From Deltaproteobacteria bacterium (GTDB lineage Bacteria; Myxococcota_A; UBA9160; JAFDDA01): a stretch of DNA of 64,000 nucleotides. Position numbers and translations under genes: made by a program. Positions 1 to 64,000 of the stretch are shown here, piece by piece. How positions within the stretch are numbered: position 1 is the stretch's first letter; every line of letters starts with the position of its first letter. The DNA is taken from contig JAFDDA010000014.1 of NCBI GenBank assembly GCA_019311105.1, positions 1-64,000 on the forward strand. Reading direction: 5' to 3'. Below the pieces are notes generated by a model that was given only the letters and a program-made list of their open reading frames with translations, did no database searches and was not told where the DNA came from.

Positions 1-1946
1 CGCGCCTCCTCGAGCCGGCCGATGCGCGCGAACTCGACGGCGAGCCGAGCCTGGGCCAGGGCAAAGTCCGGCCGGACCCGCACGGCATCCAGGAAGCTCT
101 CGAGAGCCGCGTCGAAGGCGCCGGCACCCATCCAGATCATCCCCACGCGGAATCGGACGAAGGCGTCGTAGGGTGCGAGGGCGAAGGCTCGGCGGGCATG
201 TTCGGCCGCCGCCGCGAGATTCGCAGGCGCCCCGGACGCACCGGTCTGGATCCATTGCAGACCGATCTGCACCCACACGTCTTCGGGTTCGATCTGCGCC
301 GCCCGCTCGAAGTCGGCGCGGGCCCCGGCACGGTCCCCCACGACGATGCGCACCTCGGCGCGGACGGTGTAACGCTGCGCCGCCGTCGGGTCGAGTGCGA
401 CGGCGCGGTCGGCATGTTCGAGGGCTTCCGCGGCCCGCCCCGAGTAGAGCAGCGAAGATGCCAGCAAGCCATGTGCCCGCGCGCTCGCGGGCGCATGCAC
501 GAGGAACTCGCGCAGCGCCACCTCCGCATCGCCGTAGCGCTGCTCCATCATGGCGTTCGCGCCTTCCTGGACCAGGGCGTGATGGCGGATGCCGTCCTTC
601 GGGTCGAGCCCGGTGGCGACGACGGTCTCCTCGGGCAGCGCGTAGCCCAGGGCCTGGAGTCGCGCGCGTTCCTCGGCCGGCAGCTCCAGCCGTGCGGCGA
701 CCCCACCCGCGGCGAGGATCGCTTCGATCCGCGCGTCGAGTTCGGAAACCCGCGGCGCCACATCGGGGGAGCCGGACAGATCGCGTTCCTGACCCGGGTC
801 ATCCGCGATGCGGTAGAGCTCGGGCCGCGGAGCCCGCACGTAGAGCTCCGTTGCGGTGCGGACCGCATGGAGCGGAGCCCACCCGAAGTCGAGTTCGGGG
901 ATGAGGGTCTCGGCATAGGCCCAGTGCGGGGACGGCGCCGCGCCGACGGCGAGCAGCGGCACGAGGTCCGCCCCATCCGTGTCCGAAAGGCTCGGCAGAC
1001 CCGCGAGAGAAAGAAGTGTCGGCGTGACGTCGACGGCCCGCACCACCCCGGAAACCTCGCGCCCCGGCGGGACACCCGGGCCCGAAAGCACGAAAGGCAC
1101 GCGGAGGGCTCCGTCGTAGAGCGTCAGCCCGTGTGAGGTTTCGCCGTGCTCCCCGAGGCTCTCGCCGTGGTCCGAAGTCACCGCCCAGACGGTCGAGGCG
1201 TCGCGGCCCTGGGCCTCGAGCGCGGACCGCAGGCGTCCGACCTCGTGGTCCACGTAGGCGATCTCGGCATCGTAGGGCCGGTCGGGGAAGCGGGCCGCGA
1301 AGGTCGGCGGTGCTCGGTGGTCGTGATGCGGGTCGTAGTAGTGCACCCAGAGGAAGAACGGCTTGTCGCCGAGAGATGCAAGCCAGGCGAGGGCTCCGTC
1401 GGTCACCTCGGTGGCGGTCCGCTCGACGAAGCCCACGTTGCCCGCCTTGCGGGTGCCGACATCGTCGTTGTACTCGTCGAATCCACGGCCGATCCCATAG
1501 CGGCCGCGTAGCACGACGGCGCCCACCACGGCACCGGTGGCGTAGCCGGCCTTCTGAAACTGCTCGGCGAGAGTGGGAAGCGATTCGTCGAGCCGAAATG
1601 TCCCGTTGTGTCGCACGCCGTGACGCGGCGGCCAGACCCCGGTCAGCAGGGTTGCGTGCGACGGCAGAGTGATCGGGGTCGCGGCGATGGCCGTCTCGAA
1701 CCGAGCGCCCGCTGCGGCGAGCCCATCGAGCACGGGCGTGCGTGCGAACTCGGCACCGTATGCACCCACGTGGTCGGCGCGCAGTGTGTCGATGGTGACG
1801 AGGACGACGTTCGGCCCGGTCGCCTGCGCGGCGTCGGCCACGCGCTCGTGGTCGATGCGGTTGCATCCGAGGGACAGCGATCCGAGGGACAGCATCGCCA
1901 TCACCACCAGGCCGACGGCCGCCCTCCGCAAGACCCAGCTCCCCAT
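1..1946 (-). CDS. Sulfatase/alkaline phosphatase-superfamily lipoprotein with C-terminal TPR repeats (3' end truncated by window edge)
   Basis: Minus-strand reading from ATG at 1946: MGSWVLRRAAVGLVVMAMLSLGSLSLGC(lipobox)NRIDHERVADAAQATGPNVVLVTIDTLRADHVGAYG...TPITLPSHATLLTG...VTSDHGESLGEHGE, then TPR-like repeats. Absent from the ORF track because it has no stop inside the window. Confidence 0.85.
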   Translation of the reverse strand, partial: MGSWVLRRAAVGLVVMAMLSLGSLSLGCNRIDHERVADAAQATGPNVVLVTIDTLRADHVGAYGAEFARTPVLDGLAAAGARFETAIAATPITLPSHATLLTGVWPPRHGVRHNGTFRLDESLPTLAEQFQKAGYATGAVVGAVVLRGRYGIGRGFDEYNDDVGTRKAGNVGFVERTATEVTDGALAWLASLGDKPFFLWVHYYDPHHDHRAPPTFAARFPDRPYDAEIAYVDHEVGRLRSALEAQGRDASTVWAVTSDHGESLGEHGETSHGLTLYDGALRVPFVLSGPGVPPGREVSGVVRAVDVTPTLLSLAGLPSLSDTDGADLVPLLAVGAAPSPHWAYAETLIPELDFGWAPLHAVRTATELYVRAPRPELYRIADDPGQERDLSGSPDVAPRVSELDARIEAILAAGGVAARLELPAEERARLQALGYALPEETVVATGLDPKDGIRHHALVQEGANAMMEQRYGDAEVALREFLVHAPASARAHGLLASSLLYSGRAAEALEHADRAVALDPTAAQRYTVRAEVRIVVGDRAGARADFERAAQIEPEDVWVQIGLQWIQTGASGAPANLAAAAEHARRAFALAPYDAFVRFRVGMIWMGAGAFDAALESFLDAVRVRPDFALAQARLAVEFARIGRLEEA

Positions 1947-2097
1947 TAGCGCGCACCCCTCCCGCATCCATCCTTCATCGGCTCGGAAAGAGGCGGGGTT
2001 GAGGCCCCTTCTTGCCGGCGTGCGACACGCCTCAACCCCAAGCGAGGAAGTGTTGCAGCCCGCCTCAGCCCCAGGAGAGGAAGTGTCGCGGCCCGCC

Positions 2098-2970
2098 TCA
2101 GCCCCAAGCGAGGAAGTGGATCGGCGAGAGCAGCACCAGCAAGGCACCCAGGGCGATGGCCGGGCCGAAGCCGAAGGGCATGGTCCAGCTCCGCGTGACC
2201 GCTGCGGTGGCGAAGCCGAGCAGGAGCCCCAGGAAGCACGCGGCGAAGATCGTCTCGAGGACACCCGCCGGGCCGAGGAAGGCCCCGATCGCCGCGAGCA
2301 GCTTCACGTCGCCGAACCCCATACCGGGGAACCAGGTCCAGTAGTCGAGGCTTGCCGGCCGCGGGAGCGACTCGCCCTCCCCCGGCCAGTGCGGGAACTC
2401 ACGACCGACCGCCACGGAGACGCGTGCGTGCAGAAAGCCCACGGTCCAGAGCAAGCCGCCGCCGAGGAGTGCGCCCACCAGCGAGGGCCGAAGTGCTTCC
2501 GAGAGCGCGGCGCCGCCGCGCCACGCAAGCCAGGGCATGGCCACGAGCCCGAGGAGGAGACCGCCCAGCGAGATCTCGTCGGGAATGATCTGGTGGTCGA
2601 AGTCGATGAGCGCCGCGGTGACGAGGCCCGCCGCGAAGACCAGGAAGAGCAGCGTCTCGACCGAGAGCCCGTAGCGCCACGCCACGGCAGCGAACGCCAG
2701 GCCCGTCACCGCTTCGACGGCCGGGTAGCGCAGCGAGATCCCCGAACCGCAATCGCGACAACGCCCCCGGAGAAGCAGCCACGACAGCACGGGGATGTTG
2801 TCCCAGGGCCGGATCGCCGCATCGCACCCAGGGCAGTGGGAGCCCGGATGGACGATGGATTCGCCCCGCGGCAGCCGGTACACCACCACGTTCAGGAACG
2901 AGCCGACCAGCAGGCCGAGCCCCAGCGCGACGCCGAGCACGAACCCCGTGGGTTCGACTACGGGCTGCAT
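2098..2970 (-). CDS. pilD: Prepilin peptidase (type IV leader peptidase)
   Basis: ORF MQPVVEPTGFVLG..GSFLNVVVYRLPRGES..HCPGCDAAIRPWDNIPVLSW..CRDCG..RYPAVEAVTG..DFDHQIIPDEIS..GFGDVKLLAAIGAFLG; CxxC pairs and catalytic Asp motifs of the family. Confidence 0.95.
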   Translation of the reverse strand: MQPVVEPTGFVLGVALGLGLLVGSFLNVVVYRLPRGESIVHPGSHCPGCDAAIRPWDNIPVLSWLLLRGRCRDCGSGISLRYPAVEAVTGLAFAAVAWRYGLSVETLLFLVFAAGLVTAALIDFDHQIIPDEISLGGLLLGLVAMPWLAWRGGAALSEALRPSLVGALLGGGLLWTVGFLHARVSVAVGREFPHWPGEGESLPRPASLDYWTWFPGMGFGDVKLLAAIGAFLGPAGVLETIFAACFLGLLLGFATAAVTRSWTMPFGFGPAIALGALLVLLSPIHFLAWG

Positions 2971-3033
2971 CGAACGGTCTCCCCCGACATGCTTGGAATC
3001 TATCGGACGGAGAGAGGCCGAGCCCCCTGGCGT

Positions 3034-3804
3034 CTAACGGAAATCCTTGAAGTGGAAGACGACGGAGCCGAGCAGCAGCACGACCGAGATGTAGGCCAGG
3101 CCGTAGAGCAGCGGAAACCACACCTCGGCGGGTGTGACCGGCAAGCCGTGGAGCGCCTCGACGGTGAGGTTGAAGCTCTCGAGGTCGGGCAAGAGCCGGT
3201 AGAGGACGTTCGCCGCCGTCTTCACCGACTCGACGTCGGATTGGCTACCGAGCTGCTTCAGGTCGCGCGTCAGATGGCCCACGACATAGAAACCGCCCGT
3301 AAAGAACGAGGCCAGCATCGGCGTGGTGAAGGCGGAGAAGAACGTCGCGATCGCAACGAGCATCGCCACCTCCCCCGCCGTCAGCAGCAGGGCATAGAAG
3401 TGCTGGGCGTGGATCGGCGCGCCGGTCAGGTAGGAGACGGCCAGGAAGGCCACGCTCATCACGATGACCTGCATCCAGACCGTCGCCACGAGGCCCAGGT
3501 ACTTGCCGATCAGGAACTCCCAGCGGGCCACCGACTTCGTGACGATCGTGTAGATCGTGCGCCGGTCCACTTCCTTGTGGATCAGACCCACACCGAGGAA
3601 GATCGAGATCAGCGCCGAGAAGAGCCGGATCGCCGAGAGCCCGACGTCCTGGATGATGCGCTCCTGTTCGACGTAGGAGAGCGTCGAGAGCAGCACGCCC
3701 ACGCCGATCAGCAGGACGGCGAAGAACACCAGGGCGTAGAGGACCTTGTTCCGCACGGCTTCTCGCACGGTGTTGTTCGCGATGGTCGCGATGCGGCCGA
3801 ACAT
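3034..3804 (-). CDS. pilI: ABC-2 type transporter permease (PilI-like by synteny)
   Basis: Start [34 protein letters not shown]; polytopic; start overlaps stop of upstream ATPase at 3804. Confidence 0.75.
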   Translation of the reverse strand: MFGRIATIANNTVREAVRNKVLYALVFFAVLLIGVGVLLSTLSYVEQERIIQDVGLSAIRLFSALISIFLGVGLIHKEVDRRTIYTIVTKSVARWEFLIGKYLGLVATVWMQVIVMSVAFLAVSYLTGAPIHAQHFYALLLTAGEVAMLVAIATFFSAFTTPMLASFFTGGFYVVGHLTRDLKQLGSQSDVESVKTAANVLYRLLPDLESFNLTVEALHGLPVTPAEVWFPLLYGLAYISVVLLLGSVVFHFKDFR

Positions 3805-4769
3805 CACAGGCCCTCCTGTTCGCGCGCGTGTGTCGTCTCTTCGACGGTTTCCAGGAAGATCGATTCCAGCGAGACGCGGACCGGAGTCACCGAAAGAACC
3901 TGAGCGCCCGCCTCGAGACACGCACGCAGCAGATCGCTCACGATCTTCTCCGGAACGCGGGCTTCGACCTGCTGGCCATGGTCTCGCAGCTCTGCCCGGA
4001 AGCGCTCTTCGAGGGTCGAGGCCAGCTCCGCCGACACGTTCGCCAGCACGACGTCGGCCCTCTGCTGATCCGAAGAGATGAAGTGTTCGATCTGGCCTTC
4101 GTAGCGGATCTTGCCCTCGACGATGATGGCCACGCGATCGCACACCATCTCGACGTCGGACAGGATGTGGGTGTTCATGAAGACGGTCTTGCCGTCGGAG
4201 CGCAGCCGCAGGATCAGATCGCGGATCTCCTTGCGTCCCAGCGGGTCGAGTCCGCTCATGGGCTCGTCGAGGAACACGATCTGCGGGTCGTGGATCAACG
4301 CCTGGGCGATGCCCGCGCGCTGCAGCATGCCCTTCGAGTAGGTACGGAGGCGCGCATCGCCGGCGTGGGAGAGGCCCACCCAGCCGAGCAGCGTCGCGAT
4401 CCGCTCGGGCCGATCGGCGCGCGGGACGCCCGACAGCTTGGCGTAGAAGTCGAGGAACTCGACGCCGGTCAGGTAGTCGTAGAAGTACGAGACCTCCGGA
4501 AGGAAGCCCACGTGCTTTCGGAAGCCCGACTCCTGGATGTCGTGGCCCAGGATGCTGGCCGTGCCTGCCGTCGGACGGATGAGACCCATCAGCGTCTTCA
4601 GCATCGTGGTCTTGCCCGCGCCGTTCGGCCCGACGAGTCCGAAGATTTCGTTCTCCTGCACGCTGAAGGTGATGCCGTCGAGCACCCGCTTGGCGCGCAG
4701 ACCCAGCCCTGGTCGGAACTCCTTGACGAGGCCCTCGACCCGGACGACTTCCCGGCCTTCCGTTGTCAT
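3804..4769 (-). CDS. pilH: ABC transporter ATP-binding protein (PilH-like by synteny)
   Basis: [38 protein letters not shown] (Walker A), [33 protein letters not shown] (signature and Walker B). Confidence 0.85.
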
Positions 4770-5692
4770 TGCTCGCTTCCCTCTCGAACGTTCGTTTTTG
4801 CCGTCTTCGCCGACGGCGTGAACAGGCCCGGCCGATGATGCTGATGCACCTGGTATCGCGCCTTGTAGTAGCTGGAGACGATCTCTCCGGTCCGGTTGTC
4901 GAGCATCCATTCCCAACCGTGGATCTCGGGCGGCAGCTCCCTCAGCACACGCTTCGGGCCGACCGCCAGCTCTTCGACCTGTTCGATGTCACGCCCGTGT
5001 CGTTTCTTGAACCTCTCGCGCGCGTCATCGAGCATCCGCGCGCGGCGCTCGGTCTCGATCTCGTCGAGGGCCTTCTCATACTCGACCCGTGCGGCAGGCC
5101 CCGGCGCGCTGCGGTGCAGCTCGCTCAACATCGCGGCAGCCACCTCCAGGCCCTCGCTCTGGGAGCGCAGGCGCGGCACCAGGCGCTTCAGATAGGCCGG
5201 GGAGCCGGCAATCCCGGCCGCCGCTTCGAGCTCGTCGGCTGCCTCGGGATACTCGGCCAGGTAGTAGAAGTGGTTGAAGCCTTTGTAGAAGTAGTTCCGC
5301 CAGTCGCTCGGGTGGTTCTCGATGGCCCGCTCGAGGAGCTCGTTCGCGAAACGCACGTCGTTCTCGCTGCCGGTCATCCAGATCGCAGCGAAGCGGTAGG
5401 GGTGTCCGACGTGAGGGTTGAGCTGTGTGACGATGTCGACGAGCCGGCCGATCGTGTAGCCGTGGGCGGAAGGGTCCTCGACGGCACCGCCGACGAGCTG
5501 GATGGCTTGGAGCCAGTAGTAGTCGGAGGCCAGCGAGTCGAAGCCGAGCGAAGCGATCTTGGCCAGCTGAGGCTGCGGAACGAAGGCCTCACCCTTGGCG
5601 GACTTCGGGGTGCTCGGGATCTCTGCGTGGATCCGGTCCACGCCCGTGGCCAGGAGTGCCACGGCGAGAACGCAAGCAATTCGATCGATCAT
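4766..5692 (-). CDS. TPR-like periplasmic protein; PilG-like by position between pilin and ABC genes
   Basis: MIDRIACVLAVALLATG signal-like N-terminus; overlaps pilH start; pilA-G-H-I-D order as in Myxococcus. Confidence 0.55.
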   Translation of the reverse strand: MIDRIACVLAVALLATGVDRIHAEIPSTPKSAKGEAFVPQPQLAKIASLGFDSLASDYYWLQAIQLVGGAVEDPSAHGYTIGRLVDIVTQLNPHVGHPYRFAAIWMTGSENDVRFANELLERAIENHPSDWRNYFYKGFNHFYYLAEYPEAADELEAAAGIAGSPAYLKRLVPRLRSQSEGLEVAAAMLSELHRSAPGPAARVEYEKALDEIETERRARMLDDARERFKKRHGRDIEQVEELAVGPKRVLRELPPEIHGWEWMLDNRTGEIVSSYYKARYQVHQHHRPGLFTPSAKTAKTNVREGSEQ

Positions 5693-5749
5693 CGTAACTT
5701 TCCCCTCGAAAAGCTCCGGGCGGTTCGACCGCCAACCGGGGGGCGCCTC

Positions 5750-6322
5750 CTAGTAGCGCCCCGCTCCTCCCGCCACCGCGACCGTGTCGTAGATCGGAAC
5801 CCCACCCTGATTGACGGGCGGCAGCACCGTCCCGGCGAGAATGCTCGAGCTGCAGGTCGAGGGCGGAACTGCCAGATCCGTGATGCTCGGGCTCACGAAC
5901 ATGACGGCAGCGACGAGGCCGTTCCCATCGATGTCGGAGTAGCCCGTCGCGGTGAAGCAGCCAACGCAGCAGGCCGCGTCGATGTCGGAGGCGTTGGTGT
6001 CGTAGCGAAAGAGGACGTCGCCTTCAGGGCGCCAGCCCAGGGACGCGAAGCCCGGCGTCACGCCACCCAGCCACGGAACCGGGTCCATGGTCAGCGGGTT
6101 GACGGGCGACGGTGCCGCGCCGACATAGCGATTGTATTCTGCGGAATAGGCGCGCTGGGATTTGGCCAGCGCGGAAAGGTTGGTGAAGCCTTCGGAGCGC
6201 CTCGAACGGTACTGGTAGTCCTTGAAGTTCGGGATCGCGACGGTTGCCAAGATCCCGATGATCGCGACGACGATCATCAGCTCGATCAGCGTGAAACCAT
6301 CGCTCCGGTTGTTGCTCGTCAT
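5750..6322 (-). CDS. Type IV pilin
   Basis: [41 protein letters not shown]; prepilin cleavage motif, Glu5, hydrophobic helix. Confidence 0.92.
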
Positions 6323-6376
6323 CGTGTCGCCCTCTCCCCTTTATCCTGAATCACCGTAGTTGGCTCCGTCATGCGA

Positions 6377-6404
6377 AGAGCCGGGGTCCGAAGACCCCGG
6401 CTCT
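6377..6404 (-). terminator. Perfect hairpin (12 bp stem, 4 nt loop) between two pilin genes; terminator/attenuator-like, no clear U-tract
   Basis: agagccggggtc-cgaa-gaccccggctct immediately downstream of the upstream pilin (stop 6423). Confidence 0.6.
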
Positions 6405-6422
6405 CAACCTATGACAGCCGTC

Positions 6423-6995
6423 TTAGAAGACGCTGTTGCCGTCCTGAACGTCGCAGGCACCCGTGACGTTGTTCATCACGTCAGCGGCGGCGCAGTCGGA
6501 GATCGGCGGTGCCGGCGAAGCGGTGCTGGAGACCACGTTGCCGTTCACGTCGAACACGAACTGCGGAGCGTGGTAGCCCCAGTTCTGCAGGTCGCCGTTG
6601 TTGTCGATGTCCGCATTGGCGCCGACGAAGTAGCACTGCCCGGAGCAGCCCGTGGACACGCCATACTGGAAGTACACCTGACCCTCGGGCCGCCAGCCGA
6701 TCGTGTCGAAGTTCGACCCGGCGTTACCGGTGTCCGAGAACGCGACCTTCGTGTCGGTCGGCAGCGAAGCCGGCGAAAGAAGGGCACTCTGGTACTGGTT
6801 GAACTCGGCCGTGAAGGCCTCTTCCGCCGTCCGGATCGCAGCAATGTTGATGCGACCTTCGGTGCTACGCGAGCGCAGCTGGAAACGCAGGAAGTTGGGA
6901 ATGGCGATGGCCGCCAGGATGCCGATGATCGCCACGACGATCATGAGCTCGATCAGCGTGAAACCGCCAGTTCGCTTCGCAGGAAGCTTCATCAT
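6423..6995 (-). CDS. Type IV pilin (second copy)
   Basis: [51 protein letters not shown]. Confidence 0.92.
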   Translation of the reverse strand: MMKLPAKRTGGFTLIELMIVVAIIGILAAIAIPNFLRFQLRSRSTEGRINIAAIRTAEEAFTAEFNQYQSALLSPASLPTDTKVAFSDTGNAGSNFDTIGWRPEGQVYFQYGVSTGCSGQCYFVGANADIDNNGDLQNWGYHAPQFVFDVNGNVVSSTASPAPPISDCAAADVMNNVTGACDVQDGNSVF

Positions 6996-7405
6996 GATGT
7001 TTCTCTCCTTGCTTCGAACTCCGCGCGTCAGACCCATGAGCACCGTGCTCGGGGGGACGGCCCGTCTGGGCCCCAACGCTCGAATCCCGAATACACTTCG
7101 TGGGCAAAGCAACCCGCGTGCCAGAACCGCAAAGAGTTTTTCGAGGGTTCGGCTCTCTCCCCGAACGGCGCAGAGTTCGACGCTTACCTGCACCCTTGTT
7201 TCATCGGCAACCGGAGTGGCTTCCGTAGCCCCAAGTGACGATCTGCGGCGTTCCGCGCCGACGATTCTCGTCACTTCGGCCAGCCCAGCGCGGGCCAGGG
7301 GGCTGGGCTTTCGCGGCCCACGGTGAGGCAGCGGGCAGCTCATCGATCGGCAGACCGGAACCCGAGCAGCCGGTTTTGCATTTAACTTTCCGGTTGCCAC
7401 CCCCG

Positions 7406-10400
7406 ATGACTCAGGAGATGAAACGCGCCGTCGTCACAGCCGCCCTGCTCTTCTCCGGGCTCACGGCCCTGGTGTATCAGGTGCTCTGGACCCGGCTGCT
7501 CGGCTTCGTCTTTGGCACGACCAGCGAAGCCATCGGTAGCGTGCTCGCGATCTTCTTCACCGGAATGGCGCTCGGCAACTGGTGGGCCGCCCGACGGCTC
7601 GGCCGGGTCGAGCGACCGTTGCGCGTGTATGGCTTGCTGGAAATGGGGATCGGGGTGTGGGCCCTCCTTTCTCTCCCGTTGTTGCACGCCCTGCCCGGCC
7701 TCTACGGCCTTCTCGGGGGCGACCCCGGCCCTGGCCTGACAGCGGTCTTGCGCCTCGCGGGCACTGCGGTCGTTCTGTTGCCACCGACCATTGCCATGGG
7801 CGCGACCCTGCCCGTGGTGGCGCGTGGCGTGGTGGGGGACGACGCGACGCTTGGGCGCTGGAGCGCGGTGCTCTATGCGGCGAACACGCTCGGCGCCGTG
7901 GTCGGTGCCTACCTCTGTGGCTTCTGGCTCTTGCCCGGCATCGGCCTCACCGCCTCGGTCCAACTCGGTGCGGCGCTGAACCTGGCGGTCGGAGCTGCGG
8001 CCGTGGCTCTCGTCGGCTCCGCACCGGCCGCCGCACGGATGCAGCCCGAGCAGGCCATGCCGCGCCCGGCGTCCAACCCACTCGATCACCGCGCCGCCTT
8101 CCTCGCCTTCTTTGCCATCTCGGGCTTCGTGGCCATCGGCTACGAGATCGTCTGGTCGAAGGTCTTCGGGATCGTGATGGAAGGGACGGTCTACGGGTTC
8201 TCCGCCGTGCTGGCGGCCTACCTGGCCGGCATCGCGCTGGGCAGTGCCGCCGTTGCACCCTTCGTCGACCGGCTGCGCGACCTGCCACGCGCCTTTGGCC
8301 TGCTCCATGTGGGAGCCGGCGTGGCGGTGGCCGTCGGCATCGTCGCGGTGCCCTACCTGCCTTGGGCCCACGCTCGTCTGGCCGCCGCCGCAACCGGGAG
8401 CGATGCAGTCCACCTGCTCTTCTTGCTGGTCCTCCCCATCGTGCTCGTGCCAACGGCGCTCTTTGGTGCGGCGTTCCCGATCCTCATCCGCATCTACACC
8501 GACCGCGCCGAGAACGTGGGCGAGGGCATGGGCCGCGCCATCTCGGTCAACACCGCCGGCAGCATCGTGTCGAGTCTGCTCGTCGGGTTCTGGGCGATCC
8601 CCACCCTGGGGATGGACCGCACCCTCCATGCACTCATTCTCGTCGACCTCGGCCTTGCGACCACCGTGTTGCTGGGGTTCCAGGCCACGCGCGGGCCGGG
8701 CCGCATGCCGTCCCTCGGCGCCGCCGCGGCGGGCTTCGTGCTGGTGGCGTTCGGCTACAACGGCGTGCACGCGGAGCTGGCAGTGGCCGGGCGCAATGTC
8801 GACGCCGAGACACTCCCCGCCTATCGGGCCGCACTGGCCGAGCGATCCTCGAAGCAGATCTTCGTCCGCGAAGGGCGAAACGCCATCGTCACGGTCAGCG
8901 ACGAGCTGGGCTCGCGCCGGCTCCGCACGAACGGACTGCCCGAGGCCGCCGTGAACCTGGGCCCGCCCTATAGCCCGGCCGCGACGAGCTTGCTCGGCGC
9001 CGTGCCGTACCTCGTGGCCGAGCGACCCGAGCGCGCCCTCGTGATCGGCCTGGGCGCGGGCAGCACGGTCGAAACCCTGCTGCGAACCCCCGTGCCCAAG
9101 ATCGAGGTGGTGGAGCTCGAGCCCGGCGTCGTACAGGCCATGGGAGTGCTTCACGCCGGGCGCGCGAACCCACTCGAAGACCCGCGCGTCACGCTCCATA
9201 CAAACGACGGCCGAAACGTATTGCTGCGCGCACGCCACTCCAACGCCCCGGGCTGGGACGTGATCGCATCGCAACCGAGCCATCCCTGGTTGATCGGAGC
9301 GGCCAACCTGTTCACCGAGGAGTACTTCTCCCTCGCACGGGATGCCCTGCGACCGGGCGGGGCCTTCGCGGTCTGGGTGAACGGGTTCCGCACGGATCGC
9401 GAAGCCTTCCTCGCTCTCGTCGCGAGCTTCGGGCGCGTCTTCCCGGGCGCGATGGTGGCCGACGTCTCGGCGAGCCACGACCGCTCGGCATTCCTGCTGC
9501 TCGGGATGCGCGAGCCCGGAGCGCTCGACCCCGCACAGATTCGCGAGCGACTGGGTCACGCCCCCCTCGCCGCCCACCTGGCCCACCACGGCCTCGCCGA
9601 GGCCGAGGCAATCCTCGCTCGCTTCGAAGGGCGCGCCGAAGATTTCACCACCCTCGCCGGCGGCGCTCGCAACACCGATGACAACGCCTACATCGAGACG
9701 CGCATTCCGCGCCAGCTCGAGTGGAAGGGCCTCAACTGGGAGGGCATCGAGTCGGAACTTCCGCTCGCAGCCCCCGTGCTCCCGCCGCTCGCCCAACCGG
9801 TTTCCACCCACGCAATCGCACGCCACATCCTCGACTCGATGGCCGCCGGCAGCGAGCCGCGCCCGACGCACAAGATCGAACGACTCCTCACCCAGCTCGG
9901 CGCGGGGCTCGATGACTACGACGCAAGGCTCCTGCGTGCCGAAGCGGGCCTGTTCGATCCGGCGGCGCGGACGGCGAGTGCGGCGGCGCTGCTCGCCCTC
10001 GCCGAAGCCGACCCCGGGCGGCCTGAGCCCTGGCGAATCCTCGGGCGCCATCACGCCACACGGCGGCGCGACTTCGCCCGGGCGGGCGAAGCGTTCGCCG
10101 CCGCGCATGCCCGCAGCGCGTCCGCCCAGGATGCCTACGACGCGGCTCGCGCCTTCGATTACGTGGCCCCGGAGCGCGCCTTGCGGATGATCGAACGCAT
10201 CCCCGCGGCCGAACGGCCGCGCTTCCCGCGCCTCGTCTGGTACGAGGCCAAGCGCGCCTTGCGGGCTGGCGAGAGCGGGCCGGGCCTGGCCGACACCCTC
10301 GCGGCACTGCGCCGCTATCGCGAAACGAGCGAGGGCCGACGGATCCCCGGTGTGAACCTCACCCTGGCGCGCCTGGCCGAAGCCACCGGCGACGAGCCGC

Positions 10401-10741
10401 TCTCGCGTGCGTTCCACGAGGCCGATCGACGCGAGCGCGCCGCCCGCGCCGAACCCCACCTCGAAGCTGCGCGCGTCGCTCTCGACGCGGGCTCGCCCGA
10501 GCGGGCAGATCGGCCTTTGACCGTGGCCGCGAAACTGCTTCCCGGCAACCCCGAAGTCGCGATGCTGAGGGCGCGTTGGGCCCTCAGCCAGGGTGACCCC
10601 GCTCGCGTGGAGGCCGCCCTTGCCGAAGCGCGCGCCTGGGCCCCATCCCTCGAGGCGGCAATCCGCACCGAGAACCACTTCCGTGCCGCCCACGGGCTGG
10701 CGTTGCTCCCCGAGCAGCCGGCCGACCGCTTCACGCGTTAG
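7406..10741 (+). CDS. Fused MFS-like membrane / spermidine synthase-like (SAM-binding) protein with C-terminal repeat region
   Basis: MTQEMKRAVVTAALLFSGLTALVYQVLWTRLLGFVFGTTSEAIGSVLAIFFTGMALG; ALVIGLGAGSTVETLL..VELEPGVVQAM; DVIASQPSHPWLIGAANLFTEEYF. Confidence 0.85.
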   Translation: MTQEMKRAVVTAALLFSGLTALVYQVLWTRLLGFVFGTTSEAIGSVLAIFFTGMALGNWWAARRLGRVERPLRVYGLLEMGIGVWALLSLPLLHALPGLYGLLGGDPGPGLTAVLRLAGTAVVLLPPTIAMGATLPVVARGVVGDDATLGRWSAVLYAANTLGAVVGAYLCGFWLLPGIGLTASVQLGAALNLAVGAAAVALVGSAPAAARMQPEQAMPRPASNPLDHRAAFLAFFAISGFVAIGYEIVWSKVFGIVMEGTVYGFSAVLAAYLAGIALGSAAVAPFVDRLRDLPRAFGLLHVGAGVAVAVGIVAVPYLPWAHARLAAAATGSDAVHLLFLLVLPIVLVPTALFGAAFPILIRIYTDRAENVGEGMGRAISVNTAGSIVSSLLVGFWAIPTLGMDRTLHALILVDLGLATTVLLGFQATRGPGRMPSLGAAAAGFVLVAFGYNGVHAELAVAGRNVDAETLPAYRAALAERSSKQIFVREGRNAIVTVSDELGSRRLRTNGLPEAAVNLGPPYSPAATSLLGAVPYLVAERPERALVIGLGAGSTVETLLRTPVPKIEVVELEPGVVQAMGVLHAGRANPLEDPRVTLHTNDGRNVLLRARHSNAPGWDVIASQPSHPWLIGAANLFTEEYFSLARDALRPGGAFAVWVNGFRTDREAFLALVASFGRVFPGAMVADVSASHDRSAFLLLGMREPGALDPAQIRERLGHAPLAAHLAHHGLAEAEAILARFEGRAEDFTTLAGGARNTDDNAYIETRIPRQLEWKGLNWEGIESELPLAAPVLPPLAQPVSTHAIARHILDSMAAGSEPRPTHKIERLLTQLGAGLDDYDARLLRAEAGLFDPAARTASAAALLALAEADPGRPEPWRILGRHHATRRRDFARAGEAFAAAHARSASAQDAYDAARAFDYVAPERALRMIERIPAAERPRFPRLVWYEAKRALRAGESGPGLADTLAALRRYRETSEGRRIPGVNLTLARLAEATGDEPLSRAFHEADRRERAARAEPHLEAARVALDAGSPERADRPLTVAAKLLPGNPEVAMLRARWALSQGDPARVEAALAEARAWAPSLEAAIRTENHFRAAHGLALLPEQPADRFTR

Positions 10742-10783
10742 GGCCGTCGAAACGCCGTGACCACCGGCCCTTCGCTTCGGCCC

Positions 10784-10847
10784 GCGCGTTGCCACCGCCC
10801 TGCTTCGGCGCTGGGCCTGCGCGTTGCCACCGCCCTGCTTCGGCGCT
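10784..10847. repeat. Direct tandem repeat, 29 bp core with 35 bp period, two copies, just upstream of tRNA-Glu
   Basis: gcgcgttgccaccgccctgcttcggcgct at 10784-10812 and 10819-10847. Confidence 0.9.
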
Positions 10848-10872
10848 AGCTTGCGCCGGCTTTTCAGCCCGT

Positions 10873-10948
10873 GCTCCCATCGTCTAGCGGCCTAGGACGG
10901 GGCCCTCTCAAGGCTCAAACACGGGTTCGATTCCCGTTGGGAGCACCA
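10873..10948 (+). tRNA. tRNA-Glu(CTC), CCA encoded
   Basis: GCTCCCATCGTCTAGCGGCCTAGGACGGGGCCCTCTCAAGGCTCAAACACGGGTTCGATTCCCGTTGGGAGCACCA; 7 bp acceptor stem, TTCGATT T-loop, anticodon CTC at 10907-10909. Confidence 0.95.
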
Positions 10949-11050
10949 CTTCTGCCGCGCTCGGCCAGCGTGGGCACGGCCCGAGCACATCTGACTTGTT
11001 CTCGGCCCACGGCCCGGGCACTGGCCACCCGCTCGGAGCCCGACCGCACC

Positions 11051-11638
11051 ATGCCCGACTTCGCCTTCCTGTTCATCGATTGCGAGTTCGGCGGCCTCGA
11101 CTCCGAGGCCCACGACATCACCGAAATCGGCGCCATCGTCACGGACTACCGCCTGGTCGAGATCGCCCAGGCCGAGTGGAAGGTCCGCGCTCGGCCCGAG
11201 CGCATCACGCCCGAGGCCGCCGAGATCCAGGGCTACGACGCCGAGGTCTGGGCTCGCGAGTCCGTCCCGGTCCGGCAGGCCCTCACCGAGCTCAGCGCGT
11301 TGTTGCCCAAGGGCAAGAAGGTCGTGCCGGCGGGCCAGAACGTGCGAATGGACGTGCAATTCGTCGAGAAGGCCTACAAGGCCTGCGGGATACCCTACCC
11401 GTTCGACTATCACGTGATCGACCTGGCGACACTCTTCTATGCGTGGTCGCTCGTGGCCGGCGAAACCGTCTCGGCCCTCTCGCTGCGGCAGGCCGCCACC
11501 CAGGCGGGTTTGGTGGAGGGCAACGTGCCCCATCGCGCTCTCGCGGACTCACGCCTGACCCTCGAGACCTTCCGCCACTACGTCGGCCGGCTGTCCTTGC
11601 GACCTTCGGCCGAAGGGCCGCCGCCCGAGCGCGCCTAG
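11051..11638 (+). CDS. DEDD-family 3'-5' exonuclease (RNase T / DnaQ-like)
   Basis: MPDFAFLFIDCEFGGLDSEAHDITEIGAIV...GQNVRMDVQFV...HRALADSRLTLETFRHY; ExoI/II/III motifs. Confidence 0.85.
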   Translation: MPDFAFLFIDCEFGGLDSEAHDITEIGAIVTDYRLVEIAQAEWKVRARPERITPEAAEIQGYDAEVWARESVPVRQALTELSALLPKGKKVVPAGQNVRMDVQFVEKAYKACGIPYPFDYHVIDLATLFYAWSLVAGETVSALSLRQAATQAGLVEGNVPHRALADSRLTLETFRHYVGRLSLRPSAEGPPPERA

Positions 11639-12237
11639 AGCTGGCCCTCGGCGCGCAACGAGCGCTGACGCTCCAGCTTCTCGCGGTACTTGGCGACCGC
11701 GCGTTGGTCGTAGCCCACCAAGGCCGGCAAGCACAGGCGCGCCGCGAGGCCACCCGGCCGGAACCACAGCGCCGAAGCGAAGTCGATCAAGACGGGCTCG
11801 CCACGATCATCCACCAGGACGTTGCTGCGATGGCCGAGGTCGAGGTGGACGAGCCCGCGGGTGTGGAGTTCGTCCACGGCCCGCGCGAGCGATGCGATGA
11901 AGTCCGGCCCCGCGTCGTCGAGGAGATGCCGCGAGACGCGTCGCCCGGGGCGGAACTCGAGAGCGAAGGCGAGCGGGTCGATGGAGCCGAGAAAGCTCGG
12001 GACGGCCGGGTGCCCCTCGAGCCAGCGGTACGCCGCCGCCTCGCGGGCCGTGAGCCAGCGGCCAAGAGTCGCCCGCACGAGGGCACTGCGCGGCGCGAAA
12101 TCCTTCACCACGATCTCGCGGTCCTCGACTTCGACGAGGAAGACGTCCGGGTTGCGCGAGTTGCCACGGTTCAGCACGCGAGTCGTGATGGCTGGAAGCG
12201 CGCTGCGCTCGATGCCGAGGGGCGGGGCGGCGACCAT
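11635..12237 (-). CDS. Lipopolysaccharide kinase / RIO-like small kinase
   Basis: REIVVKDFAPRS...VDELHTRGLVHLDLGHRSNVLVDDRGEPVLIDFASALW (HxD..N and DFG-like DFA). Confidence 0.75.
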   Translation of the reverse strand: MVAAPPLGIERSALPAITTRVLNRGNSRNPDVFLVEVEDREIVVKDFAPRSALVRATLGRWLTAREAAAYRWLEGHPAVPSFLGSIDPLAFALEFRPGRRVSRHLLDDAGPDFIASLARAVDELHTRGLVHLDLGHRSNVLVDDRGEPVLIDFASALWFRPGGLAARLCLPALVGYDQRAVAKYREKLERQRSLRAEGQL

Positions 12238-12374
12238 CAGGCGCCGGGCCTTTGCCCGGCTTCGGGAGAACGTTGGGGAGGACGGCGGGGAAACACGCGG
12301 CGGAGGCTAATCGCCCTCTCGGGCGACGGCAACGCGGCGGCGGCGGCCCGCACGCGCGGGCCGGGTCGCCTGGG

Positions 12375-12551
12375 CTAGCGGGGCCCCAGGCGGTTGTGCA
12401 CGAGGCTCCAGAGCTGCTCGCGGAGCCGCTCCTTGAACTCGGGGTCGAAGGGCACATCGAGGCCGTCCGCCGCGAGGAACTCCCGGAGTTCTTCTGCGCT
12501 TACGTCGGCGGCCAATTCTTCGATTTCTTCCATTTTCAACTTGGTGCTCAT
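12375..12551 (-). CDS. Small (58 aa) acidic protein downstream of an ECF sigma factor
   Basis: MSTKLKMEEIEELAADVSAEELREFLAADGLDVPFDPEFKERLREQLWSLVHNRLGPR; in-operon position. Confidence 0.55.
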   Translation of the reverse strand: MSTKLKMEEIEELAADVSAEELREFLAADGLDVPFDPEFKERLREQLWSLVHNRLGPR

Positions 12552-12609
12552 CTCGGCGTGTTGATCCCCATCCAGGCTCGGGGTGGAACTCGAGGCTCTC
12601 TTCACGCGG

Positions 12610-13248
12610 TCAACTCCAGGCCTTCTCCGCATCGATCCCGGAGATGGTTCCGCTCGTTTCGGCCGACTCCGTCAAGAGCCGCTTGATTCGATAGAGACTC
12701 GACCGGATCGCGTCGCTCGATCGCGACGTCTGTTCGGAGATCTCCTGGATCGACAGGTTCTGCATGTGCCGCAACTCGAACACGTCCACCTGCCACGGAG
12801 CGACGTGCGAGAGTTTCTCGCCGATCGCGTCGATGTAGCGGCGCAACAAGAGCTGATCTTCCGGCGTGCCCGTGGAGAGCGACTCGGTGGGCGCCAACCC
12901 CTGGGCCTCGACGCGGTCGATCCGGGCCTCTTCCGTGCGCATGCGCCGGATCTGGTTGTTGATCGTGTTCTTCGCGATGCCATACATCCAAGACGACAAA
13001 GTCGACCGCCCCTTGTAGCTGTCGATGCAACGGAAGACCGCAGTGAATGTCTCTTGAACGACTTCTTCGGCGTCAGCGTGGTTGCGTAACCGCAGGTACG
13101 AGAAGTTGTACAGGCGCTGGAAGTAGCGTTGATATAGCGAGTCGAAGGCGTCCTGGCGTCCAGAACGGAGCGCCTCGAGGAGTTTGGCATCCTCGGCTTG
13201 ACGGACGGGCAGCTTGGATTTTGTACGGGCGCAGCTCGCGGTGGCCAA
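12610..13248 (-). CDS. ECF-type RNA polymerase sigma factor
   Basis: DAFDSLYQRYFQRLYNFSYLRLRNHADAEEVVQETFTAVFRCIDSYKGRSTLSSWMYGIAKNTINNQIRR plus region 4 helix-turn-helix. Confidence 0.9.
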   Translation of the reverse strand: MATASCARTKSKLPVRQAEDAKLLEALRSGRQDAFDSLYQRYFQRLYNFSYLRLRNHADAEEVVQETFTAVFRCIDSYKGRSTLSSWMYGIAKNTINNQIRRMRTEEARIDRVEAQGLAPTESLSTGTPEDQLLLRRYIDAIGEKLSHVAPWQVDVFELRHMQNLSIQEISEQTSRSSDAIRSSLYRIKRLLTESAETSGTISGIDAEKAWS

Positions 13249-13425
13249 CGCGGACTCCCAGCGTGGCCCCTTCCCAGTGCAGGCTTTCGGAAAATGGGGA
13301 TCTAGGTCGACCCCCCCTCTCCATGGGTAAGTGACGGGTCAGCGTCGATAGTGGCGCGAAATCGGACTGATTCTTGGAATTATTGGAGCAGACTCAGAAA
13401 AACTCCCCTGGGGGATGTTTCTCGG

Positions 13426-14016
13426 TCAGCTCCGGACTAGGGCTCTGAGCCCCGGCGCGCCAGCGAGTAGGGAGTTCCGCATTCGGTACAGGTTCGCCTT
13501 GATGGCATCCTCGGACTTGCCCAGGGCCTCGGCGATGGACTTGATGGGCTGGTGGCGAAGATGCTTCAGGTGGAAGATCCGGCGCTGGAGCGGGGTCAGG
13601 CGCTCGGAGATCACCTCGTCACAGCGCTCGAGCACCTGCCGGGCCTCGACGATCTCGTCGGCCCAGGGCTCCTTGGACGGAACCTCGGTGGCCGCATCCT
13701 CGACCGAGTCGAGCCGGGGGCGGGGCTTGCGGAACCGGCGATTCACCGTGTTTCGCGTGATCCCGAAGATCCAGACGAGCAGGGACGAGTTGCCGGCCCA
13801 GCTTTCCAGCACCCGGTGGACGGTGATGAACACGTCCTGGGTGGCGTCCTCGGCCTCGCCCGCGTCCCCGAGCCGCTTCAGAGCGAACCGGTACACACGG
13901 GGGAAGTAGGTTTCGTACAGGAGGTTGAAGGCTTCGATGTCGCCGGCGAGGATCTTCTCCACCAGCACTTCATCGCTATCCCACGGGTCTGCTTTTCGAG
14001 CGCTTCTCGGCACCAC
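13426..14016 (-). CDS. ECF-type RNA polymerase sigma factor (second)
   Basis: IEAFNLLYETYFPRVYRFALKRLGDAGEAEDATQDVFITVHRVLESWAGNSSLLVWIFGITRNTVNRRFRK..TPLQRRIFHLKHLRHQPIKSIAEALGKSEDAIKANLYRMR. Confidence 0.9.
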   Translation of the reverse strand: MVPRSARKADPWDSDEVLVEKILAGDIEAFNLLYETYFPRVYRFALKRLGDAGEAEDATQDVFITVHRVLESWAGNSSLLVWIFGITRNTVNRRFRKPRPRLDSVEDAATEVPSKEPWADEIVEARQVLERCDEVISERLTPLQRRIFHLKHLRHQPIKSIAEALGKSEDAIKANLYRMRNSLLAGAPGLRALVRS

Positions 14017-14460
14017 ACCATCCCAGGCATGGTTCCCGTCTCGGTCGGGGGGGTCTTCGGGATTTTGGAGGTTCCGTCGGTCGGAGGCCTGGTCCGGGCA
14101 GTTGCCCGGCTCTCCGCCATCGGTCCCTTGGCGCCGGCCGGGCCGGCTGATTTCTCCCTGGACTCTCCCTTCCTCGTTCAGGAACCGGGCTTTTCAAAAG
14201 TGGGGACTCATCGTCTCGACGAAAGAGAGAGCAAGGCCCATGCCAGCCCGCGCTAGCAGGCAGGACATCCCGGAAATGCGCGTCCGAAAAGGAGTTTGGC
14301 GAATGCAGGTTCTTGCGCAGTGAGCGGGGGCACCGCCTCGGAAGTGAAGTCTTTTTCCCTTTTTGGGAGAGTCAGGTTCCTCGGTCGCCCCGGGCATCCC
14401 ATCGGTGCGGCGCACGCTGAGTGAAACTCAGAAGAAGCACTCAGGGTGAGCCCGTGCTTC

Positions 14461-14964
14461 TCAGAGCTTGCCGGGCACCACCCACCACGCGCCGTCGACC
14501 CGCTCCCAGACGTCCTCGCGCTCGAGCACGATCGTCCAGAATCGGAGAGGCAACCCGTTGTCACCGCGCATCCGAACGGCAACCCGCGCGCGGCCCGGCC
14601 CCTCGACGGCGAACTCCTTGACCTGCGCCATGACCGCCCGGTTGCGCTCGAAGTCGACCTGGTCGAGGTCGTGGGCGAGGTCGGCGTAGTAGTCGTAGAA
14701 CGCCTCCTTGTTGAGGAAGTGGTCGCGCAGGACGGCGTCCGAGTAGGTGGCGAAGGTGTTGAAGCGGCGGCGGGAGAGCCGGCTGTAGAAGGCCTGCGCT
14801 CGCGTCTGGAACTCGATGATCGTGCGTTGATCCACGACCTCGACGCCCTGGGAGACGTCGGGCTGCGGCCCCTTGGGCGGCCCGTAGAAGCCGTCGACCC
14901 AGCCGCGAATGCCGCAGCCGGAAAGCAGCAGGGCGAAGGCAATGGCGAGCCCGGTGCGGATCAT
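14461..14964 (-). CDS. Hypothetical lipoprotein
   Basis: [22 protein letters not shown] lipobox; 4 bp overlap with ppdK stop. Confidence 0.75.
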
Positions 14965-17665
14965 TGGCCCTTCCTCTTTCGCTTCGCCTTCTTCTTGGGC
15001 GACTTGGAGACCTTCTTGTGGCCCGCTTCCGGCGCCGCAGCGATCGCGGCCTGGGCGGCCGCGAGCCGTGCGACAGGCACACGGTAGGGAGAGCAGGACA
15101 CGTAGTCGAGCCCGGTGCGCGAACAGAAGGCGACGGATTTCGCGTCGCCGCCGTGCTCGCCGCAAATGCCGACCTTGAGGTTGGGGTGGCTCGACCGGCC
15201 CTTCTCGACCCCGATCCGGATCAGCTCGCCGATGCCCTCCTCGTCGATGGAGACGAAGGGGTCGTCCTCGAGAATCCCCTGCTCGATGTAGTCGGGCAGG
15301 AACTTCCCGGCGTCGTCGCGCGAGAGCGCATAGGTCATCTGGGTGAGGTCGTTGGTGCCGAAGGAGAAGAAGTCGGCGTGGCGGGCGATCTCGTCTGCAA
15401 CGAGCGCGGCACGGGGCACCTCGATCATGGTGCCGATCGCCGAGCGGAAGCGTCGGCCGTGCTCGGCCTGGACCGCACGGATCTCTACCTGGCAGAGCGC
15501 GCGCAGCTTCTCGAGCTCCCCGACGTGTGCCACGAGCGGGATCATGATCTCCGGCTTCACCGCGACCCCGGAGGCCGCGACCTCGCACGCCGCTTCGGCG
15601 ATGGCACGGACCTGCATGCGGTAGATCTCGGGGAAGGTGATGCCGAGCCGGCAGCCGCGGTGGCCGAGCATCGGGTTGAACTCGTTCAAGCCTTCGATCC
15701 GCGCTCGGACCTCGGGCACGCTGCGCCCGAGCTTGCCCGCGACCTCCGCCATCTCGTCCTCGGTCTGCGGCAGGAACTCGTGCAGGGGCGGGTCGAGCAG
15801 GCGGATCGTGACCGGCAGGCCCTCCATGGCGCGGAAGATCCCTGCGAAGTCGCCACGCTGCATGGGCAGCAACTTTTCGAGGGCCTCGAGCCGCTGGCCC
15901 ACGTCTGCGGCCAGGATCATCTGGCGCACGGCCAGGATGCGATCGGCCTCGAAGAACATGTGCTCGGTTCGGCAGAGGCCGATCCCTTCGGCGCCGAACT
16001 CGCGAGCCACCTTGGCATCGTTCGGGGTGTCGGCGTTCGTGCGGACCCGGAGCGTCCGGCGGCGATCCGCCCAGCGCATGAGCTGACCGAACTCCGGGTC
16101 GAGCTCCGGCATCACCGTAGCCACGGTGCCCAAGATCACCTCGCCCGTGCTGCCGTCGAGGGTGAGCGGGTCGCCGGCGCGGAGGACGTGCTCGCCGAGG
16201 TGGACCTCGCCGGCCTTGCGATCGACGCGCAGCTCACCGCAACCGACCACACAGCACTTGCCCATGCCGCGCGCAACCACCGCCGCGTGGGAGGTCATGC
16301 CGCCCCGGGCGGTCAGGATGCCCTCGGCGGCGTCCATGCCATGGATGTCCTCGGGCGACGTCTCCGTCCGCACGAGCACGACCTTCTGGCCGGCCTTGCC
16401 GCGCGTCTCCGCCTCGTCGGCGGTCAGGACGATGATCCCGGTCGCGGCGCCGGGTGACGCGGGCAGCCCCTTGGCGAGGACGTTGCGCTCGGCGTCCGGG
16501 TCGAGGTGATCAGCCGCTCGCGAGCCATGTCGACGGCGATCTTCACGGCGGCGCGCACGGTCCGCTTGCCGTCGCGCGTTTGCAGCATCCAGAGCTTCCC
16601 GCGTTGGATCGTGAACTCGATGTCCTGCATGTCGCGGTAGTGCTTCTCGAGCCGCTTGTAGATGCGGACCAGCTCCTTGTAGGGGCCCGGCATCTCGCTC
16701 TCGAGGGTCGGCAGGCCCTGTTGCGCCGGCGAGCGGTTGTCGTCGTTGATGGGCTGGGGCGTGCGGATGCCCGCGACCACGTCTTCGCCCTGGGCGTTCT
16801 TCAGCCACTCGCCGTAGAACATGCGGGAACCGGTTGCGGGGTTTCGCGTGAAGGCGACCCCCGTGGCGCAGTCGTCGCCCATGTTCCCAAAGACCATGGC
16901 CTGGACGTTCACCGCCGTGCCCCACTCCGACGAGATCCCCTGCATCTGCCGATAGCGACGCGCTCGATCGTTCTGCCACGAGTCGAACACCGCCGCGACG
17001 GCGCCGCGCAGCTGCACCATCGGGTCCTGGGGGAAGGGCTTGCCCGAGAGGGCCTCGACGGTTTCGAGGTAGGTGCCGACCAGCGCGCGCAGGTCGGCGC
17101 CGCTGAGTTCGGTGTCGTTGCGGACGCCCCGGGTGCGCTTGAGGTCGTCGAGGTGCTCTTCGAAGCGCTCGCGGGGCACGCCGAGCACCACGTCGCCGTA
17201 CATCTGGACGAAGCGCCGGTAGCTGTCCCAGGCGAAGCGATCCTCGGCGCCTCGCGCGAGTCCGTGAACGGTGCGGTCGTTCAAGCCGAGGTTCAGCACG
17301 GTGTCCATCATGCCGGGCATCGAGACACGCGCCCCGGAGCGCACGGAGACGAGCAGGGGCTCGGACGGGTCACCGAAGCGGAGACCCATCGTCTTCTCGA
17401 TGCGCGCGAGAGCCGCACGCACACGCTCCCAGACGTCGCGCGGGATGCGCCGCCCTCCGGCATTGTAACGGCCACACACGTCGGTAGAGATGGTGAAGCC
17501 CGGCGGAACCGGGATGCCGAGGTTCGTCATCTCGGCGAGGTTCGCGCCCTTGCCACCGAGGCTGTCGCGCAGCTCCGCACGGCCGTCGGCCTTGCCCGCA
17601 CCGAAGAAGTAGACCGACCTCGCGGTCGCGCGTCGGGCGGCGGGCTTCTTCTTGCGCGCCGCCAT
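14961..17665 (-). pseudogene. ppdK: Pyruvate, phosphate dikinase, interrupted by an internal deletion/frameshift near 16500
   Basis: N-terminal part in ORF 16424-17665 ([37 protein letters not shown]); C-terminal part in another frame in ORF 14961-16979 ([44 protein letters not shown]). About 20 expected linker residues are absent at the junction. Confidence 0.85.
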
Positions 17666-18993
17666 CAGCCTTCGATGCGCTCGGCCAGCCAGGCCGCAAC
17701 GCCTTCGATCGGGATCCGATCCTGGCGCATCGAATCGCGCTCACGCACGGTCACCTGGCCATCGGTCTCGGAGTCGAAGTCGTAGGTGACACAGAACGGC
17801 GTGCCCGCCTCGTCCTGACGCCGATAGCGCTTGCCGATGTTTCCGGACACGTCGAAGTAGGCATTCATGCGCTTGCGCAGGTCGCGCGCCAGCTTCTCGG
17901 CGGGCTCGGCGAGCTTTTTCGACAACGGCAGCACGGCGGCCTTGATCGGCGCGAGCGCCGGGTGGAAGCGCATCACCGTCCGCTGGTCGCCCCCCTCGAG
18001 ATCTTCTTCCGCGTAGGCATCGCAGAGCAGCGCGAGGGTCGTGCGGTCGATCCCGACCGAGGTTTCAACGACATGGGGGATGAACTTCTCCTTCGTCTGG
18101 TCATCGACGTAGGAGAGATCCTTGCCCGCGTATTCGGTGTGGCGCGTGAGGTCCCAATCGCCGCGATCGTGGATGCCCTCGATCTCCTGCCAGCCGAAGG
18201 GGAAGAGATATTCGACGTCGCACGCCGCATTGCAGTAGTGGGCCAGCTCGTCGGGCTCGTGGTCGCGCTGGCGCAGATGCTCGGGGCGAAGCCCGATCTC
18301 CTGATGGAAGGCGAAGCGCTCTGCGAGCCAATACTGGAACCACTTCTCGCGGTCGGCCGGCGCCACGAAGAACTCGAGCTCCGCCTGTTCGAACTCACGC
18401 GAACGGAATGTGAAGTTGCGCGGGTTGATCTCGTTTCGGAAGGCTTTCCCGATCTGTGCGATCCCGAAGGGAAGCTTCTGGCGCGCGGCCTCGCGGACGC
18501 GTTTGAAGTCCGTGAAGATCGACTGGCAGGTCTCGGCGCGCAGATAGGCCGTTGCGGCGGCCTCTTCCGAGGCGCCGATGAAGGTCTTCAACATCAGGTT
18601 GAAGTTGCGCGGGTCCGTGAAGTCGTGGGCGCCGCCTTCGCTGCACTTGCCGATGCCCTCGAGCTGGTCGGCCCGGAAGCGCTTCTTGCACGCCTTGCAG
18701 TCGACCATCGGGTCGCTGAAGTGCTCGACGTGGCCCGAGGCCTCCCAGGTCTTGGGGTGGCAGATGATCGAGCTGTCGATGCCCTCGACATCGTCGCGCT
18801 CGCGCACCATGCGCTGCCACCAGCGCGCCTTCAGGTTGTTCTTGAGTTCGACACCCAGGGGCCCGTAGTCCCAGAAGCCATTGATCCCGCCGTAGATCTC
18901 GCTCGAGGCGAAGATGAAGCCTCGTCGGGCGCAGAGAGACACGAGGTCTTCCATGCGCACGGATCGCGTCGGGGCGTCGGAATCGGCCGTCAT
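17665..18993 (-). CDS. glyQS: Glycyl-tRNA synthetase (dimeric type)
   Basis: [79 protein letters not shown]. Confidence 0.95.
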
Positions 18994-19067
18994 CACTCGT
19001 CTTTCCTGGTCTGAGGAAGGGGGAGCATCCACGGGCGGGCTTTCGCTGTCAATGGTTTGGGAGGTGG

Positions 19068-19252
19068 GGCCGGAGGGGGGTGCCGCGCTCCGTTGCGCTC
19101 GCGGGTCGGACGGAAGGGACATGGCCCTCTTGCTCCCTTCGAACTACGAGATCCAGCGCGGCCTCGGGCCCTCGGCGTGCCCACCGCGTGGCAGCGCGGG
19201 TTGCTACCTCGGGTTCGTCCGCTCCACTCCGGCGCGGCACCCCCCTCCAGCC
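19068..19252 (+). repeat. Palindrome-ended intergenic element, copy A
   Basis: Perfect 17 bp arms 19072-19088 / 19232-19248 (extendable with one mismatch); core aligns with copy B including TGGCCCT at the same 33 nt offset from the left arm. Confidence 0.8.
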
Positions 19253-19262
19253 TAGTGGCGTG

Positions 19263-19330
19263 TTTGCGTTGGCATGGAACGAGGCGCGGTGACGGGTTTG
19301 CGTTGGCAAGGGCCGAGGCGCGGTGACGGC
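19263..19330. repeat. 34 bp tandem repeat x2 between elements A and B
   Basis: tttgcgttggcatggaacgaggcgcggtgacggg / tttgcgttggcaagggccgaggcgcggtgacggc. Confidence 0.9.
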
Positions 19331-19331
19331 A

Positions 19332-19515
19332 GCCGGCGGGTGGGTGTCGTTGCGCAGCGCAGCCCAAACCCACCGAACCCGAACCAAGCGCCAACCCGCT
19401 CCAACCCCGAGGGCCCTAAGTCGCTAGGGACCTCAATGCCCGAAGCGAGCAATAGGGCCACGCCGTCTCCGGCACACATGCAGGCGAAGCGGAGCAACGA
19501 CACCCACCCGCCGGC
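19332..19515 (-). repeat. Palindrome-ended intergenic element, copy B (opposite orientation to A)
   Basis: Perfect 22 bp inverted arms gccggcgggtgggtgtcgttgc (19332-19353) / gcaacgacacccacccgccggc (19494-19515); core homologous to A on the minus strand. Confidence 0.85.
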
Positions 19516-19531
19516 CGACCTCCCAACCCAG

Positions 19532-20254
19532 CTAACCAGGCTTCCGAACCACCACCAGATGGTTGTTCGGCTCCTCCTCGAGGTCTCCCAGGCTGAAGAA
19601 GAGGGCAATCGGCAGCGCCACCAGGGCGAACAGCGCCATCCAGGGCCACAACAGGTAGAACGACCACGGCCGGCGGATTCTTGCATCGGACATGCCGCCG
19701 AAGCGAGCGCTCTGAAGGAAGAAATAGACCAGGTGGGAAGCCATCGACGACCACACACCTCCGAGTGCCTGGTGCTCCGAGCCTTCCAGGCCGGCCTCCT
19801 CGATGACGCGCTCGATCCAGTAGCGGCTGAAGTTGCCGTGGTAGTCCGGTGCGAGGTGGGTGGTCGACGTCTGCGGGATGAGCAGGACGGCATGACCGCC
19901 CGGGCGCAACACCCGGCTGATCTCGCGGACCATCTCGATGGGTTCGAAGACATGTTCGAGCACTTGAATACACAGAACGGTGTCGACGCTCCCGTCCGCG
20001 ATGCCCATCCGGCAACCGTCACTGCGGACGAGGTGGACGCGCGAGTCGACGTTCTGGCCCGGCGAGCGATCGCTCGGCTCGAGGACGGTCCATGCGTCGA
20101 ACTGCACGCCCTGCCCGACGGCGGTTTCCACGAAATCCCAGCCTCCGACGTCGAGAACGTGGCCTCGGGCGAAGCGACGAATGGCGTCGAACATGGAACG
20201 CGACCGGAGATCCCGTGCCCGGTAGAGGGCCCGGATCATGGGGCTCTTGGACAA
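19532..20254 (-). CDS. Class I SAM-dependent methyltransferase with C-terminal transmembrane segment
   Basis: HVLDVGGWDF..GSVDTVLCIQVLEHVFEPIEMVREISRVLRPGG. Confidence 0.85.
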   Translation of the reverse strand: MSKSPMIRALYRARDLRSRSMFDAIRRFARGHVLDVGGWDFVETAVGQGVQFDAWTVLEPSDRSPGQNVDSRVHLVRSDGCRMGIADGSVDTVLCIQVLEHVFEPIEMVREISRVLRPGGHAVLLIPQTSTTHLAPDYHGNFSRYWIERVIEEAGLEGSEHQALGGVWSSMASHLVYFFLQSARFGGMSDARIRRPWSFYLLWPWMALFALVALPIALFFSLGDLEEEPNNHLVVVRKPG

Positions 20255-21067
20255 CTAGGCGGCTCCTTGTTCGGAGCGGGGCGGCGGCGGGGGACGCTCT
20301 TGGAGGACCTGCTCCATGAAGCGCTGACTGCGCAGCTCCACGCCGACGTGGAAGCGTTCGAAGCGGCCCACGACCCGGCGCGCCTCCTCCAGGGCGGCGG
20401 GTGAGAGCGCCAGCCGGTCGGCACGCTCGAGACCCAGCCGAACGCCGTGCTCCAGCGCGCGCAGCGTCCCGAGATGGATCGGCAGGAGATCGGTCCCGCC
20501 GGGACCCTCGGCCTGGCATTTCGTGCAGACCGGCCCGCCGTCGGGGACCGAGAAGCCCACCCGTGGGCCGGCGACTTCTTCCCCGCAGCGGACGCAACGC
20601 CGCAGCTCGGGGCGCAGGCCCAGGGCGTCGAGGGTGCACAGTTCGAGCAGGATGCGCAGCCTCGGGTCGGGCTCGCTGTGTTCGAGAGTGCCCAGGGTTT
20701 CGAGGGCGAAGCCGAAGAGCTGCTCGAGATCGTGCGGGGCGCCGCCCTCGGGCGCCAGGCGGTCGAGCAGTTCGAGCAGGTAGCAACCGAGGGCGAAGCT
20801 TCGCGGCCGGGTTCGCAGGCCTTCGAAGGTCCGCAGCAACCGGGTCTGCTCGAGCCGCGCCATCTGGGTCGTGCGCGGCATCACGAGCTGCACGCGCAGG
20901 TGATTGAAGAAGTCGAGGGTGCCGCCGAAGCGTTTGACGCTCCGCTTGGCACCCTTGGCGATGGCCGTGAGCCGACCCGTGTGGGGAGTGAGAAGGTGGA
21001 CGATCCGGTCGGACTCACCGAAGTCCACGGAACGCAGGATCAAGGCTTCGGTTCGAAGCGTACGCAC
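20255..21067 (-). CDS. recO: DNA repair protein RecO
   Basis: VRTLRTEALILRSVDFGESDRIVHLLTPHTGRLTAIAKGAKRSVKRFGGTLDFFNHL..CVRCGEE..CTKC; GTG start. Confidence 0.9.
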   Translation of the reverse strand: MRTLRTEALILRSVDFGESDRIVHLLTPHTGRLTAIAKGAKRSVKRFGGTLDFFNHLRVQLVMPRTTQMARLEQTRLLRTFEGLRTRPRSFALGCYLLELLDRLAPEGGAPHDLEQLFGFALETLGTLEHSEPDPRLRILLELCTLDALGLRPELRRCVRCGEEVAGPRVGFSVPDGGPVCTKCQAEGPGGTDLLPIHLGTLRALEHGVRLGLERADRLALSPAALEEARRVVGRFERFHVGVELRSQRFMEQVLQERPPPPPRSEQGAA

Positions 21068-21104
21068 CTGCGGAGAGTAGCGGCGCGAGCTCGATCGCGG
21101 GCGC

Positions 21105-21758
21105 CTAGGGTGCGCTGGCACCGACGGGCGGCGGGGCGGCATCGGGCGGCGCAGAAGGCGCGGCGGGGCGCACCCCAGCCGGCGAGGGCACGATCTCGCT
21201 CGCGCCCCGGGGCGGGATCAGGCCTTCGGCGCGAGCCAGCTCCCGAACGGAATCCCGACGGACGATGCGCTGGGCAGGCGCGTCTGTGGCGTCAGGCGCA
21301 CCGGCTCGGCCCTCGACCAGCAGGACCGCCACGAGCCCGATGGCCAACAGTCCGAGCACGAGGCCGACGCGCGGGCCGGGGTCGGGCAAGGGGTTGGTGC
21401 GGCGGCGTCGGCCGGGCCGGGCTTCGGGCAGCATCCGCGCCACGGCGTCGTCGGGGTCGAGGCCCAGGGCACTGGCAACGGTGCGGACGAACCCGCGAGC
21501 GAACCCGTCGGGTTCGTCATCGAAGGCGCCCGACTCCAAGCGCTCGAGGGAGCGCAGGGGGATGCAGGTGATCCGCGCGAGTTCGGCGAGGCTGATGCCG
21601 CGCAGGCGACGCTGCCGCGACAGGAAGGCCCCGATGGGCTCGGCGTCCACGTCGGCGGCGAGCGCGGCGTCCGCGACGCCACCGACGGATGTCGATGCGG
21701 CTGCGGCGCCCCCCGCTACTGAAGGATCTTCATGTAGTCCTGAGACTTCTTCGCCCAC
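21105..21758 (-). CDS. Helix-turn-helix membrane protein (RodZ-like)
   Basis: IGAFLSRQRRLRGISLAELARITCIPLRSLERLESGAFD plus single TM segment. Confidence 0.8.
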   Translation of the reverse strand: MGEEVSGLHEDPSVAGGAAAASTSVGGVADAALAADVDAEPIGAFLSRQRRLRGISLAELARITCIPLRSLERLESGAFDDEPDGFARGFVRTVASALGLDPDDAVARMLPEARPGRRRRTNPLPDPGPRVGLVLGLLAIGLVAVLLVEGRAGAPDATDAPAQRIVRRDSVRELARAEGLIPPRGASEIVPSPAGVRPAAPSAPPDAAPPPVGASAP

Positions 21759-22534
21759 GAGCTACTCCCAACCGGGCCCTCTGCCACGGTCGTGAACTGT
21801 TCCAGGGCGAGGCCCCGGTTGCCCAGGGAGACGTACAGCTCACCCATGCGGTAGCGCGCCTCGGCCTCGGCGAAGGGGCCGGGCTTGTGATCCACGACGT
21901 CTTCGAAGTGCTGGATCGCGTCGAGTTTGCTGCCCGCCTCGGACTCCAGAATGCCAAGATTGAGGTGCGCTGGCCAGAAGCTCGGCTCGTACTCGAGCGC
22001 GCTGCTGAGCGCCGTCCGGGCCTCTTCGACCCGCCCGGCCCGCAGGTGGGCCCATCCGAGGTTGTTGAAGGCTCGCCACGGCGCCGGGTAGGTCGGGTCC
22101 TCCACGAGCTTCTGGGCCCATTCGGCGGACTCGTCGTAGCGCTTCATGTGGGAATACAGGGCCGAGAGGTTCAGCTGGGCCGTCTGGAAGTGGGGCTTCA
22201 GCTCTGCGGCCCGGAGCAGGTGCTCCTCGGCCTGGTCATAGAGGCTCTTGCGCCGGTAGCACTCCCCGAGGCCGAGGTGGATCCACGGGTCGTCGGGTCG
22301 ATAGTCGACGGCGGACAGGAACTCACGGAGTGCCGAGGGCGTCCGGCCGCGGGCCAGATGGTCGACGGCGAGGTCGTAGTGGGCGCGGCTGCGCGTTTCC
22401 TTCTCGAACTCGTTGAGATTGTTCTTCGCGGCCCTCTGCTGCGCCTCGCGGGTCGCTGCGGGCGTGCTGGCGCAGCCAGGCAGGCCGATGGCCAGAACGG
22501 CGAGGAACGCGGCAAGGCGCTGGGGATGACTCAT
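21716..22534 (-). CDS. TPR lipoprotein (PilF-like)
   Basis: MSHPQRLAAFLAVLAIGLPGCAS lipobox, repeated TPR helices; overlaps the HTH gene start. Confidence 0.75.
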   Translation of the reverse strand: MSHPQRLAAFLAVLAIGLPGCASTPAATREAQQRAAKNNLNEFEKETRSRAHYDLAVDHLARGRTPSALREFLSAVDYRPDDPWIHLGLGECYRRKSLYDQAEEHLLRAAELKPHFQTAQLNLSALYSHMKRYDESAEWAQKLVEDPTYPAPWRAFNNLGWAHLRAGRVEEARTALSSALEYEPSFWPAHLNLGILESEAGSKLDAIQHFEDVVDHKPGPFAEAEARYRMGELYVSLGNRGLALEQFTTVAEGPVGSSSWAKKSQDYMKILQ

Positions 22535-22607
22535 GGTTCGATCCTTCCTGAGGGGCGCAACGCCCCGACGGCCGCCTCGGCCCGGGGGCCGGAGCGGCGG
22601 AACTGGG

Positions 22608-23009
22608 TCAAACGGCCCGGGGGCCGCGATGGCGGAATCTCGTCAAGCGGACGTCGGCCCGGACCGCGGTGCCGGGGTCGGGTTCCGGATCCGGGTCCGG
22701 CGTCCGCGAAGGAAACAGGAAGCCGAGGCCCGCGAGAAAGCGCTCGGCGGCCTCGAGGGCCCTGGCGCGGGCGGCGGGCCCGAGAGGCGGGTCGGGCAGA
22801 TCGAAGCCGCGCACGGCCTGGGGCGCGCCATCGGGGCGCAGCCAGAGCCGCACCACCGCGCTCGAACCCGCCGGAAGCCAGCCGAGTGCCGCGCGCGTCG
22901 CCCGGGGCGTCTCGTCCGGCCCGAACAGGACCGGCGCATTCAAGGAAAAGCGCAGCTCGCGCGCCTCCCCTGCCGCCGGCCATGCAGATTGCTCGATCGG
23001 GGTGAACAT
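22608..23009 (-). CDS. Hypothetical protein with PDPDPEPDPG linker
   Basis: Only long ORF in this co-directional gap. Confidence 0.45.
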   Translation of the reverse strand: MFTPIEQSAWPAAGEARELRFSLNAPVLFGPDETPRATRAALGWLPAGSSAVVRLWLRPDGAPQAVRGFDLPDPPLGPAARARALEAAERFLAGLGFLFPSRTPDPDPEPDPGTAVRADVRLTRFRHRGPRAV

Positions 23010-23210
23010 GCTCAGGGTATCGGCCTAGACGGCCCCTCACTTGAGCGCACCGAGCGGGCAGATCGGGGCGAAAGCCCGTGCCGCTTGGGCGCTTCCACGA
23101 GAGGTGGAAACGGGGCCTCAGGCCCTCCCTTGGCCTTTCGGTCTCCGGAGGGAGGGATAGACTCCGCTCGTGTGACCCCGCTCGGCTTCGGGGCACGGGG
23201 GCACGCTTCG

Positions 23211-24940
23211 GTGGCCAATAAGACGGTGGAAGAGATCGACCGGGTCGCCATCCGGTTCACGGGTGATTCCGGGGACGGGATGCAGCTCGTTGGCTCGAAG
23301 TTCACCGAGGCCACGGCCCAGGCCGGCAACGACCTCTCGACCTTCCCCGATTTCCCCGCCGAGATCCGCGCGCCCGCCGGCACCCTCGCCGGCGTGTCCG
23401 GGTTCCAGATCCACTTCTCTTCGCGCGACGTGCGCACGCCGGCGGACGAACCCGACGTACTCGTCGCGTTCAACCCGGCGGCGCTGCGCGCCAACATCGC
23501 GGACGTCCGACCGGGCGGCATGGTGATCGTCAACAACGATGCGTTCACCGCGCGCAACGTCGAGCGCGCCGGCTACACGGGCGATCCGCTCGAAGAGTTG
23601 CGCGACCGCTTCCAACTCGTCGAGATCCCGGTCACGAATCTGAACCGCGAGGCGCTGAAGGATCTCGACCTCTCCTCGCGCGACGCCGACCGTTGCAAGA
23701 ACTTCTTTGCCCTCGGCCTCATGTATTGGCTCTACGATCGGCCCATCGAACCGACGGTCGAGTGGATCGGCGGCCGCTTCAAGGGCGTCCTCGGCGACGC
23801 CAACGCTCGCGCACTCAAGACCGGATACCACTTCGGCGAAACGACGGAGCTGTTCCCGGTCTCCTTCGTGGTGCCGCGGGCCAAGATCGAGCCGGGTCTC
23901 TACCGCAACATCACGGGCAACCAGGCCGTCGCATGGGGGATCGCCGCCGCGTCGCAGCGCTTCGACAAGCCCGTGTTCCTCGGGGCCTATCCGATCACGC
24001 CGGCCAGCGACGTGCTCCACGAGCTGGCACGACCAGCGGCCCGGGCTTCGTCCTGAAGCAGGAAGCCCTGGGCCTCGCCGTGATGGCCGAGCTCCCCCTG
24101 GTGGTGGTCGACATCCAGCGCGGCGGCCCCTCGACGGGCCTGCCCACCAAGACCGAGCAGGCTGATCTGCTGCTCACGCTCTACGGCCGCAACAGCGACA
24201 GCCCGCTCCCGGTCATCGCAGCCTCGACCCCGGGCGATTGTTTCTTCACGGCACTCGAAGCGTTCCAGCTCGCGGTCCGGTACATGACGCCGGTGGTGAT
24301 GCTGTCAGATGGCTACCTGGCGACCAGCTCGGAGCCGTGGCGCATCCCGGACGTCGACACGCTGCTGCGCGACGAGGTCCACTACGCCGACGATCCCGAC
24401 ACGTTCCTACCCTACGACCGCAACCCCGAGACCCTCGCGCGCCCCTGGGCCATCCCCGGAACACCGGGCCTCGAGCATCGCATCGGCGGCATCGAGAAAT
24501 CCGACGGCACCGGCAACGTTTCCTACGATCCGCAGAACCACGACACCATGGTGCGTCTGCGCGCCGAGAAGATCGCCCGCATCGCGCGCGCCCTGCCCGA
24601 GGTCGAGGTCACGGGCCCGGACCATGGGAAGCTGCTCGTCGTCGGCTGGGGCGGGACCCACGGCGCCATCTCCGAGGCGTGTGACGACGCGCGCCGCGAG
24701 GGCATCCCGGTGTCGAACCTGCACCTGCGCCACCTGAACCCGTTCCCGACGAACCTCGGTGCCGTGCTCGGGCAGTTCGAGAAGGTGCTCGTTCCGGAGC
24801 TGAACCTCGGGCAGCTCTCGCGCCTGCTGCGCGCCGAGTTCCTCGTGCCCGCCGAATCGCTCACCAAGGTCTACGGCCAGCCGTTCAAGGTCGGAGAGAT
24901 CCGCAGCCGCATCGCAGAGATGGCAGGGAGTTCGCACTGA
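23211..24940 (+). pseudogene. korA: 2-oxoacid:ferredoxin oxidoreductase, fused gamma/alpha subunit (KorA), interrupted by internal deletion/frameshift near 24025
   Basis: Frame 1 VANKTVEEIDRVAIRFTGDSGDGMQLVGSKFTE...FLGAYPITPASDVLHEL, then frame 2 TTSGPGFVLKQEALGLAVMAELPLVVVDIQRGGPSTGLPTKTEQ. Intervening ~35 conserved residues are missing. Confidence 0.88.
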
Positions 24941-25956
24941 TGCCGGGCCTTCGGCGCAAGGATTTCGTCTCGGACCAGGAGGTGCGTTGGTGCCCCGGGT
25001 GCGGCGACTATTCGGTCCTCTCGAACGTGCAGAAGGTGATGCCCGAGCTCGGGGTCGCGCGCGAGGACGTGGTGTTCGTCTCGGGGATCGGTTGTTCGAG
25101 CCGCTTCCCCTACTACATGAATACCTACGGCTTCCACACGATCCACGGGCGCGCGCCGGCCTTCGCCACGGGCATGAAGGTGAGCCGGCCGGAGCTCTCC
25201 ATCTGGGTGATCACCGGCGACGGCGACGGGCTCTCGATCGGCGGCAACCACATGCTGCACACGATCCGCCGCAACGTGGATCTGCAGATCCTGCTCTTCA
25301 ACAACCGGGTCTACGGCCTGACCAAGGGCCAGTACTCACCGACCTCGCGCCCGGGGATGAAGACCAAGTCGGCCCCCATGGGCTCCATCGACCACCCGAT
25401 CGACCCGATCAGCTTCGCCCTCGGCGCGGGTGCGACGTTCGTGGCGCGAACGATCGACGTGGACGCGAAGCACCTCCAGGAGATGCTGCACCGTGCCCAT
25501 GCCCACAAGGGCACAGCCTTCATCGAGATCCTGCAGAACTGCCCGGTCTACAACGACGGCGAGTGGGACAAGGTCGAGGACAAGAACACGCGCGACGAGT
25601 TCGCCCTGCGGCTGGTCCACGGCGAGCCCTTGGTGTTCGGCGCGGCAGGCGAGCGCCGTGGCATCCGGATCGAAGACGGCAAACCCCAGGTCGTGGCGCT
25701 GGCCGACGACCAGGACCCGCGCGAAGCCGGCGTGGTGGTCCACGACGACTTCTCGCCGAGCGTCTCCTACGCCTTCGCCCTGGCGAGCCTCGCACCGCCG
25801 GAGTTCCCGACCCCGGTCGGCATCTTCCGCGAGGTCGAGCGCGCGACCTACGACGACCTGCTCTCCGGGCAGGTTCGCGACGCCGTGGCCGAACGAGGCG
25901 CGGGCGACCTGAAGGCGCTGCTCGAATCCGGAGACACCTGGACCGTCGAGGCCTAG
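24940..25956 (+). CDS. korB: 2-oxoacid:ferredoxin oxidoreductase beta subunit
   Basis: VRWCPGCGDYSVL..SGIGCSSRFPYYMNTYGFHTIHGRAPAFATGMK..WVITGDGDGLSIGGNHMLHTIRRNVDLQILLFNNRVYGLTKGQYSPTS. Confidence 0.95.
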   Translation: MPGLRRKDFVSDQEVRWCPGCGDYSVLSNVQKVMPELGVAREDVVFVSGIGCSSRFPYYMNTYGFHTIHGRAPAFATGMKVSRPELSIWVITGDGDGLSIGGNHMLHTIRRNVDLQILLFNNRVYGLTKGQYSPTSRPGMKTKSAPMGSIDHPIDPISFALGAGATFVARTIDVDAKHLQEMLHRAHAHKGTAFIEILQNCPVYNDGEWDKVEDKNTRDEFALRLVHGEPLVFGAAGERRGIRIEDGKPQVVALADDQDPREAGVVVHDDFSPSVSYAFALASLAPPEFPTPVGIFREVERATYDDLLSGQVRDAVAERGAGDLKALLESGDTWTVEA

Positions 25957-25966
25957 GGTCGGCCGC

Positions 25967-27655
25967 ATGCCCGACCTGCGCGGGGGAAGCCGGGAGTGGC
26001 CGGCCCGCGCATTCGTGGCGACCCTGGCCGTCATCCACACCATCGGTGCCTTTCTTCCCGATTGGCTGAGCCTCCATCGCTTCGACGGCGATCAGTCCCA
26101 GCACGTATGGTGGACGGCGCGCTTCGCGGACCCGAGCCTCTTCCCGGGCGACTTCATCGCCGACTTCTTCTCGCTCCCGATCTTCGCACCCGTCGGCTAC
26201 CAGGCCGTCATGCGGGGCGCCGTCCAGCTGGCCGACCCGCAAAGAGCCGCCGAGTCGATTCCCTTCCTGCTCGGGCCGCTCCTCTTCTGGCTCTGCTGGC
26301 GGGTCGGACGCGCCGCCGCCGCCGGCTCGTGGGTCGGGGGCGTCGTGGGCGCGCTGGTGGCCGTGCGCTTGCTCAGTGGGCTCGACGGCGGCCTGCCGCG
26401 TAGCTTTGCGGCGCCGGTGCTGCTTCTGGGCCTGCTCGGCTTGCTGGAGTCGCGTGCGTGGTTGCTGGGGCTCGCCGGCCTCGCATCGGCTCTCTTCTAC
26501 CCGCCTGCAGCCATCAACCTGGGCCTGGCCTCCGCCGTCGTGCTCGGCCCTGCGATCCTCCGGGAGCGCCGCCTTCCGCAGGGCTGGCCTGCCCTCACCG
26601 CCTTCGCTGCGCTGGCCGTGGGGGTGGTCCTCTTTGCGTATGCCACGCCCGTCCCCGACGACGTCGGGCCCAAGATCACCGGCGCCGACGCCCAATCGAT
26701 GGCGGAGTTCGGACACCGCGGCCGCTCGACCCTCTTTCGGCAGAGCCTCGTCGACACCTACCTCGGCAGCGGCCGTGGCGGCTACGGCGTGGAGAAGAAG
26801 GCCTCGCTCTCGATCGCCATCCTGGTCCTGCTCTCGGTGTGGGCGTTGCCGCGCTTCATGCCCCGGACGGCCTGGGCACTGATCGGGACCGGGATGTTCG
26901 CCCACGCTGCGGCCTGGGCCACGTTGTTCGCGCTCCATCTTCCCGTGAAGTACATGCGCTACGCGCTGCCGCTCTTCGTATTGATGTGGCTCGCCGCCCT
27001 GGCGGGCAAAGCCGCCGAAATCGCCGTCGCACGATTTCCCGCCCTCTCCCGTCCCCGCTGGCTCTTCGTCGCAGCGGCGGCATTCCTCTTGTTCGATGGC
27101 GTTTACACCTTCCGCGAGACCCTCGACCAGGCCGAGCGACCCGAGTACCGCGCGCGGACCAAGATGCTCCGCTTCGTGGCCAAGCTCCCGAAGGACGCCC
27201 TGATCGCGGCCCACCCGGAGGATGCCAACGCGATCCCGTTGCTCGCGAAGCGGAGCGTCCTGGCCTCGAAGGAGACCGCCCTCCCCTACTACCGCGGCTA
27301 CTACGAGCGCGTGTCGGAGCGGTTGGAAGCCTCTCTTCGGGCTCACTACGCGCTCGATTGGCAGACGGTGGACACGTTGTACGAGCGCTTCGGCGTCGAC
27401 GCGATTGTGGTCCACGATCACCGATATGAGCCCGGGGCTCGCAAGTTCACCGAGCCCTTTGCGAGCGCGCTCGGTGAGGCCCTGCACGCCGAGCGCGACG
27501 CCTACGTCCTGGTGCGGCCACCGAGCGAGCGACTGCTCTACCACCACGGGCCGTTCTGGGTGGTGCGCCTCGGCCCACCCCGGCCCGGCTACCCCGCGCG
27601 CGAGGGCCCGAACCCACTGATCGAGAGCATCCCGGCCGCCGCCGGGACGAGGTAG
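25967..27655 (+). CDS. Polytopic membrane protein (GT-C-like topology)
   Basis: Multiple TM segments plus soluble C-terminal domain; 3' end overlaps the convergent gene. Confidence 0.7.
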   Translation: MPDLRGGSREWPARAFVATLAVIHTIGAFLPDWLSLHRFDGDQSQHVWWTARFADPSLFPGDFIADFFSLPIFAPVGYQAVMRGAVQLADPQRAAESIPFLLGPLLFWLCWRVGRAAAAGSWVGGVVGALVAVRLLSGLDGGLPRSFAAPVLLLGLLGLLESRAWLLGLAGLASALFYPPAAINLGLASAVVLGPAILRERRLPQGWPALTAFAALAVGVVLFAYATPVPDDVGPKITGADAQSMAEFGHRGRSTLFRQSLVDTYLGSGRGGYGVEKKASLSIAILVLLSVWALPRFMPRTAWALIGTGMFAHAAAWATLFALHLPVKYMRYALPLFVLMWLAALAGKAAEIAVARFPALSRPRWLFVAAAAFLLFDGVYTFRETLDQAERPEYRARTKMLRFVAKLPKDALIAAHPEDANAIPLLAKRSVLASKETALPYYRGYYERVSERLEASLRAHYALDWQTVDTLYERFGVDAIVVHDHRYEPGARKFTEPFASALGEALHAERDAYVLVRPPSERLLYHHGPFWVVRLGPPRPGYPAREGPNPLIESIPAAAGTR

Positions 27656-28518
27656 CGGAGCGTCGCGAACGCACCGAGCGCGAGGGCGACGGGCTCACCC
27701 AGGAAGGGGCCGAGGAGATAGAGCAGCGCCGCGTCGCGCGTCCCGACCCCCGCGAACGAGATGGGCAGGAGCCCGACGAAGATCGCCATCGGGATCCGAC
27801 TCGCGAGGAAGGCCGGCGCGGCGTCGGACGCGGCCGCCCAGGCTGCGCACTGGAACTGCAGCAGGTGAAGCCCCCAGAGCAGAAGCGAACTTGCGAGCAC
27901 GAGCGCGAACCGCCGCGGGTTGGCGCGCAGCAGCGCGACTCCGCGAAAGGCCCGGCGGATCACACCCGCCTCGTCGGATTCGTCGTCTGCCGAGCCACCC
28001 CCGATCGGGACGAGACAGAGGATCCCGAAGCTCGAGACGATGCCGAGGCCGACCACGAAGGCGATCTGCTCGGCCTCGCGGACGGGGGGCAGGAAGAAGC
28101 AGGCGACGACCATCCAGAACGCCAGGGCCGCCACGTCCGCCAGCTTCTCGAACAGCGCCAAGGCGAGCCCCTCGGCCCGTCCGCCGCCGTCCGGACCCTC
28201 TGCCAGGAAGGCTCCCTTCCCCACGTCGCCGAGCTTCGCGGGCAAGAACAGGTTCGCGGCCGACGCGGCGAGCACCATCCGGAGCGCCTCGCCCAGGCCG
28301 AGCACACGGGTGTCGGCGGCGACGATCTGCCACCGCCACGCCGTCACCAGTGTGGTCGGAACGAACAGGAAGAGCGCCGCCCCGAACCAGGCTGCGTCGA
28401 GCTCACGCAACAGGCTCGCAAGCGCCCCGCCGCCGACGTCGTGCCAGAGCCAGACCAACAACGCAAACGACACGGCGAGCAAGGCCGCGCGCCGCAAGCC
28501 GGCCCCGGAAGGCGTCAC
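27589..28518 (-). CDS. Lysylphosphatidylglycerol synthase TM-domain / UPF0104 family protein
   Basis: AWRWQIVAAD..ASAANLFLPAKLGDVGKGAFLA..LPISFAGVGTRDAALLYLLGPFLG; GTG start. Confidence 0.85.
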   Translation of the reverse strand: MTPSGAGLRRAALLAVSFALLVWLWHDVGGGALASLLRELDAAWFGAALFLFVPTTLVTAWRWQIVAADTRVLGLGEALRMVLAASAANLFLPAKLGDVGKGAFLAEGPDGGGRAEGLALALFEKLADVAALAFWMVVACFFLPPVREAEQIAFVVGLGIVSSFGILCLVPIGGGSADDESDEAGVIRRAFRGVALLRANPRRFALVLASSLLLWGLHLLQFQCAAWAAASDAAPAFLASRIPMAIFVGLLPISFAGVGTRDAALLYLLGPFLGEPVALALGAFATLRYLVPAAAGMLSISGFGPSRAG

Positions 28519-30131
28519 CGAAAGGTCCGACGGATCGTGGCGTGGCCGTCCCGACGCAATGTTTCGGCCGCATCGTCCAGGCGGACCCACGGCTCAAGGG
28601 ATGCTTCCTGCCACAGATTCGACGTCGCCACGTAGATCGACGTCGCGTCCGTAGACGCCCAAAGCCCATCCAGCCCACGCCCCTCGGCACCGGTGGCGTC
28701 GATGCGATCCTCGATCACCAACTCGTCGCCGCCCCAATCGATGCGGCGCTCGAAGCGGAGGGGTGCGGGTTTCTTTCCGGTGATCAGCAGCCCTTGCAGG
28801 AGTCGACGCAAGAGGCCGGGCGCAGCCCGGCCGATCGTCGCGTTCAGGCCGCGGAAGGCGACCTGACGCAGCGGCGTCGCCAGGTGTCGCGGCGCGCGGT
28901 GGAAGACGCCGCGCAGCACCAGGGCATCGCCTTCGCGCTCAGTGCGGCACGCGGGGTCGACCTGGTGCATGACGAAGCGTTCCTTGCCCGCCCGCGCGAC
29001 GAGGCCCGTGTCGTTCACCACGAGACGCGAGCCGCGATGGGCGCGCACGACGCCACCCTTCCCCGTTGCGACGGTGAGAGTCCACTCGCCGCGGCGGATC
29101 ACCTGCAGACCCGCAGCGGGGAACACTGTATCGCTGGCCTCCGCCACGAACGGCTCGGGCCCCGTATCGCCACGCTCCCTTCGCGCGCGCGCCGCGGCCG
29201 GAAAGTCCTGCATCCAGTGCGAGAAGATCCGGTCGTCGTCCGGGTGGGCGGCCTTCCCTTCTTCTGCCCCGGCGAGCCAACCGTCGGCCAGCGTGCGTGC
29301 CTCGGCCGAACGTCCGGCCAGCCGCTCGAAGCCCGACGGAAGGACTTGCGCGTTGTTACGGCTCCCCGTCTCGCCGGCATAGGCCCCATCGGGGTGGAGG
29401 AAGTGAACGCAGAATGCGAGCGCACGATCGAGGGCGGCGTCGAGCTCCGACGACGGGAGAAGCTCTGCCACCTCCGCCAGAAACGAGAGCGTCAGGGTCT
29501 GATAGGCCGGGTCCGCACCCTCGTATTCCGGGAACCATCCCTCTTCGTGCTGCCAGGCGAGGCAGCGTTCCACGGGCGCGCGGGCACGCTCGAGAAGCCC
29601 GGCGTCATCGAGCCATGCGCCCGTGCGCGCCGCGGCGAGGGCCACGAGTGCATGATGGTTGGTGAGCTGGCCCGACTCTTCACTGCCGAGCAGCCAATCG
29701 CAACGCCGTCGCAGGTAGGCGACGCGAGCGGGGTCGCGGTCCCCGAGCAGCCGCAGGGCCTCCGCGTGGGCCGCCGCGGCGAAAGCTGTCGCTCCGAGCG
29801 CGCGCTCATAGGGGAAGTAGTCGTCGCAGGAGCCATCGGCGTGGGCCGAGCGGGCGGCGAAGTCGATTCCCGCCAAGGCCAGCTCCCGCAGACGCGGCTC
29901 GCCGTAAAAGCGGTTTCCGGGCCACTCGAGGGCGACCGCCTGGGCCAGGGGCAGTGCGAGCTCCTGGTACATCCCACTCGGGAAGTCCTGGGTGCGGTAG
30001 TGCCAGTAGTTGCGGTCGAAGCAGCCGTAGGTGGGCGAACTCGGGTCGCGGTCCACGAGGGTCAGGACGCGAGGCAGCTCGGCCTGAACGCGGCTCAGGT
30101 AGTACTGGCCGGGGGCGGCCGCGTCCGTCAA
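28515..30131 (-). CDS. Hypothetical alpha/alpha-toroid-like protein (possible polysaccharide-active)
   Basis: Helical repeat content, C-terminal beta-rich segment; TTG start overlapping the upstream stop (TTGA). Confidence 0.6.
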   Translation of the reverse strand: MTDAAAPGQYYLSRVQAELPRVLTLVDRDPSSPTYGCFDRNYWHYRTQDFPSGMYQELALPLAQAVALEWPGNRFYGEPRLRELALAGIDFAARSAHADGSCDDYFPYERALGATAFAAAAHAEALRLLGDRDPARVAYLRRRCDWLLGSEESGQLTNHHALVALAAARTGAWLDDAGLLERARAPVERCLAWQHEEGWFPEYEGADPAYQTLTLSFLAEVAELLPSSELDAALDRALAFCVHFLHPDGAYAGETGSRNNAQVLPSGFERLAGRSAEARTLADGWLAGAEEGKAAHPDDDRIFSHWMQDFPAAARARRERGDTGPEPFVAEASDTVFPAAGLQVIRRGEWTLTVATGKGGVVRAHRGSRLVVNDTGLVARAGKERFVMHQVDPACRTEREGDALVLRGVFHRAPRHLATPLRQVAFRGLNATIGRAAPGLLRRLLQGLLITGKKPAPLRFERRIDWGGDELVIEDRIDATGAEGRGLDGLWASTDATSIYVATSNLWQEASLEPWVRLDDAAETLRRDGHATIRRTFR

Positions 30132-31036
30132 CGGAGCTCGCGGCGCTGCGCGACGATCAGGTCTGCCAGCAGGCCCACCACGCCGATCATCACGGCGCCG
30201 AGCAGGATCACGATGTCCGACTCCTGCAGCGTGTGCTGGGGCGAGAGCTTCCAGGAGTAGAAGCCCTTGGCCAGGCCGCCTGCGGCCACGGCCAATGCCA
30301 ATGGCAGGAAGACACGCATCGGGCGGAAATACATCACGATGCGCACGACCGTGGCCATGTACTTCGCGGCGTCTCGCACGGGATGGAACTTCGACTGACC
30401 GATGCGGGTGCGGTACTCGATCGGATCCCAGCGCACGGCGTGGCCGTTGCAGAGGAAGGCCAAGGTCATGGACGACACGCACGAAAACCCGTCCGGGATC
30501 GCCCACAGATAGTGCTTCATCTGATCGCGTTTGAAGATCTTCATCCCGGTGTTCAGGTCGGGGATCTGGCGCCCCGCGATCCACTCGGCCAGCTTGCGGA
30601 TGGCCCATTTGGCGGGTGTTCGCAGCCAGCGGAGCGTCCCCTTCTCGGAGGTGCGCGCGCCGTTGACCTGATCCCACTCGGGGAAGTGCGAGAGCAGCTC
30701 GGGCAGGTGCTTTGCGGGGTAGGTTCCGTCGGCGTCGATCATCGCGATGAGCTGGCCGCGGGCCTCGCGGATGCCGGTCTTGCGCGCGGCACCGGCTCCG
30801 GCGTTCTGGACGCGGCGCACGACGCGGACATCGGCGATTTCGGCGCGCGCGGCGCTCTCGTCCGTCGAAGCATCGTCGACGACCAGGATCTCCCACGTGC
30901 CCGGCCATCCCGCAAGCGCGTCGCGCAACTCCCGGACCACGGGGCCGATGGCCTCCTGCTCGTTGAAGCAGGGAAGCAGGACCGTCAGATCCAGATCTTC
31001 TTCGGCCCCGCCGGATGCGGGCGTGATCTCGGGCAT
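30128..31036 (-). CDS. GT2 family glycosyltransferase (DPM-like, C-terminal TM)
   Basis: DLTVLLPCFNEQEAIGPVV..ILVVDDASTDES..AGAARKTGIREARGQLIAMIDADGTY. Confidence 0.9.
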   Translation of the reverse strand: MPEITPASGGAEEDLDLTVLLPCFNEQEAIGPVVRELRDALAGWPGTWEILVVDDASTDESAARAEIADVRVVRRVQNAGAGAARKTGIREARGQLIAMIDADGTYPAKHLPELLSHFPEWDQVNGARTSEKGTLRWLRTPAKWAIRKLAEWIAGRQIPDLNTGMKIFKRDQMKHYLWAIPDGFSCVSSMTLAFLCNGHAVRWDPIEYRTRIGQSKFHPVRDAAKYMATVVRIVMYFRPMRVFLPLALAVAAGGLAKGFYSWKLSPQHTLQESDIVILLGAVMIGVVGLLADLIVAQRRELR

Positions 31037-31080
31037 GTCGACCTCGGCGCGGTGCGCCAGGGGCGCCCGTCGCGTCGAAG

Positions 31081-31953
<873 letters not shown>

Positions 31954-31955
31954 GG

Positions 31956-33105
<1,150 letters not shown>

Positions 33106-33118
33106 GACACAACCTTTC

Positions 33119-33167
33119 CTACGCTCGGCTTCGCCTCGCTGCGCGGCGCCTGAGGGCGCCTTGCGGG
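33119..33167 (-). promoter_or_regulatory. Putative structured leader element upstream of sucC
   Basis: CCCGCAAGGCGCCCTCAGGCGCCGCGCAGCGAGGCGAAGCCGAGCGTAG (minus strand); two predicted hairpins; paralogous to 34168-34218. Confidence 0.55.
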
Positions 33168-33225
33168 CAAAGGGTCGGGGCTCGATCTTGGCATGGAACG
33201 CCGCCTGAAGTGACGGCGCGCCTCC

Positions 33226-34167
<942 letters not shown>

Positions 34168-34218
34168 CTACGTTCGCCTTCGGCTCACTGCGCGCACCGG
34201 TGAGCCGGCGCTTGCGGG
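34168..34218 (-). promoter_or_regulatory. Putative structured leader element upstream of mdh
   Basis: CCCGCAAGCGCCGGCTCACCGGTGCGCGCAGTGAGCCGAAGGCGAACGTAG (minus strand); compensatory changes relative to the sucC copy. Confidence 0.55.
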
Positions 34219-34265
34219 TGGCTCTTCGGGGCTGCCGAAGGGCATGGGGGTTGGTGCGGTCTCTG

Positions 34266-34284
34266 CCAGGCTCGTCGAGCCTGG
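34266..34284 (-). terminator. Hairpin between glpC-like gene and mdh (8 bp stem, 3 nt loop)
   Basis: ccaggctc-gtc-gagcctgg. Confidence 0.5.
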
Positions 34285-34310
34285 GTGGAAAGTGGTCGGA
34301 AGCGCAGGTT

Positions 34311-34784
34311 TTATAGCGTACCCGACGGGTCTCCGGGCCCCGCCAGACGGGCCTGGATGCGTGCCACGGGGATCCCGGTGGGGCACAGCGGCTCACACGC
34401 GCGGCAGGCCCCGCACCCCCCAGCGAGCTCGCCTTCCAGCCCCAGGCGGGCGAGGTCGATGCCGAGGCGCGAGCCCGCGAGGACGGCCTCGCGTGGGTCC
34501 ATCGGAGGGCGACCGCCCACTCGGGCACATTCGAGCGAACACAGCCCGCAAGCCAGACAGCGGGCGGCGGCCAGCGCCAGGGGCCGCGCTTCCGCATCCG
34601 GCAAGCGAACTCCGTCGGCCGAATAGTTGTCGAGGAAGAGCGCGACGGGGTCGCCCGGGCGGCGGCGACCGAGTCCTCGCAGGACGTGGAGCGCACCGGT
34701 GCGGACCTGCAGTCGCAAGGCCGCGAGCGTGCCGGTCTTCAAGATCTCGCGGAAGAAGCCGCGGTAGCCGCGCAGGAGGCTCAC
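34311..34784 (-). CDS. Short GlpC-like dicluster 4Fe-4S protein
   Basis: CLACGLCSLEC and CGACRACEPLCPTG motifs; adjacent to glpB/glpA; lacks the large C-terminal CCG region. Confidence 0.7.
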   Translation of the reverse strand: MSLLRGYRGFFREILKTGTLAALRLQVRTGALHVLRGLGRRRPGDPVALFLDNYSADGVRLPDAEARPLALAAARCLACGLCSLECARVGGRPPMDPREAVLAGSRLGIDLARLGLEGELAGGCGACRACEPLCPTGIPVARIQARLAGPGDPSGTL

Positions 34785-34875
34785 CTCACCCCTCCCCCTG
34801 GCCGCGCAGGAGGCTCAATTCAGCCCTCCCTCTGGCCGCTGCAGGAGGTTTCAACTCAGCCCTCCCCGCTTGGCG
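34771..34875. repeat. ~34 bp tandem repeat x3 spanning the glpC-like start codon
   Basis: Units begin near 34771, 34805, 34840: (c/t)gcaggagg(c/t)tcaa/cttcagccctcccyctggccg. Confidence 0.85.
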
Positions 34876-36242
34876 CCCTGGACGGCGTTCCGGGCTGCCG
34901 CGACCCCCGTCATCAGCGCGACCCCGAGGCCGGTCCGATCGCGCGCGGCATCGAAGCCCGTGAGCAAGTCGCCCGCAGCAAAGACGTTGGGTGCGACCGG
35001 CGGGCCGCCCGGGGCGTTCACCGGACGCAAGCGTGCGTCGGTGACAACGCCGGCGCCGAACAAGGGGTGCGCATCGAGGTAGCGTCGCCGTACCGAGGCC
35101 TGGGCGGGCCGTCCATCGACCCGCGCGCCCTTCCCGTCGTAGAGCGGCAACCCGAGAATCGACTCCGCGACCACCCCGCCCTCTTCGCGAAGCCCTCCCG
35201 CCAGGAATCGCCCCGTGGCCAGGACGACCGCATCGGCATCGATTTCGACGGCGTCGCCCTGTTCGTTCGTGTACCCGAGTGCGCCGATCCGACCCTCGCG
35301 GACCGCCAGGTTCGTTGCGCGCCCAGCGTACCGCCGCACCCCGGCCGCATCGAGGGCGGCAGCGAGCGCACGTTGCAGGCGATAGCCCGGCGTCGCGTCG
35401 GGAACGGCCGCAAGCGTCTCGGCCACGGGGCTGCCAACGCTCTCGCGGAGCGCCGCGAGCTTCGGGGCTGGCGACTCGAGGCCGAGCACCGGTGGAAAGA
35501 GCCACATCCGCCCCGCGCTCGAGCCCGCGCGTGCCTCCTTGGCCACCTGACAGAGGGCAGCCAAGGCGTCGGGCCGATCGAGTTCCGCGGCGAGGCGCGC
35601 CACCGATTCGAGCGCGAGCCCTTCGGGCAAACGCAGCTCGACGCTGCGAGCGGGCGCCGGCGACAAGCCGAGGGCCGCACGTTCCGCTGCGAGCCGCCCC
35701 AGGGCGACGGACGCCGGGTCGGCGGGCAAGCCCGCCAGGGTGACCCAGGCGATCTCGGGCACTTCCGCGAGGTTGCCGCCGGCGGCGCCGGTGAAGGCGT
35801 AGTCGCAGACGCGCACGTTTCCATGCGGGTCGGCGAGCAAGCGGTTCTCGTCGAGGCTTCCCTCGACGCCCAGACCGTGGGGCTGGAGGGCGCGATCGAG
35901 ATCCTCCACGGCCTGCTTCACCTGCTCGGCGGCGGCGGCCGCGTCGCCCCGGGCCGCGTCGCGGCCGAAGAGCACGGCATAGGGATGCGTCGCAAAGGTT
36001 CCGATCAGGATCGCCAGGCGATCGGCGCCGGAGAGCGGCGCTTCGCGCAAGGGCGCGCGCCAACGCAGCCGGCGTGAGCCCGGCACGGCACCCGCCACGT
36101 CGAGGCTTCCCCAGCCGAGCGCGGTCGCGCCCGAAGCTGCCGAGACGAGCATCACCTCGGCACCCTGGCGCACGGCTTCCAAGGCGGCAGCCGCCCCGGC
36201 AAGCCCCCCTCCCACGATGGCCACACGCGGCGGCGCAGCCAT
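34851..36242 (-). CDS. glpB: Anaerobic glycerol-3-phosphate dehydrogenase subunit B-like flavoprotein
   Basis: RVAIVGGGLAGAAAALEAVRQGAEVMLVSAASGATALGWGSLDVAG; C-terminal NVFAAGDLLTGFDAARDRTGLGVALMTGVAAAR. Confidence 0.85.
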   Translation of the reverse strand: MAAPPRVAIVGGGLAGAAAALEAVRQGAEVMLVSAASGATALGWGSLDVAGAVPGSRRLRWRAPLREAPLSGADRLAILIGTFATHPYAVLFGRDAARGDAAAAAEQVKQAVEDLDRALQPHGLGVEGSLDENRLLADPHGNVRVCDYAFTGAAGGNLAEVPEIAWVTLAGLPADPASVALGRLAAERAALGLSPAPARSVELRLPEGLALESVARLAAELDRPDALAALCQVAKEARAGSSAGRMWLFPPVLGLESPAPKLAALRESVGSPVAETLAAVPDATPGYRLQRALAAALDAAGVRRYAGRATNLAVREGRIGALGYTNEQGDAVEIDADAVVLATGRFLAGGLREEGGVVAESILGLPLYDGKGARVDGRPAQASVRRRYLDAHPLFGAGVVTDARLRPVNAPGGPPVAPNVFAAGDLLTGFDAARDRTGLGVALMTGVAAARNAVQGAKRGGLS

Positions 36243-37907
36243 CTAGAACTCCTCCGCGCCGGCGAACCCACGCGCGCCGAGGAAGGCCGCGCGGTGCACC
36301 TCGAGGGCGGCGATGTGATCACCCGCCAGCACGGGAGCGATCGCTCGCCAGCGTGCATCGACGAAACGGGCCAGCTCGGCGCCGACCCGATCGGCGGGCC
36401 AGTCGAGCGTGTTGGCGAGCGTCGCCGCCGCGCGAGCGCCGCAGCCAGCCCCCTGGCAGGCGCCGATGCCGAGGCGCACGCGGAGGCAAGCATCTTCGAG
36501 GGTGCGGAGACCCTCGGCTCGGGCTGCATGCCGCAGCTCCGCGTCGAGGACGGGCTCACAGACACACACGGGGCGCGGCGGCGCAACGCTTGCCGCCAGC
36601 ACCTGGCTCGCGCGGGCGCCGTGCCGAAAGCCGACCCGAATCGCTGCCGGCAACCCCACACCGAAGCGCCGTGAGACTTCGGCGGGATCGACGGGCGCCT
36701 CCCCTCCGGGCAGGGGCGTCTCGTGGGTGCGGCACGATGCATCGATTCCGAGCGCGGCACAGAGCTGGTCGGTCGCGTCTTCCGCCATCAGGCGATAGGC
36801 CGCCAGCTTGCCGCCGGCGAGGGTCCAGAATCCCGGCACACCGTCGCGTTCGCCGTGATCGAACACGGCGTAGTCGCGGGACAGCTCGTCCTCGTAGCTG
36901 CCAAAACCGTAGAGGGTCGGGCGCACGCCGGCGATGGCATGGGCGATGCGATGCTCGCGGATCCCCGGCAGCGAGCGCTCCATGGCCTGAAGCACGTACG
37001 CCACTTCGTCCGGCGTGACCTCGAGCCGGTCGAGGTCACCATAGAAGTCGTCGTCCGTCGTGCCCGCCATGCTGTTCTGCTCGTGCGGGAACGTGAACAT
37101 GTCGCGCCCATCGATCCCCTTGGCATAGACCGCGAGGTTCGAGACGCGCCGCTCGAAGACGACGTGGATGCCCTTGCCCGGACGCAACCGCACGGGGGCG
37201 CCCGCCAGCTCGGACACGCGCGCAACCCAAGGGCCCGTGGCGTTCAGCGTCTCACGCGCCTCGATGCGGCGCTCGTCCCCGGTCACGCGGTCGCGCACCC
37301 GCGCACCGCAGACGCGGCCGGAGTCGTCCTTCAGGAACGCCACCAGCTCGGTGTGGGTGCGCACGAAAGCCCCGCGCTCGGCGGCGTCGAGGGCGTTCGC
37401 GGCGCAGAGACGCGCGGCGTCGATCCCCCATTCGTCGAGGGTGAAGGCGCCCTCGATGCGGTCGGAGAGGCCGGGCTCCAGCCGACGCGCCTGGGCCGTG
37501 GACAGCCTCGTATGAGGGCGGCCCCCCTTGAAGGGCTGGTAGCGGTCGTACATCTCGAGCCCGATCTCGACGATCTCGGCGCCGAGCGGGTCGTCCGGGA
37601 AGATCGGCATCAGGAACGGGATGCGAAAGATCAGGTGTGGCGCGATGCGTTGAATGTGGCCCGAGTCGACGCAGGAGTGGAGCGTGACTTCGGGGTCGTG
37701 CTGCAGGTAGCGAAGGCCGCCGTGGATCATCCCCGACGAGGCCCAGGACGTGCCGGACCCGAACTCGCGCTTCTCGACCAGCGCCACGCGAGCCCCACGC
37801 AAGGCGAGGTCGCGTGCGACGCCCGCACCGTTGATGCCACCGCCGACGACGAGAACGTCGAACGGGTCGGAGGAAACCGGTGGTGTCCGGGGCGGCACTC
37901 CACTCAC
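36243..37907 (-). CDS. glpA: Glycerol-3-phosphate dehydrogenase subunit A
   Basis: DVLVVGGGINGAGVARDLALRGARVALVEKREFGSGTSWASSGMIHGGLRYLQ; BFD-like [2Fe-2S] C-terminus CVCEPV..GIGACQGAGCGARA; probable GTG start. Confidence 0.88.
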   Translation of the reverse strand: MSGVPPRTPPVSSDPFDVLVVGGGINGAGVARDLALRGARVALVEKREFGSGTSWASSGMIHGGLRYLQHDPEVTLHSCVDSGHIQRIAPHLIFRIPFLMPIFPDDPLGAEIVEIGLEMYDRYQPFKGGRPHTRLSTAQARRLEPGLSDRIEGAFTLDEWGIDAARLCAANALDAAERGAFVRTHTELVAFLKDDSGRVCGARVRDRVTGDERRIEARETLNATGPWVARVSELAGAPVRLRPGKGIHVVFERRVSNLAVYAKGIDGRDMFTFPHEQNSMAGTTDDDFYGDLDRLEVTPDEVAYVLQAMERSLPGIREHRIAHAIAGVRPTLYGFGSYEDELSRDYAVFDHGERDGVPGFWTLAGGKLAAYRLMAEDATDQLCAALGIDASCRTHETPLPGGEAPVDPAEVSRRFGVGLPAAIRVGFRHGARASQVLAASVAPPRPVCVCEPVLDAELRHAARAEGLRTLEDACLRVRLGIGACQGAGCGARAAATLANTLDWPADRVGAELARFVDARWRAIAPVLAGDHIAALEVHRAAFLGARGFAGAEEF

Positions 37908-37935
37908 GCGGCGGATGCTCGGGGCGACGCCCCGC

Positions 37936-38303
37936 TCACTCGGTGGCGGAGTTGGACGAGCCCGGCGGCGCGGCGGCGACGTCCGGGCCTTTCGGCGTGA
38001 CGCCGCGGGCGGTGAAGGCGGCGGCCTCGCGGCGAACGCGGGCGCGCTCTGCGCGAGCGACCTGGGGGATCGACAACCGCTGACCCACGTGGAGCACGGT
38101 CGGGTCCTTGATCTGATCCCGGTTGGCGCGGTAGATGGCAGGCCAGAGCTCGGGGTCGCCCAGGGCATCGTGCGCGATGACCGAGAGAGTCTGGCCGCGC
38201 TTCACCACGTACTGGGAGCCCATCGGGCCGTCGGCGCCCGCTCGGGGCGGCATCACACCGAGGGCAATGGCCAGGATCGCGGAGAAGACGAAGATCGCTC
38301 GAC

Positions 38304-38307
<4 letters not shown>
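37936..38307 (-). CDS. LysM-domain secreted protein
   Basis: MSRAIFVFSAILAIALGVMPPRAGA..YVVKRGQTLSVIAHDALGDPELWPAIYRANRDQIKDPTVLHVGQRLSIP. Confidence 0.88.
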
Positions 38308-40124
<1,817 letters not shown>

Positions 40125-40238
40125 AGCTTTCTCCTGGAGCGGGCTCCGAGTGGGGCCGGCGCAGGCAGCGCAGGTGGGTGAAAACCGGAAAAGCCCCGGA
40201 AAATCAATGGTTTTTTTAGCAGAGGGCGGCGCGGACCG

Positions 40239-41705
40239 TCAACCCGAGGCGGCGTCCGACCCGACCGCTGCGGGCTCCTGAAGCTCGTCCGCCGTGCAGA
40301 CGCGGTTCCGGCCGAGGGATTTGGCCCGGTACATGGCCTTGTCGGCCGCCGAGAGCAGGGTCTCGCGGTCGACCCCGTGCTCCGGGTAGCTGGCCACCCC
40401 GAGGCAGACGGTGAGGGAGAGAGGCCCGGAGCGGCCTCCGTCGAAGGTGGCCTCGGCCACCGTCGCGCGAATCCGCTCGGCCACCTCGTGCCCTAGCTCG
40501 AGCGGCGTATCGGCCAGGATCACGGTGAACTCGTCGCCGCCGTAGCGGGCGACCGTATCGACCTCCCGCACGCAGGTCGACAACACGCGACCGAGGTCCT
40601 TGAGAGCACGGGAGCCCACGAGGTGACCGCACTGGTCGTTCACCCGCTTGAAGTGATCGAGGTCGAGAAACAAGACGGTCAGCGGCGTCCGGTAGCGCTC
40701 GGCGCGGCGCAGCTCGTGCTCCATCTGGTGGTGCAGATAGCGCGCGTTGTGGAGTTCGGTGACGTCATCGATGAAGGCCTTGGCCTTGGCCTTGCTGTAG
40801 CGCACCGCGTTGTCGAGCGAGGCCGCGGCATGGCCCGCGACGATCATCGCGCGCTCGAAGTCGCTGTCCTCGAAGGGGACGCCGTCGCCGAGCACCCAGA
40901 GAACCCCTGCGTCGCTCTCCTGCCCTCGCACGGGCACGGTGAGGACGCGGTCGGTCTCGACCCCGGCGCCCGCACAGGCATCGAACAGCGGCCCGGAGGT
41001 CCACTCGTCGATCTCCGGGATGTTGCTCACCGCGATCGGCTTCTCGCCCACCAACAGTTCGCGAAGGCGGACGGCCTGAGCTTCGGTGAAGCCTCGGAAG
41101 GCGGCGGAGTCGGGCATCGCCTGGTAGGAGCGGTTGAAGAGCGCGATGCCGCGCTTTCGCCAGAGCGCGTGGAGCAGGAGCTCCAAAGCGACGGTGTAGA
41201 CCTCGCCGGGGTCGAGGCAATCGGTCAGGGCCTTGCACGACTCGACGGTCTGGAGCGCGTCGCGCAAGCGGACGTTCTCTTCCAGCAGGCGGCGGCGGGC
41301 GAGCACGCGGTCGACGGCGAGCGAGAGTTCTTCGGCGGTGACGGGCTTTCGCAGGTAGTCGGCCGCGCCCATGCGAAGCGCCCCGACGGCGCTTTCGACC
41401 GAGGCGTTGGTGGTCACGATCAGGACGTCGGTGCCCGGCTGTTCGCGGCGCACGCGCGCCAGGAGATCGAGGCCGTTGCTGCCACGCAGGGAGAGGTCGG
41501 CGATCAAAAGGTCGGCGCGCTCGCGGCGCAGGGCCTCCAGCCCCTCATCCGCGCTCCGGACGCACTCGACCCGCGCCATCCCCTCGAGAGCGGCTCGGGC
41601 GAGCTCGCGATCGGCTCGCTTGTCGTCCACGATCAGGACGCGGGCGGCTTGGACCAGGGCGGCCATCTGGGGGTCGACCTCCGACGGAACGCGCGGAGGC
41701 ACCAC
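40239..41705 (-). CDS. Response regulator with GAF-like region and GGDEF diguanylate cyclase domain
   Basis: VLIVDDKRADRELARAAL..LLIADLSLRGSNG; REVDTVARYGGDEFTVILAD (RxxD I-site and GGDEF). Confidence 0.93.
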   Translation of the reverse strand: MVPPRVPSEVDPQMAALVQAARVLIVDDKRADRELARAALEGMARVECVRSADEGLEALRRERADLLIADLSLRGSNGLDLLARVRREQPGTDVLIVTTNASVESAVGALRMGAADYLRKPVTAEELSLAVDRVLARRRLLEENVRLRDALQTVESCKALTDCLDPGEVYTVALELLLHALWRKRGIALFNRSYQAMPDSAAFRGFTEAQAVRLRELLVGEKPIAVSNIPEIDEWTSGPLFDACAGAGVETDRVLTVPVRGQESDAGVLWVLGDGVPFEDSDFERAMIVAGHAAASLDNAVRYSKAKAKAFIDDVTELHNARYLHHQMEHELRRAERYRTPLTVLFLDLDHFKRVNDQCGHLVGSRALKDLGRVLSTCVREVDTVARYGGDEFTVILADTPLELGHEVAERIRATVAEATFDGGRSGPLSLTVCLGVASYPEHGVDRETLLSAADKAMYRAKSLGRNRVCTADELQEPAAVGSDAASG

Positions 41706-41831
41706 ACCCCCACGCTATTCCATCGGCCCTTACCCGGCCCTGCTTGAGTGGAAACCCCGAGACCTGGCTCGCCGGAGCGGAATCTGGGTAGTCAGGCCAG
41801 ACCCTATTCCGCCTTTGGCGGCGCTCAGAAC

Positions 41832-43307
41832 TCAGTTCTTGGCGAGGCGCCGTTCCTTCGGAGGCAAAACCTGTTCCCAGTTCGCCCCGGCATCGGTCGT
41901 CCTCAGCACCATCCCGGCCTGGCCGACGATGAAGCCCGTCCGGCCATCCGGAGCGAAGACCACGTTGCGCAGGAAGGTGAAGAACTCCGGGAAGCCCCGG
42001 TCCGGCTGGTTCCAGGTCTCACCGCCGTCGGTGGACATCTGAACCAGCCCCTTCTCCCCGACGGACAGAGCCCGGTCGGCCGAAGCCGCGACCGAGAAGA
42101 GCGCCTGGGTGCGGTCGGTCTCGCGGTAGGCCCACGTGCGACCGCCGTCCTGGGATTTCAAGATCACCCCGCCGAGGCCCGAGATCAGACCCGAGTCCTC
42201 GCCGTGGAAGCGAATCTTGAACAGGTACGGGTTCTGGGCCACCCGGACGCGGATGCCGGCGAACTCGCTCCTCCGACCATCCAAGAAGCGCCGCAGGAAC
42301 GTCGGGTCATCCTCGAGGAAGTCTTCGAAGTCCCAAGGCGGGCCGTTCCGTGTGCGGATCCGGTCGGACAGGATGCCGGCCTCTTCCAGCACCTCGCGCA
42401 CGGCCAGAACCCGCGCGTCGAGGATTTCGAACAGCTCGAACGGGTCGTCTTCGCTCCCGAACTTCTTGATCTCGCGGGCGAGGGCCACCGGCTCGACGTC
42501 GATGTTCAGGTGGTTCAGATCGGCGATCTCTTTGGCAAATGCGGTCAGGCGGGGCCCATCGTCGTCCCCGATGTCGGTCTCGTTGTAAGGGATCCGGACC
42601 GGGTCCATCGAGATCTCGCCAATGATCTCGGCCTTCTCCCAGGACAGGCCGAGGTTCTCGGAGAAGAAGACGTAGCCGAACTCGCCGACGATCCAGCAGC
42701 GCTGGCTCGGCGGAGCCAGGCAGAAGACGTCGTTCAGGCCGACGTCTTCGAAGACCTTCTCGCCGCCGCGAACCGCCTCCTGCTCAGCCGGCGCCAGCCA
42801 CACGAAGCGCGGGTGCGTCTCGCCGATGGTCAGCGAACGGTCCTGCCAGGTCGTGCCGCCGTCGTCCGTGAAGAGCCGCGTCCCCCACTCACCCACGGTC
42901 CAGGCCGTGTTGGCATCGATCGCATGGACCGCGAAGAGCTGCGAGCCCTGGGCCTCCTTGACGTTGCTCTGCTTGGCCCAGCTGCGCCCGCCGTCCTCGG
43001 TGCGCAGGATCAGCCCGCGCTGGCCGACGGCCCAGCCGCGGTTCTCGTCCGCCATCGAGACGTCGTAGAGCGACTTCTGCGTGCCGGTCTGATGCAGGCT
43101 CCAGGTCTCGCCCGCATCAGTGGAGACGTAGGCGGCCCCGAAGAACCCGACGGCAACGACGTGATTGCCATTACTCGTCGAGATCGCGAACAGATCGTCG
43201 AAGATCGCGATCTCGCCTTCGGCGTAGAGCGGGCTGTAATCGGGGACGTGGCATCCCGCGGTCGTGAGCACGAAACCCAAGGCCAAGGCGGACCGAAGCC
43301 AGTTCAT
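41832..43307 (-). CDS. YCF48/BNR-repeat lipoprotein
   Basis: MNWLRSALALGFVLTTAGC lipobox; repeated STDAGETWSLHQTG / TEDGGRSWAKQ / SQDGGRTWAYRE. Confidence 0.88.
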   Translation of the reverse strand: MNWLRSALALGFVLTTAGCHVPDYSPLYAEGEIAIFDDLFAISTSNGNHVVAVGFFGAAYVSTDAGETWSLHQTGTQKSLYDVSMADENRGWAVGQRGLILRTEDGGRSWAKQSNVKEAQGSQLFAVHAIDANTAWTVGEWGTRLFTDDGGTTWQDRSLTIGETHPRFVWLAPAEQEAVRGGEKVFEDVGLNDVFCLAPPSQRCWIVGEFGYVFFSENLGLSWEKAEIIGEISMDPVRIPYNETDIGDDDGPRLTAFAKEIADLNHLNIDVEPVALAREIKKFGSEDDPFELFEILDARVLAVREVLEEAGILSDRIRTRNGPPWDFEDFLEDDPTFLRRFLDGRRSEFAGIRVRVAQNPYLFKIRFHGEDSGLISGLGGVILKSQDGGRTWAYRETDRTQALFSVAASADRALSVGEKGLVQMSTDGGETWNQPDRGFPEFFTFLRNVVFAPDGRTGFIVGQAGMVLRTTDAGANWEQVLPPKERRLAKN

Positions 43308-43362
43308 GGTTCTTCCTTCGAGGTCTGTGCGGCCTTCGCCGCGTGTTGGCCCGAGCCCTCGG

Positions 43363-44688
43363 TTAGCGGCCCTTCGTCAGGCGACCGATGTCGATGTAGC
43401 GGCGGATCTTGCCCTTGCTCTTGTACGGCACGCCGTGATTGTCCCAGAACTCGATGCGATTGCCGGTGCCGGTCTGGACGTTGACGATCGTGTCGCTCAC
43501 GATCTTGAGGTCGCGCGGAGCCACAACGCCCTCCCAACCCGGGTGGTAGCTGTCGTCGTCCTCACTCCAGCGCTTGTTGTGCCAGATGATCTTCCAGAGT
43601 TCTTCCTTCTGGTCGTAGGCGAAGGAGTAGATCGCGGACATCGAATCCTTGTCGATGTAGAGGTCCTTGTGGTGGTACGGGTGGTCGCCCGCCTTCGGGG
43701 TCATCCGGATCTTGACGGCCTTGCGCAGCTCCCAGGTGTCGTCCGCGTAGGAGAGGCCGTAGGGACCGAAGTTGTGATCCTTGGAGTAGGGGTAGGCCTT
43801 CTGCTGGCTGTTCGACGGCCCGAGGATGTCCATCTCACCGAGGCACTGCCACGTGTACTGCGGGACGATCCCGGCGAACGAGCGCAAGTCGTCGAACGTG
43901 AAGTCCGTGCCCGACACGGCATCCGTGCGCTGGGCCGTCGAGATGCGGCGCACCCGGCGAAGCGTCGGCACGTAGACCCAGGTGTCGTCGTTCTTGGTCT
44001 CGACGGTGGGCTTATCCGAAGCCTTGTAGCGGTAGGTCATGACGTTGATGCCGCGGGCATCGAACGGGGCATTCACCTCGATGCCGAACGCCAGCTTGCG
44101 CTTCTCGCCACGGAAAACGTCGCCGGCGTTCTTCTCGAGGTATCGCGCCTCGATCCGATGCGCGAGCGCCACAGTCTTGGACGTGCCCTCGTAGTAGAGG
44201 GGCAGCTGCTCGCCGCGGTCCCAGTACGAGTAGAAGAACTTCGTGTCGGAACCATCGCCATCCCACTGATAGTCGAAGTTCCACATTATCTTGATACCGG
44301 CCTGCGGGTCGCCCGTGCAGTCGAGGTCCTCCATCGGGAAGGGCTGGCCGGCCGTGTAGTTCTCGAGACTTTCGTCAGGCCCGATCTTCGCCTGGCCCTT
44401 GTACTTCGCCGTCGCGGCCACGTATTCGGCGGCCGGTGTGTAGTCGCGGTAGAAGGGCCCGATCCCGAGGCGCATGCCCTCGTAGAAGAAGAAATCGCGG
44501 TTGGACCAGAACTCCGGCGGCAGGAACTTCCGCAGCGAGTCGAGCTGATCCATCCCGATGACGTCGCCTTCCTTGAAGGTGGGGCCGACGACTCCGGCGT
44601 CTTCCTGGGCGACGGCCGGCGCAACCAATGCGACGACGAGGATGGCGGCGAGCAGCGACGCCAGGCGATTACGGGCAGACACGAACAT
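43363..44688 (-). CDS. DUF1329-family outer-membrane-type protein
   Basis: Signal peptide; TWVYVPTLRRVRRISTAQRTDAVSGTDFTFDDLRSF typical of DUF1329. Confidence 0.85.
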   Translation of the reverse strand: MFVSARNRLASLLAAILVVALVAPAVAQEDAGVVGPTFKEGDVIGMDQLDSLRKFLPPEFWSNRDFFFYEGMRLGIGPFYRDYTPAAEYVAATAKYKGQAKIGPDESLENYTAGQPFPMEDLDCTGDPQAGIKIMWNFDYQWDGDGSDTKFFYSYWDRGEQLPLYYEGTSKTVALAHRIEARYLEKNAGDVFRGEKRKLAFGIEVNAPFDARGINVMTYRYKASDKPTVETKNDDTWVYVPTLRRVRRISTAQRTDAVSGTDFTFDDLRSFAGIVPQYTWQCLGEMDILGPSNSQQKAYPYSKDHNFGPYGLSYADDTWELRKAVKIRMTPKAGDHPYHHKDLYIDKDSMSAIYSFAYDQKEELWKIIWHNKRWSEDDDSYHPGWEGVVAPRDLKIVSDTIVNVQTGTGNRIEFWDNHGVPYKSKGKIRRYIDIGRLTKGR

Positions 44689-44957
44689 GATGACCTCCGA
44701 GGACGCGGCACCAACCCATCCGGATCGGCGGGAACCCGTCCCGTTCTGTGCTCAGGGGAAGACCGCGTGCACCTCGTGACGCCAAGCCGACCGCGGGTTC
44801 GCTCGGAACCCGGACGACGAGTGCGCCCTCCCCGCAAAACGCCCGCGCAAGTCTGCGCGGTGACTCCCCTTCGTAAAACAGACGAGAAGGCGTTGTCAAG
44901 CAGAGTCGGGGCGCGCGACCCCCTCTAAACCCCTACCATTCAAAGCGCTTTGGCCCC

Positions 44958-46484
44958 GTGGACCGGCTGCGGCGGCCCGCCTTCGACCCGGACGCAAAGC
45001 CCTTGGCCCAAGACGAAACCCACGCTCCGGCCGCCCCGGAGGCGGCCAACCTGGCCGAATCGAGGGCAGAGCCCCTCGAACTTCCCCCGGGAGCAGGCCG
45101 CTCCCGAGGTGTTGGACGCCCGGGTCAGGGCCACCGTTTCACGGGCGACGCGGCCGGTGGGGGGCTCGCGCGGGCCCTGGGGCTCACTCAAGCGTGGCAG
45201 CTGACGCGCCTGGCATTTTCCCTCGCGTGGCTGCGGCTTCGGGCCGTGCGCCCGTGGGCCGGAGCCTCCGAGCGGGAGAGGCTCCGGCGAAGCCTCCGGG
45301 TCGAGGCCATTGGCCGGGTCGTGGCGACCCTCGGCGACCTGAAAGGCGCCTTCGTGAAGGCGGGCCAGTTCGCGGCGGTGCGGCACGACCTCGTTCCGGC
45401 CGAGGCAGCGCCCCTGTTGACGAGCCTTCGCGACCGGGTTCCGCCGCGGCCGCTCGCGGAGGTCCGGGCCGTCGTCGAGGCGGAGCTCGGCGGGCCCCTC
45501 GAGGCGCACTTCCGCGATTTCGAGCCTGAACCGCTCGGGGCCGCATCGATCGCCCAGGTCCACCGGGCCACCCTGCTCGACGGTACGCCGGTCGCGGTCA
45601 AGGTCCAGTACGTGTGGCTCGCTCGCTCGCTGAGCGCGGATCTCTTCTGGCTGCGGTTCGTGCTGCGCCGTGTTTCCCGGCGCGCCCGCAGCTTCGACGC
45701 CGAGCGCCTGTTCGCCGAATTCGCCCGGGGCATGGCCGAGGAGATCGACTTCGAGCGCGAGGCGGCCAGCGCGCGCGCCATCTCCGAGAACCTCGCCGGC
45801 GAAACCCAGATCGTCGTGCCCGAAGTGTTCGCCGCGTACTCGACGCGCCGCGTCCTGACCATGCGCTTCCACCCGTGCATCCCCGTCAACGACGCCGATC
45901 GGATCGCCAAGCTCGGCGTCGACGCCGCCGCGATCGTCGCCCCGATCGCGCGCGCCTACTCGCGACAGGTCTTCGTCGACGGCCTCTTCCACGCCGACCC
46001 GCATCCGGGAAACCTTTTCGTGATCGACGAGGCGACGGCCGGCGAGCACCCGCGCATCCTGTTCGTGGACTTCGGCCTCTCGCGCCAGCTCGACCCGAAG
46101 CTACGCGACGAAATCCGCACCGCCGTCTACGCCCTCATGAAGCGCGACGCCCCGGCCTTCCTCGACGGCATGGAGCGAATGGGAATGATCGCCGAAGGCC
46201 GCCGCCCCGCCGTCGAGACCGCGGTCGCAACCATGTTCGAGCGCCTCTCGGGCCTCGACGGACCCATGGGTCTCGGGAGCGGCCAGGTGCTTGGCCTGAA
46301 GGACGAAGCCAAGGCGCTGCTCCAAGACACGCCGGGCATCCAACTCCCCAACGACCTGCTCCTCTACGCCCGCACGATGACCTACGTCTTCGGCCTCGCC
46401 CAGGAACTCGACCCCAAAGCAGACGTGATGAAGCTATGCCTCCCCCCGCTCCTCCAGTTCCTGGCGCAGAAGCCGGGGGGCTGA
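44958..46484 (+). CDS. ABC1/UbiB-AarF family atypical kinase
   Basis: LKGAFVKAGQFAAVR (KxGQ), GAASIAQVHRATL, FHADPHPGNLF, LFVDFGLSRQL. Confidence 0.9.
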   Translation: MDRLRRPAFDPDAKPLAQDETHAPAAPEAANLAESRAEPLELPPGAGRSRGVGRPGQGHRFTGDAAGGGLARALGLTQAWQLTRLAFSLAWLRLRAVRPWAGASERERLRRSLRVEAIGRVVATLGDLKGAFVKAGQFAAVRHDLVPAEAAPLLTSLRDRVPPRPLAEVRAVVEAELGGPLEAHFRDFEPEPLGAASIAQVHRATLLDGTPVAVKVQYVWLARSLSADLFWLRFVLRRVSRRARSFDAERLFAEFARGMAEEIDFEREAASARAISENLAGETQIVVPEVFAAYSTRRVLTMRFHPCIPVNDADRIAKLGVDAAAIVAPIARAYSRQVFVDGLFHADPHPGNLFVIDEATAGEHPRILFVDFGLSRQLDPKLRDEIRTAVYALMKRDAPAFLDGMERMGMIAEGRRPAVETAVATMFERLSGLDGPMGLGSGQVLGLKDEAKALLQDTPGIQLPNDLLLYARTMTYVFGLAQELDPKADVMKLCLPPLLQFLAQKPGG

Positions 46485-46501
46485 CCCCCTCCGAGGCGGG
46501 C

Positions 46502-46646
46502 GGAGCGGCGGCCGGGGGTTCCTTCCGCGAATGGCTCGCTTTCCGTGGCGTGTGAGTACGCAGCGTCTTCCGACGCCTCGGGTTCCGAGCCGCGCGAACC
46601 TGTGGCTGCGCTTTATTTCGCTCCAGGAACCCCCGCCCACCGCTCC
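46502..46646 (+). repeat. Palindrome-ended intergenic element, copy C1
   Basis: 22 bp arms 46502-46523 / 46625-46646 (20/22 complementary); blocks TCCGCGAATGGCTCGC (46524-46539) and CGCTTTATTTCGCT (46609-46622). Confidence 0.85.
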
Positions 46647-46707
46647 ACTTCCAACGTGGGAGGCCAGAAGGAAAAACCACCCCCCCCCCCAACGTCACTG
46701 GCGGGTC

Positions 46708-46863
46708 GGGCGTCGGAGAGTTCCCGCAGCGAAATAAAGCGGAGCGGCGCCGCAGCTCGCAGAAGGAAGAACCCTCCACGTCCACTTCGCCGATAGCGCC
46801 AGTGACGGCGAGCCTTGTGCGGCGCATTCGCGAGCCATTCGCGGAGGGAACTCTCCGACGCCC
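46708..46863 (-). repeat. Palindrome-ended intergenic element, copy C2 (inverted relative to C1)
   Basis: Perfect 18 bp arms gggcgtcggagagttccc (46708-46725) / gggaactctccgacgccc (46846-46863); same two internal blocks as C1 in reverse complement (46830-46845, 46728-46741). Confidence 0.87.
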
Positions 46864-46876
46864 GGCCCGCCCCGCC

Positions 46877-48091
46877 CTAGGCCTTCCCGCGACCTCGAAT
46901 CCGAAGCCCTTGGAGACGAATGAACCCAGTCGCATCGGACTGGTCGTAACCGCCCTCTTCGTCGAAGGAGACGGTCGCCTCGTCGTAGAGCGACACCGGG
47001 GAGCGTCGCCCCGTCACGATCACGTTGCCCTTGTAGAGCTTCACGCGCACGTCGCCCGTGACGTTCACCTGGGTGTCGTCGACGAACCGCCGCAGCAACT
47101 CGCCCTCGGGCGCGTACCAGAAACCGTTGTAGATGACCTCGGCGAAGCGCGGCGACATGCGGTCGCGCTCGTGCATGACCTCGCGGTCGAGGGTGATCGA
47201 CTCCATGGCGCGGTGGGCGACGTGGAGCACGGTGCCGCCGGGCGTCTCGTAGACGCCGCGGCTCTTCATGCCGACGAAGCGGTTCTCGACGAGGTCGACG
47301 CGGCCGACGCCGTGGCTCCCCGCCAGGGCGTTCAGGCGGATCAGCAGCTCGGCCGGCGAGAGAGCCTCGCCGTCGATCGAGACCGCGGTGCCCTGCTCGA
47401 AGCCGATCACGATCTCCGCAGGCACCTCGGGTGCGTCCTCGGGCGAGACCGTGAGCTGGAACATCTCCTCCTCCGGGGCGTTCCACGGGTCTTCGAGGAT
47501 CCCGCCTTCGTAGGAGCAGTGCAGAAGGTTGCGGTCGATCGAGTAGGGCTTCTTCAGGGTCGCCGAGATCGGAATGCCGTACTTCTCGGCGTAGGCAATG
47601 CAGTCCGGGCGACTGACGAGGTCCCACTCGCGCCAGGGCGCGATGACCTCCAGCTCGGGCGCGAGCGCCTGGTAGGTGAGCTCGAAGCGGACCTGGTCGT
47701 TGCCCTTGCCCGTCGCACCGTGGGCGACGGCGTCGCAGCCGGTCTCCCGGGCGACCTTCGCGTGGTCCTTGGCGATGAGCGGGCGCGCAAGCGAGGTGCC
47801 GAGCAGGTAGACGCCCTCGTAGATGGCGTTGCCCCGGATCGCCGGCATCACGAAGTCACGCGCGAACTCCTCGCGCAGATCGTTCACGATGCAGTCGACG
47901 GCACCGGTGGCCTTGGCCTTCTCCGGCAACCCCGACAGTTCCTCTTCCTGCCCCACATCGGAGCAATAGGCCACGACGTCGCAGCCGTACTCCTCGATCA
48001 GCCAGCGCAGGATCACCGACGTATCGAGCCCGCCGCTGTAGGCGAGGCACACCTTCGAAATCTTCTGGCCTGAGGAACCGCGTCGCGTCAT
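46877..48091 (-). CDS. argG: Argininosuccinate synthase
   Basis: [51 protein letters not shown]. Confidence 0.97.
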
Positions 48092-48136
48092 GGCGCGGGA
48101 GTGTATCGGGAAATCGCCCGCCCGGAAGCGGGGCGG

Positions 48137-49072
48137 CTAGAGGGCGGGGAGACGCAGGACCGTGGCGCGGTGGCCATCGGCGAGGGTCTCGACCTCGACG
48201 CGGCCGCCCAGGCCCGCCACGCACTCGATGACCATGGGGGGTGCGTCGCCGCCTCCGCCCGGGTCGGTCAGGGTCACGACGACCTGCTTCTCACCCTCGG
48301 CCTCTTCCGCCCGGCCGCCCAACGTGAGCCAGTCCGATGCCTGGGTGACGCGGACACGCAGCAGGGCCTCGAGAGCCTCCTGGAAGCGCTTCCCGTCGCC
48401 GCGGACGAGCGGAAGGTCGGCCGCCAGCAGGACGTCGATGCTGACGCCGCTCTCGGCCATCTCATAGGCGACCCCGGCCACCGCGTCCCGCAGGACGCGG
48501 CTCGGATCGATCATCGCCTCACGATCCTGTTGTCGCTCCTGCCCCTCGACCATGCGGGCCAGGTTGTTCACGGCGCGCCGGCAGTCGGCCACGGCGCCTC
48601 GCGCACTGGCGGCCCAGTCGTTGCGCTCGCCTTCGCCCAGCTGCGCGTCGGGGCGCGCCAGCCGATCGACGCAACCCGTGAGTTGCTCGACGACGCCCGT
48701 GAGCTCGCGCTTCACCCGGTGCAGGCCCTCGGCCTCCAGCAGATCCTCGGTCAGCAAGAGGACGCTACCCACGCGCTGCCCCTCCACCGAGATCGGTGAG
48801 GCCAGGGCCTGGAACCCGCGATCGTGGTGCCGGATGCGGAAGCGAACGGATTGGCCCCGCGAACAGGTGGCCGCCACGGCACCGAGCACGGCCTCGCGGT
48901 CGCCACCCTCGAAGATCTCGGCCAGGGCCCGCCCCTCGCAGCGGTCTCGCGATGTCGCGAAGGACAACTCGAAGGCCGGGTTCAGGAAGACGACGCAGCC
49001 GTCCGGGTCGGCGACCACGACGGGCGCGTCCAGATAGTTCAGCAACGAGGGTGCGTTGGCGAGCGAATCCAT
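48137..49072 (-). CDS. PAS-domain protein, degenerate histidine-kinase-like
   Basis: LLNYLDAPVVVADPDGCVVFLNPAFELSFATSRDRCEGRALAEIF; no convincing H-box or N-box. Confidence 0.7.
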   Translation of the reverse strand: MDSLANAPSLLNYLDAPVVVADPDGCVVFLNPAFELSFATSRDRCEGRALAEIFEGGDREAVLGAVAATCSRGQSVRFRIRHHDRGFQALASPISVEGQRVGSVLLLTEDLLEAEGLHRVKRELTGVVEQLTGCVDRLARPDAQLGEGERNDWAASARGAVADCRRAVNNLARMVEGQERQQDREAMIDPSRVLRDAVAGVAYEMAESGVSIDVLLAADLPLVRGDGKRFQEALEALLRVRVTQASDWLTLGGRAEEAEGEKQVVVTLTDPGGGGDAPPMVIECVAGLGGRVEVETLADGHRATVLRLPAL

Positions 49073-49086
49073 GGGTTGCCTTCGCC

Positions 49087-50658
49087 CTAGACCTTGAGCG
49101 CGATCGCGTCCGGCGGGTTCTCCTCGATGATCCGTTGGATCTCTTCGTCGGAGAGCGTGCTGGCAGCGTTCACAGTGATCGATTGTTCGAGGCCCGTTGC
49201 CTTGTCGCGGGCCGAGACGTTCACGATGCCGTTAGCGTCGATGTCGAAGGAGACCTCGATCTCGGGCTCGCCCTTCGATGCCGGCTTGATCCCCGAGAGC
49301 ACGAACTCGCCGAGCAGGTCGTTCTCCGCGGCAACTTCGCTTTCGCCTTGGAGGACGCGGACCTTCACGTCCCGCTGATCGTCGCGGGTGGTGGTGAAGA
49401 CGTGCGAGCGTCGCACGGGCACGGTGGTGTTGCGTTCGATCAGCGTGGCGAAGCGCCCGCCGAAGGTCGCGATGCCGAGCGAGAGCGGCGTCACATCGAG
49501 CAGGAGCAGATCCTTCTCGTCTGCGGTCAGCGCTTCGGCCTGGAGCGCGGCGCCGATGGCGACCACCTCGTCGGGGTTCACACCCTTGTGAGGGCGCTTC
49601 CCGAAGAACTCGGCGACCGCGGTCTGGAGGAATGGCATGCGCGTCTGGCCGCCTACGAGGATCACGCGGTCGATCTGGTCGGGGCCGACCTTTGCGTCGC
49701 GCATGCACGCCTCGCAGGTCTTCAGCGACTGCGAGACCAGGTCGTGACACAGCGACTCCAGGGTGTCGCGGGTGATCTCGACGTTCAGGTGACGGGGCCC
49801 GCGTTCGTCGGTCGCGATGAACGGCAGGTTGATCTCGGTCACGTCCCGGGCTGAGAGGTCGCACTTGGCCTTCTCGGCGGCGTCCTTCAGCCGCTGCATG
49901 GCCATGGCGTCGTTGCGCAGGTCGATGCCGTCGTTGTCCACGAACCAGGCGTTCAGGTGATCCACGATCCGACGGTCGAAGTCTTCGCCACCGAGAAAGG
50001 TGTTGCCGTTGGTGGAGAGCACCTCGACCACGCCATCTCCCATGGAAAGGATCGAGATGTCGAAGGTGCCGCCACCGAGGTCATAGATGGCGATGGTCTC
50101 TTCGTCGCTGCGACCGAAGCCATAGGACAGCGCCGCGGCCGTGGGCTCGTTGATGATGCGCAGGATCTCAAGGCCCGCGATCTTGCCGGCGTCCTTGGTG
50201 CACTGACGCTGGGTGTCGTTGAAGTAGGCCGGCACGGTCACCACGGCCTCCTCCACCGGCTCGCCCACGTACTCCTGGGCCACGCGCTTCATCTCGCGCA
50301 GGATGATCGCCGCGATCTCCGGGCAGGTGAAGATCTTCTCGGCGAGCTGCAGGCGCGCGTCGTCGTTGGAGCCGCGGATGATCTCGTAGGGAACGAACTC
50401 GGCGGTCTTCGTGACTTCCTCGGAGTCGAAGCGGCGGCCGATCAGACGCTTCACGCCGTAGGCCGTGCTCGTGCAGTTCGTGATGGCCTGACGCTTCGCG
50501 AGGTGCCCGACGAGGCGCTTGCCGTCCTGCGAAACCGCGAACATCGACGGCGTCGTCTTGTAGCCGCCCGCATTCGGGATCACGGTCGGCTGACCGTTCT
50601 CCACGATCGCGACGCACGAGTTCGTCGTGCCCAGGTCGATTCCGATCACATGTCCCAT
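49087..50658 (-). CDS. Short Hsp70/DnaK-family chaperone (523 aa, no C-terminal lid)
   Basis: [56 protein letters not shown]; ends ..[22 protein letters not shown]. Confidence 0.93.
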
Positions 50659-51953
50659 CAGGAGCCTCCGAGCGGCGCGCTGCGCGCGTTTCGCCTGGTC
50701 GTCTTCAATTCGAGTTTCGCTTCTTCGTCACGGGGGTCGAGCTTCACGGCCTGCTCGAACTCCCGCTCTGCGTTCTTGTAGAGCCCCGCCGCGGCGTACA
50801 CCTGGCCGAGCGTCTTGCGATAGACGGCCGTGGTCGGCTCGACCTCGCAGGCGCGCGCCGCATAGTCCTTGGCGGATTTGAGGTCGTTTTCGATCTGCCA
50901 CGCGAGCTTCGCGGCCCGGTGGTTGGTGGCGGCGGCGAAGGGACGGCAGTGGAGCGCATCCACGTAGCGCTTGTAGGCCTCGGCGTACTCGCCGAGCTCG
51001 AAGAGGGAATCGGCTTCCTTCGTGTAACGCTCGGCCAGGATCTCGTTGGCGTGCTGGTTGGCCTCGGCGAAGGGGCCCTTGAACGCCTCGTTGGCGGGGT
51101 CGCAGGCGATCGCGAGGCGCAGGTGCTTGGCGGCCTCGACCCAGCTCTCTTCGGCGATGGCGCCCTCCCCGGCCTCGAAATACTGGCGCGCCTTGCGTCG
51201 CCGCTCGCGCTGGATGCGGGCGACGAGCGAGAACGCATGGGGTGTCGTGCGCCCCCGGAGTCGCGGGCCACGCAGAGCCGGCGTGGCGGCCGGCGATGCC
51301 TGCAGCGAGCGTTCCATCTCCTTGCGGGCGGACGGGTCCGAGAGCAACTCGAAGGCCTCGGCGATCTTGCGGAAGACGCGCTGCACCACTTCGTCGAAGG
51401 GGCCGAGGTTCTGGCGGAAGTAGCGGTCCGGGTGGAACTCCTTCGAGAGCTTGAAGTAGGCACGGCGGAGATCGCGCAGCTCGGCGTCGAGGGCGACGTC
51501 CAGGATCTCGTGGTAGGGGCGTTCGAGCCCGCACTCGAAGACGAGCATCGTGCGTTGCGCTTCGAGTGAGATGTCGAGGCTCGCGTCGAACAGCGACTCG
51601 TCCACCTGCGTGGGCGTCGGGGCGGCGGTGGCCGGGGTCACGATCGCCGCTTCGGCCTCGCTCGGCGGCGGCTCAGTCTTTCCGTCCTCGAGGACGAGCA
51701 CGCCGAGTTCGACGAAGCGACGCATTGCCGTGTCGACCTCATCCGGAGCCAGACCGCCGATCTCTCGCAGCAAGCCCCAGGTCGTCCGGCCGTCCACGCG
51801 GGAGAGCAGGTAGCCCTCGCCTGGCGTGAGGCTCAGGCTTCCCAGATCGCACTCGGGGCTGATCTGCGGCACGGCGGAATGCTCCTCCTGCTCTCGTTGG
51901 GGACCCATCGAGACCTCGTCCTCGTGATCCGGGACACAACCCGGGTCGCTCAC
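50658..51953 (-). CDS. J-domain/TPR protein with N-terminal winged-helix-like region
   Basis: [37 protein letters not shown] (HPD motif) followed by TPRs; stop/start overlap with the Hsp70 gene. Confidence 0.85.
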
Positions 51954-51959
51954 TCATCG

Positions 51960-52040
51960 GCGCGACGAGGCGGAAAACTGAGGCGCGTCGAGGTGGAAAA
52001 CCAAGGCGCGTCGAGGCAAAAAACCGAGCGCGGTCGAGCA
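51960..52040. repeat. 23 bp tandem iterons (~3.4 copies) immediately upstream of the J-TPR/Hsp70 genes
   Basis: gcgcgacgaggcggaaaactgag / gcgcgtcgaggtggaaaaccaag / gcgcgtcgaggcaaaaaaccgag / cgcggtcgagc. Confidence 0.9.
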
Positions 52041-52121
52041 GATGCGGCCCCTGCCGGCGAGAGCCGGCGGCCGCGAGGGCAGGCCGGTGGGGCCCGCTTC
52101 ACCCCCGTGGGGCGCTGGATC

Positions 52122-53051
52122 TCAGAACGGGCCGAGAATGAGCCGCTCGAGAATCGCTTTCTGGCTATGGAGACGATTCTCGGCCTGGTCCCAGACGATG
52201 CTCCGCTCGCCATCGAGGACCGAACTCGAGATCTCGAGCTCCCGGTAGGCCGGCAGGCAGTGCAGCACCCACGCCTCGGGTGCGTGCTCGAGAAGTCGGG
52301 TGTTCACCTGATAGGCGGCGAAGATCTTCTTCCTCTCGGCCTTCTCGTCTTCCTGGCCCATGGAGGTCCAGGTGTCGGTGTAGACGAAGTCGGCACCCCG
52401 AACGGCCTCCACCGGGTCGGCGGTGTAGAGGATCTTCGCACCCGAGGCCTCAGCGAGCGTGGCCGCCTGGGCGCACACCTCGGGCGCGACCCGATGCGTG
52501 TCCGGCGTCGCCACGCGCAGCTCCATGCCGAGGATCGAGACGGCGAGCGTCAGGGAGGCGGCCACGTTGTTGCCGTCGCCGACATAGGCCAGTACGGCGC
52601 GGTCGAGGTCGGCGCGCTCCGCCACGGTCTGCAGGTCGGCGATGATCTGGCACGGGTGGAAGCGATCCGTGAGTGCGTTGATCACGGGGATCGTGGAGTG
52701 CTGCGCGATCTCCTCGAGCAGTTCGTGGGAGAAGGTCCGGCAGGTCAGCGCATCGACCCAGCGCGACAGGCCGCGTGCCACGTCGGCGGGCGTCTCCCGG
52801 CTGCCGATCCCGACCTGCTCCGGGCGCAGCAGGATCGCGTGGCCACCGAGCTGGGTCATGCCCGCCTCGAAGGTCACGTGGGTGCGGAGCGACGGCTTCT
52901 CGAAGTAGAGGGCCATCGTGCGGCCGAGCAGGGTCTGGGGCCGCTCCCCTCGCTTGTCGAGGTCCTTCAGCTCGCGCGCGCGCTCGAGCAGGGCGCGCAG
53001 CTCCTCGGCCGGCCAATCTGCCACCGTGAGGAAATCCTTGCTTCCTGCCAT
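52122..53051 (-). CDS. argF: Ornithine carbamoyltransferase
   Basis: KDFLTVADWPAEELRALLERARELK..LYFEKPSLRTHVTFEAGMTQLGG..HPCQIIADLQT..VLHCLPAYRELEIS. Confidence 0.95.
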   Translation of the reverse strand: MAGSKDFLTVADWPAEELRALLERARELKDLDKRGERPQTLLGRTMALYFEKPSLRTHVTFEAGMTQLGGHAILLRPEQVGIGSRETPADVARGLSRWVDALTCRTFSHELLEEIAQHSTIPVINALTDRFHPCQIIADLQTVAERADLDRAVLAYVGDGNNVAASLTLAVSILGMELRVATPDTHRVAPEVCAQAATLAEASGAKILYTADPVEAVRGADFVYTDTWTSMGQEDEKAERKKIFAAYQVNTRLLEHAPEAWVLHCLPAYRELEISSSVLDGERSIVWDQAENRLHSQKAILERLILGPF

Positions 53052-53070
53052 CCCGCCCCCTCGCGCTCGC

Positions 53071-53922
53071 CTAGTGAGTGATGACGGTGCCGACGCCGCC
53101 ATCCGTGAAGATCTCGAGCAACACCGCGTGCAGCACCCGGCCGTCGACGACGTGGGCCCGACCCACTTTCCCGTCGAGGGCCTGCAAGCAGCACTCGACC
53201 TTGGGGATCATCCCGCCCCGAATGGTGCCCTCGTCGATGTGCTTCGCGACCTCGGCCACGGTGAGCTGGCTCATCAGCGCACCCTTCGCATCGAGCACGC
53301 CCTCGACGTCGGTGAGCAGCATCAACTTCTCGGCGCCGAGCGCCACGGCGAGGGCGCCGGCCGCTTCGTCGGCGTTGACGTTGTGGGTCACGCCGTCCGG
53401 GTCGACGCCGATCGGCGCCACGACCGGGATGTAACCCTGCTGGGTCGCCTGGACGATCGCCTCGCACTCGACCTTCACGACCTGGCCGACACGCCCGAGG
53501 TCCTTGCCGCCGGGTCGCTTGCGTTCGACCCGGAGCATGCTGTCGTGCTGGCCCGTCAGGCCGAGGCCGCGGCCACCTGCCCGCTCGACGAGTTCGACGA
53601 TCGAAGCGTTCACCTCGCCCCCGAGCACGCGCTCGACCACTTCCATGGTCGCATCGTCGGTGACGCGCAGGCCGTCGATGAACTTCGACTCCTTGCCGAG
53701 GCTCGCCAGGGCCCGACCGATCTGGGGGCCACCGCCGTGGACGAGCACCGGCCGCAGGCCGATGTACTTCAGCAAGACCACGTCCACCGCGAACGACTCG
53801 CGGAGGGATTCGTCCACCATCGCCGAACCGCCGTACTTGATGACGACCGTCTTCTCGAAGAAGCGGCGCATGTAGGGAAGTGCTTCGACGAGCACCTCTG
53901 CCTTGTCGATCAACTGCTTCAC
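53071..53922 (-). CDS. argB: Acetylglutamate kinase
   Basis: GTG start VKQLIDKAEVLVEALPYMRRFFEKTVVIKYGGSAMVDESL..LVHGGGPQIGRAL; stop at 53071. Confidence 0.93.
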   Translation of the reverse strand: MKQLIDKAEVLVEALPYMRRFFEKTVVIKYGGSAMVDESLRESFAVDVVLLKYIGLRPVLVHGGGPQIGRALASLGKESKFIDGLRVTDDATMEVVERVLGGEVNASIVELVERAGGRGLGLTGQHDSMLRVERKRPGGKDLGRVGQVVKVECEAIVQATQQGYIPVVAPIGVDPDGVTHNVNADEAAGALAVALGAEKLMLLTDVEGVLDAKGALMSQLTVAEVAKHIDEGTIRGGMIPKVECCLQALDGKVGRAHVVDGRVLHAVLLEIFTDGGVGTVITH

Positions 53923-53963
53923 GCGACCCTCTTGCCGTCGATCAACTGCTTCACGCGACCCTC
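53905..53963. repeat. Tandem duplication (32 bp period, 27 bp identical) of the argB start region, creating an 11-codon upstream ORF
   Basis: gtcgatcaactgcttcacgcgaccctc at 53905 and 53937. Minus-strand mini-ORF 53919-53954 VKQLIDGKRVA*, stop overlapping the argB GTG (GTGA). Confidence 0.85.
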
Positions 53964-54016
53964 TCGTCGTGCGGCTCTCGGTCGTTCGCGATCCCGTGCT
54001 TGGGGGGGCGCGGCGG

Positions 54017-55048
54017 CTACTCCGCCGAGCCAGGGGGCGACGGCGTTGCCCGCGGAACCAGCCGCCCCGAGCCGGGGCGTGCGGCGCTCTCGCGCCGGAT
54101 GCGGGCCACCTCGTCGATGCTCGACCGCCAGCTACGGTACAGGAGCACGCTGCGGAGCGCCGCCGAGAGCGCTGCGCCGGCGATCTCGGCCGTGCGCAGC
54201 GAGGGCGCGTGGCCCGCGGCGAGATGCACGCGAACGAGCCCCACGGTGTTCCGCCGGAAGCGGAGCGGAAGGCAGAGCAAACCGCCCGGAGCGCCCTGCT
54301 CGGGGCGATCCACTTCGGGGTCGAAGCGCGGGTCGGCTTCGGGTTCGGCCGTGGCGATGAAGACTCCCGTTGCCGCCGCCGCACCCGCCAAGCCGCGGCC
54401 CGCGGGCAAGAACGGGCGGTCGACGAGCGCCCCCGCATCCCAGACGGCCTCGCGGACGAAGGAGCCCTGCCCGGGCTCGGAGAGGTAGAGCGCTGCGCCC
54501 ACGGCCGACATGCGCTCCCCGATCTGAGCCAGCAAGTTCGCCGAGAGCGTCGCCGGGTCTCCCGCCTCCACGACGGCCTCGCAGAGGCTACGAGCCAGGT
54601 CGAGGTCGGCATCGGCCGTCGGGGTCGCCGCGCCGATGCGGCCACGCAGCTCGGCCAACTCCACCTCGGCCTGCCAACCGGAGGACGCGCGCTCGACGGA
54701 CAGGCGCAGCTCTTCTTCATGGAGTGGCTTGGCCAGGTAGTCGACGGCGCCCGCGCGCAGGGCTTCGAGGGCGAGGCCCTGCCCTGCCTGGGCCGCCAAC
54801 ACCAACGCGCGGGTGGCCGGCCGTTCGGCGCGGACCGCGCGCAACACCTCGATGGCCGCCGCACCGGTGCTCTCCAGGTCGACGATCCACAGTCCGACGT
54901 CGGGGTCGGCCAGGTCGGCCGCCGCCGCGTCCAGGCTTGAGGCGGAGCGGCACGCGAAGCCTTCGGCCGCGAGTGTGTCGCACAGGGCGGCCCGGAAGAA
55001 CTCCGAAGCATCGATGACCAGGATCGCAGGGCGAGGTGTGTCGGCCAC
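54017..55048 (-). CDS. Response regulator (receiver) with GAF-like domain
   Basis: PAILVIDASEFFRAALCDTLAAEGF..LWIVDLES..ALRAGAVDYLAKPLHEEEL; GAF-like C-terminal half. Confidence 0.8.
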   Translation of the reverse strand: MADTPRPAILVIDASEFFRAALCDTLAAEGFACRSASSLDAAAADLADPDVGLWIVDLESTGAAAIEVLRAVRAERPATRALVLAAQAGQGLALEALRAGAVDYLAKPLHEEELRLSVERASSGWQAEVELAELRGRIGAATPTADADLDLARSLCEAVVEAGDPATLSANLLAQIGERMSAVGAALYLSEPGQGSFVREAVWDAGALVDRPFLPAGRGLAGAAAATGVFIATAEPEADPRFDPEVDRPEQGAPGGLLCLPLRFRRNTVGLVRVHLAAGHAPSLRTAEIAGAALSAALRSVLLYRSWRSSIDEVARIRRESAARPGSGRLVPRATPSPPGSAE

Positions 55049-55056
55049 GACGACTC

Positions 55057-56433
55057 CTAGAGGATGAAGCGGGAGAGATCCTCGTCGGCGGCCAGGGGGC
55101 CCAGGCGCTCGCGCACCATGGCCTCGTCCACCACGATCGTCGTCTCCCCGAGATCCGGTGCATCGAAGCTCACGTCCTCCACGAGCTTCTCCATCACCGT
55201 GTGCAAGCGACGTGCGCCAATGTCGTCCGTGCGCTCGTTGACCTCCGCGGCGATCTCCGCGATCGCCTGCACGCCGTCGTCCTTGAACTCGAGCCGTACC
55301 CCCTCGGTCTCGAGCAGCGCGACGTACTGGCGCACGAGCGAATTCGTCGGCTCGGTGAGGATGCGCACGAAGTCTTCCCGGGTCAGGCTCGCAAGCTCCA
55401 CGCGGATCGGGAAGCGACCCTGGAGCTCCGGGATCAGATCCGACGGCTTCGCCACGTGGAAGGCGCCGGCCGCGATGAAGAGGATGTGGTCCGTCCGCAC
55501 GGGCCCGTGCTTGGTCTGCACCGTCGAGCCTTCGACGATCGGCAGCAGATCGCGCTGCACGCCTTCGCGGGAAACGTCCGGGCCGTGCTTCGCCCCGTTG
55601 CCGACGGCGACCTTGTCGATCTCGTCGAGGAAGACGATGCCGGCCTGCTCCACCCGCTCGACGGCCAGCTCGCGAACGTTGTCCATGTCGACGAGGCGCG
55701 TGGCCTCCTCGGCCACGAAGGCTTCGCGCGCGGCCGGGATCTTCATGCGGCGCTGGCGCGTCTTGCGCGGGAACATGTTCCCCATCATGTCCTTGAACTG
55801 GACGCCCATCTCCTCGACGCCCTGGGGCCCGAGGATCGAGAGGTTCGGGCCACCGCCGCCATCTTCGACCTCCACGTCGATCTCGCGCTCATCGAGGGCC
55901 CCGTCGCGCAGCATCCCCCGCAGCTTCTCGCGCGTCTCGCGGTTCTCCGGGACGGGCGGGTCGGCCAGCGGGTCGGGCGGCGGCGCGATCCCGATCGAGG
56001 GCGGTGCGGGCGGCGGCGGCAGCAGGGCGTCGAGAATGCGCTCCTCGGCCCGCTCCTCGGCGCGGGTGTAGACGGCGCCCTTCTGCTCCTCGGCCACGAG
56101 GTTCACGGCGAGGTCGGCGAGGTCTCGGATCAGCGACTCGACGTCGCGGCCCACGTAGCCCACCTCGGTGAACTTCGACGCCTCGATCTTGATGAAGGGC
56201 GCCTGGGCGAGCTTTGCCAGGCGACGGGCGATCTCCGTCTTCCCGACGCCCGTGGCGCCGACCATGATGATGTTCTTCGGCGCGATCTCGTCGCGCAGGT
56301 CCGCCGACACCTGGGTGCGGCGCCAACGGTTGCGCAGCGCGATCGCCACGGCGCGCTTCGCATCGCCCTGCCCCACGATGTAGCGATCGAGCTCGGAGAC
56401 GGTCTCGCGCGGCGTGAAATGGCGCACGGTCAC
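55057..56433 (-). CDS. hslU: ATP-dependent protease ATPase subunit HslU
   Basis: [73 protein letters not shown] start. Confidence 0.96.
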
Positions 56434-56978
56434 GACATCTCCAACACGTGTGCCTGGTCGTTCGTGTAGATGCAGAGCTCGCCGGCGATCCGCAGCGACG
56501 CTTCGGCGATTTCCTTGGCCGAGAGTTCGGTGTGACGCAACAGGGCCCGGGCCGCCGCCAGGGCGTAGGACCCCCCGGAACCGATGGCAGCCACGCCATC
56601 GTCGGGCTCGATCACATCGCCGTTGCCCGAGACCGCCAGCAGCGTCTCGGCGTCGGCAACCAGGATCATGGCCTCGAGGCGCCGCAACACGCGGTCGCTG
56701 CGCCAGTCGCGGGCGAGTTCCACGGCGGCACGACGGACGTTGCTCGGGTGGGCCTCGAGCTTCGCATCGAGCCGATCCATCAACGCGAGCGCGTCGGCTG
56801 CACCTCCGGCGAACCCGACGAGGGCGCGCCCACTCGCGGACTCGCGCACCTTCTGGGCGCCGTGCTTCACCACCGTGTCGCCGAGCGTCACCTGGCCGTC
56901 GGAGCCCATGGCCACGCGGCCATCGCGCATAACGGCCACCACCGTCGTCGAGCGCACTTTGGCTTGGAGCGTCATCAC
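56430..56978 (-). CDS. hslV: ATP-dependent protease subunit HslV
   Basis: [53 protein letters not shown]; overlaps hslU. Confidence 0.96.
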
Positions 56979-58045
56979 TTCTCTCCGCGCGGTCGCCGCC
57001 GCGCTCGGGGGTGGGCCTTGTCGTAGACGTCGAGCAATCGCTCGGCCGAGACCCCGGTGTACTTCTGCGTGGTGGAGAGGCTCGCGTGACCCAGGAGCTC
57101 CTGGATCTCGCGCAGGTCCGCCCCCATGTCGAGCAGATGGGTAGCGTAGCTGTGGCGCAAGCGGTGGGGATGGATGCGCCCCGCCACCCCGGCCCGACGG
57201 GCCCGACGTGCAAGGGTGCGGCGCACGTCCCGAGCCGAGAGCCGCCCCAGCTCGCCATCCGACCGCGGGCGCAGCGATGTGAAGAGCGGCTCCGCCAGGA
57301 AGCCCGGGCGCTTGCGCAGCGCGAGCCAGGCTTCGAGCGCCTCGCGTGCGGCGCCCGCCAGCGGCACGACCCGCTCCTTGTCGCCCTTGCCCCAGACTCG
57401 GACGTCGCCGCGGCGCAGATCGAGGTCGCGCACGTCGAGGGAAACCAGCTCCCCTACACGCAGGCCCGCGCCATAGAGCAGCTCCACCATTGCCCGGTCG
57501 CGCAGGCGTGAGGCTTCGCTAGTGCGGGGGCGCGCGGTCTCGCGCTCGGGCGCGTCGGCCTCGGCCAGGGCTTCGCAGTCATCGACCGGGATGGGCTTCG
57601 GGAGCCGCCGAGGAGTGCGCGGCGAGGCGATGCCGAGAGTCGGGTCGGCCTTGCAGAAACCCTCTCGGGCCAGGAAGCGATAGAAGGTGCGCAGCGAAGC
57701 GAGCTTGCGCGCGACCGTCGAGGCTTCGAGGCGGCCCTGAAGCTCGGCCAGCCAGCGGTAGAGATCCGCCGCATCGGCCTTGCCCGGCTCGGCGCCCAGG
57801 AATGCCCCGAACGCTCGGGCGTCGGACAGGTAGGCGCGCCGGGTCTCAGGCGAAGCGCCGCGCTCCGCCGACAGATAGGCATCGAACTCCCGCACAGCCT
57901 TTTCGAAGGGGTTCGCGCGGCTCGGGCTCTCGCGGTCGGCCTTCCCATGTGCGCGGTCCGGGCTCTCGCGGTCGGCCTTCCCATTCGTACGGTCCGGCTT
58001 CTGGCGGTTGGCCTTCGCGTTCGGGCGGCTCGCGCGCCGGGTCAC
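56975..58045 (-). CDS. xerC: Tyrosine recombinase XerC-like, with repeat-bearing N-terminal extension
   Basis: [103 protein letters not shown]. Confidence 0.93.
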
Positions 58046-59382
58046 GCCGCGCCTCGGAGCCGCTCGACCGCCACGCGGTAGGGCTCGAGGGCCGCGAGCC
58101 CGCGTTCGGACTGGAGCTGGTTCCGCTCGCGCTTCTTCGTCCCGCGCGGCACGCCCTCCAAGGGCGGGAACAAGCCGAAGTTGACGTTCATCGGCTGGAA
58201 GTCCTTCGGACGCGCATTGCGGAGGTGATGCAACAACGCGCCGTGAGCCGTGGTGACGTCGGGCTCCGGCCGTTCCTCCCCGCGCAGGGCACAGGCGGCG
58301 TGCAAGCCCGCGAGGAAACCGAGCGCTGCCGACTCCACGTAGCCCTCGACCCCGGCGATCTGCCCCGCCACGTACAAGCCCGGCCGCGCCTTGAGCTGCA
58401 GGTCCGGGAGGAGCTGCCGAGGCGCATTCAGGTAGGTGTTGCGATGCACGGACCCGAAGCGGGCGAAGACCGCCTTCTCGAGGCCCGGGAGCGTTCGCAG
58501 CACGCGCTTCTGCTCGCCCACCCGGAGCTTCGTCTGAAAACCGACGAGGTTGTAGAGGACCCCGCGCTTGTCCTCTTGGCGCAGCTGCACGACGGCGTGG
58601 GGCCGCTCGCCCGTGCGCGGGTCGACGAGACCGATGGGTTTCATCGGGCCGAACGAGAGCGTCTTCGGCCCCCGGCGCGCCATTTCCTCCACCGGCAGGC
58701 AGCCCTCGAAGTAGAGCTTCGCCTCGAAGGGGTGGAGCGGCACCGTGTCGGCGCCGACGAGCGCGTCGACGAAGGCGCCGTAGGCCGCGCGATCGAGGGG
58801 CAGGTTCAGATAGTCGCCCTCGCCGTCCTCCCAACGCGACGCCCGGAAGGCGACGTCGTGGTCGATGGAATCCGCATAGACGATGGGCGAGATGGCGTCA
58901 TAGAAGTAGAGGTGCTCCTCGCCGAGCCGGGCTTGCAGGTCGGACGCGAGTTCCGGGTCGGTCAGCGGCCCGGTGGCGAGCACCACCGTGCCTTCCTCGG
59001 GGATCCGCGGCACCCGCTCGCGTCGGATCTCGATTTCGGGGTGCGCTTCGACGACTTCGGTGATGCGGCGCGCGAAGGCGTGACGATCGACGGCCAGGGC
59101 GCCACCCGCGGGCACGGCCGTCTCATCGGCGGCCTCGATCACGAGGGACCCGAGGCGTCGCATCTCCTCCTTCAGGAGCCCCACGGCGTTGCCCAGCCCG
59201 GCCCCGCGCAGGGAGTTGCTGCACACGAGCTCGGCCAGGTCTTGCGACTCGTGGGCCGGCGAGAACTGCACGGGCTTCATCTCGTAGAGGGTGACGGGCA
59301 CGCCGCAGCGGGCTGCCTGGAGGGCGGCTTCGCAGCCGGCCAGACCACCTCCCACCACCACGAGCCGGGCCGAATCCGTCAT
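58042..59382 (-). CDS. trmFO: Methylenetetrahydrofolate-tRNA-(uracil-5-)-methyltransferase TrmFO
   Basis: [71 protein letters not shown]. Confidence 0.95.
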
Positions 59383-60512
59383 GGCGCGGAGGATAGCCCA
59401 CGGCCCGGTGCAGCCCGGACGACGCGGAGACGCCCGTCGCGGTCTTCGACGACTCGGCCGTCGAGTTCGAGGGGCAGGATCGCGACGGCCAGGGCACCGG
59501 GGTCGAGAACCAGACGCCGACCGAGTTCGTCCCGCGTGCAAGCCCCGTGGTGGAGGGCGGCCAGGATGCGGCCCGCGTCGCCCGCCGTCCCTTCCTCCCG
59601 CGACGGCTCGGGCGCGTCCGCTTCGACGCGAGCCTCGACCCCGATGACCGAAAGCACATCCGCCGCCTCCATGGCTGGCGCGGCACCGTCGCGCAGAAGC
59701 CCGTTGGTTCCTTCGCTGGTGGGCGCCGTCACGGGCCCGGGCACGGCGAGAACGTCGATGCCTTGATCGAGGGCATGGCGGGCGGTCACGAGCGAGCCGC
59801 TGCGTGCTCGCGCCTCGACCACCACCACCGCGCGGGAGACGCCGCTGATCAGCCGGTTGCGCAGCGGGAAGTGCGCCTTCAGTGGCGGTGTGCCCGGCGG
59901 CAACTCGCTCACGACGGCGCCCTGCGACGCGATCCGATCGGCCAGGCCACGGTGGCCAGCCGGGTAGACCTGATCGGGCCCGCAGGCCTGGAACGCCACG
60001 GTCCGCCCACCCGCGTCGAGCGCGGCGATGTGGGCCACGGCGTCGATCCCTCGGGCCAGACCCGAAGCCACGACGACGCCCGCCCGCGCGAGGTCGCCCG
60101 AGATGCGGCGCGCCATCTCCTTCCCATAGGCCGTCGCGGCGCGCGCGCCGACGATGGCGACGCAGGGCACCTGGAGCGCACTCGCGTCCCCGCGGACGGC
60201 AAGCACCGGCGCTGCATCCACGAAGCGTCGCAGCTGCGGTGGGTAGACAGGGGAAACCCACGGCACGAGCCGTGCCCCACTTTGCGCGAGCGAACCCAGC
60301 GCCGCATCGAGGTCGGTGGGTGTGCACGGGAGGCCTCGCGCCAGCGCCAGGAGCGGCTCCGGATCGGGGTCCTCGCGGAGGGCGGCGATGGCCTCCATCG
60401 GGCGGAGCGCGAGGCGGCGCTGCACCCCGAGCCAGAGACGCAGGGCGGCGTGATCGGCCGGAACCCTCGGGTCGAGGACACCGGGCAGCGGAACATCGGA
60501 AGGGGAAAGCAA
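59379..60512 (-). CDS. dprA: DNA processing protein DprA/Smf (start uncertain)
   Basis: [111 protein letters not shown]; upstream boundary set by a possible TTG. Confidence 0.9.
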
Positions 60513-60544
60513 AAGGCGGCTCCCCGGGACCGGGGAGCCGCCTT
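60513..60544 (-). terminator. Intrinsic terminator (15 bp perfect stem) after the LysM gene
   Basis: aaggcggctccccgg-ga-ccggggagccgcctt; followed on the minus strand by TTGCTTTCC. Confidence 0.8.
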
Positions 60545-60574
60545 CATAGCAAAGGTCGGCGGGTCGGCGAGCCC

Positions 60575-62074
60575 CTAGCGGGGGTCGTAGCCGTCGAGCA
60601 ACGTATCCACCGACAGACGCGGCAGGTTCCAGCTCTCCAGGAGGTCGGGCATCTCGATCTCCGACGGGCGGGGCACCGCCTTGGCGAGGTGCTTGATGCG
60701 CGGCAGGATGAACAGGCCGCCCTCCGGCCACTCGACCGACGGGCCGTTCACCGTGCGGAAGCGATCGCCGTGCCAGATCTCGGTCTTCGACTTACGCACG
60801 TAAGCCATGGCCGTGGTCGGCTCGGTCGAGAGCACGATCATCTGGGCCACCACTTCGTGGGGGATCTCGATGTCGGGCTCGCGGCCATACCACTCGGGCT
60901 TCCAGTTCAGGGAGACGGGCCGGTAGATCTCGAGCGAGCTGCCGACCTCGAGGCCGTCCTCGCTGCCGCGGTTCAGCACGACGACATCGCCGTTGGCGTT
61001 GTACTTCGACTCGACCAACACGTCGGCCAGCTGGCCTTCCACGCCGACCGGGCTGCCCTTGATCTCGATCTGGCCGGGCGCCTCTTCGCGGGGCTTCAGG
61101 TACGCACCGGGCACGAAGTCGGCGTACGCCATCCGGACCTGGGCCCTCGCCGACTCCTCGTACACCTCGAGCACCTCGAGCCAGCCGAGGATCTCGGTGT
61201 GGTGGCCGATCACGCGGTGAATGCCGAACAGACCCTGGGCGCTCGGGTCACGGATCTGCTGGGTCGTCCGAAAGACCGTGAACTCATCGCCGACGGCCGT
61301 GTCCTCGTCGCCCAGGTCCACGAACACGACATCGCCCTGACTGAGGTGGACCGCCTCTTCGATCGTGCCGGCGATCTGCGCGTAGCCCTTGAGCTCCTTC
61401 TTGCGGACGACGCCGACCGTGGCGAACTCGGCATAGTGGAAGTACTGCTTGGGCGCGCTCGGCATCACGACCGAAGGCGCGTCCTCTGCCATGGCGGCGG
61501 GCCCGGACTCTTCGCCCTCGGCGTCGCGGGCGGCCAGCAGCGCTGCGGCCTCCGCGTCGGTCACCTTGCGCATCTCCGTGGCGCTGACCCAGATCTTGTC
61601 ACCCGGCAGGATGAGGTGCGGGTTCTCGATGTCCTCGTTGTCCTTCCAGACCGAGGGCCAGATCCAGGGCGTGCCGAGGTAGAGGTCGGAGATGTCCCAG
61701 AGCGTGTCGCCCTTCTCGACCACATGGACCGTGCCGGCCGGGTCGAAGGGCGGGCGCACCTTCTCGGGGCTCGACGTCTCCGCCAGGTCGGACATCTCGG
61801 ACGGGTCGGCGTCCGCCACCGCGTCCGCACTTGCGAGCTCCGGCGCGGGAATCTCGGGCAGGGCCATCGGCACACCGGCGTCGTCCACGACGGCAGCCGC
61901 AGTCTCGGACGCGGCCGCGGGCCAGGGCCCCTCGAGCGGACTCGCCGCCTCGAGCGGCTCCCAGGGAGACGGAATCTTCGGCACCGAATCAGGTGCCGGC
62001 ATATCGCGCGTGTTTTCCGCCGTTGCGCCGCTGGCCGCGAAGGCCAAAGCGAAGGCGAGGATCCAGGACTTCAT
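60575..62074 (-). CDS. LysM-domain secreted protein
   Basis: MKSWILAFALAFAASGATAENT signal; VHVVEKGDTLWDISDLYLGTPWIWPSVWKDNEDIENPHLILPGDKIWV. Confidence 0.88.
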   Translation of the reverse strand: MKSWILAFALAFAASGATAENTRDMPAPDSVPKIPSPWEPLEAASPLEGPWPAAASETAAAVVDDAGVPMALPEIPAPELASADAVADADPSEMSDLAETSSPEKVRPPFDPAGTVHVVEKGDTLWDISDLYLGTPWIWPSVWKDNEDIENPHLILPGDKIWVSATEMRKVTDAEAAALLAARDAEGEESGPAAMAEDAPSVVMPSAPKQYFHYAEFATVGVVRKKELKGYAQIAGTIEEAVHLSQGDVVFVDLGDEDTAVGDEFTVFRTTQQIRDPSAQGLFGIHRVIGHHTEILGWLEVLEVYEESARAQVRMAYADFVPGAYLKPREEAPGQIEIKGSPVGVEGQLADVLVESKYNANGDVVVLNRGSEDGLEVGSSLEIYRPVSLNWKPEWYGREPDIEIPHEVVAQMIVLSTEPTTAMAYVRKSKTEIWHGDRFRTVNGPSVEWPEGGLFILPRIKHLAKAVPRPSEIEMPDLLESWNLPRLSVDTLLDGYDPR

Positions 62075-62262
62075 GCTCCCCCTCCAGGCAAAGATGCGAA
62101 CGCACGACCCGATCCACCGGGTGGGCGTCGCCCCCGGTCTTCCATCGGCAAGCCGCTGATTTCCCTTGAATTCTGGGTCGCGGGCCGGCGCCAGCCCCGG
62201 CGCGATCCGGCCCCGAGCCGGCCACCCGGCGGGGAGATCCCCGCGGGGATGCCCGAGGCGGT

Positions 62263-64000
62263 TCAGCCCTCGAGCTCGCTCAGCATGGAGCGCAGGTCAG
62301 CAGCCCAGGCGGGCTCCTTGGCCCCGGGCCGGCCCTCCAGGGCCTGCTCGAGATCCTCGAGAGCCCGCTCGAGGGTGGTGCGCGCCTTGTCGTTCTCGCC
62401 GTTGGCCTGGTAGGCGAGCGCCAGGTGATGGCGGACGAGCCCGAAGCTCGGGTTCCGCGTGTCGAACCCTTCGTCGGCCTCCTGCAGGTAGCCGATCGCC
62501 GCCGACGGGATCCCCTTCTTGTAGAGAACCCAGCCGAGGGTGTCGGCGGTGTTGGGGTTGTCGGGGAGCATCGCCTTGGCCTCCTGGGCCAGGTCGAGGG
62601 CCCGGTCCAGGTTTTCGCCGCGCTCGGCCAGCATGTAGGCCAGGTTGTTCTTGGCGGGCGCGAGCTCGGGGTCGATGGCGATGGCGCGCTCGTAGGATTC
62701 ACTCGCCTTGTCGGATTCGCCGCGCAGCTCGTAGAGCGTCCCGACGATCAGCTGCAGGGGCGCCGAGTCGGGCCGCGCCGCCACGGCCTTCTCGTAGGTG
62801 GTGAGCATGTCGCTCGTCCGGCCCGTGGCCTGGAAGTAGCGGGCGAGGGTCTCGTAGAAGCGGAGCTCGTTCGGGTTGAGATCGATGGCGCGCCGCAGCT
62901 TCTTCTCGGCCTCGCGGCGATCGCCCGACAGGAGCGCGGCCAGGCCTGCGAGGTGCACGAGGTCGGGATTGTCCGGGTCGGCCTCGAGAGCCGCCCCGAT
63001 GCGCGCCGACGAGTTCTCGAGGCGCCCCTCGCGCTGGTCGAGTTCGAGTGCCGCACGCAGCAGGTCCGCGTTGTCCGGGCGCTGCTCGAGCGCGCGCTCG
63101 AAGAAGCTGCGCGCCAGCTGGTCGTTGCCCTCGAAGCGATGGATCCGCCCGATGGCGTAGAGCACCTCGGCGTTGCGCCGCTCCGGGGGGATCCGCTGAA
63201 GCTCGGCCAGCCCCTCGTCGAACTTGCGCTGGCGCACCAACGACTGGGCGACCAGGATGCGCAGGCCGTCGTCGCCGACGTTCTCGCTGAGGAAGCGGCG
63301 GCCCTCTTCGACGGCGGCTTCGTTCTCGCCGAGTGCCGACTGCACCCGCGCGAGCATCTTGCGCGCCTCGAGCAGCCCCGCGTCGGCCTCGAGCGCGCGC
63401 TGGAGTTCCGAACGCGCGGCCAGGTGGTCGCCGCGCAGGTACAGGGCAGAGCCGAGCATCAGATGCGCCTGGGCCCAGCCCGTGCGCAGGTCCATCACGC
63501 GCCGGAGGTCGCCGATGGCGGCGTCGAGTTCGCCGTCGGCGAGTTGGACCTTCGCGCGAACGAAGAGACCCTCGGCGCTCGAGCTGTCCTCGGCCAGGAT
63601 GGCGTCGACGATGGCGCGACCCTGGGCGATGAGGTCGCGCTTGCCCTCGAGGCTCCCGATGTCCACGAGCAACTCGGCCTTGCGCAGGCGTGCCGCCACC
63701 GAGGTCTTGTCGATGGCGAGGGCCGCTTCCGCCGCCTCCAGGGCGCCGTCGCGGTCGCCCTGGCGCCCGCGATACAGGGAGAGAATCAGCTGGGGCTGCA
63801 CATCGTCGGGGCGCGCGCGCGTGGCCGCCTGGATCATCTCGTCGGCTTCTTCGCCTCGGTCCTGGGAGCGGTAGAAGCGCGCCAGGAGATAGATGAGCTG
63901 GAGGTCGTCGGGCCGCTCCTCGATCCCGTCGCGCAGCACCTGCTCGGCTTCCATGACGCGCTCCAGGCGGTAGTAGAAGCTCGCGAGCGTCCGGTAGGCG
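62263..64000 (-). CDS. Large TPR-repeat protein (5' end beyond window edge)
   Basis: Many TPR units (e.g. SFFERALEQRPDNADLLRAALELDQREG); frame stays open to position 64000 (AYRTLASFYYRLERVMEAEQ). Confidence 0.88.
   Translation of the reverse strand, partial: AYRTLASFYYRLERVMEAEQVLRDGIEERPDDLQLIYLLARFYRSQDRGEEADEMIQAATRARPDDVQPQLILSLYRGRQGDRDGALEAAEAALAIDKTSVAARLRKAELLVDIGSLEGKRDLIAQGRAIVDAILAEDSSSAEGLFVRAKVQLADGELDAAIGDLRRVMDLRTGWAQAHLMLGSALYLRGDHLAARSELQRALEADAGLLEARKMLARVQSALGENEAAVEEGRRFLSENVGDDGLRILVAQSLVRQRKFDEGLAELQRIPPERRNAEVLYAIGRIHRFEGNDQLARSFFERALEQRPDNADLLRAALELDQREGRLENSSARIGAALEADPDNPDLVHLAGLAALLSGDRREAEKKLRRAIDLNPNELRFYETLARYFQATGRTSDMLTTYEKAVAARPDSAPLQLIVGTLYELRGESDKASESYERAIAIDPELAPAKNNLAYMLAERGENLDRALDLAQEAKAMLPDNPNTADTLGWVLYKKGIPSAAIGYLQEADEGFDTRNPSFGLVRHHLALAYQANGENDKARTTLERALEDLEQALEGRPGAKEPAWAADLRSMLSELEG

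Follow-up and report, generated by a model that had tools for sequence, protein, structure and literature searches.

The elements A and B, which lie between a methyltransferase gene and glyS, are homologous to each other and stand in inverted orientation. They are found at a single locus in the window (the whole stretch of 64,000 nucleotides that was analysed), most likely as an inverted duplicate. We consider that they might be diverged inverted copies of a palindromic module of ~185 bp serving as a stem-loop at the 3' end of the methyltransferase gene, and we put the probability of this reading at about one half. As one locus, the pair is of modest importance; as a clean inverted duplicate whose hairpin arms were altered five times in step, it is useful for studies on the maintenance of palindromes.

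Structure and homology of the pair

The layout is summarized in Table 1. The sequence-only reading had described an inverted pair here, and its arms and coordinates were confirmed: the arms of A are 95% complementary with a perfect run of 17 nt, and those of B have a perfect core of 22 nt inside a 34-nt arm at 85%. Each element has TGGCCCT exactly 33 nt inside its left arm (in A from 19122; in B, on the minus strand, from 19460), and each interior opens with TCCG, as had also been read. The orientation had been called head-to-head; because the 5' ends of A and B point outwards, the pair is tail-to-tail. Two tandem repeats of 34 bp take up most of the spacer between A and B.

Table 1. Coordinates of the A/B pair, its flanking genes, and the other repeats
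Feature	Position	Strand	Remarks
glyS (GlyRS; tRNA-synt_2b + HGTP_anticodon)	17665..19014	-	likely start near 18996
Outer box of A, TGGTTTGGGAGGT	19053..19065	+	also in B, beyond the arms; from A/B alignments
Element A	19068-19252	+	two 21-nt arms, mismatched at one position
Left arm of A, GGCCGGAGGGGGGTGCCGCGC	19068..19088	+	
Interior of A	19089..19231	+	starts with TCCG straight after the arm
Interior motif of A, TGGCCCTCTTGCTCCCTTCG	19122-19141	+	
Interior motif of A, GGGCCCTCGG	starts at 19166	+	
Right arm of A, GCGCGGCACCCCCCTCCAGCC	19232..19252	+	a single C.A mismatch to the left arm, read as G.U on the minus strand
A-B spacer	19255..19322	+	34-bp direct repeat in two tandem copies, 85% identity
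Element B	19332-19515	-	arms of 22 nt, perfect
3' arm of B	19332..19353	-	22 nt, perfect
Interior of B	19354..19493	-	contains TGGCCCTATTGCTCGCTTCG at 19460-19441
5' arm of B	19494..19515	-	22 nt, perfect
Outer box of B, TGGGTTGGGAGGT	19518..19530	-	follows the stop codon of the methyltransferase immediately
Class I SAM methyltransferase gene	19532..20254	-	Pfam PF08241; inserted between recO and glyS
C1/C2 elements in the window	46498-46651; 46699-46872	+; -	further elements at L244-L268
Second repeat family, members	L198:6076-6179 and 9732-9819; L202:4331-4420; L203:5782-5883		

Hairpins with a score of at least 16 occurred 23 times in 463 kb of the host genome (a 400-kb sample plus the 64-kb window) against none in a Markov-3 control. 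The best hairpin score per window was 13-18 in 20 simulated windows of 64 kb. The score of B (22) lies above all of these, and that of A (18) equals the top one and is borderline by itself. Despite this borderline score, the pair was accepted as real because homology between A and B extends along their full length: their gapped local alignment covers ~205 nt with a score of 114, whereas shuffled sequences gave 31 ± 5 with a maximum of 56 (n = 1000). The similarity reaches 13 nt beyond the arms, into the box TGGNTTGGGAGGT. The shared core that had been reported was thus confirmed, but its extent was understated, since the homology includes this box.

Seven columns differ between the arms of A and those of B. 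Five of the seven, two indels among them, stay paired in both copies; this bears out the statement that the arms differ in sequence and yet remain self-complementary. In this one comparison of two copies, the chance of five mirrored changes is ~1.6e-7 under a crude model. The other two columns hold C.A in A and G.T in B; each becomes G.U when read on the minus strand, on which the flanking genes lie.

Read in one frame, the cores give ALLLPSNYEIQRGLGPS and ALLLASGIEVPSDLGPS, which differ synonymously at two leucines, as would suit a remnant of coding sequence. However, the mismatches between the 95-nt cores number 10, 13, and 9 at the three codon positions, with no third-position bias. Because they are spread evenly in this way, protein coding did not keep the cores alike. 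In addition, tblastn gave no convincing relatives, and the arm changes are mirrored and the homology runs along the full length. It is extremely improbable that A and B are decayed coding sequence or GC-rich palindromes that arose by chance. The idea of a coding remnant was rejected because mismatches were even across codon positions and arm changes were mirrored. The earlier view that the arms are structurally constrained was upheld.

B alone folds better than its shuffles (-120 kcal/mol; z -5.0), and A alone folds no better than its shuffles (-107 kcal/mol; z -0.97). When A and B were folded jointly as one RNA, the MFE was -286 kcal/mol with a z of -6.2: the A:B duplex is thermodynamically favoured over the two separate hairpins. 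This fold would suit a joint action of the two as one imperfect hairpin of ~200 bp, for example, as a target made of double-stranded RNA or as a cruciform. Such folding is, however, expected of any inverted duplicate, and the differences between A and B, which are mismatches in the joint hairpin, are compensated inside each element. Joint action seems very unlikely; the mirrored changes within each element argue, at the level of sequence, that the separate hairpins and not the joint fold were kept.

Genomic locus and search for further copies

In 23 relatives, all from a named genome collection, glyS comes straight after recO; the gap between them ranges from little or none to about 230 nt. 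In the host locus, the methyltransferase gene, B, and A (~1.24 kb) interrupt this order. Within the host's order, the methyltransferase has few good relatives. This block of the methyltransferase gene and the A/B pair is specific to the lineage and was inserted where the gene junction is otherwise conserved. A possible start of the methyltransferase gene overlaps the stop codon of recO.

The genes around the A/B and C elements were called by codon composition, a crude method applied without a gene finder. By these calls, B starts 16 nt past the stop codon of the methyltransferase gene, in sense. A stands behind no gene end and faces the 5' end of glyS. TTGACA on the strand of glyS adjoins the outer edge of A and may be a replacement promoter of this gene; the promoter scan, which needs a good second hexamer, did not report it.

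Two further observations concern the surroundings. The frame following glyS (14961-17665 of the window, minus strand), which we take from its sequence to be a putative ppdK, consists of two overlapping frames with the change near 16424-16460; this is a frameshift or an assembly error. In one relative, the recO-glyS gap (L117, about 3731-4000) contains repeated GCTCGCCGCTCGCCTTCGGCTCGCTACGC units: the junction took up repeats independently there.

The pair would have arrived with the methyltransferase gene, or would have been duplicated beside it, upon insertion between recO and glyS. A might have been brought along or formed by inverted duplication.

A core pattern with three mismatches matched only A and B, plus looser chance matches. 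A covariance model of the core matched A and B only in the host genome (~90% complete, the copy number referring to that part). The same model gave no credible match in the order's 79 other genomes, and in a phylum sample of 386 genomes it gave none at E 0.003. No copies were found in plasmids, phages, or viral contigs. A search of 41 genomes with A and B by blastn, which is too insensitive for these elements (the query A does not recover B), gave short chance matches only. No A/B-like hairpin was found near the relatives of the methyltransferase in G007, G044, and G046, and no A/B-like pair upstream of glyS in 28 relatives; three of these 28 loci carry short unrelated inverted repeats. The sequence-only reading had named single occurrence without homologues as evidence against itself. 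There is indeed no homologue beyond the two copies in this material, but A and B are homologous to each other.

Three candidates were rejected. A 22-nt exact match to A in contig C221 sits in another, shorter palindrome. The motif GCTCCGYTKCGCYYGC is no commoner than its reversed control. Four weak covariance matches in relatives (E 0.01-0.08) are apparently in coding sequence and have no A/B-like hairpins nearby. As for other repeats in the genome, a second, REP-like family has perfect arms of 30-38 nt, AAGGGGACGGTTCTNTTTGATGACGAAACCA, and measures 88-104 bp in all (Table 1). A long palindrome at L187:299-445, with arms of 49 nt (GCCGCCTAAGGCGGAATTGG...), is unrelated to A/B or C.

Alternatively, A and B might be what is left of an old, now decayed non-autonomous MITE-like element, either as its long terminal inverted repeats or as its entire body; it would have been inserted behind the methyltransferase gene, with the boxes TGGNTTGGGAGGT as its ends. 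Consistent with this, complementarity between the outer ends (19053-19085 and 19498-19530) is 76% along 33 nt, outer box included, and the block is an insertion specific to the lineage at a conserved junction. On the other hand, the two ends are strongly diverged, no direct repeat adjoining 19053 or 19530 was seen by eye, and no transposase gene was seen alongside. The insertion holds the methyltransferase gene too, and neither the host genome, the 79 others of the order, the 386-genome phylum sample, nor the plasmids, phages, and viral contigs hold more copies. We regard such an origin as possible but doubtful.

Relation to the C1/C2 family

The C family, which includes the elements C1 and C2 of the window, is a more striking object than A/B. 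It has 35 matches in the host genome, and matches are present in 34 of the 80 genomes of the order. Its inner motifs GCGAATGGCTCG ... GCTTTATTTCGC are conserved. Rfam gave no match for the C family in the window and none at the gathering score for A/B; only tRNA was matched in the window. The arms of the C elements show 45 two-sided changes against 3 one-sided ones in 270 cells. Counts of G.U and A.C in the C stems, considered as a sign of the transcribed strand, were 15 to 16 and indicated none.

The position of the C elements is regular. By the crude gene calls, 27 of them have an upstream neighbour; 24 of these stand behind that gene in sense, as do all 19 of those no more than 40 nt away from it. 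None was found in divergent gaps in the sample of the host's own genome. The C pair L257 in the relative G019 sits between co-directional genes, in the same arrangement as A/B.

A/B share with the C family the G-rich 5' arm, the covarying arms, the polarity, TCCG after the arm, and the pairing tail to tail. Like C elements, B lies in sense shortly past a stop codon, its 5' end at 16 nt being within the 0-40 nt taken as the mark of the family; A faces the start of glyS. A and B could therefore be viewed as divergent members that lost the signature motifs. However, the C elements have conserved motifs of their own, and GCGAATGGCTCG and GCTTTATTTCGC are absent from A/B. Pairwise alignments of A/B with C1/C2 scored within the shuffle range, and the HMM of the C family gave no match, shuffled A/B reaching 5.2 bits. 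The covariance model of the C family gave 12.1 bits for B and 7.3 bits for A, which is at background, as a coding stretch nearby gave 13.5 bits. Membership of A/B in the C family is already largely refuted as far as sequence can tell, and it seems unlikely.

A common architecture or superfamily had been proposed for the two pairs. The architecture is indeed common to both, but a family relation by sequence was not borne out. The paired arrangement at two loci had been taken as a sign of common origin; it is no strong evidence for this, since several C2-C1 pairs are copies of one unit of ~370 bp. In the order, similar architecture is seen with and without common sequence, so a similar shape should not be taken as a sign of a family.

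A and B may also be one of several long-palindrome pairs that arose independently at gene 3' ends in the order, with arms continually rewritten in concert. We consider this rather unlikely. If it is true, there would be a class of gene-end hairpins set by architecture, in which structure and position are conserved and sequence is not.

Proposed role and comparison with known systems

Because the C elements stand behind stop codons in sense, B was taken to be a stem-loop at a gene end, with A as a mirrored duplicate of it. Judging from its position and by analogy to the C family, B is presumably transcribed and acts in RNA: its hairpin, formed in sense in the nascent transcript just past the stop codon, would end, stall, or protect this transcript. 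A would be the mirror copy serving the opposite strand. The pair would separate the upstream operon from glyS, which seems to have its own TTGACA outside A.

Classical termination is unlikely to be all that B does, because there is no U-run (the terminator scan reported 0 sites in the A/B region) and the loop is 130-140 nt long, as is that of A. The hairpin might equally protect the RNA, cause a pause, or act as a barrier. If the architecture is functional, B would represent a long-loop gene-end hairpin that terminator predictors would miss.

The arms would stay complementary because each change is matched by a second one in the partner arm, whether by template switching within the palindrome, by selection acting on the hairpin, or both. 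Hairpin arms are known to arise and persist by template switching (PMC8794818). By analogy, it would explain the paired changes in the C arms without G.U intermediates, and it may likewise explain those in the arms of A and B, where two copies were compared.

Among the known systems, MITE-like small mobile sequences, such as the enterobacterial RU elements of 103-168 bp (PMC2759123), resemble A/B in size and inverted-repeat build; A/B differ from them in having neither multiple copies nor a visible target duplication. REP/BIME sequences are likewise extragenic palindromes, often behind genes and of alternating orientation. REPs are of 20-40 bp and occur in many copies (PMC3733652); A/B, with ~185 bp and two copies at one place, differ from them in both respects. 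B shares with intrinsic (rho-independent) terminators a GC-rich hairpin behind a stop codon, but it differs in having no U-run and a loop far longer than the classical one. Stem-loops at the 3' ends of coding sequences are a documented general pattern, and some of them form repeated families (Petrillo et al. 2006, PMC1590033). As in that study, A/B are intergenic with a stable stem of at least 12 bp on the 3' side of a coding sequence; their loops exceed the 100-nt limit used there, and two mirrored copies stand at one locus. A is behind no gene end, and it is B that carries a stable stem behind a stop codon, with 22 perfect base pairs at a distance of 16 nt.

Follow-up and report, generated by a model that had tools for sequence, protein, structure and literature searches.

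Several classes of short hairpin-forming elements have been described in bacterial genomes. For a significant proportion of E. coli REPs, the closest end of an ORF is 1-20 nt away (PMC12306157); REP stems span 5-13 bp and carry a GTAG or CGTC tag, and inverted dimers are common (PMC3733652). The attC sites of integrons are recognised by their structure, with little conservation of sequence, and it is the bottom strand that is active (PMC2727003). Template switching between inverted repeats has been proposed both to create and to maintain stems, including multi-base changes that appear compensatory (PMC8794818), and template switching in quasipalindromes has also been studied by E. coli assays (PMC7202029).

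The elements analysed here form a family of dispersed palindromes that is confined to one order of bacteria. With REP, BIME and REPIN sequences they share the dispersed extragenic location near gene 3′ ends, the inverted dimers and the patchy occurrence across species, but their stems of 23-30 bp are locus-specific, untagged and unlinked to Y1 transposases. Like attC sites (PMC2727003), they are hairpins behind genes that combine variable stems with a conserved structure; unlike attC sites, they have no R′ and R″ end boxes, their constant part is internal rather than terminal, and no integrase accompanies them consistently. MITEs and ERIC sequences are likewise short, dispersed and non-coding with inverted repeat ends, whereas the terminal repeats of the present elements vary between copies and no target duplication was seen; a further difference from MITEs is that no related transposon was seen among the Y1 and integron integrase families searched. 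Membership in ERIC is unlikely, a judgement made on the restriction to one order rather than by sequence comparison. The initial annotation had proposed an ERIC- or MITE-like element of a family that it did not recognise, and this still describes the element well: it is a dispersed repeat of the MITE/ERIC/REP type that fits no recognised family. A literature search, with most subscription journals outside its reach, found no description of such a family.

The window, i.e. the whole 64,000-nt stretch of contig JAFDDA010000014.1 that was analysed, contains two copies, C1 and C2, which face each other between two convergent genes. On the plus strand, an open reading frame at 44958-46484, which we take to be UbiB/ABC1-like on the basis of the initial annotation and of its translation judged by eye, has its stop codon 17 nt before the arm of C1. 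On the minus strand lies argG (open reading frame 46877-48091), and the C2 arm starts 5 nt past its stop codon; argG homologues are up to 76% identical, the nearest being found in MAGs labelled Myxococcota, Proteobacteria and Myxococcales, which makes an uncultured myxococcotan the probable source. C1 (plus strand) consists of the left arm (46502-46523), the conserved left block TCCGCGAATGGCTCGC (46524-46539; family core CGAATGGCTC), which is almost invariant in 34 aligned copies, a variable middle of 69 nt with an inner stem and loop (46540-46608), the conserved right block CGCTTTATTTCGCT (46609-46622), the dinucleotide CC, and the right arm (46625-46646), which pairs with the left arm at 20 of 22 positions. 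C2 (minus strand) comprises a right arm of 26 nt (46700-46725), GC between arm and block, the conserved right block CGCTTTATTTCGCT (46728-46741), a variable middle of 88 nt (46742-46829), the conserved left block (46830-46845), and the left arm (46846-46871), with 25 of 26 arm positions paired. Both elements were confirmed where the initial annotation had placed them. The C2 arms, which had been given a length of 18 nt, actually extend over 26 columns with one mismatch.

Each of the two blocks occurs exactly twice in the window, compared with a chance expectation of 0.16-0.29 (two mismatches allowed, shuffled sequence). Scored with a covariance model to which both had contributed, the two copies reach 98.9 and 91.1 bits; other copies in the source genome, some of which are also in the model, score about 84-116 bits. 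The convergent layout of C1 and C2 is one of five such pairs in that genome.

An alignment of 34 copies from several genera yielded the shared plan: an outer arm of about 26 nt, CGAATGGCTC, a variable interior, TGCGCT(T)(T/G)ATTTCG, and the complementary arm. The interior begins and ends with a short stem; CGAA pairs with TTCG, and TGGCTC opposite TGCGCTTTAT forms an asymmetric internal loop. Across the family, the core ranges from 31 nt in the smallest representative (G053) to about 150 nt, and the arms measure 23-30 bp in 103 of 120 distinct copies. Arm sequences vary from locus to locus, while the two blocks are nearly constant. When 636 kb of the source genome (the window and further regions, in part from contigs already known to carry copies) were searched for long strict inverted repeats of any kind, 24 were found, about half of them belonging to the element family. 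Copies at L013, L019, L027 and L218 differ in their right part, with TTCCGCCTTCGGCGGCG or similar instead of TGCGCTTTATTTCG, and apparently represent a subfamily or hybrids. At L274 10461-10519 (contig C25 of G000), arms resembling those of the family (GGGGAGCCCTGCGG-CGGCG) form a perfect hairpin of 29 bp closed by a 1-nt loop, perhaps a copy whose interior was lost. Tandem arrays of whole elements, or of the right block and right arm, occur in G048 (L349, L352, L358 and L365).

At least 36 copies are present in the 4.76-Mb source genome. The core CGAATGGCTCGC has 34 occurrences genome-wide versus 1 for its reversed control, several of these left-block matches being chance occurrences without paired arms. 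The right block CGCTTTATTTCGCT with at most one mismatch shows no enrichment on its own (29 occurrences versus 27 for the reversed control, a weak one because the pattern reads nearly alike backwards), and most of its sites lie at the expected spacing from a left block. Of the 80 genomes of the order, 39 gave matches to the covariance model. The 11 genomes from the rest of the class gave none, and in the phylum sample of 242 genomes copies were confined to order members; all of these counts are lower bounds, as the filters were strict and a limited number of candidates was scored, so that weak relatives could escape. Sister species differ sharply: genomes of genus g20 contain 11, 8, 8 and 0 copies, and those of genus g35 at least 37 and 6, while G000 and G057 have 35 or more each. 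The initial annotation had named beforehand two outcomes that would speak against its proposal, i.e. that no further copies exist in the genome or its relatives, and that the arms of further copies do not covary. Both were looked for and neither occurred, copies being found in the source genome as well as in its relatives.

The genomic position was determined for 106 copies with at least 320 nt of flank, using a simple open-frame and GC3 test in place of annotation. For 76 of these, a gene on the same strand ends within the 120 nt that precede the left arm, compared with 6% of random positions, and the median distances from the stop codon to the left arm are 15, 17, 36 and 50 nt in four groups, most copies lying 3-50 nt past stop codons. 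Many of the remaining copies sit behind a gene on the opposite strand. According to a simple gene caller, 29 copies fall into convergent gaps, 24 into co-directional ones and 3 into divergent ones. The co-directional gaps hold 13 sense and 11 antisense copies; the notion that the element is always sense to its upstream gene was therefore dropped, and the gene-end position alone is claimed. Close pairs are convergent in 27 of 29 cases among the listed matches, often 50-62 nt apart and in many genera. An accessory miaA-like gene of about 310 aa lies between two direct copies in G021 (contig C84, L302 330-1872 / L395). The corresponding site of G036 carries a single copy and lacks the gene, which is found elsewhere in G036 without elements; each genome searched has another miaA-like gene, about 33% identical to the accessory one.

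The outer helix is paired at 93.6% in the alignment, a value inflated by the choice of copies with pairing arms. Of its 30 pairs, 25 vary on both sides, and pairing is almost exclusively Watson-Crick. Covariation scored 0.694, versus 0.171 with shuffled letters and at most 0.19 with slid partners, so that the covariation claimed from C1 and C2 alone is borne out by the family. It had also been taken to suggest selection on a fold, and in this respect the comparison of same-site copies between g20 sister species leads to a different view. Among 300 arm positions, 37 had changed on both arms and 18 were unpaired in one copy (flanks mostly 82-95% identical; the comparisons overlap and thus depend on one another). 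One arm reads GGTGGGGGCACTCGG in G036 and GGTGGAAACCCTCGG in G045, each with a matching partner. Because paired changes outnumber unpaired ones, covariation alone is no proof of selection here, and the ratio of 37 to 18 favours copying of one arm from the other, since paired changes have accumulated too fast for independent compensatory mutation. Quasipalindrome correction by template switching, which makes and keeps perfect stems (PMC8794818; PMC7202029), would achieve such copying in one step; it is known from RNA genes and reporter assays, whereas here it would span a whole dispersed repeat family.

A recent amplification in G048 points the same way and adds a second component. Its arms show 0.20 paired changes per site, compared with 0.17 for the interiors with the conserved blocks included, a rate that a pair of separate mutations for every arm change could scarcely sustain. 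In the closest pairs, arms can diverge far more than interiors, e.g. with 7 of 20 paired changes at an interior difference of 3.8%. Because arm divergence exceeds interior divergence in these pairs, there must be a further contribution from conversion between copies or from turnover of the arms; conversion between dispersed copies is probably at work in G048, where arms and interiors are not always in step.

The mismatches that remain in the arms bear on the possibility that the element is a structured RNA or gene-end element, i.e. that the 3′ end of the mRNA folds, that its loop binds a protein or its hairpin stabilises or terminates the transcript, and that compensatory mutation maintains the stem. 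The position just past stop codons, mostly in sense orientation, the strong predicted RNA folds (z = −5.1 and −7.2) and the conserved internal loop are in line with this proposal. In an RNA helix, G.U would be expected among the stem variants of the transcribed strand, and the counts run against it: among 2400 inner-arm pairs, read on the strand leading from the left to the right block, A.C occurs 50 times versus 10 for G.U (p = 1.6e-7, a value that is too small because related copies are not independent counts), C.T 29 times versus 3 for G.A, and C.C 12 times versus 5 for G.G. The excess of A.C over G.U is found in each of four genome groups. Entry into the 120-copy set required 14 of 20 Watson-Crick pairs, with A.C and G.U treated alike, and G.U had been accepted as a pair in the selection of the first copy set, so the scarcity of G.U is not a selection effect. 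In 21 copies antisense to the nearest gene end, the bias is not flipped (A.C 4, G.U 0, C.T 2, C.C 2), which indicates that the mRNA is not what is selected; the bias appears to be tied to the element's own strand. Further points against a structured RNA are the nearly even numbers of sense and antisense copies in co-directional gaps, the existence of sister species without copies, the occupation of only a few dozen genes, and the Rfam scan of the window at gathering score, which returned tRNA only and no family match at the element. The structured RNA put forward initially thus fares badly, and we consider it improbable.

On the bottom strand, the mismatches that the arms tolerate appear as G.T, G.A and G.G. 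These are the more stable mismatches in DNA, and the pattern fits a folded bottom strand. Polarised changes number 47 at top-strand G versus 8 at C, and A/T changes 10 versus 3. The bias could alternatively be in part mutational, arising at top-strand G, a view weakly opposed by the few A/T changes, which alone distinguish between the two models. Taken as it stands, the bias speaks against an mRNA fold and suggests upkeep at the DNA level or use of the bottom strand.

With modest confidence, we favour a new REP-like family outside the REP definition, with copying between arms, recognition of the folded bottom strand and spread by an enzyme. The best reading is that the element has been mobile in the past and that its fold probably forms in single-stranded DNA. 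The arms would be kept complementary mainly by arm-to-arm copying of DNA, i.e. by quasipalindrome template switching, such that a change in one arm would soon be copied into the other. The conserved internal loop would be the putative recognition site of a candidate protein with affinity for the bottom strand when it is folded as single-stranded DNA; recognition there would account for the constancy of the blocks beside drifting stems and for the tolerance of G.T, G.A and G.G on that strand. Copies would be spread by a candidate enzyme and would persist behind stop codons, where they may do the least harm or may aid in ending or stabilising transcripts. A bolder version, which is conceivable but doubtful, would place the family in a new class of mobile or recombination elements that act as single strands, with an enzyme that reads the conserved loop of the folded bottom strand, inserts copies behind genes and, at every cycle, rebuilds one arm on the model of its partner. 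In such a class, stem sequence would be free and pairing enforced; constant inside and free outside, it would reverse the logic of attC and REP.

Locus-specific arms could also be produced at insertion, if about 24 nt of neighbouring DNA were copied as an inverted repeat and the arms were thus local sequence. The defined arm length and locus-specific arm sequence would be accounted for, as would the short-interior copies of the source genome, which have related interiors and unrelated arms, and some of the closest G048 copies, in which interiors are nearly equal and arms different. The main reason for keeping this explanation is that two sites in G046 retain a left-arm-like stretch and have no right arm; these stretches could be deletion remnants or the pre-insertion state. 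An empty-site comparison in genus g20 was ambiguous, with no clean empty site seen and the L208 site in G046 rearranged. However, the outer and inner ends of the G048 arms are common to unrelated loci and only the middle varies, C2-type arms are common to several loci and show paired changes, and same-site arms keep changing in pairs after insertion. We therefore regard an origin of the arms by inverted target duplication as unlikely, to much the same degree as the structured RNA.

An attC-like site, at which an integron-type tyrosine recombinase acts on the folded bottom strand and moves gene and element together as a cassette, would explain the bottom-strand bias, the position behind genes and the variable stems with conserved structure that are also typical of attC (PMC2727003). 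The miaA-like gene between direct copies in G021 is one suggestive case, which homologous recombination could, however, explain as well. Genomes of the order often encode integron integrases, 37 of 80 having such genes at E <= 1e-40. They were found in 23 of 39 element-bearing versus 14 of 41 other genomes (p = 0.04, uncorrected for phylogeny), but the association is inconsistent: G000, G057, G036, G005 and G012 carry copies and have no integrase match, the first two in spite of 35 or more copies each, and several integrase-bearing genomes are without copies. Integron integrases thus track the element only weakly. In addition, the attC end boxes RYYYAAC / GTTRRRY were found in only 1 of 120 copies, and copies are scattered rather than arrayed, which together make an attC-like site very improbable. 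Least probable of all is insertion into the loops of existing terminator hairpins, the old stems of which would now be the arms: it would agree with the position behind stop codons and with the single 29-bp hairpin with a 1-nt loop and family-like arms, but short-loop hairpins are few in the 636 kb scanned and mostly of 15-16 bp, versus the uniform 23-30 bp of the arms.

For the REP-like family that we favour, the searched enzyme families (Y1 and integron integrase) yielded no partner. Y1_Tnp was about as frequent among element-bearing genomes (16 of 39) as among those free of the element (14 of 41; p = 0.64), and none was detected in G048, G036, G045 and G053, a phyletic pattern on which a RAYT was rejected as partner. 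The initial annotation had suggested a search for a RAYT or transposase elsewhere in the genome; the single Y1 transposase gene of the source genome has a different REP next to it, and the occurrence of the element does not follow that of Y1 genes. No REP tag (GTAG or CGTC) is found at a fixed position past the arm ends in the 120 copies, and the GTAG at some left flanks is, in several loci, the stop codon of the upstream gene. Among the same 120 copies, no flush direct repeat of more than 3 nt indicative of a target duplication was found, although the boundary of the arm is blurred, so that a short or offset repeat could escape notice.

With hundreds of copies in 39 species, the family provides a natural replicated data set in which near-perfect stem covariation occurs without the signature of RNA selection. 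It can serve to test a general caution, namely that covariation, the usual proof of RNA structure, can be generated in the DNA itself. Should the strand bias stem from the use of folded single-stranded DNA, this order would contain a hairpin-recognising system that has so far gone unrecorded.

Two other sets of palindromes were observed. At L196 (1003-1914), a RAYT-like Y1 transposase gene is flanked by a separate repeat (GACGAAGGGGACGGTTCT...GATGACGAAACC), scattered copies of which (L253, L247, L270 and L258) are perfect inverted doubles of 17-40 bp. The window itself has two more long palindromic elements, at 19072-19248 and 19332-19515, with arms of 17 and 22 bp and loops of 143 and 140 nt. 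They do not match the covariance model, and their interior differs from that of C1 and C2 (CTCCGCTTCGCC ... GGGCTGCGCT, as read on the second element's minus strand). The two may likewise form a convergent pair, and are perhaps members of a second family that shares the same architecture.
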